Source: a virus. From it: a stretch of DNA of 38,708 nucleotides. The notes beneath the pieces were generated by a model. It was not told the DNA's origin, searched no databases, and saw only the letters and a program-made list of their open reading frames with translations. The stretch covers positions 1 through 38,708 of IMG/VR virus record IMGVR_UViG_3300009136_000020; one strand, given 5' to 3'. Positions 1 to 38,708 of the stretch are shown here, piece by piece. How positions within the stretch are numbered: position 1 is the first letter of the stretch; every line of letters begins with the position of its first letter. Made by a program: the position numbers and the translations under genes.

Positions 1-152
1 CCCCTTAGTGCCGTCTCGATACACAACGCCGACCCGAGTCGCGTTTTGCCCCATCGCCGACCGCAAGCCAAAACCTTAAAGCGTGCGCCATGCCGTTCAA
101 CTTGCGCTTGACCATCATGTAGACTCGGTAACTGGACTCTGATCGTTGTCAT
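1..152 (-). CDS. terL: Terminase large subunit, N-terminal part (gene continues at 38708)
   Basis: This is the ATP-dependent DNA-packaging motor and nuclease. The frame starts at ATG 152-150 inside the small-terminase gene and reads leftward off the window. It encodes about 50 residues ending in the Walker A motif GRRWGKT (residues 31-37). The last partial codon joins in frame to base 38708, giving ETALRG-AWWVAPSYK, the usual spacing in this family. The joined gene (152 to 1, then 38708 to 37649) is 1212 nt, or 403 aa. It overlaps terS by 38 nt, which is common for these pairs. The ribosome site is weak (GAG six bases upstream), which suggests coupling to terS. The motif and the in-frame join are seen directly; the enzymatic role is family knowledge. 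Confidence 0.93.
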   Translation of the reverse strand, partial: MTTIRVQLPSLHDGQAQVERHGARFKVLACGRRWGKTRLGSALCIETALR

Positions 153-513
153 CCCAACTCAAGGCGATCTCAACTTCGCCGTTTACACTGATATTGCTCT
201 GTGTGCCAAGCCCAACCCGGTCGAGGATAGCTTCCGCTGCTCTAACTCGGTATGCTCGGTCATGGAGTGATTTCTTGAGCGCTTCCGCCGCGTCAATCGC
301 TGACTCTGAAAGAACCATGCCCGCTGCCTTGACCTGTTCGGTCAGTAGCTCCTCAACACACCATTCCAAGTCTTCCAAATTACCCCACCGATAGATTGAC
401 GTGTGATGAACTTGTGCAATCCGGCATGATTCTTTCTTGTTGTGCGTCAGCCGTGCGATCGTATACCGTTTTTGCTCGATTGTCGCACTTGCCAATACCT
501 CATCTATGGTCAT
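115..513 (-). CDS. terS: Probable terminase small subunit
   Basis: This 132-aa protein probably recognises packaging sites on phage DNA and hands them to the large subunit. Residues 15-45 look like a helix-turn-helix (KKESCRIAQVHHTSIYRWG). Residues 75-105 form a helical segment (AEALKKSLHDRAYRVRAAEA) of the kind seen before the C-terminal domain of TerS proteins. An acidic tail follows. It sits directly upstream of terL and overlaps it by 38 nt, which is the strongest argument for the call. Its start overlaps the stop of the coiled-coil gene to its right by 14 nt. Assignment rests on position plus a small-terminase-like pattern, because TerS families share little sequence. Confidence 0.72.
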   Translation of the reverse strand: MTIDEVLASATIEQKRYTIARLTHNKKESCRIAQVHHTSIYRWGNLEDLEWCVEELLTEQVKAAGMVLSESAIDAAEALKKSLHDRAYRVRAAEAILDRVGLGTQSNISVNGEVEIALSWDDNDQSPVTEST

Positions 514-778
514 TTTCTTCTTTTTCCTTAACCAGATCCCACCACGTCTTCATGTTGATCCCCTGTGTAGCAATCCCACAAAGCCGGTGAATTTTCTCCT
601 CAATCGCCCCGAGCCGATTTTGCAGACGCTCGGCCTCTGCCTGGATCTGGTCTGTACTCTGCTGTGCGCGTCCTATCAGAGTTCGTGTGTCCCGCGCGAT
701 CTCGGCCAGCTCCTGAGGGATGCGCTGCATAAGCTCAAGCAAGTATTCTCGTGTTGCAGCGTTAGCTTGCCGTTTCAT
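500..778 (-). CDS. Small coiled-coil protein
   Basis: This 92-aa protein is almost entirely charged helix, with heptad-like spacing between residues 10 and 70 (LLELMQRIPQELAEIARDTR and LQNRLGAIEEKIHRL). It has no signal peptide or membrane segment. The start at 778 has GGGGGC just upstream and overlaps the end of the preceding membrane/coiled-coil gene by 17 nt, so the two are translationally linked. It lies between the holin-like genes and terS. I do not recognise a family. A lysis accessory or a packaging accessory are both possible from context. Confidence 0.6.
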   Translation of the reverse strand: MKRQANAATREYLLELMQRIPQELAEIARDTRTLIGRAQQSTDQIQAEAERLQNRLGAIEEKIHRLCGIATQGINMKTWWDLVKEKEENDHR

Positions 779-1289
779 CTGCCCCCTGTTCGATCTCTGC
801 GATCAAGTCTTGAAATCCCCGATCGTCCCGAAAGTAGAGTTTCGCAAGCACATAGCCCACCGCGCCAAATGTGCGGTTTGTTTCTCTCAGAATCTCACAA
901 AGTTCCGCGTCTCGATGATCCTGGCGGTCAACCGTGAGCCTGGCGATTCCTGCATAGTCCTGCATAGTTTCGATTGCTTGGTTCGTTACCTCACGTGTGG
1001 CTGCAAACTGCTCGGTCAGCTGTTGCGCCGTCGATCGCCGTTCCGCGCGTTCGGTATCGTAAAGCTCAAGGAACCGCTCGACAAGCGACCGTGAATACTG
1101 GCTATTCTCTAGCAGTTTCTCCCGCGCCTGTTCGTCGAAGGTCGCTTCCGCGCGTCGTTCAGATTCTGTCAACGCCGACCGTCTAGTGATCAGGGCAAAG
1201 ATTCTTTTGCGCTCCAAGTACACAATCAGCGTAAGGACGGCTACGATGGTCCACGGCCCTGGGTTCTGTAGCAGCGTTGACAGATCCAC
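762..1289 (-). CDS. Membrane-anchored coiled-coil protein (lysis region)
   Basis: This 175-aa protein has one N-terminal membrane segment (about residues 12-25, WTIVAVLTLIVYL), then a basic stop-transfer stretch (ERKR), then a long helical, highly charged domain to about residue 120. The topology would put a coiled coil on one face of the inner membrane, as in some holin accessory or spanin-like proteins, but no lipobox or second membrane segment is visible. The start is GTG at 1289, four bases after the holin-like gene's stop, with no clear ribosome site, which suggests re-initiation. Function is unknown; the lysis role is inferred only from its neighbour. Confidence 0.6.
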   Translation of the reverse strand: MDLSTLLQNPGPWTIVAVLTLIVYLERKRIFALITRRSALTESERRAEATFDEQAREKLLENSQYSRSLVERFLELYDTERAERRSTAQQLTEQFAATREVTNQAIETMQDYAGIARLTVDRQDHRDAELCEILRETNRTFGAVGYVLAKLYFRDDRGFQDLIAEIEQGADETAS

Positions 1290-1293
1290 GACA

Positions 1294-1626
1294 TTAGTGC
1301 TTGGGATGGTGCGCTACTTGTGGCGGAATTTTGGCGGGCCGAAACTGCACAGCCATATCATAGAGCCCACACGCCGACAAGGCCACGACCGCACATCCCA
1401 GTCCCCCGAACACGACCGCGATCCACGGGACGGCCACAAGTGGGATCAGTCCTGACTCTATCGCAAAGGCCAGCATCCCGAACAGATCGCCCAAGGCGAA
1501 CGCCTCGACGATCAACCACTTGCCGACCACGCCCAGCTTTTTGGAGAATTCGACCAGGCCAATGATCAGCGGAATCAGCAACACCCCGCCGATGGCCAAC
1601 GATTGAAAATCAAATCCGAGATCCAT
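1294..1626 (-). CDS. Holin-like membrane protein
   Basis: This 110-aa protein has three hydrophobic segments, near residues 8-24 (LAIGGVLLIPLIIGLV), 38-58 and 63-85 (LIPLVAVPWIAVVFGGLGCA). A proline-rich polar tail ends in a histidine/lysine cluster. Small size, three membrane passes and a charged tail fit a class I-type holin, the protein that perforates the inner membrane to time lysis. The start ATG at 1626 is chosen over 1647 because GGGAGG lies seven bases upstream of it. It is the first gene left of a factor-independent terminator (1646-1671). No endolysin with a classical catalytic domain was recognised nearby. Confidence 0.6.
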   Translation of the reverse strand: MDLGFDFQSLAIGGVLLIPLIIGLVEFSKKLGVVGKWLIVEAFALGDLFGMLAFAIESGLIPLVAVPWIAVVFGGLGCAVVALSACGLYDMAVQFRPAKIPPQVAHHPKH

Positions 1627-1645
1627 GATTTCCTCCCATGACAAC

Positions 1646-1671
1646 AAAAAAGCACAGGGTTATTCCTGTGC
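1646..1671 (-). terminator. Rho-independent terminator ahead of holin-like gene
   Basis: On the minus strand a perfect 7-bp hairpin (GCACAGG / CCTGTGC, six-base loop) is followed directly by six T residues. It lies between the early/partition operon and the holin-like gene, so late lysis and terminase genes would need read-through or a promoter within the hairpin-to-gene interval. No convincing -35/-10 pair was seen there. Confidence 0.8.
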
Positions 1672-1707
1672 ATAGTATATAGGGTAGAATATCCCTAGGT
1701 TATAGGT

Positions 1708-1799
1708 ATCCCTGAGTCGGGATTCCGTTGATTCAAGCCGGGTACGGCGCACACGATACGGGTAACGCTGAAGTGTTTCAATCCCTGAGTCGGGATTCC
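1708..1799. repeat. Degenerate one-spacer CRISPR-like element
   Basis: A 19-bp sequence with an internal inverted repeat (ATCCC-TGAGTC-GGGAT) occurs at 1708-1726 and again at 1781-1799, a 73-bp period. The left copy is followed by GTTGATTCAAG and the right copy is preceded by GTTTCA. Combined, they would form a 36-bp repeat of the GTTTCAATCCC type found in many I-D/III arrays, separated by a 37-bp unique spacer (1738-1774). Neither copy is complete, so this reads as an eroded or minimal array. The stretch 1672-1842 has no convincing gene. Confidence 0.4.
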
Positions 1800-1842
1800 T
1801 TCCCATCCTACCAAGAGAGATCCCCCCAGCCTTGGGATATGC

Positions 1843-2124
1843 CTATGGCGTCGAAACCTGCGAGAAGTCAACATGCCAGACCCCACTTTCATCCTGTCGG
1901 ATCTCCGGCATGACCCTTTGCAATAGAATCATGGCCCTGTACGCCGAGTCCCACTTGCGGACCCCCATTAAATCCGCCACGTCACACGTCCGCATGCCCT
2001 CGCCGGCAAACAAATGACGGATAATCAAGCCACCCTTTTGAATACCAGTCCACTCCCCTAACCTGGCTCTATCTCGCATGCGCGCGCGCCTCATGTTGCT
2101 GAAAGGGATATACTCGCTACTCAT
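1843..2124 (-). CDS. Small winged-helix-like DNA-binding protein
   Basis: This 93-aa protein is basic at its N-terminus (RRARMRDRARLG). A segment at residues 38-75 (HLFAGEGMRTCDVADLMGVR) reads like the recognition part of a winged-helix or helix-turn-helix domain. Its ATG overlaps the stop of the upstream gene (ATGA at 2124-2121). It may regulate the late operon, since it sits just before the terminator and the lysis/terminase genes, but that is inference. No close family is recognised. Confidence 0.6.
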   Translation of the reverse strand: MSSEYIPFSNMRRARMRDRARLGEWTGIQKGGLIIRHLFAGEGMRTCDVADLMGVRKWDSAYRAMILLQRVMPEIRQDESGVWHVDFSQVSTP

Positions 2125-2501
2125 TGCAATACTCCTGCATAGCGCCTATCGTATTCGCTCTCGTTGACCACAGTCGCATGGGTACTGAGTCCGTACCACC
2201 AAACAAAGGGCTCGGGGACGTCGGCCACGATCGGGATGCAATCCGCCCCCTCTTGCACACAGTAAGCCCCGAATGGTCCCGAGTCCAATGCCCTGAATCG
2301 GTGCACCTGCCTGTCATCTGTGTAGACAGCGATCACGTCCCCACACTGGCCGCCGTATGTCCCAAAGTCCCAGGCGATCCACGTGTACACCGGATCACGG
2401 TCAAAGTACAGCGGGTTGTCAAATGTCGAACAGTACAGCGGTTGATCGTAGTAAATCCCGCCGTACCAGGTGACCACACCTACCAAGATAATCGTTGCCA
2501 T
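2121..2501 (-). CDS. Cysteine-rich, RlpA/3D-like beta-barrel protein (candidate cell-wall protein)
   Basis: This 126-aa protein has a short hydrophobic start (MATIILVGVVTWYGG) and paired cysteines near residues 24, 53, 81 and 88. Phrases such as GGQCGDVIAVYTDD, ALDSGPFG and IPIVADVP resemble double-psi beta-barrel proteins of the RlpA/3D/barwin type, which bind or cut peptidoglycan or polysaccharide. It lies in the run that ends in the holin-like gene, so it is the best candidate I can offer for a wall-acting lysis protein, but the catalytic residues are not certain. The N-terminal hydrophobic stretch could act as an export signal. It could instead be a secreted host-modifying protein. Confidence 0.55.
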   Translation of the reverse strand: MATIILVGVVTWYGGIYYDQPLYCSTFDNPLYFDRDPVYTWIAWDFGTYGGQCGDVIAVYTDDRQVHRFRALDSGPFGAYCVQEGADCIPIVADVPEPFVWWYGLSTHATVVNESEYDRRYAGVLQ

Positions 2502-2515
2502 GTTGGGCTCCCGTG

Positions 2516-2680
2516 TTAGGATTGACGTTGCTTTCTCAGAATCTGGTCAACGTCCCTGTGATACTCCCGGATCACGACCCCGCGTCGCTTGAACCATGAC
2601 CTTTGGCGTTGCCAGAAGTAGACTGGTATACCCAGGGCGATGGTAACACCGACGATCACAGTTGTGTATCTGATCCACAT
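2516..2680 (-). CDS. Single-pass membrane protein, 54 aa
   Basis: This short frame starts at ATG 2680 with GGAGG five bases upstream. It begins MWIRYTTVIVGVTIALGI, a single membrane helix (about residues 5-23). A strongly basic segment follows (WFKRRG), then a charged tail. The topology suggests a small inner-membrane protein with its tail in the cytoplasm. It lies between the partition genes and the beta-barrel protein. No family is recognised. The strong ribosome site and clean membrane/basic pattern support it as a real gene. Confidence 0.65.
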   Translation of the reverse strand: MWIRYTTVIVGVTIALGIPVYFWQRQRSWFKRRGVVIREYHRDVDQILRKQRQS

Positions 2681-2734
2681 AGTACCCTCCTAATCATCTA
2701 CTCTTTCAGTATCCTCGCACGGATCGACTTGGTT

Positions 2735-3010
2735 TCATAGTCCAAGCTCCGATAGCTTCTCTTTGGCCCGCTCGACCTGGCCCGAGTCCCCTGACTCTGA
2801 TACTGTGCTCATGACCGCCCCCGACCGTAACAGGTCCCGGATTTCTGCGATGCTGGCCTGCAGCTCGGCCAGCCCTACGCCGCTGCTGAGGTACTCCCGG
2901 ATCGCCAGTCGGATCAATGCGCTACGTTCGCCTGAAGGCATGCTTTCAAGCCACATGGCGATCTGAGAATCACGCTCGGGGTCATAGCTGAACGTCACCC
3001 GTTTGCACAT
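2735..3010 (-). CDS. Ribbon-helix-helix protein, probable ParR-like partner of the actin-like protein
   Basis: This 91-aa protein has a ribbon-helix-helix pattern at residues 3-45: a beta strand (RVTFSY), then helix-turn-helix around SGERSALIRLAIREYLSSG. A helical, acidic tail follows. Its ATG at 3010 overlaps the last base of the actin-like gene's stop (TAATG), so the two are one translational unit. Type II plasmid partition operons have this order: a ParM filament protein followed by a small ribbon-helix-helix ParR that binds the centromere and caps the filament. The role is inferred from the fold pattern and this arrangement. It could alternatively be a simple CopG-type repressor. Confidence 0.72.
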   Translation of the reverse strand: MCKRVTFSYDPERDSQIAMWLESMPSGERSALIRLAIREYLSSGVGLAELQASIAEIRDLLRSGAVMSTVSESGDSGQVERAKEKLSELGL

Positions 3011-3999
3011 TACCACTGTCCTTCCGCTGATAGATACATTGCAAACTTGTAGAACCCGCGCGCGTTTGCATACACTGGCTTGTCACTCACAACCGCTTGC
3101 CGGAACGCGGCACGAATATGACGGCCCCACAGGTGAGCCCCGCCGCCGCAAACGATCACCCGCCGAAATGTGGCTGCCCCACTGCCCCAGTACTGGCTTG
3201 CAGTATCCACGATCTCCTGGCCAATCTCGGCGATGATCGGGTTGACCACCGGCCCGAGATCTATCGGCTCGCCTGCATCGTACAACTCACCCGAGACAAC
3301 TGCTTTCATGATTTGATGATCACGCATCCGAGATAGACCAGGATGCGCATTGTCCAGGTACTGACGGACGGCCCTGCAGACATCCCATGCGCCCTTGTCG
3401 GTGCCCTTCGATTCATCCGGGATATCTGACAGACCATCGACCGATAGATAGTTGACCGTTCGCCCGCCAATGTCTAACACAGCCACCCTGGAGTCAACGA
3501 GCGATGGATCAGCCACATTGCCCCGTTCGTCGAGCAGCAGGTCAAGCACAGCGCCCCAGGCTTGAGGTACGACCCGAACGCCGATCACCTTGACCACCTG
3601 CGCGTATCGCCCCTGACGTGTGAAGGAATGCGTGCCTGTGAGCCTGTCGATGACCGTCTGTTTATCGCGCTGGTAATCGGCGATGGGCAGCCCGGTAACC
3701 AGGTTTACGGTTGTCTGTGTGGCCCTGGTCAATTCGCTGTATGCACCCAAGAAATAGATCAGCCACTCGGGGGAATTGATCCACGTTGCCGTCTCTTTCC
3801 TGGCCCCGCGCGTCCCTTTTTTGACCGCTTCCTCACCCAGCAGGTATGCCCCACCCGGGCCGTCTACGATAATGGTGCTATGACCGTTCAGTGAGAAAAG
3901 ACTCTCCCGAGGCCTCACAGCAAACGACGGAAACATACAGCGCCGATCGTCTGCAACCGCCTTGATGGAACTGAAGCCGCCGTCATATCCGATGTTCAT
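3010..3999 (-). CDS. parM: ParM/StbA-type actin-like DNA segregation protein
   Basis: This 329-aa protein is an actin-fold ATPase that would polymerise to push sister genomes apart. Seen directly are phosphate-1 (YDGGFSSIKAV, residues 5-15), phosphate-2 (VAVLDIGGRTVNYLSV, about 172-187, Asp176) and the adenosine loop (VIVCGGGAHLWG, about 281-292). Length fits plasmid ParM/Alp proteins. GAGG precedes the start by seven bases, and the next gene is a ribbon-helix-helix protein in the ParR position. An actin-like protein could also organise replication inside the cell, as phage actins do, but the paired small DNA-binding gene favours segregation of a low-copy replicon. Confidence 0.82.
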   Translation of the reverse strand: MNIGYDGGFSSIKAVADDRRCMFPSFAVRPRESLFSLNGHSTIIVDGPGGAYLLGEEAVKKGTRGARKETATWINSPEWLIYFLGAYSELTRATQTTVNLVTGLPIADYQRDKQTVIDRLTGTHSFTRQGRYAQVVKVIGVRVVPQAWGAVLDLLLDERGNVADPSLVDSRVAVLDIGGRTVNYLSVDGLSDIPDESKGTDKGAWDVCRAVRQYLDNAHPGLSRMRDHQIMKAVVSGELYDAGEPIDLGPVVNPIIAEIGQEIVDTASQYWGSGAATFRRVIVCGGGAHLWGRHIRAAFRQAVVSDKPVYANARGFYKFAMYLSAEGQW

Positions 4000-4171
4000 G
4001 GTTAACCCTCAATTCCCGCGCGTGATAGCATTTCTTCGCCCGCGTGCTGTACACATAGACGAAATAGTAGTTTTGCTCATTGGCAAAATCACCATTCCCC
4101 GCGTGCGAAATGACCACCCCCCGTTTTTCCGTTTTTCTGATCACTACCTGATCGCCAATGTGCAGTTTCAT
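3983..4171 (-). CDS. Small SH3/KOW-like protein, 62 aa
   Basis: The start ATG at 4171 is chosen because GGAGG lies five bases upstream; a longer upstream frame would run through a tandem repeat. The protein begins MKLHIGDQVVIRKTEKRGVV, the strand pattern of a small SH3-like barrel, and ends with basic residues. It overlaps the start of the actin-like gene by 17 nt. A second gene of the same style occurs at 9040-9294. The function is unknown, with nucleic-acid or protein binding plausible. Confidence 0.65.
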   Translation of the reverse strand: MKLHIGDQVVIRKTEKRGVVISHAGNGDFANEQNYYFVYVYSTRAKKCYHARELRVNHEHRI

Positions 4172-4180
4172 GTTATCCTC

Positions 4181-4246
4181 CCTGCCAGTATTACCCAGTA
4201 TGAACGAACCGCCCCTGCCAGTATTACCCAGTATGAACGAACCGCC
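4181..4246. repeat. 33-bp perfect tandem duplication
   Basis: Two identical 33-bp units lie head to tail (4181-4213 and 4214-4246), each containing CCAGTATTACCCAGTATG. The stop codon of the gene to the right falls inside the second unit, and the ribosome site of the SH3-like gene lies at the edge of the first. It may be a slippage duplication, or half of a small iteron or centromere set just upstream of the partition genes. Confidence 0.9.
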
Positions 4247-4457
4247 CGCCTGGCAGCGTCCTTGCTGGCACAACCTCAAACGCCGCCCCGACCGCTGTAA
4301 GCGCATCTTCGAACCCTCGTTGATAGATGTCTCTAAGCGCCTGCATTTGCGCCGTGTCCACCTCTGGCTCCAATGCGACGATCGGACCATTGCCGGCTAT
4401 GTGAACCGCGCCGAGAATACGTTGAATGTCCTCCCGAAAGTACATGTCTAGGGCCAT
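4224..4457 (-). CDS. Hypothetical protein, 77 aa
   Basis: This frame starts at ATG 4457 behind GAGGGAGGG. The protein is mostly helical in the middle (VDTAQMQALRDIYQRGFEDALTA) and has no membrane segment or metal-binding motif. Its last codons and stop lie in the 33-bp tandem duplication, so the original C-terminus may have been changed when the repeat arose. It stands alone between the large two-domain membrane protein and the partition cluster. No family is recognised. Confidence 0.6.
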   Translation of the reverse strand: MALDMYFREDIQRILGAVHIAGNGPIVALEPEVDTAQMQALRDIYQRGFEDALTAVGAAFEVVPARTLPGGRFVHTG

Positions 4458-4479
4458 ACCGCCCTCCCTCTCGTTTCAT

Positions 4480-4524
4480 CTGTCTGTCTGCTGTCTGTCT
4501 GTACCCGTATACACTCACAGACAG
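4480..4524. repeat. CTGT tetranucleotide repeat with hairpin potential
   Basis: Runs of CTGTCTGT at 4480-4490 and 4491-4502 are followed by ACAGACAG at 4517-4524, so an 8-bp stem can form. It lies immediately downstream (minus strand) of the 252-aa gene. It could act as a weak terminator or mRNA stabiliser, though no T-run is present. Confidence 0.5.
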
Positions 4525-4525
4525 T

Positions 4526-5284
4526 TTAATCCTCCCGAGGTGGGGGAGTGGTCCGCGCAAAGACGGCGATCATTCGCTCCCCGACCGGTGTCAACGTTGG
4601 CGTCGTGCGCTCCCCCCTATCTAGTGCCAGGCCGCGCCGCACAAACTCGCTCAGAATGTCCGGCCATTCATCGGACAGCCCATGATCTGCTGCCGCCCGA
4701 CCACTGAATTTGCATTGTCCTGCTTGCACATCTCGACAAAACGCATGAAATGTACCCAAGTCGGATACATCAAATTCTGTGTAGATCGTCTTGCGCGCAC
4801 TGACTGGCATCTCGCCTTTGACTGTGACCACTTGTCTCTCTGGCTCAGGCTGCTCCGACTCCCGATCCCGATACATATCCAGAATCGACCGCAGCAGTCC
4901 CCGCGCATGACCCGAAGTCACAAAATAGCTCAATCCCGATACCGCAGGGAACACCGCGAGCGGAACATACCACGGCGCCGACCGGACGAGCACCGTCACC
5001 GGGATGCTGATCAACATGGACGCTGTGCCGTAGGCGATCGCCTGCAACGCAGGAACCGCTACATCGGACTCGATTGTCTGCGGTCGGCCCATTTCCTGAT
5101 AATGGCCCTCGCCTGGCATCATCGCTGGGGGCAGTTCCCGATCGACTTGTCCGAGTGCGACCGCATCAAACTCGAAGCGTTGACCACGCCCACCGTTAGA
5201 CCGTGTAGGCCGGCCCGCTCTTCCCGCGTCGCTTAGAATTAGACTTGCCCCGCAAACAGGGCACCGGACGTTGTTTCGTGCCAT
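4526..5284 (-). CDS. Zinc-finger/transmembrane protein with C-terminal helical domain
   Basis: This 252-aa protein starts behind GGGAGGGG. Residues 8-11 give a CxxC (VRCPVCGAS), probably half of a zinc ribbon. Hydrophobic stretches follow at about residues 80-100 and 105-123 (YVPLAVFPAVSGLSYFV), which fit two membrane passes. The last 85 residues (from about TEFDVSDLGTFHAFCRDV) form a soluble domain resembling a winged-helix. Similar layouts (N-terminal CxxC, membrane hairpin, cytoplasmic domain) occur in phage and mobile-element proteins of unknown role. A membrane-bound sensor or regulator is possible but not shown. Confidence 0.6.
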   Translation of the reverse strand: MARNNVRCPVCGASLILSDAGRAGRPTRSNGGRGQRFEFDAVALGQVDRELPPAMMPGEGHYQEMGRPQTIESDVAVPALQAIAYGTASMLISIPVTVLVRSAPWYVPLAVFPAVSGLSYFVTSGHARGLLRSILDMYRDRESEQPEPERQVVTVKGEMPVSARKTIYTEFDVSDLGTFHAFCRDVQAGQCKFSGRAAADHGLSDEWPDILSEFVRRGLALDRGERTTPTLTPVGERMIAVFARTTPPPRED

Positions 5285-5304
5285 AGGACCCCTCCCTATG
5301 TAAC

Positions 5305-5451
5305 TTACCTGGAGGCTTTTCTTCCGCTCTCTGTTATCACTATCAATGCGCCATTCAGAAGCACCAGCGCAAAAGCCACCCCAGCGTCCAGATCACAGGT
5401 TGCTAGCGCAAAAAGACTAACGACGATCACAGCGATGTTGATTAGGCGCAT
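5305..5451 (-). CDS. Two-pass membrane mini-protein, 48 aa
   Basis: This short gene starts at ATG 5451 with AAAGGAG five bases upstream. It encodes MRLINIAVIVVSLFALATC, then DLDAG, then a second hydrophobic stretch (VAFALVLLNGALIVI), ending in a basic tail. The pattern is a membrane hairpin with a short acidic loop. It overlaps the upstream 49-aa gene by 10 nt. Holin-like or host-membrane-modifying roles are possible, but no family is recognised. Confidence 0.65.
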   Translation of the reverse strand: MRLINIAVIVVSLFALATCDLDAGVAFALVLLNGALIVITESGRKASR

Positions 5452-5591
5452 GGCGTCTCCTTTTTAGAGAACTCGATAACCCATGTCGGGAGTAAGCATA
5501 CATAAACTACTCGCGTTTCAAGATTTATATAGATCCCGATCCACAGATCGTACCACCGAAGGTAAGTTTTGATGTTCTCTGTGATCTTCAC
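5442..5591 (-). CDS. Small amphipathic/membrane-associated protein, 49 aa
   Basis: The start is GTG at 5591, with GGAGGG five bases upstream. It overlaps the stop of the zinc-ribbon gene as GTGA, the same coupling style seen throughout this genome. The product is rich in aromatic and aliphatic residues (TYLRWYDLWIGIYINL and VVYVCLLPTWVIEF), consistent with a protein lying in or on the membrane. Function is unknown. It is the middle member of a three-gene block of very small proteins. Confidence 0.65.
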   Translation of the reverse strand: MKITENIKTYLRWYDLWIGIYINLETRVVYVCLLPTWVIEFSKKETPCA

Positions 5592-5818
5592 AGTAGCCCT
5601 CCTGCTACCCACCACTCGTGGATCTGTCTTTTGACTCGTTCGGTATGTCGCTGCCGGGCCAGCCGCACAAGCCGCTTCATTTGCTCCCGAACCTTCCCCG
5701 CGCAACCTGGACACAATCTCGCATGGTTCGTGATCGCATTACCACAAATTGAGCAGGTCAGCCCCTGGCTATAATCCGGTCCGAGGTCCCTTTGCCAAAA
5801 ATCCGTCGTACCATGCAT
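5588..5818 (-). CDS. Zinc-ribbon protein, 76 aa
   Basis: Two CxxC pairs (CSICG near residue 22 and CPGCAG near residue 36) form a compact zinc ribbon. A basic helix follows (KRLVRLARQRHTERVKRQ) that would suit nucleic-acid binding. The start at 5818 has GAGG seven bases upstream and lies nine bases after the PP-loop gene. It is probably an accessory to that enzyme or a small regulator; only the zinc ribbon is certain from sequence. Confidence 0.7.
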   Translation of the reverse strand: MHGTTDFWQRDLGPDYSQGLTCSICGNAITNHARLCPGCAGKVREQMKRLVRLARQRHTERVKRQIHEWWVAGGLL

Positions 5819-5827
5819 CGGTTTACC

Positions 5828-6619
5828 TCACCAAAATAACGGCAGCTGTTTAGCTGGCCGTTCGCGTAACGCATCGCGCTGCAGGTCAGCATCTGCCAAA
5901 GGGACACGGACACCCAGACTCAAGTCAATGTACCTGTACAAAAAAAGCTGCTCACTTTTCATTCCATCCAATGGGTGATCCCGGATTTTTTCATCGAAAG
6001 CCACAGCCTCGTCGAACTCATTCGATGCATTCTCTCGCATCTCTAGCCATTCAGACGGCGAACGAAAAGGACACCCAATGCATGCGGATTTTTCGGGTAC
6101 GGGTAGCTTGTGCTGCATGAGCCAATCCGCGCAATCATTCCGTGAGAATCGCCGATCGAGCAAGGGATACCGATTTTTGATGTACTGTACTCGGCTTTTG
6201 CCGGCCCGCTTCCATTCGTCGATCGTGATCCCGATCCACTGTTCAATGGTTCCGGCTTTTGGATGTGGGGCTTTACTCGGATCAAAGCCAAGACGTTGAC
6301 GCAAGTACCGGCGCATTGGGGCAAGTTTGAAGTGCCGCGTGCATTGCCGTCTCAAATGCCCACCCCGCAGCGTCCAGAACGGCATATGTATGTGTTGCTG
6401 ACTGCCTTTCTCCCGGATATCGCCCGTTTTCAGTGTAACCACTTCGACCCCACGCCGTTCAAACCATCGGGAGTAAAAATCGAGCGTGTCATATGTGACC
6501 TGTCGTTCCCAGCCGAGGTCGCAGAAAATAGCCAGGTCCAGCCTTGGTAATTCCCCCAATGCCGACATAGCGATCATTGCCGTACTCTGCAGGCCACATC
6601 CCCAGGACGCTACTCTCAT
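5828..6619 (-). CDS. PP-loop ATPase of the PAPS-reductase/DndC-like superfamily
   Basis: This 263-aa protein begins with the adenylation loop GCGLQST (residues 7-13), followed by the LAIFCDLGWE segment typical of phage PAPS-reductase-like proteins. Four cysteines, C93 (RRQCTRHFK), C163, and C180/C183 (SACIGCP), are spaced as possible iron-sulfur ligands, as in DndC and related thiolation enzymes. Known members activate a target by adenylation and move sulfur. In phages the target is usually unknown: DNA phosphorothioation, tRNA thiolation and nucleotide chemistry are all candidates. No dndD/dndE-like genes are seen here. Its promoter region would lie in the inverted-repeat block to its right. 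Confidence 0.78.
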   Translation of the reverse strand: MRVASWGCGLQSTAMIAMSALGELPRLDLAIFCDLGWERQVTYDTLDFYSRWFERRGVEVVTLKTGDIREKGSQQHIHMPFWTLRGGHLRRQCTRHFKLAPMRRYLRQRLGFDPSKAPHPKAGTIEQWIGITIDEWKRAGKSRVQYIKNRYPLLDRRFSRNDCADWLMQHKLPVPEKSACIGCPFRSPSEWLEMRENASNEFDEAVAFDEKIRDHPLDGMKSEQLFLYRYIDLSLGVRVPLADADLQRDALRERPAKQLPLFW

Positions 6620-6712
6620 CGGTTACGGTTCTCCCTTGTTTGCCCATACGGTCCTAAAGTTTGTCTCGGTTCGTCTCGAAGGTCTAAAAATTCGCCTAGA
6701 TTTGTTCTGATT

Positions 6713-6823
6713 CTATAGCGGTACCAGTACCAGATGGTACCAGTGAAAAGTACCATAACCGCTATAGTAAACCTCACAGAGTATTCCCCCACGCCTTTAT
6801 CGGTACTATCTGGTACTGGTACC
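6713..6823. repeat. Nested inverted repeats with GTACCA iterons, candidate replication origin
   Basis: A perfect 16-bp inverted repeat (GGTACCAGTACCAGAT at 6720-6735, its complement at 6808-6823) abuts the primase-helicase stop codon. Inside it a second 10-bp inverted repeat pairs CTATAGCGGT (6713-6722) with ACCGCTATAG (6758-6767). GTACCA occurs four times in 35 bp (6721, 6727, 6737, 6750). The 6620-6823 interval has no convincing gene. Position beside the replication gene suggests an origin or an operator. A recombination site is another reading. Confidence 0.55.
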
Positions 6824-9040
6824 CTAGATAATGTCCTGCCTGACCTTAACTCCAAAACAGCCCCGAAATTTCTTTCCTGCCATTTTCTTTTGTTCGCCGG
6901 CCCGGTATCCTTTTCGCTTGAGTTCCATGGTCAACGAACGCAAGTGCTTTGGAGTGATCCCATTCCCCTCGCACCATTCGCTATAGCTCTTGTAGAGTGT
7001 ATCGTTGGTCAGAAAATGACTATTCAGGTCTGCTTTGGTTGGATCTAGTGTCTCAATACACTCGTCTAACCACTGTCCTACGTAATCAAGCTCAAGCCTT
7101 GCCTTCTCGGTTGCGTCCCGGACCTTCTTAGGTACACGCAGCCCGGTCCCTTGGTTGTTATACCAGCGGATTGCCCCCTTGGTTGCCCAGGCCAAAACCC
7201 CGCGCAGGTTCACTTCTCGTTTGAGTGTCGCCTTGAGCGTCTTATCCTCTCGCCCCGCGTAGGAATTTGGAAACTCGATAACCTGCACCCGATACCACAC
7301 TGCGTCATCGTCCACATCGGCGTTAACTGGATAGTTGCTGCTCAGCCAAAAGTGACCTTGCGGACGATAGGTAAAGTGGTTTTTGTGCTTGAATGCGCAG
7401 CGAATCTCATTCCCGCCAGTAAGAGCCTTAACCCTGGGAGCATTCAAGCTTGTATATCTGCTGCTCTCACTGGCTGCCACAAACCGGCAAGGCTTCAATG
7501 GCGCAAGGTCAAAATTTTGTGAGTCGTGATCGCGCTTAGCTGTAAAGGTGGTGAAATCCACCTCTGTTGCGATCGGTTCTTTCCCCAGCATTGCAAGGAT
7601 CGTTTCGGTAAATGACCCCTTTCCCGATCTTGTTGGCCCATAGATGTAGAAAAGACACTCTTCGGACGTGTGCCCAGTGAGGCTATACCCTACAGCCATC
7701 TGTAGATAGTCCAGCATGGCCCGGTCCCCGTTCAGCCAATCGAGCAATAAGCCCTCCCAATGTGAAAAGTCCGCGTTTGGGTCGTATGCTGTCGGTATGC
7801 AGTAGGTAAAATGCTGGCCAGGAGAGTGATCACTTAATTCGCCTGTCCGCAAGTCTAATACACCGTTCTTGCAATTCAACAAATCGGGGAAGTTATCAAA
7901 CTCCGACACCGGAACTGGTACAAGACTCTGATACAGATACTTTGCATTCCGAACGTTGGTCGCTGTTGCGCGCGTGACTTTGACAATGTATTCCCGCTGG
8001 CTGAGTACCGCCGCTTGCCTGCGAGTGAGTAACGTTCCCACCACCGCCCGATCAAGGCTCGATTCGGCTAACTCTCGATTCCAGTGTGTGCCGGTGTAGG
8101 CCAGCCAGCCATAGGCCTCACACCACAAGAATTGCTCTGAGTAAAGCATTGCGACACTTTGGGCATTTCCTTCATCCGAGGGGTCCTGTGCGAGTAATGC
8201 TGCTGCTTTGTCTTGCACGTCCGGGATCGGCGTTTGGATCCCCACCGGTGCACTTGGTGTGTATCTCGATACGCTTTCGACGATCATCCTGACTTCGTGC
8301 TCTGGAAGAGGGGGATCACACCGCGCTTCGTTCTCCGTGAGCAGGCCGGCAAGGATTGACTCTGGGGACATTCCCCGCCGCCGCATACTACCTGCGAGAC
8401 TGGTCAAAGCGTTGTTTCTCTGCCCCCTAAGTATAGGCTCCGAGTCCGCGGCCTGGCTGTCCTGTGCTTCGTTCCAGAGTCCTGCAGCGCCTATCCTGGC
8501 TTGTGCCTTCTGTAGCAGCGTCTCGAGCTCCCTGGGCAGGCTGGCCAATGGCTGATCGTCAGGGTGTGCGGACAGTTCCCATGCATATTCGCCGACATCC
8601 GTCCGGGATGGGGCCACAACGATGTACCCGCCGTCCGATTTGATGTCAATCCCCTCGGCCAAGATCCCGCTTTTAATTGGATCGCCATTTGTCCGAAAGA
8701 GTAGATGTTGGCCGCCACTGGGTGTCAATTGGACGATCGCCCCCTGGTCATCGATCCCGTGTTCCTGCCTCAGGTCTTCCCAGGTCCCTGGCCCATCGTG
8801 CCCGTGTTTCACATCCAGATCCACGGCTACGAGCTTTGACTTGCCACAGTTGATCCCGATATTCGCGTTGGGATGGTAGTACCACCACTCCCGGATCGTC
8901 CTAGCGTCTCGGGTAGCATCATGTAATCCATTCGACGTGATCGGAACTTTCCCGCCGGGCTTCACAGGAAAAACGAACCACGCGCGCTTGGCGTAGGCGA
9001 TGGCGGCATTCAGCATTGTATTTTCGTTGTTTTCGGTCAT
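6824..9040 (-). CDS. Primase-polymerase / SF3 (D5-like) helicase fusion
   Basis: This 738-aa replication protein has three parts. Residues 1-175 are a bifunctional primase-polymerase domain with the DLD metal pair (D74, D76) and a downstream SGGQHLLF (H112). Residues about 205-260 resemble the primase C-terminal linker. From about 385 a D5-type N-terminal region leads into a superfamily 3 helicase with Walker A GPTRSGKGS (468-476). Such proteins prime and unwind at phage and plasmid origins. The start is ATG 9040, overlapping the stop of the upstream gene (TGATG); the alternative TTG at 9043 is less likely. A candidate origin lies at its 3' end. Confidence 0.9.
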   Translation of the reverse strand: MTENNENTMLNAAIAYAKRAWFVFPVKPGGKVPITSNGLHDATRDARTIREWWYYHPNANIGINCGKSKLVAVDLDVKHGHDGPGTWEDLRQEHGIDDQGAIVQLTPSGGQHLLFRTNGDPIKSGILAEGIDIKSDGGYIVVAPSRTDVGEYAWELSAHPDDQPLASLPRELETLLQKAQARIGAAGLWNEAQDSQAADSEPILRGQRNNALTSLAGSMRRRGMSPESILAGLLTENEARCDPPLPEHEVRMIVESVSRYTPSAPVGIQTPIPDVQDKAAALLAQDPSDEGNAQSVAMLYSEQFLWCEAYGWLAYTGTHWNRELAESSLDRAVVGTLLTRRQAAVLSQREYIVKVTRATATNVRNAKYLYQSLVPVPVSEFDNFPDLLNCKNGVLDLRTGELSDHSPGQHFTYCIPTAYDPNADFSHWEGLLLDWLNGDRAMLDYLQMAVGYSLTGHTSEECLFYIYGPTRSGKGSFTETILAMLGKEPIATEVDFTTFTAKRDHDSQNFDLAPLKPCRFVAASESSRYTSLNAPRVKALTGGNEIRCAFKHKNHFTYRPQGHFWLSSNYPVNADVDDDAVWYRVQVIEFPNSYAGREDKTLKATLKREVNLRGVLAWATKGAIRWYNNQGTGLRVPKKVRDATEKARLELDYVGQWLDECIETLDPTKADLNSHFLTNDTLYKSYSEWCEGNGITPKHLRSLTMELKRKGYRAGEQKKMAGKKFRGCFGVKVRQDII

Positions 9041-9294
9041 CAAAATAGCCTCAATTGGCCGTTCAGGTTTTCCAGTTCGTTTTTGTCGAATGCGATTTCA
9101 CCAAAGCCGCAATCGGGATCAGGCCGTACAAGTACCCTGCCCCGTTTTTGCCCGACGATCGTTCCCATGTCACCAAGCCGAAAATCCCATCGTGCGGTCT
9201 CGTGTTCGTGGTCACTGCAGCAACTGATCACGATCCCCCACTTGCGGTATTTTGGCTTGATAACCCGAACGCGATCACCGGCGACGATCAGCAT
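9040..9294 (-). CDS. Small SH3/KOW-like protein, 84 aa
   Basis: The start ATG 9294 is preferred over upstream in-frame ATGs because those lie over another short gene. The protein opens MLIVAGDRVRVIKPKYRKWG and later has GDMGTIVGQKRGRVLVRPDP, two barrel-type strand repeats like KOW/SH3 domains. The AGGCGCT just upstream is an acceptable ribosome site. Its stop overlaps the primase-helicase start. It may be a replication accessory, but this is inferred from position only. Confidence 0.65.
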   Translation of the reverse strand: MLIVAGDRVRVIKPKYRKWGIVISCCSDHEHETARWDFRLGDMGTIVGQKRGRVLVRPDPDCGFGEIAFDKNELENLNGQLRLF

Positions 9295-9406
9295 AGCGCC
9301 TGCGTCCACATTTCGTGCACTCGATACGTATATACTGAGATCGCGCTGCACCGCGAACGAGGGCATGCTGCGCAATTTGGTGGCAATGAAAGCAGTAGCG
9401 TCTCAT
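9275..9406 (-). CDS. Zinc-ribbon mini-protein, 43 aa
   Basis: This frame is hidden in a region where other frames are also open. ATG 9406 overlaps the stop of the upstream gene as ATGA. The product opens MRRYCFHCHQIAQH and has a second pair, CTKCGRRRYADRRR, giving a CxxC-CxxC zinc ribbon with a basic tail. It overlaps the next gene by 20 nt. The cysteine spacing and stop/start overlap support it over the longer frame at 9040-9375. Confidence 0.68.
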   Translation of the reverse strand: MRRYCFHCHQIAQHALVRGAARSQYIRIECTKCGRRRYADRRR

Positions 9407-9645
9407 TTGCTTTTGTCCTGGTACACCCATCTGTGGCCGGCCAGCGCCGGGCTGAGCTCAGTTCCTGGTCCGCAGTTGGCTTTTTGGATCTCTTCGTGCA
9501 CAATACCACGGATCGCCTCTTCGAGTCCGCCCAATGCTTCATCAAGCTCTGCATGGATATCGCCATTCATCTGTACGCCCGCTCGCTCCAGGGCCAAAAC
9601 GATGTAATACTTGATGATTCGTGTATGCATGTCCAGTGTTGCCAT
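9403..9645 (-). CDS. Hypothetical protein, 80 aa
   Basis: The start ATG 9645 is chosen because GGAGG lies eight bases upstream; the longer frame to 9798 overlaps the previous gene. The product is a helical, acidic protein (DIHAELDEALGGLEEAIRGI) with a polar C-terminus. No membrane segment, metal site or nucleotide-binding motif is visible. It belongs to the leftward early operon between the helicase and the primase. Function is unknown. Confidence 0.65.
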   Translation of the reverse strand: MATLDMHTRIIKYYIVLALERAGVQMNGDIHAELDEALGGLEEAIRGIVHEEIQKANCGPGTELSPALAGHRWVYQDKSK

Positions 9646-9658
9646 GTTGTGTGCCTCC

Positions 9659-10060
9659 CTATTTTCTGCCTTTGTATGGCTGTAATGCACCCAAGACCCG
9701 CGCGTAATGCACCCAACTGGCGCGAGGTCCATACGCTTTATATACGTTTCGCTCTTTGACAACATAAAGTTTTCCTGCGCGCAGCACTTCCACGGCATAG
9801 CCCTTTTTCAGCGCATAGCGTATTTCATCGTATACCCCGCGCCCGATATGGTCGTTGTACTCAGAAAGGACAACCATGCCACAGTCGTCGATCATTTGCT
9901 TGGCTAGGGAAAACCACCCCCAGTGTGATAGTTTGCCGTTGGGATTAACGACCTTGCGTCGAGTAAGCCGTCGTATCTGTCGCTGCTCGCGCTTTTCTGT
10001 GGCCGAGTTGTATGCGCGCATCGAGTGTGCATAGTAGACTTTGCCTCTTTTCGAGAACAT
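9659..10060 (-). CDS. Nucleoside 2-deoxyribosyltransferase-like protein
   Basis: This 133-aa protein starts at ATG 10060 behind GGGAGGTGACC. It opens with a short strand followed by YAHSMRAYNS, has DDCGMVVLSEYNDHIGRGVY in the middle, then a helix with a conserved-looking E (DEIRYALKKGYAVEVLR). This order matches the Rossmann-like fold shared by nucleoside 2-deoxyribosyltransferases, which exchange bases on deoxynucleosides, and related TIR-like proteins. A nucleotide-salvage or NAD-type hydrolase role is possible. The family match is by pattern only. Confidence 0.55.
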   Translation of the reverse strand: MFSKRGKVYYAHSMRAYNSATEKREQRQIRRLTRRKVVNPNGKLSHWGWFSLAKQMIDDCGMVVLSEYNDHIGRGVYDEIRYALKKGYAVEVLRAGKLYVVKERNVYKAYGPRASWVHYARVLGALQPYKGRK

Positions 10061-10070
10061 GGTCACCTCC

Positions 10071-11588
10071 CTATTTTCCGTACACAAAGTAAAGTTCGTT
10101 CTTGCTTCGAGTTAACGCCACATACTTGATGTTCTGTTCCTGGGTCAGTTCCCAACCGAATTGAGCCCGTGGGTGTGGCAATAGTTCTGGCTTGAGGATG
10201 AATACCCGCTCGGCCTCGCCGCCTTTTGCTTTGTGGACAGTTGAGAATGTGACCCCTGCCTGGCTCTCAGCGAATACCGTGTCAATCCGCCGCTCAACTT
10301 GTGCGATCGTTTGATACCCATCGGCAAGGGCCATGATTGTCTCATGCCTGTCACGCAAGTTCTCTGCCTGCATAAGACGCTCGGACAGTAAAAGTTTACG
10401 CACCTCGCGGTCAACGTATTGAGCCAAGCTCACAAGAAACGAATTTAGATCAGGACTTAACGTCCGTTTTTGCACTTTGCGGATCATTGCTTTCAATCCC
10501 TTGCCAATGTCCCGGCCAAGGATGACAGCTTTTGTCCCGTTTCTGATCAATGCCAAGCAGGGCTTGACCAGTGGTGCATTCGTCCGGCAAAGCACCAGGT
10601 CGCCAGGGGATACACACCGCTCGAAAGTGATGCGATCGATTGTTAAAATAAGTCCCTCTTTGGCCCAGGGTGCCGCTTCGATCTCGGGTACGAGTGTTTT
10701 CGCGCGCTCGACATGTAGCAAAGGGCACCTGTAGCATATCGACAGCGGTAAGCAGGTCGCCTGCAGTGCTTCTATGATTCTCGGGATCGCGTAGATGTCC
10801 GCACCCCGAAAGCCATAGATCGATTGGTTCTTGTCCCCGACCGCCAAAATCCGGCCGCCTGGCTTGATACTTTTCAACGCAAACTCAATTTGAGCCGCAT
10901 TCAGATCCTGGCATTCGTCCACGAACAGGTAATCAAACCGCTGGCAGGGGACCGCCCCGCGCGCCGAAAGATCGATCATGTCATCAAAGTCGATGATCGT
11001 GGTTATGCTCCTGGAGGTCTCATAGACGTATTGAGTGAGCCCCCACATGATATCAGTGTCTTGATCATCAACTTCCATGTGATACTGATTGCACAGACTT
11101 TCTAGGGTCTGACCGCGTGGCTCTTGCATTGTCGCCTTGCACAGGCTGACCAGGCGAAGGATCGTGCTCTCGTTGCCCCGACCTATGAGTTCCGTTCGAA
11201 AGTCCGCCGATTCCAGATGCTCACGTAAAGTCCGGGAACATTTCCGATTGTCCACCCGGGCGTTGCCAAGTACGAGCTTGGCGTTGCTGAGTCCGAGACT
11301 ATGAAATGTGCTGACATGTACGTGTGGGGGGGCTCTGCCTGCAAGCTCGCGGGCAATCCGTCGATTGAAAGCCAGCATGGCCACGTTTGAGCCCGGATCG
11401 GTGTACTTGAGCCCATGTTCGAGTGTGGTTGTCTTCCCACACCCAGCAACCCCTCGCACCATCCCATGCCCCCTGCCGTGCTTCACAAAGTCAAAGATGT
11501 CAGCTTGATAATGGCTTGGCTCAAAAACTGGCGCCCGAGTGATAACGGGGGCTGCTGTGATTGCTTCGGTCCATAGGGATGTGGTCAT
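10071..11588 (-). CDS. UvrD/Rep-type superfamily 1 DNA helicase
   Basis: This 505-aa protein shows the SF1A helicase motifs in order: Q-motif (Q28), Walker A GVAGCGKTTT (motif I, residues 46-55), Walker B FDYLFVDECQD (motif II), VGDKNQSIYGFRGAD (motif III), the motif V region FSTVHKAKGGEAERVF, and YVALTRSKNELYFV (motif VI). It would unwind DNA 3' to 5' during replication or recombination. It is shorter than UvrD (about 720 aa), so accessory subdomains are reduced, which is usual in phage versions. ATG 11588 overlaps the upstream stop (ATGA). It sits in the same operon as the recombination nucleases. Confidence 0.92.
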   Translation of the reverse strand: MTTSLWTEAITAAPVITRAPVFEPSHYQADIFDFVKHGRGHGMVRGVAGCGKTTTLEHGLKYTDPGSNVAMLAFNRRIARELAGRAPPHVHVSTFHSLGLSNAKLVLGNARVDNRKCSRTLREHLESADFRTELIGRGNESTILRLVSLCKATMQEPRGQTLESLCNQYHMEVDDQDTDIMWGLTQYVYETSRSITTIIDFDDMIDLSARGAVPCQRFDYLFVDECQDLNAAQIEFALKSIKPGGRILAVGDKNQSIYGFRGADIYAIPRIIEALQATCLPLSICYRCPLLHVERAKTLVPEIEAAPWAKEGLILTIDRITFERCVSPGDLVLCRTNAPLVKPCLALIRNGTKAVILGRDIGKGLKAMIRKVQKRTLSPDLNSFLVSLAQYVDREVRKLLLSERLMQAENLRDRHETIMALADGYQTIAQVERRIDTVFAESQAGVTFSTVHKAKGGEAERVFILKPELLPHPRAQFGWELTQEQNIKYVALTRSKNELYFVYGK

Positions 11589-11740
11589 GCTGCTACCCTT
11601 TGCTGTTTCGCACATCGTTTACAGACTCGATATTGCCGCCCGTTGATCGTGACAAGATACCGAGTGCTCACCCGTTCTCCACACAATTCGCAGATCAAAG
11701 CGGACCATGACTGCCTCAATTGCTTTGCGAATGTGGTCAT
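11585..11740 (-). CDS. Zinc-ribbon mini-protein, 51 aa
   Basis: The start ATG 11740 overlaps the stop of the upstream gene (ATGA). The protein has two CxxC pairs, CELCG and CKRC, separated by a beta-hairpin sequence (TRYLVTINGRQYRV), a compact treble-clef/ribbon pattern, with a basic C-terminus. Its stop overlaps the helicase start in the same way. Tight coupling on both sides suggests it is made in step with the helicase and nuclease and may act with them on DNA. Confidence 0.7.
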   Translation of the reverse strand: MTTFAKQLRQSWSALICELCGERVSTRYLVTINGRQYRVCKRCAKQQRVAA

Positions 11741-11961
11741 TGGAAAGCACTCCCTGACCAGGCTTGTTTTTTGATCCAAGACAACGCGCTTTTGCTCCAG
11801 CGTTGTATAATCGCCTGGTTTACTTTCTTCCAATCTATGCTATTGCGTTCACTTGATCGCAATGTCAGCGCGTACGTTTTTGCCACGTCACGGCGTGTCA
11901 TTTGTGGGTCTGCGATCTCTTGCAACAAAGCTACTTCACAGTTTGCTAGTTCGATTATCAT
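11737..11961 (-). CDS. Hypothetical protein, 74 aa
   Basis: The start ATG 11961 overlaps the stop of the RecB-like nuclease (ATGA). The sequence from EVALLQEIADPQMTRRDVAK looks like a short helix-turn-helix at the N-terminal half. The rest (KKVNQAIIQRWSKSALSWIK) is basic and amphipathic. It may bind nucleic acid. No family is recognised. Stop/start overlaps on both sides support it as a real gene in the recombination operon. Confidence 0.65.
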   Translation of the reverse strand: MIIELANCEVALLQEIADPQMTRRDVAKTYALTLRSSERNSIDWKKVNQAIIQRWSKSALSWIKKQAWSGSAFQ

Positions 11962-12731
11962 AGTTTCCCCCTGCACATCGGCCAGTACTCACAATATTTC
12001 TGTGAGCATTTCCAAGTCCCAGGATTGGGAGGGAACACGCCCGAGACGATAGCATCGTACACATCTCGGATGAGTCCAAACAACCAAAAGAATTCACCAA
12101 CCGTTCTGGTCGTCTCCCAGATTTGAGCTTTGGGATTTTTGGTCTTTGTGAACACGTAGTGCCGAAATCTCAGATCGGGATTCAGATCATACCCGGCCTG
12201 ATTCAACGCAGCGAGATAAAAGACCGGCTGCATCTCGGATCGTGCCTTCTTTGCGTTCCATGCCCGGGCCGACGTTTTGAAATCGGCTGGTACACCGTCA
12301 TGCTCCAACATGTCAATGTACCCGATGATCGGAATGCTCACGCCAGGAACGTGCAGTTCCACGCGCCGCTCAATACTATGTGGTTCGTCCAATGGTTTGA
12401 GTGCATCGATCAGGCTGGCCACGTCCGGGGCCGTGAGCATCCGTATGCCTGTGTTGCAAAGGCTCTCGGCTGAGTCCGTACCCCAGGCGATTTCAGGGTT
12501 TCGCTCAAGCTGATCGTTCCAATGCCGTTGCCAGCGATCCACGACAGGGACGCGCCCCGTCGCAAAGACCGTCTTGATATGCTCTTCGATTGTCTTGTGA
12601 AAAGCGCTGCCAAATACGAGCGCTGGGGCTGTGGGTACTTGGATCTTGTCCAGGTAGTGAAACCGCCATGCCCGAGGACAAAGTAGATAGCTCGATATGC
12701 TAGAGTAGGAGAGGTGATCGATATCAGCCAT
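11958..12731 (-). CDS. RecB/Cas4-like PD-(D/E)XK nuclease with iron-sulfur cysteines
   Basis: This 257-aa nuclease has the RecB-family motifs in order: an FGSAFHKTIEE segment (H45), the metal ligand in IGYIDM (D140), the core ADFKTSA (D150, K152), and the QxxxY motif (Q168, Y172). One N-terminal cysteine (C18) and three C-terminal ones (C242, C247, C253) match the iron-sulfur cluster arrangement of Cas4/AddB-type nucleases. Next to a RecT-type annealing protein it would act as the resecting exonuclease of a phage recombination pair. No cas genes are nearby, so adaptation-type Cas4 activity is unlikely, though a CRISPR array is present elsewhere. It overlaps recT by 8 nt. Confidence 0.87.
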   Translation of the reverse strand: MADIDHLSYSSISSYLLCPRAWRFHYLDKIQVPTAPALVFGSAFHKTIEEHIKTVFATGRVPVVDRWQRHWNDQLERNPEIAWGTDSAESLCNTGIRMLTAPDVASLIDALKPLDEPHSIERRVELHVPGVSIPIIGYIDMLEHDGVPADFKTSARAWNAKKARSEMQPVFYLAALNQAGYDLNPDLRFRHYVFTKTKNPKAQIWETTRTVGEFFWLFGLIRDVYDAIVSGVFPPNPGTWKCSQKYCEYWPMCRGKL

Positions 12732-13464
12732 TGCTCAGCACCTCCCAAACGTGCCCGATCTCGGCGTCCGTCGCTGGGATCTTGCCCCCGTTGGCGGTCA
12801 TGATGTCGCTCGGCTCGTACAGACTGAGCAGGTCGTCGAGCGTTTTGGTCTGTTTTGGCTCCGGGGCAAGTTCTGGGGCTGCCTGGAGGGCTTCCGTTGG
12901 CTTATATTCACCCTCCAGTACATCCCCCTCCGGAGTTAGATCGGCGCCCAGTTCGTCAGCCCGTTTCAGTCCCCCGATCACGTCGGGAAAGACGACATCC
13001 GCACAAAAGCCGACCGCCCGCCACCGTAGCATGTTCGCAGGATATTTCTCCCAGCCGCCATGCTCTTTGACCAGGCCCGCACGTCGCGCATCACCCATGG
13101 TGAATTCAACCGTGTAGGAAAATCCGTTGTTCCGCTCCATGGTCACCCTGCAGGCCGTGGGGTTCCCGTCTTTGTCTCGTTTGTCTTCGATCATAATGCG
13201 CTTGCAAGCGGGATCTCGCTGTACGAGTGCCAAGCATCCCCGAGGGCTCAAAGAAGGCCTGCCCCCAATGACCTGGATAAACTCAAAAGCCGCCGTCAGT
13301 CCTAGGCCAATCTCATAGCCCTTGAGCATGATAGCCATTGCTTGCTCGGGATTGCTTACGCCAAAAAGCCGCGCCTTGTATAGCGCAGGTGCTATATTTT
13401 CGATCACTTGCCACGTTTGGAGCGTTGGTACCTGGTGCTTGATAAGTGCTTTTTGTTCGGTCAT
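12724..13464 (-). CDS. RecT-family single-strand annealing protein
   Basis: This 246-aa protein resembles RecT/Bet-like phage recombinases. It has an early VSNPEQAMAIMLKGYEIGLG helix and the GGRPSLSPRGCLALVQ segment, which are typical of the RecT core. GFSYTVEFTMGDARRAGL and a basic NMLRWRAVGFCADVVFPDV region follow. An acidic, proline-rich tail leads to a small C-terminal helix (residues 205-246). It would anneal complementary strands during recombination-dependent replication, paired with the adjacent RecB-like nuclease. ATG 13464 overlaps the stop of the gene to its right... its own stop lies within the nuclease start. Confidence 0.85.
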   Translation of the reverse strand: MTEQKALIKHQVPTLQTWQVIENIAPALYKARLFGVSNPEQAMAIMLKGYEIGLGLTAAFEFIQVIGGRPSLSPRGCLALVQRDPACKRIMIEDKRDKDGNPTACRVTMERNNGFSYTVEFTMGDARRAGLVKEHGGWEKYPANMLRWRAVGFCADVVFPDVIGGLKRADELGADLTPEGDVLEGEYKPTEALQAAPELAPEPKQTKTLDDLLSLYEPSDIMTANGGKIPATDAEIGHVWEVLSNG

Positions 13465-13694
13465 GATATCCTCCCTTGTGTTTTCGGTTGATATTCGATT
13501 GGCAGTTCTGGCAAAGGCATCCAGTGAGTGACTATGCCCTCAAACTTTTTGCCCCATCGCGTTCGCCATCCATCGTAATACTGGTGGTACTGCCCCATGT
13601 TGATGTCTGGTCTGGAATGTGAATGCTCTATGCACACTAGCACCCATCTTTCGTCTGGCAACTGTTCGTTGACCGAAATCCACGGTGAGTTCAT
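13461..13694 (-). CDS. DUF551-like small protein
   Basis: This 77-aa protein has the pattern of the DUF551 family found in many phages: WISVNEQLPDERWVLVCIE at the start, a central GWRTRWG, and VTHWMPLPELP near the end. The function of the family is unknown. It is coupled on both sides by ATGA overlaps, with the ERCC4 nuclease upstream and RecT downstream, so it travels with the recombination genes. Confidence 0.8.
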   Translation of the reverse strand: MNSPWISVNEQLPDERWVLVCIEHSHSRPDINMGQYHQYYDGWRTRWGKKFEGIVTHWMPLPELPIEYQPKTQGRIS

Positions 13695-14443
13695 ACCGCT
13701 TTCCTCTCTGCCAGCTTCCCATCATTGCAAACAACGGACAGTGTTTCGTTATCTCTCAGCCCAAGGACCCTACGAATAGTCCGCTTGACGCCGTCGTTGA
13801 TTCCCAGAATGGGGTCATTGCTGTTCAGTTCCGTGAGCCAGGTCAGCCCCCAGGCTGCATTCCCAGCGTACTTGAGTACTGCCTGTGTCCGCTCGATTCC
13901 AATGCCCGGCAAGCTGGCCAGAACGGCTTGTGCGTCCGAAAATAAAGCTGCTTCTCTTGCTGGGGGAACGTGTACCGTGTCCCGCTCCCGGTCAGCTAGG
14001 CGAATGCATGCGTTCTCGAAATCATGATCCCCTGCAGCGTGCACGATCCCGATCCCCATTTCCTGGAGTGTGAGCAAGGCACCTTGCACGGCATCCCAAT
14101 TCCAGCCGGTGATCCGTGTATGGCCGGGGCTCCCATTGCTTGCTGCCTGTTTGGTGGTCACTTTTCCGTTAGCCATGCGCTCGAATTGTCCAGTGATTAC
14201 CACGTAGACCCACTCGGAAAGCCTGAGCATGCGCGTACCTTGGTCAAAAATCCGGTTGCTTTTCAATGAACCGAGAAAATCATCCGGGGTTTTGCGCTCG
14301 ATAACCAAGATTTTGCTGTCATCTGTAGCCAGGTGTACGTCACCGCTGCTGAGAACATTTTTCGCTGTGGGTACGCCGCCAAAGGTCAGCTTTTGCACCC
14401 ACTCTGGTTCTCTTGTGTCAACCATCACTCCTAGAATTGCCAT
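13691..14443 (-). CDS. ERCC4-type structure-specific nuclease with helix-hairpin-helix
   Basis: This 250-aa nuclease starts at ATG 14443, with GGAG seven bases upstream; a TTG at 14461 has no such site. Residues 5-12 (GVMVDTRE) and the active-site pattern GDVHL...VIERKTPDD (G34-D35, E49-R50-K51, D54) match ERCC4/Mus81-type nucleases. A C-terminal LASLPGIGIERTQAVLKYAG is a helix-hairpin-helix that would bind branched DNA. It probably cuts branch or flap intermediates from RecT-driven recombination or replication. Confidence 0.9.
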   Translation of the reverse strand: MAILGVMVDTREPEWVQKLTFGGVPTAKNVLSSGDVHLATDDSKILVIERKTPDDFLGSLKSNRIFDQGTRMLRLSEWVYVVITGQFERMANGKVTTKQAASNGSPGHTRITGWNWDAVQGALLTLQEMGIGIVHAAGDHDFENACIRLADRERDTVHVPPAREAALFSDAQAVLASLPGIGIERTQAVLKYAGNAAWGLTWLTELNSNDPILGINDGVKRTIRRVLGLRDNETLSVVCNDGKLAERKAV

Positions 14444-14447
14444 ATCT

Positions 14448-14795
14448 CTACTCCGTGACAAACGATTGAAGGCGTCTGACTGCGACGATCCGACCGCCCG
14501 CGCCCCGGATAGCCGTAAATCCAGTGTCCGGAGCTAATACATCATTTCGCCCTGATCGCCGCGCGACCAGGTTTGAAACGATATACAGTGTGTCTCCACT
14601 TACCTGCGACGGAAGGCCACAAACGCCACCGTACACAATCTCTCGAATGGGGATTCCGCGCACAGGGGGCAGGTCGTTACGCTCTTCCCGAACGCGCGCG
14701 ATGGTTCCCGAGGGAGGAATGTCGATCTGTGGACCGCCACCATATTCGGGGATAATGGTCACCATGTGTGGGGTCAAATTCACGAATTTTATCAT
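14448..14795 (-). CDS. Phage conserved small protein (NLTPH-type), 115 aa
   Basis: The start ATG 14795 has GAGG five bases upstream. The protein opens MIKFVNLTPHMVTIIPEYGG, an opening seen in small phage and actinobacterial proteins of unknown function. Glycine-rich strands follow (IREIVYGGVCGLPSQVSGDT), ending in RIVAVRRLQSFVTE. It looks like an all-beta soluble protein. It lies four bases before the ERCC4 nuclease and just left of the tRNA gene. Confidence 0.68.
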   Translation of the reverse strand: MIKFVNLTPHMVTIIPEYGGGPQIDIPPSGTIARVREERNDLPPVRGIPIREIVYGGVCGLPSQVSGDTLYIVSNLVARRSGRNDVLAPDTGFTAIRGAGGRIVAVRRLQSFVTE

Positions 14796-14834
14796 GTGAT
14801 CCTCTTTTCTCTGTGATGGTGCCACTTAATCAAA

Positions 14835-14906
14835 AGCCTGGGGCCGGACTCGAACCGGCTTCTCTCGTGTACAAGACGATTGCTCTATCCTCTGAGCTAC
14901 CCAGGC
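14835..14906 (-). tRNA. tRNA-Thr(UGU)
   Basis: A full cloverleaf reads on the minus strand. The acceptor GCCTGGG pairs with CCCAGGC; the D arm is GCTC/GAGC; the anticodon loop CTTGTAC carries anticodon TGT; a 4-nt variable loop follows; and the T arm is GCCGG-TTCGAGT-CCGGC. The discriminator is T and no CCA is encoded. The anticodon stem has one mismatch at its outer pair. It would decode ACA and possibly other ACN codons, and it is embedded in the leftward early operon. Confidence 0.92.
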
Positions 14907-14943
14907 GATTCTTCTACTTGTTCGAGTCATCATGCCTACTGAC

Positions 14944-15153
14944 TCAATGGTTAGACTGTTTGCGCCGATCGATCTGCTTTCGTAATTTGGCGATATGCTT
15001 GTCAATTGCGCGCCAACCTGCTTGTGGCGGTGGATCATCGATCTCCTGTTCTTCCATGCCGAGATCAACCGCTTCGCATGCTAGCTTTTCCCAGTCTTCC
15101 CACGCCTGTAGTGTATTTGCTACGGCGGTAAGTTTTATCAGCCCCGCTTTCAT
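14944..15153 (-). CDS. Hypothetical protein, 69 aa
   Basis: The ATG at 15153 overlaps the stop of the 57-aa gene (ATGA). The product is helical and charged: TLQAWEDWEKLACEAVDL, an acidic middle, a PPPQAGWR turn, and a basic C-terminal helix (AKLRKQIDRRKQ). No known family is recognised. It precedes the tRNA-Thr gene by about 38 bases and is probably on the same transcript. Confidence 0.65.
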   Translation of the reverse strand: MKAGLIKLTAVANTLQAWEDWEKLACEAVDLGMEEQEIDDPPPQAGWRAIDKHIAKLRKQIDRRKQSNH

Positions 15154-15323
15154 AGCGTTTCACTCAAAGCGAGTTCTGCCGCGCTAGCTTCGCTCAAGGC
15201 CATGTTTGCTGTCTCTCGGGCCGCCTGTGGATCTTGGCTGTATCGGCGATTGAACCGCTGCCGCGCCCAGTATCCCTTGCAGTTGGCGACTATCACCTTG
15301 ACGTATCGTCCGATCTTGCTCAT
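15150..15323 (-). CDS. Hypothetical small basic protein, 57 aa
   Basis: The start ATG 15323 has a near-ideal ribosome site (GGAGG, seven bases upstream). It encodes MSKIGRYVKVIVANCKGYWA followed by a basic RQRFNRRYSQ and an alanine-rich helix (ANMALSEASAAELALSET). Its stop overlaps the next start. A longer frame (15184-15408) covers the same DNA but has no ribosome site, so I prefer this one. Function is unknown. Confidence 0.68.
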   Translation of the reverse strand: MSKIGRYVKVIVANCKGYWARQRFNRRYSQDPQAARETANMALSEASAAELALSETL

Positions 15324-15472
15324 CTTTATACCTCCATAATGTTGGTGCTTGCCGCGTCGTCGTCAAGCCGATTTCATCGCCCGCCCTTACAATCGGCCCC
15401 GATCCCATCTACGTAGAGACCCGCCGTCACGAACGGCGCAGCAAGCAAAGACTCAAAAGTGTAATATCTCGT

Positions 15473-16135
15473 CTATGCCGCAAACAGGGCTGTCACCTCT
15501 TTGCTGTTCAGGTCAAAGTACTTCGAGGTCAATGGATTGGCGGCGATCAGCTTTCCGAGCTCCGTGGGGTCCCCGCTTGCCTGAGCATACAGAGCCGGCA
15601 AGAACTTTGCAGCCACCTCACGACCGTTGTCGGCTTTTGGCGCATCCTCCGGCATCGGGGGCTTTTCGGTCTCGCTTTCGTCCTCATCCCCACGCCCGAA
15701 GAAACTTTCAGCCGCTGTACGACATTCATCCTCACTCGTGTACTGCTCCAAGAACTTGAAGGTCGTTTTCTCCACACGTTCGCCGTCCTTGACGTACGAA
15801 TCGCCCGACTTGACGAGTTCCACGCAAACCCATGACTCGTCCAGGGTAGAGGGGTCGATCCCAGCTACCTTCAACGAGGGCAACACAACGCCAGCCCACT
15901 CGCGAAACTGTGCGATCATATCCCGCTTGATGGTGTAGGCATTTCCGCGCGTAAAGGGTACAACCTCGATCTCGACCGCGATCAGCTTGTTATCAGCCGT
16001 GTGTTGCTGGGAGTCGAAAGGCACCTTGCCGCGCCCTTTCTCCAGGACGCATGCGAAAATGTCCGTAAAACATTGCCCAAAGTACCGCTTGGGCCGCACC
16101 GTCTGATTCCCCGCTTCGTTCCAGAGATCACTCAT
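15473..16135 (-). CDS. Conserved phage protein near recombination genes (possible ssDNA-binding role)
   Basis: This 220-aa protein starts behind AGGAGGAATAAC. It opens MSDLWNEAG, then PKRYFGQCFTDIFACVLEKG, with a beta-rich first 130 residues that includes VAVEI-type strands. A very acidic linker follows (GRGDEDESETEKPP) and then a helical C-terminus. An ordered beta domain plus an acidic tail, encoded in the operon with RecT, RecB-like and ERCC4 proteins, resembles the layout of phage single-strand-binding proteins. I see no direct family motif, so that role is a guess. In frame after its TAG there is an open stretch of 32 codons. Confidence 0.6.
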   Translation of the reverse strand: MSDLWNEAGNQTVRPKRYFGQCFTDIFACVLEKGRGKVPFDSQQHTADNKLIAVEIEVVPFTRGNAYTIKRDMIAQFREWAGVVLPSLKVAGIDPSTLDESWVCVELVKSGDSYVKDGERVEKTTFKFLEQYTSEDECRTAAESFFGRGDEDESETEKPPMPEDAPKADNGREVAAKFLPALYAQASGDPTELGKLIAANPLTSKYFDLNSKEVTALFAA

Positions 16136-16136
16136 G

Positions 16137-16430
16137 TTATTCCTCCATAAGAATTTTGATAGTCATCTTGAGAACTAGATTTGTTTCGTTGATCAGCCAC
16201 CTGGCTAGTTGTTCTGTGGTGACTGCTTTCTGCAACTGCATGCTGTTGTCTCGTAAGGTGGTTACCTCCCTTCTGATCTCAATAATCGAGGTCATGATTT
16301 CGTCTAGCCGTGCACCCTTTTCGAGGATTGCAACCTGAAGTTGATCAAGCTGCTCTCGGATCTGGTCACAGGAATCAATGGTATCTTCACCTACCCAGCG
16401 GACCCACGGCGGTGGTGCTTTTCTTGGCAT
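16137..16430 (-). CDS. Small coiled-coil protein, 97 aa
   Basis: After a proline-rich start (MPRKAPPPWVRWVG), residues 20-65 are a heptad-like coil (QIREQLDQLQVAILEKGARL and IIEIRREVTTLRDNSMQLQK). A hydrophobic helix follows at the C-terminus (NLVLKMTIKILMEE). It overlaps the membrane protein gene on its right by 40 nt, which is more than usual here, so the true start could be internal. No family is recognised. Confidence 0.55.
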   Translation of the reverse strand: MPRKAPPPWVRWVGEDTIDSCDQIREQLDQLQVAILEKGARLDEIMTSIIEIRREVTTLRDNSMQLQKAVTTEQLARWLINETNLVLKMTIKILMEE

Positions 16431-16723
16431 TCCCCCAGCGTCCTTTCTAATCGGTTTTCGTTTGAGAGACTCCTACCGATGATCCCCGCGCTGGATAGAA
16501 CGAATGCCGCCGCGATGCGCCACCAGCTTTGCCACTCGATAACCAACCTGGCGATAAGCAATGTTCCCCCGACTCCGCCGACCACCGTCTGCCAGGTCTT
16601 GCGAACGGTCTTGTGCCGTCCCCACTGGGTACACTGGAGAATCAGCGCCCACGCGATTCCGAATATTAATTCTAAAAGAACGAATAGTGCTACTTTCTGG
16701 GACTTTTTTGTACTTTTTTCCAC
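16391..16723 (-). CDS. Membrane protein of the early operon
   Basis: This protein has two or three hydrophobic stretches (VALFVLLELIFGIAWALI, VVGGVGGTLLIARLVI and IAAAFVLSSAGIIG) with basic flanks. I chose GTG 16723 (110 aa) because GGGGG lies four bases upstream. An alternative ATG at 16792 adds 23 residues, follows a 16-codon mini-frame by four bases, and lacks a ribosome site. As an early, first-operon membrane protein it might alter the host envelope or block superinfection, but nothing in the sequence proves this. Confidence 0.58.
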   Translation of the reverse strand: MEKSTKKSQKVALFVLLELIFGIAWALILQCTQWGRHKTVRKTWQTVVGGVGGTLLIARLVIEWQSWWRIAAAFVLSSAGIIGRSLSNENRLERTLGECQEKHHRRGSAG

Positions 16724-16763
16724 GTTTCCCCCGTTTCGTCTCAAACTGTGGTAGAATATATAC

Positions 16764-16836
16764 GAGTTCGGGGAGGGGGAATCCTCGCTCATGTTATGGC
16801 CGGGTGGTAGGCTGCTGACCTATGCCCGGCTTTTTT
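16764..16836 (+). ncRNA. Candidate small RNA with intrinsic terminator
   Basis: An extended -10 element (TGGTAGAAT, 16749-16757) precedes a GC-rich stretch. This ends in a hairpin (GCCGGG / CCCGGC with inner TAGG / CCTA, 16799-16830) followed by six T residues on the plus strand. No rightward gene lies upstream, so a terminator here needs a local transcript. The predicted RNA of about 73 nt would be antisense to the 5' region of the leftward membrane gene. No -35 was found. Confidence 0.35.
16799..16836 (+). terminator. Rho-independent terminator, rightward
   Basis: The stem GCCGGG (16799-16804) pairs with CCCGGC (16825-16830), with an inner TAGG/CCTA pairing, and TTTTTT follows at 16831-16836. 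It is orientated against the leftward operon, so it ends a rightward transcript. Confidence 0.65.
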
Positions 16837-16885
16837 GCTGTCATGTTCCCCGTCCCTTTAACGCCACCATAGCGGGGATAATGTA

Positions 16886-17077
16886 CTAGTTCTCCCGTGC
16901 TACTTGCTGCTGCTTGCGCTCTTGGTTCGTGCGGATCTCGTTTGCGGCCTGGCGGATTAGGTATCGTAGGGTGTTGTTGTAATCAGCAATGCCTAGGCTC
17001 TGTTGAACCAGGTCAAAGTCGTCAACCTGATCGCCGTAGAGATTAAGGTGGATCTGCTTCCGGGTCTGTTGGGTCAT
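16886..17077 (-). CDS. Ribbon-helix-helix regulator, Cro-position
   Basis: This 63-aa protein starts at ATG 17077 with GGAG seven bases upstream. The pattern RKQIHLNLYGDQVDDF, then LGIADYNNTLRYLIRQAANE, is the strand-helix-helix of a small RHH (Arc/CopG) DNA-binding protein. It is the first gene of the leftward operon, behind a consensus promoter, and faces the repressor gene across a 134-bp divergent region. That is the place of Cro in lambdoid switches, so it probably tunes the lytic/lysogenic choice. A basic, glutamine-rich tail ends the protein. Confidence 0.72.
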   Translation of the reverse strand: MTQQTRKQIHLNLYGDQVDDFDLVQQSLGIADYNNTLRYLIRQAANEIRTNQERKQQQVAREN

Positions 17078-17125
17078 GGTGCTCTCCTGTAAACTCCATA
17101 AATCAATTTGTCCATTACACTTGTC

Positions 17126-17154
17126 ATTATACACTAGATTTAACCTGGTGTCAA
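17126..17154 (-). promoter_or_regulatory. Consensus sigma-70 promoter for the leftward early operon
   Basis: On the minus strand a perfect -35 TTGACA (17154-17149) and a perfect -10 TATAAT (17131-17126) are separated by 17 bp. Transcription would begin near 17119 and reach the RHH regulator start about 42 bases later. A promoter this strong next to a repressor gene is the expected target of that repressor. Confidence 0.92.
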
Positions 17155-17194
17155 GTCTCTTTTTCATTTTGATCACAAGAATGGACAGCAAACG

Positions 17195-17203
17195 TGTTAT
17201 AGT
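17195..17203 (+). promoter_or_regulatory. Extended -10 promoter for the repressor (leaderless mRNA)
   Basis: TGTTATAGT at 17195-17203 is an extended -10 (TGnTATAGT). Seven bases later lies ATG 17211, the repressor start, with no ribosome site between. The mRNA would begin at or next to the start codon, as for lambda cI from PRM. No good -35 is seen, which fits a promoter that may be activated. Confidence 0.55.
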
Positions 17204-17210
17204 AGATATT

Positions 17211-17726
17211 ATGAACAACTTGTCAGATTGGCTTGCCAGAGAATTAGATCAAAGAGGGTGGTCACGGCGCGAATTGGCACGTCGTGCGGGTATTTCACCA
17301 ACACAGGTTAGTAACGTCGTTGCTGATATGGCTAACCCTGGGTTAGATTTTTGTGTATCAATAGCTCGGGGATTAAACGAGAGACCAGAAAAAATTATGC
17401 GCTTGGCCGGAATACTTCCGTCTCTACCTCCCGAGGTTTACGACGAACACGAGTGCTTGGAGTTATACCGGCAGCTCGATGTTCCATTACGAAGATCGCT
17501 ACTCGATTTCATTCGTAGCCTTGTGCATACCGGTGCAAGCATCCCCAAACGTGCTTCACCGAACCCCAGAGGAATTATCGATCGTATGGCGTACGATCTG
17601 GTCACTAACCCAGACGGATTATCAGAAGAAGATATGCAACAGGTTTTTGACTTAATGAAAAAGCTAAGGGGGGATAAAGGGACCCCGCGCAATGTGGCCG
17701 ACATGGGAGAAAGTGGAACGAGTTAG
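17211..17726 (+). CDS. Cro/CI-type helix-turn-helix repressor
   Basis: This 171-aa protein starts at ATG 17211. Residues 4-60 are an XRE-type helix-turn-helix (RGWSRRELARRAGISPTQVS, then NPGLDFCVSIARGLN). The C-terminal 100 residues contain two helical segments (LRRSLLDFIRSLV and SEEDMQQVFDLMKKL) that may form the oligomerisation domain. No Ser/Lys self-cleavage pair like that of LexA/CI is obvious, so induction may not depend on RecA autocleavage. It is the first gene of the only rightward cluster and faces the strong leftward promoter, as expected of the lysogeny repressor. An upstream ATG at 17181 is in frame but has no ribosome site. Confidence 0.82.
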   Translation: MNNLSDWLARELDQRGWSRRELARRAGISPTQVSNVVADMANPGLDFCVSIARGLNERPEKIMRLAGILPSLPPEVYDEHECLELYRQLDVPLRRSLLDFIRSLVHTGASIPKRASPNPRGIIDRMAYDLVTNPDGLSEEDMQQVFDLMKKLRGDKGTPRNVADMGESGTS

Positions 17727-17832
17727 GAGATATAGGAGATACTTCCCAGCTCTTTTGATTGTATTAGGATGGTTTTACTATAAATTAAAAGTGCTGTACT
17801 ACAAAGCACCTTGGCTATTCGCCGGAGCATGA
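17713..17832 (+). CDS. Membrane mini-protein of the lysogeny operon, 39 aa
   Basis: GTG 17713 overlaps the end of the repressor gene, with GGGAG a few bases upstream. It encodes a basic start (RVRRYRRY), a hydrophobic helix (FPALLIVLGWFYY), then KLKVLYYKAPWLFAGA. Its stop lies one base before the next gene's ATG. Tight coupling to the repressor means it should be made in lysogens. A superinfection-exclusion role is an attractive inference; the sequence shows only a membrane peptide. Confidence 0.6.
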   Translation: MERVRRYRRYFPALLIVLGWFYYKLKVLYYKAPWLFAGA

Positions 17833-17833
17833 C

Positions 17834-18196
17834 ATGGCAAGAAAGCGAAATAGTGCAGCATCCAAGCTTGCAGGCGGGGTCATTGCTGCAATCCTGGTTA
17901 TGGTGCTCGCGCGTCTGTGTTGTCCTACTGCCAAGAAAAGGAGCGCAAGTCCCGCGGCTACCTCATGGCCGGCTACCTGGACACCGAGACCCACAGTAAC
18001 AAGCTCGGTACGGTCTCAGCCGGTAAAACCGCAAACAGATCAAAAAGTATGTGACTGTTCGCATGATCGCTATAACTGCTCTAGTTTCAGTAGTTCCCAA
18101 ACAGCGCAATTGTGCTATAATTATTGTAGGTCACTTGGGCACGGGGATATTCACAAGCTGGATAGGGATGGGGACGGTCTAGCCTGTGAGAAATGA
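17834..18196 (+). CDS. Membrane-anchored excalibur-domain protein
   Basis: This 120-aa protein has one N-terminal membrane segment (about residues 11-28, LAGGVIAAILVMVLARLCC), a low-complexity Ser/Thr/Pro linker (about 35-65), and a C-terminal excalibur-type domain: CDCSHDRYNCSSF, then two more cysteines and DRDGDGLACE. The excalibur domain is a small calcium-binding, cysteine-rich motif on bacterial surface proteins and nucleases. Here it would sit outside the membrane. As it is co-expressed with the repressor, lysogenic conversion or exclusion at the cell surface is plausible but unproven. Confidence 0.8.
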   Translation: MARKRNSAASKLAGGVIAAILVMVLARLCCPTAKKRSASPAATSWPATWTPRPTVTSSVRSQPVKPQTDQKVCDCSHDRYNCSSFSSSQTAQLCYNYCRSLGHGDIHKLDRDGDGLACEK

Positions 18197-18203
18197 GGGA
18201 ATC

Positions 18204-18296
18204 ATGGGAACCTGGGTAACGGTCTTTATTATCGTGTTGATCGGCGTTTGGGTGTTGCGAGAATGGCAGGGCAGGGGGCTATTCCGTCACAAGTGA
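18204..18296 (+). CDS. Single-pass membrane mini-protein, 30 aa
   Basis: ATG 18204 has GAGGG five bases upstream. It encodes MGTWVTVFIIVLIGVWVLRE followed by a short basic tail (WQGRGLFRHK). A single membrane helix with a positive-inside tail is clear. It is the last coding frame before the CRISPR array (41 bases on) and closes a repressor, membrane, excalibur, membrane operon. Its size makes the call moderate, but the ribosome site and hydrophobic pattern are good. Confidence 0.58.
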   Translation: MGTWVTVFIIVLIGVWVLREWQGRGLFRHK

Positions 18297-18336
18297 CCTG
18301 TAGTGCTTTGGTCAAGTCAATCACACAAGGGGTAGG

Positions 18337-18611
18337 GTTTTCCCCACACGCGTGGGGATGGACCGATCACGCCACAGGAAGCCATCACGGCGATCGCGTT
18401 TTCCCCACACGCGTGGGGATGGACCGTTTTCGGGTACCAAGTTTGGCGCACCTGTTACCGTTTTCCCCACACGCGTGGGGATGAACCGATCCTTTCTACT
18501 TGGCCTGTCCTGGGGCTTTTGGGTTTCCCCACACGCGTGGGGATGAACCGTGCAAACGCGCATAGGCACCCACGCGCAAGGAGTTTTCCCCACGCGTGTG
18601 GGGATGAACCG
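18337..18611 (+). CRISPR. Cas-less type I-E CRISPR array: 5 repeats, 4 spacers
   Basis: Five 29-nt repeats lie at 18337-18365, 18398-18426, 18460-18488, 18522-18550 and 18583-18611. Spacers are 32, 33, 33 and 32 nt. Repeats begin GTTTTCCCCAC and end GTGGGGATGAACCG (repeats 1-2 have GGACCG), with a CCCCAC/GTGGGG stem, matching type I-E repeats. Repeat 4 begins GGTTT, and repeat 5 swaps the loop to GCGT while keeping the stem. The variant last repeat suggests the leader is on the left, so crRNAs would read rightward. No cas gene exists in this genome, so function would need host Cascade/Cas3. It lies 41 bases downstream of the lysogeny operon and may be transcribed with it. Confidence 0.95.
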
Positions 18612-18648
18612 CAGTCCACATGTTTCGTCCATCATCCGTTCTACCCAA

Positions 18649-18882
18649 GTACACATGGTCACCTGAAAACGTTCATCCATGTATACCTCGACCGTTGCCG
18701 CTGTCCCCCGAAGCCCACACGGTTTGGGTCCGTGAGGTCCCCGGTTCGAGTCCGGGCGCCCCGACTTGGGTACACATGGTGATGGTATTTTACCTGTCCG
18801 TGTGTACCCAGGTTTGTTTTTCCTCCATTCCTGGCCGACCCGGGCGCACACGGTTTGTTTGACTGGGAGGGGCACATGGTCA
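18649..18882. repeat. Short repeats flanking attP (candidate integrase arm sites)
   Basis: GTACACATGGT occurs at 18649-18659 and 18770-18780. TGGGTACACA occurs at 18767-18776 and inverted at 18801-18810. CACATGGTCA occurs at 18652-18661 and at 18873-18882 across the integrase start codon. CACACGGTTTG occurs at 18716-18726 and 18847-18857. They sit on both sides of the tRNA-like core, as arm-type integrase or excisionase sites do. The copy over the start codon could let integrase repress itself. No gene was found in 18612-18875. Confidence 0.5.
18718..18764 (+). other. attP core: 3' half of tRNA-Pro(UGG)
   Basis: This 47-bp stretch is the exact 3' portion of a tRNA: anticodon stem-loop CACGG-TTTGGGT-CCGTG (anticodon TGG), variable AGGTC, T arm CCCGG-TTCGAGT-CCGGG, acceptor strand CGCCCCG and discriminator A. 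The 5' half (CGGGGCG, D arm) is missing upstream, so it is not a tRNA gene. Phages that integrate into tRNA genes carry this piece so that the host tRNA is rebuilt. It lies 111 bases from the integrase start. Confidence 0.85.
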
Positions 18883-19850
18883 GGGAGATATCATTATCGA
18901 GAGCCATAGACGGCTTCATGTTAGATCGTGCCGCCGAACGTCTATCCTCGCACACGTTGTCAGATTACAAGAATGCGTTCCGAAAGTTCCAGACATTCTT
19001 GCAGGTCGATCCGATCCTTTGCCAGATCACCATGGCGGACATTCAGCGTTTTATGATCTGGCTGAGTAAAACGCGATTCACGCCTGCAGGCATTGCCCCT
19101 AGGCTAGCAAAGAGACTCAGTGCAAAAAGCATCCTCAACATTCACACAGGGATCTCGGCTCTCTGGACGTGGGCCATGCACAACGGATATGCCGATGATC
19201 ACATTGTCCGTCAGGTATCCGCGCCCCGACCGGCTAAGACTGCGATCATCCCGTTCACTAAGCAGGATATCGAGTTACTTCTAGTTGCCTGTGATCGAAC
19301 GTCTGAGTATTCACGGCCAGGGAAACGCGCAGCATCAAACGCCCGCCCGACCGCCGAACGTGACAAGCTGATCATTCGTTTTTTACTCGATACAGGGGTC
19401 CGGGTCAGTGAATTGTGTGGGCTGCGCGTGGGGGATGTGGACTTGCGAAATCACCGCGCGCGCGTGCTGGGGAAAGGCTCAAAAGAACGATACGTGCCGA
19501 TCGGGAAACGCCTTGCAAAAGCCGTGTGGCGATATCTGGCTACCCGGAAAGTCGAAAGCAGTGATCCGCTGTTCATCGACCGGGCTGGCAGTGTGCCGAT
19601 CACGCGCCATGCTGTATGGCGATTGCTGAAACGCGCTGGAAAGCGTGCCCAGGTCGCACACGTGCATCCGCATCGGTTTCGCCATACGTTTGCAATCAGT
19701 TACCTCAGGAATGGCGGAAAAGAATTTACACTTATGGAAATACTAGGGCACTCGACCATGGAAATGACCCGCCGCTATGCAAGGATCGCACAGGTTGATA
19801 TACAAAGTGACCACAGACGGGCCAGCCCGGTGGATAATTGGGGGCTTTAA
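18876..19850 (+). CDS. int: Tyrosine integrase (XerC/D-like phage integrase)
   Basis: This 324-aa recombinase integrates and excises the phage. Residues 1-115 form the SAM-like core-binding domain. The catalytic domain shows R176 (DTGVRVSEL), K203 (GKGSKER), H266 and R269 (HPHRFRH), H292 (LGHSTMEM) and the nucleophile Y301 (RRYARI), so all active-site residues are present. The start ATG 18876 has GGGAGG six bases upstream; an earlier ATG at 18855 has none. It is beside the tRNA-Pro attP. It lacks an N-terminal arm-binding domain of the lambda type. Its last four bases overlap the end of the converging tail gene. Confidence 0.95.
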   Translation: MVREISLSRAIDGFMLDRAAERLSSHTLSDYKNAFRKFQTFLQVDPILCQITMADIQRFMIWLSKTRFTPAGIAPRLAKRLSAKSILNIHTGISALWTWAMHNGYADDHIVRQVSAPRPAKTAIIPFTKQDIELLLVACDRTSEYSRPGKRAASNARPTAERDKLIIRFLLDTGVRVSELCGLRVGDVDLRNHRARVLGKGSKERYVPIGKRLAKAVWRYLATRKVESSDPLFIDRAGSVPITRHAVWRLLKRAGKRAQVAHVHPHRFRHTFAISYLRNGGKEFTLMEILGHSTMEMTRRYARIAQVDIQSDHRRASPVDNWGL

Positions 19851-20242
19851 CGGGGTATGACCAGGTCACGCAGATGCAAGATTGCCGCTGCCATGGAGCG
19901 TAGCACGACCTTTGCGCTGGCTAGGTCCGTTACATTGCTATCAATGTAGTTCTGACCCTCCGCCGCTGACCAGGTCGCCCAGCCCGGCAGGTTCTCAAGA
20001 TCGGCTTGCGCCGTGTCTGCTGTCTCGGGGTGTGGCCATAACAGGTCATAAGGTCGCCCTAGGGTGTACCCCTGCAGCCGTTCAGTGATCCATTCCCGTG
20101 CCCAGGCCCGCCAGTCTTCTGGCAGGGGGTCCGGTTGCGGGAAGGCCAATTGCCCGGATACCCCATCATCTTGTATAAACAAGATCGCGATCGTCCGATC
20201 CCCGTTCTCTTCCTCGTATCGCCGTACCTCTGTAATTCTCAT
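19847..20242 (-). CDS. Tail-fibre-associated small protein, 131 aa
   Basis: This 131-aa protein (opening MRITEVRRYEEENGDRTIAI) is the last gene of the virion operon, two bases after the probable receptor-binding protein. The middle (PLPEDWRAWAREWITERLQG) and C-terminal helix (ASAKVVLRSMAAAILHLRDL) suggest a small alpha/beta protein. In many siphophages a short gene here is a fibre chaperone or accessory, and that is my inference. Its 3' end meets the integrase gene tail to tail. Confidence 0.6.
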   Translation of the reverse strand: MRITEVRRYEEENGDRTIAILFIQDDGVSGQLAFPQPDPLPEDWRAWAREWITERLQGYTLGRPYDLLWPHPETADTAQADLENLPGWATWSAAEGQNYIDSNVTDLASAKVVLRSMAAAILHLRDLVIPR

Positions 20243-20244
20243 AT

Positions 20245-21555
20245 TTAACTCGCTGCAAACCAGTTGAAATAAGCTGTCTTTGTCGTCGTCGTGTTGGAAC
20301 GAACAAAAAGCCCTGATCGGATTGGGGTCCAGCCCGTACCATAGTTGATGTTGATCACGTACTTGTCTTCAACCCCTATGCGCGCTTGATACTGTGTGGT
20401 GCTATTTTTTTTCAGGTAAAGGGGGACCAGTTGCAAAGGCAAAGTGGGATCTGATAATTGTGTCTCAGTGATCCCGCCTCCGCTATCCTGATAACGAACG
20501 AACGGCCCCATGCTAAACGACGTGTATGTGCCGATCCCACTTTTCAGGTAGAGCTCAATAAATGTGTCATCACTACCTGTATCCCAGCGAATCCCCGCCG
20601 ATACATTACTTGGTTCGAGAGCAACCTGCGCTCCGAGCCGGGATGTATATGCTGGGTCTGTGCATAGAAAGCAGGTTACTCCATTCTGTGTGTTGTCCGT
20701 TTGAGCCAACAGAAAGTGTTCTCGGAAATCAGGATCGACCGTTCCCCCCGGCGCAATGATCCATGACCATATCCCATTAAGTGCTGCTGTGGTAAAATGG
20801 TCTAAAACTGTGATCGCCGGAAAGCCACTCAGCCAATCCGCGATCAAGCCATAGCTGCCAACGTTGACGTCGGCCCCAACAAGTGAGAGCGAAAGATCGC
20901 CCGTCCCAGCAAGCTGAGCAATGGTATCAAATGAGCTCCCGCCGTCCCAAACCCGAAAAAGCAGGTCATAGGTGGAACTGGGAAAGTCCACATAACAGGG
21001 ATCTTGTCTCAATCGCCACGCGCGCCCCGCCCAAAATGCCGCTGCTATGGCTAGGAGTTCGTCTCCCGCGCCGGTGGCATCACCGATCTCGTGCCCGCTG
21101 CCCCAATCGCCGAGCGCCGTGAACAGTGGCGATGCGCTGACGCTCGGCGTGATATCCCCGCCGATGATTTCCCCGGATAACTGGCCCCCCTCGCCGCCTG
21201 TGCCGTCGTGAACGTGATCCCGCAGTTTCAGATCGGCCCGTTGCTCGGGGACGTGTGAGCCTGCACTCGTTTCGGCTAGACTAGTTAGGAACCATTGGTT
21301 ACGTCCGCCAAGGCTGACCTTTTTCAACCATACATAGTCATCCACAGCCAAAGCAACAAAGTTGGTCGCTGCTGCTGCTTCGATATAGACGACTTCCCCG
21401 GTGTTTACGAGTTCGCACTTGATTCCGCTTGTGGCTCTGTTGCTGACCGCTATCACCTTGGCATAATACAACTTGCTTTGCTTATGTGCAATTTCTTTTG
21501 CATTCTGTGCCAGCATTCGCCCCGTTTCGCCCGCTGTGAGTTTGGTCTTGGTCAT
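20245..21555 (-). CDS. Probable receptor-binding tail protein with lectin-like C-terminus
   Basis: This 436-aa protein starts at ATG 21555, overlapping the upstream stop (ATGA). Residues 30-95 (YYAKVIAVSNRATSGIKCEL, then VDDYVWLKKVSLGG) look like an OB-fold of the kind found in tail-hub proteins. RDHVHDGTGGEGGQLSGEII (about 120-140) is a linker repeat seen before fibre tips. Residues 250-436 (LDHFTTAALNGIWSWIIAPG, ending in AYFNWFAAS) match concanavalin/laminin-G-type jelly rolls that bind glycans. This would recognise host surface sugar. The catalytic residues of a depolymerase are not visible. Confidence 0.68.
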   Translation of the reverse strand: MTKTKLTAGETGRMLAQNAKEIAHKQSKLYYAKVIAVSNRATSGIKCELVNTGEVVYIEAAAATNFVALAVDDYVWLKKVSLGGRNQWFLTSLAETSAGSHVPEQRADLKLRDHVHDGTGGEGGQLSGEIIGGDITPSVSASPLFTALGDWGSGHEIGDATGAGDELLAIAAAFWAGRAWRLRQDPCYVDFPSSTYDLLFRVWDGGSSFDTIAQLAGTGDLSLSLVGADVNVGSYGLIADWLSGFPAITVLDHFTTAALNGIWSWIIAPGGTVDPDFREHFLLAQTDNTQNGVTCFLCTDPAYTSRLGAQVALEPSNVSAGIRWDTGSDDTFIELYLKSGIGTYTSFSMGPFVRYQDSGGGITETQLSDPTLPLQLVPLYLKKNSTTQYQARIGVEDKYVININYGTGWTPIRSGLFVRSNTTTTKTAYFNWFAAS

Positions 21556-23051
21556 TGGTCCGCCTGGCTCCTGATTGATACACTGCCCCGCCACGTGCCC
21601 ATGCCTGGATCAATGTTGAAATCGATCCTGGTCACATAGTTGTATGTACGATCTGGGGTCCCAAGCTCCGTGTTGGTGATCCGATTGCTATCTGGTGTGT
21701 AGGTTAATCCTACCCAATCGTACAAATCCAAGACTGGCATTAGAAAAATAGACAGATCCGCTTGTAACTGGGGCTGTAATTTGTACCAGTATCTTTGAGC
21801 CCAGGCGTCAAGCGTGCCTTGCGTCTCGCAGATCAAGCCTCCATGCTCTGTTCTTGGCCCCTCGCCCCAATCATCATCCGCTGGGTATTTGCTTGAAATC
21901 TCGGATAGATCCGCCTTTACAGCTGTTAGCACGACCTGCCCCACAGTTGGATCAGTTGGATTCGGTGGATCTGCATTGGGATCATCCACATCTTCCCATT
22001 GCAGATCAATCGACTCGAATAGCTCAGTTGTTAACGTGAATTCGTTTGCTTCCGCCCCGTAATCATCCCAGCGGATGTCAGGGTCAGGGAGACACCAAAT
22101 GTTTCCCACACGATCCGAATAGATCATGCTGAACGTCCGCGCTGCCACATCGGCGATCACGTCCCAGATTGGCCCCCGGGAGAGCTTCAAATTTGTAACG
22201 CTCGTAGGATCATTGTAAATGTAGACATTTTGGCGATTGTTGATCCCCGATTCCTGAAACAGCACCCACACGGCGTCAAGTGCCGTGAGATCCGAAATGA
22301 TCACCTCTTCATCACTTCCCGAGGTCGCAAAGAAGACCTCGATAGTATCACCGTACTGCAATAGCTGCTCGGGGGATATGAGTTTGAGCTCAATGTATGC
22401 CTGCTCGCTGTCCTCGTGGATTGTGCGGATACGGTCAACGTAGCCATAGAACACGCCGTGTGACCACTGCAGGCCGCCGAATGTGTCTTCTGAGCCGTTC
22501 CAGTAAGCATCAAGGACAAGCAAGATCCCTTTTTGCCGTTCCAATCCGCTGCAGTCCCCAAATGCCTTGACGCCCATTTCCCAGCCACCACTTTCGATGT
22601 CAGCATGGAAGGACGTCACTTCCCCAATATTCAACGATGATCCGCCATATGCAATGTATCCGAAATCGCCCGATCCGCTCCCATCGGTCTGGAGTTCGAT
22701 CCGGTCAATCCCCGATCCGCTTGCCGGTGCGTAGTAGGTGATCGCAGTCCCCGAGTCCCCTGAGATCGACCCCGCCGCAGCCCCACCCGCTTCCCCGGTC
22801 AATGTCCAGGAGTGCCCAGTTGACGCCGATCCGCCGTGCTGCAGGGAGCGATTACCGTACAGTGAAATCGAACCACTGTTATCAATCCAACTGTGCCGGG
22901 GATCAATATTGATCATGTCCGACCAGGTATAGGTGCCTGGGGATATGGTGCCGATCCTGGTCTGCTCGCGCTCCGGGAATGACACAAAACGACATGCGGC
23001 CCGTTGGTGAGTGCTCTTGAGTTTGGTAAGTTGGTCACCTGTAAGCGCCAT
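21552..23051 (-). CDS. Tail tip / baseplate hub protein
   Basis: This 499-aa protein follows the 117-aa tail gene. Its first 50 residues resemble a distal-tail N-terminus, and a carbohydrate-binding-module-like insert occurs around 60-150 (SLYGNRSLQHGGSASTGHSW, then IDRIELQTDGSGSGDFG). The remainder has hub-like strand repeats and SDLTALDAVWVLFQESGI. Position after the tape measure and before the receptor-binding protein is that of the tail-associated tip protein. Exact homology is not recognised, so hub/baseplate is inferred from order and beta-rich content. Confidence 0.68.
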   Translation of the reverse strand: MALTGDQLTKLKSTHQRAACRFVSFPEREQTRIGTISPGTYTWSDMINIDPRHSWIDNSGSISLYGNRSLQHGGSASTGHSWTLTGEAGGAAAGSISGDSGTAITYYAPASGSGIDRIELQTDGSGSGDFGYIAYGGSSLNIGEVTSFHADIESGGWEMGVKAFGDCSGLERQKGILLVLDAYWNGSEDTFGGLQWSHGVFYGYVDRIRTIHEDSEQAYIELKLISPEQLLQYGDTIEVFFATSGSDEEVIISDLTALDAVWVLFQESGINNRQNVYIYNDPTSVTNLKLSRGPIWDVIADVAARTFSMIYSDRVGNIWCLPDPDIRWDDYGAEANEFTLTTELFESIDLQWEDVDDPNADPPNPTDPTVGQVVLTAVKADLSEISSKYPADDDWGEGPRTEHGGLICETQGTLDAWAQRYWYKLQPQLQADLSIFLMPVLDLYDWVGLTYTPDSNRITNTELGTPDRTYNYVTRIDFNIDPGMGTWRGSVSIRSQADQ

Positions 23052-23052
23052 A

Positions 23053-23406
23053 TCACCCCACGATCACAATCCGCATGGTCACATCGCTTCTGATCCGCGT
23101 ACCCCACATGCCGCTCGGTTCCTCTGCATAGGCTACCACAGACCGAAATGACGTCGGGAGAGTCCCCGACCGGTCCGGGATTGTGAATGTCCCCGAGCTA
23201 TCTTTATTCGTGTTCCAGATGTCCCACAGGTTGTCATACTCTGCAGGTGTCAATGCGCTCCAACTCAGCACCCCGCCATACAGACCCTGCGCAACAGGCT
23301 TGCCGCTCGCGAATCGGGCTACGACCGGGGCATTCTCGGGGGTCCAGGTAGATGGATCGGGGCAGGTTGACAAGGTGCCATCCCACGCCTGAAAGTATGT
23401 GCTCAT
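23053..23406 (-). CDS. Distal-tail small protein, 117 aa
   Basis: ATG 23406 overlaps the tape-measure stop (ATGA), so this start is chosen over 23448. The protein is a compact beta-type (MSTYFQAWDGTLSTCPDPST, VARFASGKPVAQGLYGGVLS, GTFTIPDRSG). In siphophages the gene directly after the tape measure usually encodes the distal tail protein or an adaptor, but this one is short (117 aa against about 200-250), so it may be only a ring component. No closer family is recognised. Confidence 0.62.
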   Translation of the reverse strand: MSTYFQAWDGTLSTCPDPSTWTPENAPVVARFASGKPVAQGLYGGVLSWSALTPAEYDNLWDIWNTNKDSSGTFTIPDRSGTLPTSFRSVVAYAEEPSGMWGTRIRSDVTMRIVIVG

Positions 23407-24977
23407 TGTGCCCCTCCAAACGATGGCACAGGCTGATGACCATACCACGAACTGACCATATCCCCATTATTCTGGCCAATCCTGCCATCTACCTGCGCAG
23501 ACAAGCGCATGTCGTCATCTACAGATACCCGGATGTCAACCGCTTGCCGTTCGCTGGCTAGGGGGACGTTGGCTACCCCTTGCGCCCACTTTGCACCCAG
23601 CGCCTGACCGCCAAACAGTTGGCCGAGCTTCCCGGCCCCGACCGCTGCAGTAAGCCGCATGGTGTTCGCAGCGCCGGCAAATGCCTCCTGTGGTTTGAAT
23701 ACAGCTCGCCCGACCGCGCCGCCAAAAGAAGATGGTGCCTGCTGTCCGCCCGCTTGTGGTCCTACTACGTCCCCGAGGAATTTTCCAGCCCCCTGGAACA
23801 GCGGCTTGAGCGATTCAGCGAGTCCCGCTATGATCTCGGCCCATTCCCTAAACCCCTCGATCAGTAGATCCAGGCCGCCGCTTTCCGCCCACTCGACAAG
23901 CTTCTGGATCCCCTCGGCGACAAGCGTGCCCAAACTTTCGGCCAAACGCGTTACCATTTCGTCGTTGTCTTCAAGCCAGGTCAGCACCTTGTCAGATGGC
24001 CCGGCCAGTGCCTCAAGGATCTTGCCGCCTGTAACCTGTCGAAACTCTAGCCAGTGGTTTTTGAGCTTTTGGATCTTGCCGATCATAGAGCCACTGACCT
24101 TGCTCATCATTGCATCGCTGGCCCCGAGCTTGGAAAGCAAAGCGTTGATTTCGCCCGCCCCCAAGCCTTTCTTGATATTCTCAGCCAACTTCTCACCACA
24201 AGCGCCCGCGCCTTTGGCCTTGCTAACTACGCTTGTAAACTGGCCCAAGGCTTTTTCACCGCCGCCGCCCACTTGCCCCACGGCTTTTGATACCGTGTCC
24301 CCCGTCTCTTCAGCAATACCGGCCATGGCTTTGAGCTTTTCCGCTGGTATGTCGAGCAGCATGCTTGCCCTGGAAAAGTCCCCTTCACGCAAGGCGAACA
24401 CAACCCCCATTTTGCGCTGTCCAGGCAAGTCTGGACGTAACGCAGCCACCCGCGCGATCGCTTTGGCGTATTCGTTGGCTTGTGCAATATCACCATCCGA
24501 GATCACGGCTAGGGTGACCGCCTGCTCTTGGATACCGGCCAGGTCAAGGCCAAAGCGTTGGGCAGTGTCTGATAGAGTGCCCATCATAGCGTTGGCTTTT
24601 TCAGCACTCCCGAGGATGCTCTCGAGGGCAAACGTTTGTTTTTCCAAGGTCATGGCAGGTTTCATGATAGCCTCACCGATAGCCTTGGCTGCATTCGCCG
24701 CCGCCCCCAGGACCTCTTTTAGCAGGATTACCTTGTTGGTTAGCGCTGCAATCCCCGCTGCCCCCAACTTTACCCCACTGGTCAGGCCCGTCGCAAAGTT
24801 CTTTGCTGACTTGCTGACCGTGCCCAGCGCTTTCGCTGCCCTGTTGGCTCCCTGTGTGATCGGCTGTCCAAAGTTTGTACCGCCAAATTTCTTGAGCAGC
24901 GTTCCAGCCCGCTGGGTCGCCCTTTGCAAGGGGGCAAGGTCGCCCTTGAATCTCGTTGTTACTGCAGGCTCACTCAT
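23403..24977 (-). CDS. Tail tape measure protein
   Basis: This 524-aa protein is rich in Ala/Gly/Lys, mostly helical, and has a hydrophobic core (VKLGAAGIAALTNKVILLKE and VLGAAANAAKAIGEAIMKPA) followed by repeated amphipathic helices. The N-terminus (FKGDLAPLQRATQRAGTLLK) is typical of tape measures. The final 100 residues contain glycine/alanine-rich and beta elements. Length sets the tail: about 1.5 angstrom per residue gives roughly 80 nm. ATG 24977 lies one base after the frameshifted chaperone stop. It is preceded by the expected G/GT chaperone pair. Confidence 0.9.
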   Translation of the reverse strand: MSEPAVTTRFKGDLAPLQRATQRAGTLLKKFGGTNFGQPITQGANRAAKALGTVSKSAKNFATGLTSGVKLGAAGIAALTNKVILLKEVLGAAANAAKAIGEAIMKPAMTLEKQTFALESILGSAEKANAMMGTLSDTAQRFGLDLAGIQEQAVTLAVISDGDIAQANEYAKAIARVAALRPDLPGQRKMGVVFALREGDFSRASMLLDIPAEKLKAMAGIAEETGDTVSKAVGQVGGGGEKALGQFTSVVSKAKGAGACGEKLAENIKKGLGAGEINALLSKLGASDAMMSKVSGSMIGKIQKLKNHWLEFRQVTGGKILEALAGPSDKVLTWLEDNDEMVTRLAESLGTLVAEGIQKLVEWAESGGLDLLIEGFREWAEIIAGLAESLKPLFQGAGKFLGDVVGPQAGGQQAPSSFGGAVGRAVFKPQEAFAGAANTMRLTAAVGAGKLGQLFGGQALGAKWAQGVANVPLASERQAVDIRVSVDDDMRLSAQVDGRIGQNNGDMVSSWYGHQPVPSFGGAQ

Positions 24978-24978
24978 G

Positions 24979-25167
24979 TTATTTGTCCCATAGGTGGATT
25001 GCCTTATGCTTGCCGTCCAAAACTTGCATCACAGACCACAGATCGCGCTCATCTAGGTGGTCCACATACTCAAGCGTCCATCCAAACTGTTCGGCCAATA
25101 AAACGCGCAGTGACGCCCAGGGTAGGGGTTCCCCCCAGCGTACACCCCTGAACGTCTGTTTGCTCAG
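24979..25167 (-). CDS. Tail assembly chaperone GT extension (produced by -1 frameshift)
   Basis: From 25167 the -1 frame runs 62 codons (LSKQTFRGVRWGEPLPW, then LAEQFGWTLEYVDHLDERDL, ending IHLWDK) to TAA at 24979-24981, one base before the tape-measure ATG. It has no start codon of its own near the 5' end and no ribosome site. Its sequence is that of a tail-chaperone T domain. It would be made as a 169-aa fusion with the 107-aa protein through slippage on AAAAAAC at 25173-25167, as for lambda G/GT. Confidence 0.85.
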   Translation of the reverse strand: MSKQTFRGVRWGEPLPWASLRVLLAEQFGWTLEYVDHLDERDLWSVMQVLDGKHKAIHLWDK

Positions 25168-25487
25168 TTTTTTAGGTCGCTCTCTTCCTCGGCCCGGTCA
25201 AACTCGGCATTTACGATCTCCAGGATCGCATTGCGCAAGGTTGCATACTCCCGGATGTAATCCAGCGATCGCCACGATTCGAGCTTTGCAGGATCCCCGT
25301 CCACCGTCCAGCTTTCGACAAAGGGCAACAGTGGAAGTGTATCCGTTGCAAAGTCGCCCGTCGCCAATTCCGTTTGAGTGATCGCCGTAAACGTGCCATG
25401 AAACTCGCCCGCCGGAAAAGGGGGCTGTTTCAACTCAGCAGCGTACTTCCCAAATTTGACCGTTTTCGTCAACTTGAGCTCTGCCAT
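25164..25487 (-). CDS. Tail assembly chaperone (G protein)
   Basis: This 107-aa protein opens MAELKLTKTVKFGKYAAEL, has beta content followed by a helical end (LRNAILEIVNAEFDRAEEES), and is rich in acidic residues at the C-terminus. It is the zero-frame member of the frameshift pair placed between the major tail protein and the tape measure, the classical location of lambda G/GT. It would coat the tape measure and recruit tail tube subunits. The frameshift at 25173-25167 makes a longer form of about 169 aa. Confidence 0.85.
   Translation of the reverse strand: MAELKLTKTVKFGKYAAELKQPPFPAGEFHGTFTAITQTELATGDFATDTLPLLPFVESWTVDGDPAKLESWRSLDYIREYATLRNAILEIVNAEFDRAEEESDLKN
25167..25173 (-). promoter_or_regulatory. 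Programmed -1 frameshift slippery heptamer
   Basis: On the minus strand the heptamer is A-AAA-AAC, read CTA AAA AAC TGA in frame 0, with the zero-frame stop as the very next codon. This is a canonical X XXY YYZ slip site. Slippage by one base opens the 62-codon T frame. Confidence 0.9.
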
Positions 25488-25505
25488 GATTCCTCCCTAT
25501 TTTTA

Positions 25506-25913
25506 TTAGGCATTGAACGTGCGCGTTGTGTCTCCGCGCGGACCGAACGTAATCGACCACACGGCCATGCCGTCAAACGGCGCGGCATCCCGGAACTCTT
25601 TAACGTATGCATTCATATACATCCGCCGTTTGCCGCTGGCTGTACCCTCCGGCTGATAATCCGCTGTCCCTTCAGCGCCTGGAGCAAGCGCATTCCAGAT
25701 TGCTGTTCCAGCTGTGCCCGAGATCGCTAGCATCTCGATCGTGACATCAGTCCGTTTGTGGGTCAGGGCATCCGTGTCATAAGCATCCGATCCCGCTGCC
25801 CGGCTGACCGCATTTTGCGTTTCCGGCCATTCTACATTTTTGACGTAGGGAGACAAGGTGCTCCCCGCAAACACAAAATGTACGCTTTGTCCAGTATGTG
25901 TGTTTTCTGGCAT
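25506..25913 (-). CDS. Major tail tube protein
   Basis: This 135-aa beta-rich protein (MPENTHTGQSVHFVFAGSTL, then WPETQNAVSRAAGSDAYDTD, ending VWSITFGPRGDTTRTFNA) is the size of a small tail tube subunit and lies directly upstream of the chaperone pair. Its pattern of alternating strands, a central ALTHKRTDVTIEMLAISGTA and a C-terminal strand is what one expects of the phage tube fold. It would form stacked rings around the tape measure. The assignment relies on order plus composition. Confidence 0.75.
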   Translation of the reverse strand: MPENTHTGQSVHFVFAGSTLSPYVKNVEWPETQNAVSRAAGSDAYDTDALTHKRTDVTIEMLAISGTAGTAIWNALAPGAEGTADYQPEGTASGKRRMYMNAYVKEFRDAAPFDGMAVWSITFGPRGDTTRTFNA

Positions 25914-25914
25914 G

Positions 25915-26334
25915 TTATGCCTCCTCTAAACGAAATTGATAGACATAGCCAGCGTGATAGAATAGCTGGCCGTCGTCTGCTACCTCCGTATATTTCACAC
26001 GTTCCGCTCGCTCTTGCCACAAGTTCGTATAGCCTGATACATTCAGATCGCTTGCCATGATATTGTGGATCTCGTTTGCGATACTGACCGCCGCTGCTAT
26101 GCTTGTGGATGAAATTCCCTTGACTAGATATGCAGGATCTTCCGTCTCACATTCCGCAGCCGTTTGTATAATTCCTCCAGCTTGTTGATTGAAGATCACA
26201 TAATCAAAGGCTGATCCGCGCGGCGCAAGGCCGTAGTATACGCTCGCAGTCCCCGCAAGTAGGGCCGTTAACGCCGTGCCACCTGTTAGGGCTGTGTATA
26301 GGGCTATGTCGAGTGCGCTTTGATCAATCGCCAT
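25915..26334 (-). CDS. Tail terminator / tail completion protein (DUF3168-like)
   Basis: This 139-aa protein starts MAIDQSALDIALYTALTGGT, has ASVYYGLAPRGSAFDYVIFN in the middle and ends in a strand-turn-strand VFQ-type motif (GYVYQFRLEE). The combination of an N-terminal helix and YGLAP...FDYVIF matches the DUF3168/tail-completion family, which caps the tail tube and joins it to the head. It overlaps the HK97-gp10-like gene by 11 nt, and the tail tube gene follows within two bases. Confidence 0.78.
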   Translation of the reverse strand: MAIDQSALDIALYTALTGGTALTALLAGTASVYYGLAPRGSAFDYVIFNQQAGGIIQTAAECETEDPAYLVKGISSTSIAAAVSIANEIHNIMASDLNVSGYTNLWQERAERVKYTEVADDGQLFYHAGYVYQFRLEEA

Positions 26335-26686
26335 ACTTTTTGTTCAGCTTTCGCAAGAAGGCATTTAGCGCCCTTTGAAACACTGCATAATTCTCTTGGA
26401 CGCTAGGCCGCAACATCGGGCAGGCTGATAGAACGGTTGTGCCGAACTCGTGAAAAATGGCATACGTACACCCGAAAGAGCCCACAAGCCAATCAAGAAA
26501 GCCTAGCTGTTTGGCCTTCCATGAGTCTTTCATGATCCCGGTATCAACTCGCGTTGTTCGTGCCGCGGCCCCCGCTGCTGTGTCCCGTGCAAGCTTCTCG
26601 AACGCCTGTTCTAGTTCGCCGGACACATCCCCGAGATACTTGGAAAACGCGGTCAGGTCAACGTCGATCTCGAAGTCGCTAGGCAT
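26324..26686 (-). CDS. HK97 gp10-like tail/connector protein
   Basis: This 120-aa protein shows the hallmark pattern of gp10-like proteins: an N-terminal amphipathic helix, TTRVDTGIMKDSWKAKQLG in the middle, then YAIFHEFGTTVLSACPMLRP, and a final helix. The 'VDTG...FHEFGT...PMLRP' set is characteristic. These proteins bridge head connector and tail. Overlaps on both sides (8 and 11 nt) place it firmly in the head-tail joining cluster. Confidence 0.85.
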   Translation of the reverse strand: MPSDFEIDVDLTAFSKYLGDVSGELEQAFEKLARDTAAGAAARTTRVDTGIMKDSWKAKQLGFLDWLVGSFGCTYAIFHEFGTTVLSACPMLRPSVQENYAVFQRALNAFLRKLNKKYGD

Positions 26687-27053
26687 CTCGCTGTCTCACT
26701 TGAACAGACCGCAAGGCGATCCACTGCACGTCTGTTGCTTCGGCATGCGTGACCTCATAGGTATTCGAGCCGATTACAATCCGGTCACCCGTCGCCACAG
26801 CCTGATCGTGTGCCAGGTCAACGATGTACGCATTCGGGTAGACCACCGCATCTTGCCCGACCTCAGCCGCCGCCCGCCGCACGTCCCGGCCAATTCTGCA
26901 GGCCACGTTTGCCGAGACAGTGCTATAGTTTGCACTCCCGCCACCTTGACCATCACTGACACGGGTAGGGCGCAAGATGTTGCACGTCCCATCCAGGATC
27001 TGTGTCTCAAAGTCGCTTCTGATTTGCGTTAGCTCAGCCGTCGTCAGTCCCAT
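26679..27053 (-). CDS. Head-tail joining (head closure) protein
   Basis: This 124-aa protein opens with a helix (LTTAELTQIRSDFETQILDG) and then has a beta-barrel section: CNILRPTRVSDGQGGGSANY, YPNAYIVDLAHDQAVATGDR and VIGSNTYEVTHAEATDVQWI. The 'GDRIVIGSNTYEV' phrase is common in head-closure/adaptor proteins (SPP1 gp16/Ftn-like). It lies between the first connector (27125) and the gp10-like gene, which fits that role. The start has only a weak ribosome site. Confidence 0.72.
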   Translation of the reverse strand: MGLTTAELTQIRSDFETQILDGTCNILRPTRVSDGQGGGSANYSTVSANVACRIGRDVRRAAAEVGQDAVVYPNAYIVDLAHDQAVATGDRIVIGSNTYEVTHAEATDVQWIALRSVQVRQRDA

Positions 27054-27087
27054 AGTAGGGGAATACCCAACTTTCTAATATTGTGGT

Positions 27088-27119
27088 CTATGTCCGACAA
27101 CGCGCATTATGGGACATAG
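27088..27119. repeat. 8-bp inverted repeat between connector genes
   Basis: CTATGTCC (27088-27095) pairs with GGACATAG (27112-27119) around a 16-base loop. It lies in the 71-bp gap between two head-tail genes, the largest gap in that block. There is no T-run. It may be an mRNA processing or regulatory hairpin. Confidence 0.45.
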
Positions 27120-27124
27120 GTGTT

Positions 27125-27712
27125 TCAGACATTTAAGTCGCTTCTGTACATTCGTACGAGCGTGTTCCCGGCATTCCCGGCTTGCCGCTCCAATTGCGCC
27201 GCCTGAGCATTGCAATGCTTGAACATCTGAGAGCGTGATAACGAGTGCTCGCCTTCTTTGATATCATAGCACAAGGCCACATTCGCCGCCCGTGCCCGCC
27301 AAATATCCGCCGCTGCCAAGTAGGGATCGAACGCGCGATAACGGACGGTCATCGCCGATCCCGCTGTGTCCGCTGTGAAGCGAATCAAGCCAGTTTCATA
27401 GCCGACCGTGTAATCTGCTGTACCCTGGACGGTACCGCCCGAGCCCCGAACGGACCATGCAGTTGTGCCGCTTGCCGTCTCTTCCAGGTGCCCAAACGAG
27501 AGACGGTAGTCGTGGTACTCTGTTGAGCCTTCCACGTACTCACTAGCAGGCTCTATCACCTCAACATAATCACGGCGATGTTGGTCAAGCCTGGTCTGAA
27601 CGTGATCATCGCTCCAATACGTGACACTGTTTAGTGTCCACTCAGATGTACCAACATTCGCCAATTCGCGCACTCGCTGTATGAGGTTTGACATGCCGCT
27701 TCGTGCTGTCAT
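27125..27712 (-). CDS. Head-tail connector / adaptor protein
   Basis: This 195-aa protein opens with a helix (MSNLIQRVRELANVGTSEWT), has a beta-domain insert in the middle (LSFGHLEETASGTTAWSVRG, then YETGLIRFTADTAGSAMTVR), and closes with a long helix (DIWRARAANVALCYDIKEGE). Helical ends around a beta insert fit head-tail adaptor (gp15/gp6-like) proteins that sit under the portal. It follows the glycosyltransferase cassette, which interrupts the usual head-to-connector order. An internal Met at 27694 is an alternative start. Confidence 0.65.
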   Translation of the reverse strand: MTARSGMSNLIQRVRELANVGTSEWTLNSVTYWSDDHVQTRLDQHRRDYVEVIEPASEYVEGSTEYHDYRLSFGHLEETASGTTAWSVRGSGGTVQGTADYTVGYETGLIRFTADTAGSAMTVRYRAFDPYLAAADIWRARAANVALCYDIKEGEHSLSRSQMFKHCNAQAAQLERQAGNAGNTLVRMYRSDLNV

Positions 27713-27715
27713 CGC

Positions 27716-28618
27716 TTACCACCTATCCCCGTCGAGCAGACGTATACAGGCCTCTTCCATTTCCTTGCCCTGGCGTGCCGCCGTAAATCGGTTGTCGATC
27801 ACCCAGGATCGCACATCGGACGGCTTCAGGCTTTCGGCCAAGTCGATCAGTGCTGCGAGTCCGTATTTTGTATCACCCAGGTAGCCCCCGGGGGGCTGTA
27901 CGTACTCGGGCAAGGCTCCCTTGTCATAGCCTACGACCGGCGTACCACAGGCCATGGCTTCGAGGGGTACGAGGGGACCAGCATCGATGCTATAGGGGCA
28001 CAAGCACACACATGCATACTGCAGAGCTTGAACTTTGTCCCGGTCCTTGATCATCCCGTCCGGACAGCCTGACCCATAGGCTCGCAACTTTCGCCCTGCA
28101 ATCTCTGCAATCCGCTCGGCATCTTTCAGCCCCTTGTGCCAGATTTCGCTTCCCAGGAAAATCATGTGTCTTGATACGCGCTGATCATACAGGGTAAACT
28201 CGTCAATCCTGACCCCATTTCGTACAACGATCCCAGGTAGGTCAACATAGGACCGTTGATCCTTGCTCACAAAGACGGCATTGTGAGCCTTCGCGCTAGC
28301 CCGGTCCTGGAACCATGCGATCGTCGGGAGAGGCTGCGCATGTGCGAGGGTATGCGTGTGTCCAGCGTCCAGGGCAACATCATATTCAGCCTGTCGCGCT
28401 GTGATATCCGCCATTAACAGCGCCTCGCCGTTTGGCGTATTATCTGGCGTCGTGTAGACATTTCCGCCCGGAAGACGGCTCCCTAACAGCCCATACAGGC
28501 TGACCGTGTGCCCCCTTGCGATCAGCTCAGTACAGACGTTGAACACGGCCCGCCCGAGGCCATGCCCCCAGGCCCAAGGTGTTGGATAGATCGTGTCGCT
28601 CAGAACGGCGATCCTCAT
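27716..28618 (-). CDS. GT4-type glycosyltransferase
   Basis: This 300-aa enzyme starts at ATG 28618, overlapping the GT2 stop (ATGA). It has a GT-B fold with an N-terminal MRIAVLSDTIYPTPWAWGHG and a glycine-rich loop, then VRNGVRIDEFTLY. The C-terminal nucleotide-sugar site is DAGPLVPLEAMACGTPVVGY, carrying the conserved acidic residue of GT4 enzymes. It is shorter than typical GT4s (350-400 aa). It probably adds a sugar from a nucleotide donor. Its place within the virion genes suggests a virion protein or DNA-linked target, but the acceptor is unknown. Confidence 0.85.
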   Translation of the reverse strand: MRIAVLSDTIYPTPWAWGHGLGRAVFNVCTELIARGHTVSLYGLLGSRLPGGNVYTTPDNTPNGEALLMADITARQAEYDVALDAGHTHTLAHAQPLPTIAWFQDRASAKAHNAVFVSKDQRSYVDLPGIVVRNGVRIDEFTLYDQRVSRHMIFLGSEIWHKGLKDAERIAEIAGRKLRAYGSGCPDGMIKDRDKVQALQYACVCLCPYSIDAGPLVPLEAMACGTPVVGYDKGALPEYVQPPGGYLGDTKYGLAALIDLAESLKPSDVRSWVIDNRFTAARQGKEMEEACIRLLDGDRW

Positions 28619-29298
28619 ACAACCCCCTGTGCGTGAAACCAATCATGGTGATACTCTCGTAACTCAGCGAGGTTTTCCTCATGATGTGGCAAGAGTCTTT
28701 CCAGTCTGGACCCCACCCGTACACGATGGTTGAGAATCACTCGATCCAAACAGACCGGTGTACATCCCGCCGCAATCAGCGAGATCAGCAGATCCCAATC
28801 ATCATATGCCGTATCCCGCCAGCCACCCACCGCGTGCAAGATGTCCGTCTCTGCTAGATAGTTGTACGGTCCTACACTGTAGCTATACAAAGCTTGCGCT
28901 GTTGGCTGTTTGCATTTGATCACGCGGTCCGAAACAAGTCCGAAATCCCGATAGTGTCCTAGGACAATCGGCGCTTTCACTCCCTGGGCCGCCATGCGCA
29001 TCACTGCCAACGTGCCGGGAGGGAGTAGGTCGTCAGGATCAACCCGGATCACGTATCGCGTTCTCACATCTGCAAGTAGGCTATTCAGCGAGTCCGACAA
29101 AGGAAGCGTCTCGGCCCGATAGACCACATTGTAGGTAGGCAAAAGCTGTGCCACGCGCATACACGGCTCCCACTCAGCTGGCCCGTTCGCGCTGATCAGA
29201 ATTTGCACCTTGGGACTGTTGACCCTGATCGATAACACGGCCTCAGCCAACCATTGGGACGTGCCGCACACAGACATTAAGACGGTAATATCACCCAT
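28615..29298 (-). CDS. GT2-type (GT-A) glycosyltransferase
   Basis: This 227-aa protein (start at MGDITVLMSVCGTSQWLAEA; an ATG 12 bases upstream is an alternative) shows the GT2 order: an opening strand, NSPKVQILISANGPAEWEP, the metal-binding RVDPDDLLPPG and a late acid pair YDDWDLLISLIAAG. DxD and ED motifs point to a metal-dependent inverting enzyme that uses nucleotide sugars. It overlaps the GT4 stop (ATGA at 28618-28615) and the sulfotransferase by 8 nt. It belongs to the modification cassette in the structural operon. Confidence 0.86.
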   Translation of the reverse strand: MGDITVLMSVCGTSQWLAEAVLSIRVNSPKVQILISANGPAEWEPCMRVAQLLPTYNVVYRAETLPLSDSLNSLLADVRTRYVIRVDPDDLLPPGTLAVMRMAAQGVKAPIVLGHYRDFGLVSDRVIKCKQPTAQALYSYSVGPYNYLAETDILHAVGGWRDTAYDDWDLLISLIAAGCTPVCLDRVILNHRVRVGSRLERLLPHHEENLAELREYHHDWFHAQGVV

Positions 29299-29806
29299 AG
29301 TACTTTGCATCCTCGTTCGTGAAAACCGGCACCTGTGCCCGTGGATTCAATCCCAGGGTTGTGAGCAAGCCCGTTGCGCCGTTCAAGAACAGCGATTCAT
29401 ACGAAACCATGATCACCTGCGCGCTTGTCTCGGCGCAATAGAACATGATATGCTTCCATGCCTGCCCGATCCTGTGCTCGGCGTGCTCCAGATTGCGCGC
29501 GTGTTTGCGCTCGACTTGGCTGTGTACGAGTGACCAAAGGTCTCGAACCACTACAAGGATCGTCACGACATACCCACACTGTTGCATGCGCTTGACCAGA
29601 TCGCTGATGTCGGGGCACATGCCAGCGTGCGGGACCGATCGCCGGAAAACGATCGTCTCGGGGCAGTCGTCAAACGCGCCTAGCCAGTTGGGACCATCCA
29701 TAGCCTGACCATGCCCCGACTGACCGTAGCACCCAGCAGCGATCAGGGCTTTTGTGAGTACCCGTGTACCGCTCGATTCTGGCCCGATCACCAGGTACGC
29801 TTTCAT
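29291..29806 (-). CDS. Sulfotransferase-like protein (PAPS-type)
   Basis: This 171-aa protein begins MKAYLVIGPESSGTRVLTKA, in which the GPESSGTR loop (8-15) is like the 5'-phosphosulfate-binding loop of PAPS sulfotransferases. A later VVVRDLWSLVHSQ (R88, S92) matches the 3'-phosphate-binding segment. It is shorter than most (250-300 aa), so either it is a compact phage form or it has lost some substrate loops. It would transfer sulfate from PAPS to sugar or protein. ATG 29806 overlaps the GT4-FkbM stop (ATGA). Confidence 0.72.
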   Translation of the reverse strand: MKAYLVIGPESSGTRVLTKALIAAGCYGQSGHGQAMDGPNWLGAFDDCPETIVFRRSVPHAGMCPDISDLVKRMQQCGYVVTILVVVRDLWSLVHSQVERKHARNLEHAEHRIGQAWKHIMFYCAETSAQVIMVSYESLFLNGATGLLTTLGLNPRAQVPVFTNEDAKYYG

Positions 29807-31701
29807 GCTGCGCCCCCTTGGATCTTGATGCGGACGTGATCGGGGTCAATGTGCTGCTTGACCAATTCCAGGAGAGCGATCGGATCTTCCCCGTCTACTT
29901 GGTGAAATTCGCCGCAAATGTAGTCAGTGTGGTCCAAGATTTCAGGATAGGCCCTCAGTATCTCGTACTCGGCCCCCTCACAATCGATGATCAGCAACCG
30001 GACCTGATCATCAAAATCCAATTCGTCTCGGGCTGCTATAGAACGGACAGGCTTACCAGGAGCAAAGATTGACGCCCCGCCGCTGTTGCCGTCTGGCGTC
30101 CCTAAGGTTACCTTGCGCCCATCGCCAGTGATTGCTCGGTCAATGAGAATCACGCGCCCCCAACCATTAGCCTCCAGATTGCGCTCCGCCCGCTTGTAGT
30201 TTGCGAGGATGGGCTCATAGGCCCACACGCGGACTTCTGGGTGTACCTTTGCAAACCAGCTTGCGATCTCCCCAACATGCGCACCGATTTCGATCACCGT
30301 ATCATCTGGCCGAAAGTCGATCTGGTCAAGCTGATAATCTTTGGTAGCCTCCCGACAAACGATCCGCGCAATACCGACATCGGGGTCATCCTCAATATCG
30401 AGGTCTGTGCCACAAATGGACATTGGGAACCCGTGCGGGATGACCACGCCGTTGCGCTGTTCAGCGTCACAATCGAGACACGGGGTACTCATAGACCCAT
30501 CGGTGTTATAGATCCCTATCGGCGCCCATCGGTGCGGGCGCTTTTTTTCTACAAGTTCGGTCTCTACTCGCTCCAAAAATGGCTTCCAGTAATTTTCAAC
30601 CACCCGATCCCACGAGTACCGCTGCGCTTGCAATTTGCCCCCGCGTGCCTGGGCTGACTGTTCCGATTCGCCCCAACTGTACACCTGTTCGAGTGCCTCG
30701 TGAATGTTGTCAATGCTTGGGACGGCTACCCAACTATCCAATGGTGTCCAGGCCCGTTGCACTGGTTCGGTTGCGATCCCGTTCCATGTCAATTCCGTCA
30801 TGCTTGTGAAGGCTGTGGTGATGACTGGACATCCCGCCGCCTGTGCTTCAAGGATTGGAATCCCAAACCCCTCGCTCATAGACGCTGCTAGCAACGCATC
30901 ACTGGCCCGGTAGACCAGCGCCATATACCCCTCATCAAGCATGCCAGTTGCACGCAAGTACTGGTCAGGAAAGCGAACGCTTGCGGGATTGATCCCACAT
31001 GCGGGGATCAGCTTGCGAAAGTCAACGCCCTGGCTGTCCTGTTCGTTCGTATGCAAGTACAATAACGCCTCGGGGTGATCCTCAGCGAATCGAGCGAATG
31101 CTTGCAGGTTTTCCGGGAACGCTTTCCGGCTTGGCATCGATTTGTTCGCCGCTACCATCGAAACGATATAACCATCCTCGGGAAGCTTCAACTTTGCCCG
31201 CGCCTCTGTCTTTGGTGTGTCCGCCTGTAGGAATACATCCGAAACCCCATGCGGGATGTACGGACAATCGAGCCCCGTCGCTTTTGCCGATTCCTGACCA
31301 AAACGCGCATAGTTGACCGGGTAATCAGCCGTTTGCGCGCGTTCCAAGACTAGCGACGGAATGGGATCATGATCAACCGGGAACCAGCAACACCATGCCG
31401 CGCCCGCTTCCCGGATCATATCGCCGTAGTTTGGCGGTAATACCCAAATGTCTTGCAGGCTGATCACGAGATCGGCCTTAAAGTGCTTGATGTGCCCCTG
31501 AACGATATCCACGCCCCACGGATCACGAAAGGCCGGGTAGACCCTGAAATCAGGCGTCTCGATAACGGCCCCGGACAGCCCATACCAAGCAAATTGAGCT
31601 ACCTCGTATCCCAACGCCTTGAGCTTCGGCAGCAGGTGCTTTGCTTGCACACCGTACCCTGTCGGTGCCCAGGCCGCGTTACTTGACCATAAGATTCTCA
31701 T
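29803..31701 (-). CDS. GT4 glycosyltransferase fused to FkbM-type methyltransferase
   Basis: This 632-aa bifunctional enzyme has two domains. Residues 1-385 form a GT4 domain: MRILWSSNAAWAPTGYG, the nucleotide site SMSEGFGIPILEAQAAGCPV (E277, E285) and VITTAFTSMTEL. A charged linker (about 385-440) follows. Residues 460-632 are a FkbM methyltransferase: VIEIGAHVGEIA (SAM loop, 469-480), WAYEPILANYK and LLIIDCEGAEYEIL (570-582). It could add a sugar and methylate it. It opens the four-gene cassette placed between the decoration-type capsid gene and the connector gene, behind a strong hairpin at 31719-31775. Confidence 0.9.
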   Translation of the reverse strand: MRILWSSNAAWAPTGYGVQAKHLLPKLKALGYEVAQFAWYGLSGAVIETPDFRVYPAFRDPWGVDIVQGHIKHFKADLVISLQDIWVLPPNYGDMIREAGAAWCCWFPVDHDPIPSLVLERAQTADYPVNYARFGQESAKATGLDCPYIPHGVSDVFLQADTPKTEARAKLKLPEDGYIVSMVAANKSMPSRKAFPENLQAFARFAEDHPEALLYLHTNEQDSQGVDFRKLIPACGINPASVRFPDQYLRATGMLDEGYMALVYRASDALLAASMSEGFGIPILEAQAAGCPVITTAFTSMTELTWNGIATEPVQRAWTPLDSWVAVPSIDNIHEALEQVYSWGESEQSAQARGGKLQAQRYSWDRVVENYWKPFLERVETELVEKKRPHRWAPIGIYNTDGSMSTPCLDCDAEQRNGVVIPHGFPMSICGTDLDIEDDPDVGIARIVCREATKDYQLDQIDFRPDDTVIEIGAHVGEIASWFAKVHPEVRVWAYEPILANYKRAERNLEANGWGRVILIDRAITGDGRKVTLGTPDGNSGGASIFAPGKPVRSIAARDELDFDDQVRLLIIDCEGAEYEILRAYPEILDHTDYICGEFHQVDGEDPIALLELVKQHIDPDHVRIKIQGGAA

Positions 31702-31718
31702 AGTATCACCCTCCCCTG

Positions 31719-31775
31719 AAAAGGGGCACAGAACGGGAGGGAGGGGATTGCCCGCCCTGCGCCCCGCTCTGTGCC
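31719..31775 (-). terminator. Strong hairpin between decoration protein and glycosyl cassette
   Basis: On the minus strand a 13-bp stem (GGCACAGAGCGGG against CCCGTTCTGTGCC, one G-U pair) is followed by CCTTTTC. It lies between the capsid genes and the modification cassette. It should stop or attenuate most transcripts after the capsid block, so that enzymes are made at lower levels than capsid proteins. Confidence 0.65.
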
Positions 31776-31785
31776 TGTATTCCGG

Positions 31786-32184
31786 CTATGTGCCCGGCAC
31801 GTATTCAACCTCGACGATCATTGCTACAAATGTGCCCGTGCCCTCCTCGTCATAGACCAGCTGCAGCGTTTCTCCTGCCGCCAGGTCGCCAGCGCTGATC
31901 GTGAATGCTTTGGGGGTAAGCGCAGTCCAGCCGCCCGTGCCCCCGATCGCTGCAGCGACCGCCGTGGTCCCGCTGTAGGCCGTGCCACCGTTGCGCAATG
32001 AGACATTGAAATAGTTGGCCGTATTGGCCGCCACAGCGTTATGGCAGGTCGCCCGCGCGCTTTTGATCTCCATGCCGCCCACCCAACCGGTCGGACAGGT
32101 CAGCAAGTGCAACACGTCATCCGCTGTCGGGTCGTAATCCAGGTGAAACACCGCCTTGAATGGTGCAATGTCGTTCAAAGCCAT
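31786..32184 (-). CDS. Capsid decoration / head-fibre-like protein
   Basis: This 132-aa protein (MALNDIAPFKAVFHLDYDPT, middle CHNAVAANTANYFNVSLRNG, later GWTALTPKAFTISAGDLAAG and a beta end) is a beta-rich, Ala/Thr/Gly-rich sequence. It follows the major capsid gene closely, as decoration or head-fibre proteins usually do. The Asn-Ala-Thr-rich surface and the following sugar-enzyme cassette make it a possible glycosylation target, which is inference. No family is matched with certainty. Confidence 0.6.
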   Translation of the reverse strand: MALNDIAPFKAVFHLDYDPTADDVLHLLTCPTGWVGGMEIKSARATCHNAVAANTANYFNVSLRNGGTAYSGTTAVAAAIGGTGGWTALTPKAFTISAGDLAAGETLQLVYDEEGTGTFVAMIVEVEYVPGT

Positions 32185-32226
32185 GGTAATTCCTCCATGT
32201 AAAGCTACTATAAGCCAACCGCTAGG

Positions 32227-33081
32227 CTAGGCCCCAGTCGGCTCGGTGATATCGGACGTGATATAGCGCCCCCTGTCAGACCACAGTGTACCGTGTGCAT
32301 ATCCAGCGGTCATGTTGAGCTCAGTCGATCGCCGGGACGCATCGCGCTCGGTCTCCAGACGCATAGCTCGGCGCGTGTCGAGAGCCAAAGCGTCACGTCG
32401 GAAAACGCCGCCGACCGCATCCGATCCAGAGACAGTCACGTTGCTGGACGTGAACCACTGCATGCCGATCATGTTGCTCACGGCATAATCTTTCAGCGCC
32501 TGATTGGCTACCTCACCCAGAAATGAGTATGTGGACGTCGGACGGCCCAGCTCTACCCAAATGTCATGCCACTGGTAAGGATGCAGGACGCAAAAAATCG
32601 GCGCGAAGCTTTTGGCCGCGTTCATAATCACCGCGTTGGCCGCTGCGAGATATGAGAAGTTGATCGCCGTCCCCGTCCCTGGCCCTTTCTCAGCATCGAA
32701 GCTAGAGAAATCACTGGTCAGATCGGTATCGATCTTAGTTGCGATTGCCCCGCCGAGCTCCTGAGTCGCCGCTCTTGCAGCGCCATCGGGATCGGTTTCG
32801 ACCATCTGATCTGTGAGCAGAGACTGCGAAATGATCGCGCCAGGAGTAAGTGTCGCCTGGGTTGATTTGCTCATGGTTGTCGGGTTGTTATAGTCTTGAG
32901 CATCATTGACACTGGCTGCTGATGCTTGCGCCCACTTGGGTACTGTCCGGGCCATCCACCCTGACGCCCCAAACGGAGTTACGAGGTTTGCCAGCAAATT
33001 CACCTCCCTGGCCACAAACACGGCATCCTCGTATATGGTGCTGATATAGCTGCTTACACTCGTAAGCTGTGTGATTGCCAT
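32227..33081 (-). CDS. Major capsid protein
   Basis: This 284-aa protein starts at MAITQLTSVSSYISTIYEDA (ATG 33081); GTG 33096 is upstream, but a ribosome site (AAAGTAGG) better serves 33081. It is beta/alpha mixed: VFVAREVNLLANLVTPFGAS, SKSTQATLTPGAIISQSLLT, SFAPIFCVLHPYQWHDIWVE and a C-terminal RRSTELNMTAGYAHGTLWSD. Size, position after a scaffold gene and the HPYQWHDI segment, common in capsid spine regions, support capsid identity. It is not possible to tell from sequence alone whether it uses the HK97 fold. Confidence 0.85.
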   Translation of the reverse strand: MAITQLTSVSSYISTIYEDAVFVAREVNLLANLVTPFGASGWMARTVPKWAQASAASVNDAQDYNNPTTMSKSTQATLTPGAIISQSLLTDQMVETDPDGAARAATQELGGAIATKIDTDLTSDFSSFDAEKGPGTGTAINFSYLAAANAVIMNAAKSFAPIFCVLHPYQWHDIWVELGRPTSTYSFLGEVANQALKDYAVSNMIGMQWFTSSNVTVSGSDAVGGVFRRDALALDTRRAMRLETERDASRRSTELNMTAGYAHGTLWSDRGRYITSDITEPTGA

Positions 33082-33092
33082 GATACCTACTT

Positions 33093-33755
33093 TCACCCTC
33101 CCACGATAATGTTAGGCTGATCACCAACAGCCCCGCCACCCGGGCCGTCTATGTCAAAAATCTTATGCCCGCCGCCGCTAAACAGCCGATTGAGCCGCTG
33201 CTCTCGCGTTTCAGCGCGCCGCCCGTTCGCCGGATTCGTCGGTGAGATTCGCCCCGCCGTGGTCTCCTGGACCAGGAAGGGCTTTGCTTTCACGATCTCC
33301 TGGATCGCTTCGACCAGATCGGATACCGCGCCGTCTTCTGATACCTCCAGGGCATCAAAATCGAGCAGGCCGACAACGATATCGAGTGCATCAGCACGAA
33401 TGTTCAGCTTTTGAGCTTCGACCAAGGCCCGGTTTGTGATCACTTGCCGTTTGGCTTGCGCCTGGGCTTCCGCCGCCTGCGCCTTTGCTTTGTCCAGATC
33501 CGCGCGCGCCTTCTCAAGCTCGGTCATTTCGTCGCGCTTGCGCTGTTCGTCCGCTGTCTGGACTTCGCGCAACTGAACACGGTACTTTGCCGCCTCACGC
33601 CGGACCTTGGCAAGCTCAGCTTGCAATGCTTCGGCATCAAGCGTGCTGTTGTCGCTGTCCGGTGTGGTCTGCTGTTCGGGCTCCTGGCCCGTTATGGTTG
33701 TTTGTTCGGGCTCCTGGCCCGTTGTGCCGACCGCCTGGGTCGCTGTGTTATCCAC
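33093..33755 (-). CDS. Capsid scaffold protein
   Basis: This 220-aa protein is a highly charged coiled coil: an acidic, Gln-rich N-terminus with an imperfect TGQEPEQ repeat (residues 12-27), a long helix from about 45 to 115 (KVRREAAKYRVQLREVQTAD, EKARADLDKAKAQAAEAQAQ), an NRALVEAQKLNIRADALDIV helix, and a Gly-rich end. This is typical of phage scaffolds (gp20/GPO-like). The start is GTG 33755 with GGAGGG upstream, overlapping the 54-aa gene by 8 nt. It precedes the major capsid gene, as scaffolds do. Confidence 0.85.
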   Translation of the reverse strand: MDNTATQAVGTTGQEPEQTTITGQEPEQQTTPDSDNSTLDAEALQAELAKVRREAAKYRVQLREVQTADEQRKRDEMTELEKARADLDKAKAQAAEAQAQAKRQVITNRALVEAQKLNIRADALDIVVGLLDFDALEVSEDGAVSDLVEAIQEIVKAKPFLVQETTAGRISPTNPANGRRAETREQRLNRLFSGGGHKIFDIDGPGGGAVGDQPNIIVGG

Positions 33756-33912
33756 TGTTCCCTCCTGGGGATTCTTGCGCTTGCAACTGTAACTTAACCG
33801 CTGCTAAGAGTGTGCCTTTGTCTTGTACACTCCAAGCACTAGCCCCCGCCGTATAAAGCAGGCTGATTACCTGCTCGATCACCTTGTCTCGCTCGCTCTT
33901 TTTTACTGCCAC
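33748..33912 (-). CDS. Hypothetical small protein of the head module, 54 aa
   Basis: The start GTG 33912 reads VAVKKSERDKVIEQVISLLY, TAGASAWSVQDKGTLLAAVK and LQLQAQESPGGNSG. It overlaps the end of the 218-aa gene by 10 nt and the scaffold start by 8 nt, so it is embedded in the operon by overlaps on both sides. The composition is soluble and helical. No family is recognised. It could be a head-assembly accessory. Confidence 0.62.
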   Translation of the reverse strand: MAVKKSERDKVIEQVISLLYTAGASAWSVQDKGTLLAAVKLQLQAQESPGGNSG

Positions 33913-34559
33913 ATCTCACCTAGTTTTGTCTGTCGTATTTCGTCGGCTAACTCCATTTTGCCATATGCGTCCAAAGTTGGAACGCTCAGCGGATCATTGG
34001 CTACCCGTTGCGCCGTCGCCGCAAGGTCAAAATCCACTTCCTCTATCGTTTCCGCCCTTGCGTCCTTGGGAACCTTGTCAATCGTCGATACTTTCCCCGA
34101 TTTAGTTAACGCGATCTTCTTTTGGCCCAATTCCTCAAGCAGACGCAACCGTTGATAATAGTTCGCCTGGCTGATATCCTGGGCTGTGTACCCTACCAAG
34201 CGCAGGAATTCGCCGATCGCGCCTGATAGTTCACCTTTGGCTTTGTCCCAAAGCTGTCCTTCCATCCGCTGTGCTGCGCGGACACTGAACGCACCCTGGC
34301 GGACCAAAATTTGCTCTTTGCCGACGATCATATACCCCGACTCTTTCGCGCCGCGCTCTTCGGACACAAACTGCTTGATCCCCGACTTGGTGTATTTCTG
34401 GTAGAGCTCATATCCCTCTTGCTGTAAGCTATCGGCCAGTTTTCGCCAATCACTATCCGTCGCACCCTCTGGGGCGATCTGGTATTTCTCCCATAATGCC
34501 TCATTGATCGCAGTTTCTTTTTCAATCGCTTGCTGCAGACCGTCCAGGTAGGTTTTCAT
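33903..34559 (-). CDS. Hypothetical structural-module protein, 218 aa
   Basis: The ATG at 34559 overlaps the minor-head-protein stop (ATGA). The sequence is helical and charged throughout (MKTYLDGLQQAIEKETAINE, SLQQEGYELYQKYTKSGIKQ, ANYYQRLRLLEELGQKKIAL), with no metal or membrane motif. It lies between the Mu-F-like head protein and the scaffold, where some phages carry internal head or ejection proteins. I do not recognise the family, and a capsid-assembly role is inferred from position. Confidence 0.62.
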   Translation of the reverse strand: MKTYLDGLQQAIEKETAINEALWEKYQIAPEGATDSDWRKLADSLQQEGYELYQKYTKSGIKQFVSEERGAKESGYMIVGKEQILVRQGAFSVRAAQRMEGQLWDKAKGELSGAIGEFLRLVGYTAQDISQANYYQRLRLLEELGQKKIALTKSGKVSTIDKVPKDARAETIEEVDFDLAATAQRVANDPLSVPTLDAYGKMELADEIRQTKLGEMWQ

Positions 34560-35869
34560 GCCCCCGCCGTGGGGTCCCCACCGGTTATCATTTCTTCGAC
34601 CATTGGGACAAGCTCTGCAATCTCGGCCGCTAATTCTTGCTCCTGGGTACTGATTGGCCTGGGAAATAGTTCGCGCCCTTGCCGCTCTTCGCGCATTATG
34701 AACGCGTCAAAGTCATCCTCTGGCGTTGTAGGCCCTGGTTCTTTCGGCCCCTGACCGCCCCCGGGCTTGTCGTAAAAGTCGCTTGCATCGTCCCCGAGGA
34801 TACTTTTCAACGATCTTGCGATCTTCATTGGGCCGTACACCGCATCTTGCCGCGTGCCGACGATCCCGGTCTTGGAGTCGCTATCCATGGTCAGCTTGCC
34901 CGCCTTGTAGGCGTTGAATCGAGCCCCGCCCAAGATTGATCGTTGCTCTCCCTCGGATAGGCCCTCAAACCATTGCACCCCTGGTTCGATCCGCGCCGCT
35001 GGTGGTACATCGCCCTCGATTGGCTCATCAAGCCCAAAAATTTCTTGGTACGTCGGCGTGATCGGGAGTGGGTCACATCGCCCATTATGATGATCGTTCA
35101 AGATTTCATCCGGGCTATGCTGCGATCCATGCAGTGCTATACAAGCTGCGCATGTTCTTGCCCCAAGATGGGCATGCCACGTCCAGCCCCGATACAACTT
35201 GGGGTTTTGCGCCCACGATTCGTGCTTGCTGGCCCTATAGCCCCAAAGCTGAGCAGTCCTGACAGTTTTCAACGTCCAGGTCAGTCCCGCGCCGAGGTCT
35301 TTACTGATCTCCCTAGCCGTCGTTCTCGGGTTTTTGCCAAGTGCAACATTCGTGAGAATTCGATCCGCCGCCTGTTTGGCAACCGCCGCCCCGAGCGTTG
35401 ATTCCATCGCGTCGCGCAAAGGTGATCCTGGTTCGGTCATGCCGAGCAGGGTCTCTACAGCCTCACTCGGGACCCCTCGCCAGACCGCCTTTATTCGCCC
35501 TGGTTGAATCGCTGGGATCGAAAGCTGAATCTCTTTGAGAGCGTCCCCCTGGGCTTGTGCAATCGCTTCCCGCGCGCCCTGCGACATCTCTTCACCGGCT
35601 ATAGTCGAAAAGCGCCTGATCTCATTTTCAGTCTGTTGTAAAAGAGCTTTGTACGCATCCAGATCCCTCGTTTGCGCCTGTGTGATTGGTTCTTCTGTGT
35701 CCACTTGCGCTTGCAATCGAGACTCGAATGCATCTATATATACCTGCAATCGCTGATAAGCTGCCCCGTACACATTGACCAGCCGAACCGCGCGCTGTTT
35801 CTCGCCTTTGAGCAGTTTCTCACGCGCTGCGTTCGCGTACACTATGACCGGATGCTCGGTGCCTGGCAT
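34556..35869 (-). CDS. Phage Mu F/SPP1 gp7-like minor head protein
   Basis: This 437-aa protein has the family signature in its middle (about 235-290): WHAHLGARTCAACIALHGSQ, then HHNGRCDPLPITP. It comprises the cysteine-containing R-T-C-x-x-C and the C-terminal R-C of Mu gpF/SPP1 gp7 head-morphogenesis proteins. The first 150 residues are helical. These minor capsid proteins bind portal and help DNA exit. It follows the portal cluster and is coupled to the 218-aa gene. The C-terminal 100 residues (VPMVEE etc.) are acidic and may be disordered. Confidence 0.85.
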   Translation of the reverse strand: MPGTEHPVIVYANAAREKLLKGEKQRAVRLVNVYGAAYQRLQVYIDAFESRLQAQVDTEEPITQAQTRDLDAYKALLQQTENEIRRFSTIAGEEMSQGAREAIAQAQGDALKEIQLSIPAIQPGRIKAVWRGVPSEAVETLLGMTEPGSPLRDAMESTLGAAVAKQAADRILTNVALGKNPRTTAREISKDLGAGLTWTLKTVRTAQLWGYRASKHESWAQNPKLYRGWTWHAHLGARTCAACIALHGSQHSPDEILNDHHNGRCDPLPITPTYQEIFGLDEPIEGDVPPAARIEPGVQWFEGLSEGEQRSILGGARFNAYKAGKLTMDSDSKTGIVGTRQDAVYGPMKIARSLKSILGDDASDFYDKPGGGQGPKEPGPTTPEDDFDAFIMREERQGRELFPRPISTQEQELAAEIAELVPMVEEMITGGDPTAGA

Positions 35870-35876
35870 GGTCGCC

Positions 35877-36020
35877 TTACGCTAACTCGTACGTGCGAAT
35901 GTGAAAGCACCGTCCTATCCACATCCGCCAGATTGTGAGTTTTTGCACACCGCTTTCCGTGTATTGGCTGACATAGATCAGCGGTAAAAGTTGTTTGAGA
36001 TACCAGATTGCCTTTTTCAA
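35877..36020 (-). CDS. Small head-module protein with TTG start, 47 aa
   Basis: This frame begins at TTG 36020, which overlaps the TGA of the 93-aa gene as TTGA, the same coupling style as the ATGA overlaps elsewhere. GGGAG lies about 11 bases upstream. The product is KKAIWYLKQLLPLIYVSQYT, ESGVQKLTIWRMWIGRCFHI, RTYELA, with basic/aromatic character. It ends seven bases before the minor head gene. No ATG/GTG start exists at a sensible place, so this gene depends on the TTG. Confidence 0.58.
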   Translation of the reverse strand: MKKAIWYLKQLLPLIYVSQYTESGVQKLTIWRMWIGRCFHIRTYELA

Positions 36021-36298
36021 TGTGTCCTAACTCCCGGTATCGCCGTATTAGGCTGATACTCAATCCCTTGGTGCTGGCAAATGTCCGTCCACCAGGCCAC
36101 AAAGTTACCCGGATGGATGATCCGCTTTTCGTTCTGTAGATCGTTCGGATTTAACACCTGGTCAGGTGTTGGCGTACAGGTCCGCCAGAAATCGACGATC
36201 GTATCGAGTGCCCAGATGTATCCCTCGACCTTTGGGTATACGACCTTCACAAACTCACTGAATGTGATAATTTTCGGTTGCTCAAAGACTGGGATCAC
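36017..36298 (-). CDS. Hypothetical protein, 93 aa
   Basis: ATG 36298 overlaps the end of the portal gene by 4 nt (ATG within the stop region). The product opens MIPVFEQPKIITFSEFVKVV, then YPKVEGYIWALDTIVDFWRT, and ends in IEYQPNTAIPGVRTH. It is short, aromatic-rich and soluble. Its position between portal and minor head protein is that of small head accessory genes. No family is recognised. Confidence 0.65.
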   Translation of the reverse strand: MIPVFEQPKIITFSEFVKVVYPKVEGYIWALDTIVDFWRTCTPTPDQVLNPNDLQNEKRIIHPGNFVAWWTDICQHQGIEYQPNTAIPGVRTH

Positions 36299-37656
36299 GC
36301 TTGCCCTCCCTCGAAAGCCCGTAAGAGCATGCTTCCCACACTTTCTTCACTGGCCTTTTCATTCTCCAGTCGCTCTTGCTCCGTTGCCCAATCACGTCCC
36401 CGGATGCTGGCCGCTGTTTCTTTGGAGAGAATCCCCAGCGCCATTTCCTGGGTGATCTCTTGGATTTCCTCCACGCCGTTGAAGGGGAGCGGATCGCCCC
36501 AATGGATATCAGGCTTTACATCAGCGCCCGAATCGAGCGCTACCATTCGCCGAGATATCTCTACCAGTGCCGCGCCGTATAGCTCGCGTTTGGTCCTCAG
36601 TTTATCAAGCGCATCCTTAAATAGAGTTCGTAGGCCAAAGTTGGTAATCTGGCCAATGCGATCGCGCAGTGTAGACATGTCCACGGCCCTATGCTCACTG
36701 TAGAACGCGCCTTTGATCTCATTCAGCAGGGCCAGGCTGGACGACAAATCGCTCTGCATTTCCAGGTTCTCAACTCGCGCGTCCTTATCCAGGATAGCCC
36801 ACATATTGTCAACCGATGTATCTTGGATCTGATCTGCTTGTATCCCAAAGACAAGTGTCCGCGGGTGTGCGTGATATTTCAGAATCCTGTTCATGTTGCT
36901 AGCTACGAAATTCGCTTGATCATTCAGACCAGGGTTGACCAGGTCAGATCGGCCATAATACCCGCCCGGATTCGGGAGGTTTTGCCAGTCAAGGATTGGG
37001 GGAAAGTCCCAGCCCCACACCACTTCACTGACCACTTCCCATGTGGTAGCAAAACCCGTTCGGCGTAGTTCCCGGATCAACCATTCACCATCCCCTAGGC
37101 GAGGGCTCAGGCCCGTATCATCGCCGAGCGCCCACCGTGCCACAAGATCCTGACGGTATTCAGTGTCTCCCGCCGTCCAGGCAATTTTGTAGCAGGCCAC
37201 CTGCTCTTTGTCGTCAGGGTGCCAGAAGACGGTGATCAGCTCAGGTGTCAGATTGACCAGTTTCAGATCTTGCTCCTCTTTGTAGACCATTTTCAAAAAG
37301 CAATGGCCGGCCAATGCCCCATACAGCGCCACGTTGTGAAGCAAGATCGCTTCTCTGTTCGCCGTCCAAAGTTCAGAAAGTCGATCCTCTTGCATCGTCT
37401 GTTCGCCTTGCTGCAATTCGAGCTCGGGCAGGTCACCGAACAGAAGAGAAACCCCCTGGTCAATCGCTTTCCGTACAAGCATCAAAATAATGTTGTCGTC
37501 AGGTCGACCCGCCCGAACTTTCAAGGGTTTTTTCATCGCCCCGTTGTAATAGGTCCAAGCAGCAGCGATCGCCGTCTTACGCATTCGCTCTTCGCCGCGT
37601 GCCAACGTATCAAGCTCGCGTGGTTTCTCATATGGGTACATGTCCAAACTAGGCAT
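36295..37656 (-). CDS. Phage portal protein (SPP1 gp6-like)
   Basis: This 453-aa protein forms the dodecameric ring through which DNA enters and leaves. It opens MPSLDMYPYEKPRELDTLAR, and has PDDNIILMLVRKAIDQGVSL, then a core VAWTAGD-type beta domain with AHPRTLVFGIQADQIQDTSV and LDKDARVENLEMQSDLSSSL. The C-terminal part (ISRRMVALDSGADVKPDIHW, PFNGVEEIQEITQEMALGIL, MLLRAFEGGQA) is the usual portal 'QEITQE' region. Length and order (directly after terL, before minor head genes) fit. It overlaps terL by 8 nt. Confidence 0.88.
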   Translation of the reverse strand: MPSLDMYPYEKPRELDTLARGEERMRKTAIAAAWTYYNGAMKKPLKVRAGRPDDNIILMLVRKAIDQGVSLLFGDLPELELQQGEQTMQEDRLSELWTANREAILLHNVALYGALAGHCFLKMVYKEEQDLKLVNLTPELITVFWHPDDKEQVACYKIAWTAGDTEYRQDLVARWALGDDTGLSPRLGDGEWLIRELRRTGFATTWEVVSEVVWGWDFPPILDWQNLPNPGGYYGRSDLVNPGLNDQANFVASNMNRILKYHAHPRTLVFGIQADQIQDTSVDNMWAILDKDARVENLEMQSDLSSSLALLNEIKGAFYSEHRAVDMSTLRDRIGQITNFGLRTLFKDALDKLRTKRELYGAALVEISRRMVALDSGADVKPDIHWGDPLPFNGVEEIQEITQEMALGILSKETAASIRGRDWATEQERLENEKASEESVGSMLLRAFEGGQA

Positions 37657-38708
37657 AAAACGGATTCTCTCTCGTCTGTATAGGCCGCGCGCTGGCTATG
37701 GCTTGTGCCGCAAGCGCCAAGGCAATCACCGTATCATCATGCATGCCCCCGGGTGCGTTGTATCTCATCAAGCCCCCAGGCAGTCGTTCCATTTCGTATG
37801 CTTGCAGTTCTGCGATCTGTACGGGATCACTCAAAATCTCAAGATCTCGCCTCTCTATCAGCAGGGCCAGATTCTCAATTGCCATCGCCTTGCTGGCATT
37901 GGTCGTTGTGAACGCACGCACGGGCAATCCATCGCGCTGCAACTGTTCAATTAAGGGCTCACCCATTGCATTTTTTTCAGCAATGATCGTGATCGGTTTG
38001 AATCTCTCATACAGCGCCTGCAGTCGTTTCATTTGCAACACATAATCGATCTGATTGAACCGATCAACGTATGCTTGTGCCCTCGTAGTCGTGTCGAGTA
38101 CACTGATCACCGTGAAGTCGTTATGCTTGCCCCAATCAATCCCGAACACATACCCGTGATCGTCTTGCGCCGCCCGTTGCTCTTTGGCCGTAGCCACTGC
38201 CATAACCCCCCGGAATACCCCGCCCGCGTCATCTATAAACTCGGCCAGATATTCTTGTGCAAATATCCGCGCCGGGAGTCCCATTTGCGCCGCTTCGATC
38301 TCTTCTTTGTCAATGAATGGATTTGCACTTGTCGGGAATTGCCAACTTGACCATTCGCCCCGCTGGTCGTCCTGGCCTCGAGTCCACAAACGCCAAAACC
38401 AGTTATGCCCCTTTGGCGTGCTGATGAATAACGCATGCCCCTTGCGGTCTGATAGCGCCGGCCTCAGTGCCTCTGTCCAGGCCGCTTCTTTCATGAACGC
38501 GCATTCGTCTGCCACTACAAAGTCAAGGCCCTCGCCACGTAGGCTCTGTGGATCGTCCGCGCTGCGAACTTGTGCCCATCCGCCGTTTGGCATGGTGACA
38601 ATACGCTCAACCTTTCGAACCTGCGCCCCCGGAACCTGTGTTGCTAATGTACGGATTCCCCGCCAACCAACCGCCGCCATTTTGTACGATGGTGCGACCC
38701 ACCAAGCC
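37649..38708 (-). CDS. terL: Terminase large subunit, C-terminal part (gene begins at 152)
   Basis: This is the remainder of the 403-aa packaging motor. Counting from the true start at base 152, it carries AWWVAPSYK (52-60), Walker B LDFVVADECAF (D118-E119), the coupling region LFISTPKGHNW, and the RNaseH-like nuclease with D242 (FGIDWGKHNDFTVISVLD), E295 (IIAEKNAMG) and D375/D376 (MHDDTVIAL). All catalytic residues are present. The start at 38680 within this segment is only an internal Met, because the frame is open to the window edge and continues in frame at base 1. The portal gene follows with an 8-nt overlap. Confidence 0.95.
   Translation of the reverse strand, partial: AWWVAPSYKMAAVGWRGIRTLATQVPGAQVRKVERIVTMPNGGWAQVRSADDPQSLRGEGLDFVVADECAFMKEAAWTEALRPALSDRKGHALFISTPKGHNWFWRLWTRGQDDQRGEWSSWQFPTSANPFIDKEEIEAAQMGLPARIFAQEYLAEFIDDAGGVFRGVMAVATAKEQRAAQDDHGYVFGIDWGKHNDFTVISVLDTTTRAQAYVDRFNQIDYVLQMKRLQALYERFKPITIIAEKNAMGEPLIEQLQRDGLPVRAFTTTNASKAMAIENLALLIERRDLEILSDPVQIAELQAYEMERLPGGLMRYNAPGGMHDDTVIALALAAQAIASARPIQTRENPFYA

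What the first reader, a model, noticed from the sequence alone, without database searches (positions are those of the whole stretch)
18337..18611. A cas-less type I-E CRISPR mini-array carried by a temperate phage, placed in the lysogeny region
Five 29-nt repeats with 32-33-nt spacers sit 41 bases after the last gene of the rightward repressor operon and before attP/int. No cas gene is in the genome. Phage and viral mini-arrays that use host Cas proteins against rival viruses are known in archaea and a few bacteria. A I-E example positioned for expression in the lysogen would arm the host against competing phages. Repeat 5's changed loop with conserved stem suggests selection on structure.
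Basis: partly seen in the sequence, partly recalled or inferred. Interest (0 to 1): 0.88.

Follow-up and report, generated by a model that had tools for sequence, protein, structure and literature searches.

The report
Temperate phage carrying borrowed CRISPR array
A complete 38.7-kb temperate phage, probably of Chloroflexota bacteria, carries a small CRISPR array (5 repeats, 4 spacers) but no cas genes; its repeats are identical to those of a complete type I-E CRISPR system in a bacterium of the same class, so the phage could use its host's Cas proteins against other invaders, although none of its four targets could be identified.

Summary
Five 29-nt repeats with 32/33/33/32-nt spacers lie at 18337-18611 (0 expected by chance). 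The record is circular and complete: terL runs across its ends. No cas gene was found. The array sits in the accessory slot between the repressor/Excalibur operon and a tRNA-Pro(TGG)-derived attP upstream of int. Syntenic relatives have the same slot without an array, which argues against misassembly. The integrase family occurs in 41/346 genomes of one Chloroflexota class and 0/199 Acidobacteriota, so the host is probably Chloroflexota. A genome of that class has R1/R2's exact repeat beside a complete I-E operon, cas3 to cas2. R1 is preceded by AGG, as in 7 of 11 cellular arrays next to cas2, so the leader junction looks authentic.

No spacer matches the window, about 140 related phage loci, 50,697 phages, 72,556 plasmids, or IMG/VR (20-base seed patterns). 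Targets, and so function, are unproven. Repeat 5's 'changed loop' is the normal repeat of another class member, not evidence of selection on structure.

Cas-less phage arrays are known (cyanophage N-1, C. difficile prophages, SPV1/2). This is a new member of a known kind: subtype I-E, in a Chloroflexota phage, in the lysogeny module.

The parts
17211..17726 (+). Cro/C1-type HTH repressor, first gene of the rightward lysogeny operon
   Evidence: PF01381 E 3.5e-10; syntenic in relatives L149, L160, L147, L157
17834..18196 (+). Small secreted/membrane-anchored protein with an Excalibur domain; often the last gene before attP in relatives
   Evidence: PF05901; homologues just before attP in L158, L159, L165, L154, L151
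18094..18121 (+). Possible extended -10 promoter (TTCCCA-16-TATAAT) that could transcribe the array; weak
   Evidence: 10/12 match with TG, but about 2 sites expected by chance in the region
18204..18296 (+). 30-aa putative membrane peptide ORF directly before the array
   Evidence: translation
18297..18336 (+). Short (40-nt) putative leader ending in AGG at the leader-repeat junction
   Evidence: AGG precedes the first repeat in 7 of 11 cellular arrays that follow cas2e
18337..18365 (+). Repeat 1, GTTTTCCCCACACGCGTGGGGATGGACCG
   Evidence: identical to the array of Chloroflexi MAG DUUT01000048
18366..18397 (+). Spacer 1 (32 nt)
18398..18426 (+). Repeat 2, same sequence as repeat 1
18427..18459 (+). 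Spacer 2 (33 nt)
18460..18488 (+). Repeat 3, ...GGATGAACCG variant
   Evidence: identical to repeats of Aminicenantes MAG (L007, L014) and Anaerolineae MAG L020
18489..18521 (+). Spacer 3 (33 nt)
18522..18550 (+). Repeat 4, one change at position 2 (GG...)
18551..18582 (+). Spacer 4 (32 nt)
18583..18611 (+). Repeat 5 (leader-distal), loop GCGT instead of ACGC, same 6-bp CCCCAC/GTGGGG stem
   Evidence: same loop as the G975 consensus repeat
18718..18765 (+). attP core: 3' part of tRNA-Pro(TGG) (anticodon arm, T arm, acceptor 3' strand)
   Evidence: tRNA-Pro 3' halves at the same place before int in relatives; intact tRNA-Pro(TGG) next to the related int in genome G1042
18855..19850 (+). Tyrosine integrase
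   Evidence: PF00589 E 2.7e-39; phrog_1

Best explanation
This is a genuine type I-E CRISPR array that a temperate Chloroflexota phage took from a host array and keeps in the accessory slot between its repressor operon and attP. The phage has no cas genes. In a lysogen whose host has a I-E system, the array would be transcribed rightward (read-through from the repressor operon or a local promoter). Host Cas6e would cut the repeat hairpins, and the crRNAs with AUGGACCG or AUGAACCG handles would load host Cascade and direct Cas3 to the spacer targets, most likely competing phages or plasmids. Shown: the array, the absence of cas in the ORFs scanned, the repeat identity with a complete I-E system in the probable host class, and the genomic context. 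Inferred: transcription, processing, loading, targets and benefit.
For: Array anatomy is exactly I-E: 29-nt repeats with a stable hairpin (z about -3), 32/33-nt spacers, degenerate leader-distal repeats. R1/R2 are letter-identical to 16 repeats of a Chloroflexi MAG array lying beside cas3-cse1-cse2-cas7-cas5-cas6e-cas1-cas2. Host class: integrase relatives in 41/346 genomes of the class that includes this MAG versus 0/199 Acidobacteriota; terL relatives of 40-50% in 4/400 Chloroflexota. In 45 Chloroflexota genomes, mostly integrase-positive, 7 have repeats within 3 mismatches and 6 have Cas6e. The leader-end AGG is shared with cellular arrays. Syntenic relatives have the same slot without an array. 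Published precedent: cyanophage N-1, cas-less, 5 repeats/4 spacers, array transcribed during infection (PMC4916379).
Against: No spacer matched anything: window, held relatives, phages, plasmids, IMG/VR seed patterns. Only about 15% of the integrase-positive class genomes have Cas6e, so many potential hosts could not use it. No other phage of the family has the array. Promoter evidence is weak.
Confidence: 0.6

Rival explanations
1. Passenger: a host array fragment picked up by recombination or imprecise excision and now drifting, with no function for the phage.
For: No target for any spacer; R4 and R5 differ from the consensus and R1/R2 differ from R3-R5; unique to this phage among about 140 related loci; it lies in the slot next to attP where accessory DNA accumulates.
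Against: All four spacers have legal lengths, all hairpins are intact, and repeat differences match variants seen in cellular arrays. The leader junction is retained.
Confidence: 0.25
2. RNA anti-CRISPR: the repeats are decoys (Racr-like) that occupy host Cas6e/Cas7 and inhibit host immunity against the phage.
For: Phages do encode single repeat units that inhibit I-E and other systems (PMC10651486); the hairpins are well kept.
Against: Known Racrs are solitary repeats; five regularly spaced repeats with proper spacers would give normal crRNAs. Spacer lengths are kept within 1 nt.
Confidence: 0.1
3. Assembly chimera: a host CRISPR array joined to phage sequence by the assembler.
For: The record comes from a virus-record collection built largely from metagenomes; repeats are risky for assembly; no second record with the same junctions was found.
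Against: Both flanks are phage genes syntenic in relatives (repressor and Excalibur on the left, attP/int on the right), and the record closes as a circle through terL.
Confidence: 0.05

Closest known systems
Cyanophage N-1 CRISPR array (Chenard et al. 2016, PMC4916379)
   Same: Phage with a cas-less array, 5 repeats and 4 spacers, host-like repeats, no spacer matches
   Different: I-D-like 37-nt repeats, about 120-bp AT-rich leader, phage reported as lytic; [quoted passage not shown]
Clostridioides difficile prophage CRISPR arrays (Hargreaves 2014, as cited in PMC4916379 and PMC6293099; PMC10778935)
   Same: Host-type arrays carried by temperate phages, usually without cas
   Different: Different subtype and host (I-B from own knowledge); generally in the structure/morphogenesis module; spacers match other phages
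SPV1/SPV2 virus-borne mini-CRISPR arrays (PMC6858448)
   Same: Cas-less viral arrays using host Cas, with a leader
   Different: Archaeal viruses, 1-2 spacers, reciprocal targets identified
Phage solitary repeat units / Racr (PMC10651486)
   Same: Host-type repeats in phages without cas
   Different: Single repeats that inhibit Cas, no spacer arrays
Chloroflexi MAG DUUT01000048 type I-E system
   Same: Identical repeat sequence to R1/R2, 61/62-nt period
   Different: Chromosomal, complete cas operon, at least 18 repeats, unrelated spacers

Membership tests
Type I-E CRISPR array | 28-29-nt palindromic repeats of the CCCC...GGGG...ACCG type with 32-33-nt spacers | tested here: met
Type I-E CRISPR array | Repeats matching arrays next to I-E cas genes | tested here: met
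   L247 operon matches I-E models TIGR02547, 02548, 01869, 01868, 01907, 03638, 01873 and Cas3; same repeat
Type I-E CRISPR array | Leader upstream of the first repeat | tested here: inconclusive
   40-nt gap with AGG junction as in cellular arrays; no other leader similarity
Virus-borne mini-CRISPR array using host Cas | Array in a viral genome without cas genes | tested here: met
   circular phage record; no cas hits in the ORFs scanned
Virus-borne mini-CRISPR array using host Cas | Repeats identical to host arrays | tested here: inconclusive
   identical to a genome of the probable host class; the actual host species is unknown
Virus-borne mini-CRISPR array using host Cas | Spacers target related viruses | tested here: inconclusive
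   no match in relatives, IMG/VR seed patterns, phages or plasmids; the search would miss diverged or unsampled targets, and published members (cyanophage N-1) also lack matches
Virus-borne mini-CRISPR array using host Cas | Transcribed and processed into crRNA | not testable with these tools
   needs small-RNA data
Racr / solitary repeat unit | Single repeat without spacer array | tested here: not met
   five regularly spaced repeats

The most novel reading that the evidence does not exclude
A temperate phage carries a complete, leader-competent I-E array that is updated in trans by the host's Cas1-Cas2 during lysogeny, giving the prophage its own growing immune memory kept beside its repressor. 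The shared ending of R1 and R2 would fit duplication of the leader-end repeat at a new acquisition.
Probability: 0.12. Interest if true: 0.75.

Novelty: new member of a known kind. Interest (0 to 1): 0.45.

Why it matters
If the array works, a prophage would supply guides to its host's immune system and so choose which competitors are excluded. It would extend phage-borne cas-less arrays to subtype I-E and to Chloroflexota phages, with the array sited in the lysogeny module and apparently keeping the leader junction; phage mini-arrays surveyed earlier were reported to lack leaders (PMC6858448). The syntenic empty slot in relatives gives a clean comparison for tests.

Tried and rejected
(1) Integrase as a single query in IMG/VR: no relatives; a two-sequence alignment then found 59. 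(2) Spacer searches: window and all held loci up to 9 mismatches, phages and plasmids by blastn (the N-spaced queries may be insensitive; one search repeated the phage search with the plain array), and four seed patterns in IMG/VR: nothing. One 85.7% match over spacer 3 and its repeat edge to a Bacillus phage (E 0.9) is chance. (3) Spacers of the cellular and two viral arrays (215 + 150, including overlaps and the phage's own four) against the phage family: no convincing match. (4) attB search in 400 Chloroflexota genomes with 3 mismatches over 42 nt: none, so the host species is not among those sampled. (5) Acidobacteriota as host phylum (the Aminicenantes MAG shares R3): few and only partial terL matches, no integrase. 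(6) Rfam: only sub-threshold chance matches. (7) Repeat 5 as structure-driven compensation: rejected.

Full report
Observation. The window holds five 29-nt repeats at 18337, 18398, 18460, 18522 and 18583 with spacers of 32, 33, 33 and 32 nt. A repeat pattern matches only these five places; 0 are expected in shuffles. Each repeat folds into the same 6-bp CCCCAC/GTGGGG hairpin with a 4-nt loop. R1 and R2 end in ATGGACCG, R3 to R5 in ATGAACCG; R4 has a change at position 2 and R5 has loop GCGT instead of ACGC.

The genome. G000 is a 38,708-bp virus record. The terL frame on the minus strand continues from the end of the record into its start, including the Walker A motif, so the record is circular and complete. 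It encodes terminase, portal, scaffold, capsid, primase-helicase, RecT, exonuclease, an actin-like partition protein, a C1-type repressor and a tyrosine integrase. Scans with PHROGs, Pfam and PADLOC show no cas gene in the proteins tested, which include all the large ones; some small ORFs were not scanned.

Position. Rightward order: repressor (17211-17726), Excalibur-domain protein (17834-18196), 30-aa ORF (18204-18296), 40-nt gap, array, then a 48-nt 3' half of tRNA-Pro(TGG) (18718-18765), then int (18855-19850). The tRNA half is attP. Many integrase relatives in IMG/VR have a tRNA-Pro 3' half at a similar distance before int, and the best integrase match in a Chloroflexota genome lies directly beside an intact tRNA-Pro(TGG). 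In relatives with synteny, the repressor (L149, L160, L147, L157) or the Excalibur gene (L158, L165, L154, L151) lies before attP in the same order and strand. The six slots read out hold other sequence and no array, and no locus of the family holds the repeat. The array is thus an insertion in an accessory slot; both flanks are phage, which argues against a chimera.

Host. TerL relatives of 40-50% identity occur in 4 of 400 Chloroflexota genomes; Acidobacteriota give only partial matches of 40% or less in 3 of 297. Integrase relatives (E <= 1e-40) occur in 41 of 346 genomes of one Chloroflexota class and in 0 of 199 Acidobacteriota. That class includes G052, the Chloroflexi MAG whose array of at least 18 repeats has the R1/R2 sequence letter for letter. 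Its array follows cas3, cse1, cse2, cas7, cas5, cas6e, cas1 and cas2, matched by I-E models. Among 45 Chloroflexota genomes, mostly integrase-positive, 7 hold repeats within 3 mismatches and 6 hold Cas6e. The host species itself was not found: no genome of 400 has the attP core within 3 mismatches.

Leader. In these bacteria the array follows cas2e after a short gap. Of 11 arrays with cas2e directly upstream (L008, L010, L011, L012, L013, L014, L017, L237, L242, L245, L246), 7 have AGG immediately before the first repeat and one has GGG (counted by eye, and cas2e in some loci recognised by reading the translation). The phage array has GGGGTAGG there. I infer that the leader-repeat junction was retained; the rest of the 40 nt is not alike. 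Degeneration at R4/R5 agrees with a leader on the left.

Repeat 5. The R5 loop is the consensus loop of arrays in G975 (GTTTTCCCCACGCGTGTGGGGGTGAACCG), and loops differ freely among genomes of the class (ACGC, GCGT, ATGC, GCAC) over a near-constant stem. Selection on the stem is general to I-E repeats; R5 adds nothing special. The R5 palindrome is the exact reverse complement of the others, so a hairpin flip is another simple origin.

Targets. No spacer matches within 9 mismatches in the window or held relatives beyond one chance-level match at 9; none in 50,697 phages or 72,556 plasmids; none in IMG/VR with 20-base patterns covering positions 1-23 with positions 6, 12 and 18 free. These searches miss diverged targets. 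So rival exclusion is plausible but unproved.

A second case. IMG/VR record G001 (177,773 bp) carries six repeats of the same kind, five with exactly R1's sequence, between genes, with different spacers and no Cas6e match. Phage carriage of this I-E repeat type has therefore probably occurred at least twice.

Known background. Cyanophage N-1 has a cas-less array of five repeats and four spacers without matches, transcribed during infection (PMC4916379); C. difficile prophages carry host-type arrays; SPV1/SPV2 mini-arrays mediate exclusion (PMC6858448; PMC11656645). The review defines viral mini-arrays as having one or two spacers, and earlier surveyed phage mini-arrays were said to lack leaders. 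This array is a larger, I-E member of that kind. I judge function as trans-acting guides at about 0.6, passenger 0.25, decoy 0.1, artefact 0.05.

Noticed in passing
L024 / L114:7380-7713 (IMGVR_UViG_3300014613_000001, 177,773 bp): A second, unrelated large phage record with a six-repeat array of the same I-E repeat (five identical to R1), between genes and with no Cas6e match in the record.
   Followed up: partly
G053:C61:41302-41329 (L020, L217) and G805:C310:34340-34367 (L218): Solitary I-E-type repeats in Chloroflexota genomes with no Cas6e match; could be single repeat units (Racr-like) or array remnants.
   Followed up: no
window 5828-6619 (-): PAPS reductase-family gene with similarity to SspD of phosphorothioate DNA-modification systems (PADLOC E 4.5e-14); no other Ssp/Dnd gene seen.
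   Followed up: no
window 3010-3999 (-): ParM/Alp-type actin-like partition protein in a phage that also has an integrase; may allow plasmid-like maintenance.
   Followed up: no
window 14835-14906 (-): Phage-encoded tRNA-Thr(TGT).
   Followed up: no
window 27716-31701 (-): Three glycosyltransferase genes, one fused to an FkbM-type methyltransferase, within the structural region.
   Followed up: no
window 20245-24977 (-): Three long ORFs (449, 499, 524 aa) in the tail region without PHROGs or Pfam matches.
   Followed up: no
G055:C151 and C57 (L118, L124): Terriglobia MAG with several copies of a tRNA-Pro 3' end, only one in a recognised tRNA gene in the two loci checked; looks like repeated integration at one tRNA.
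   Followed up: no
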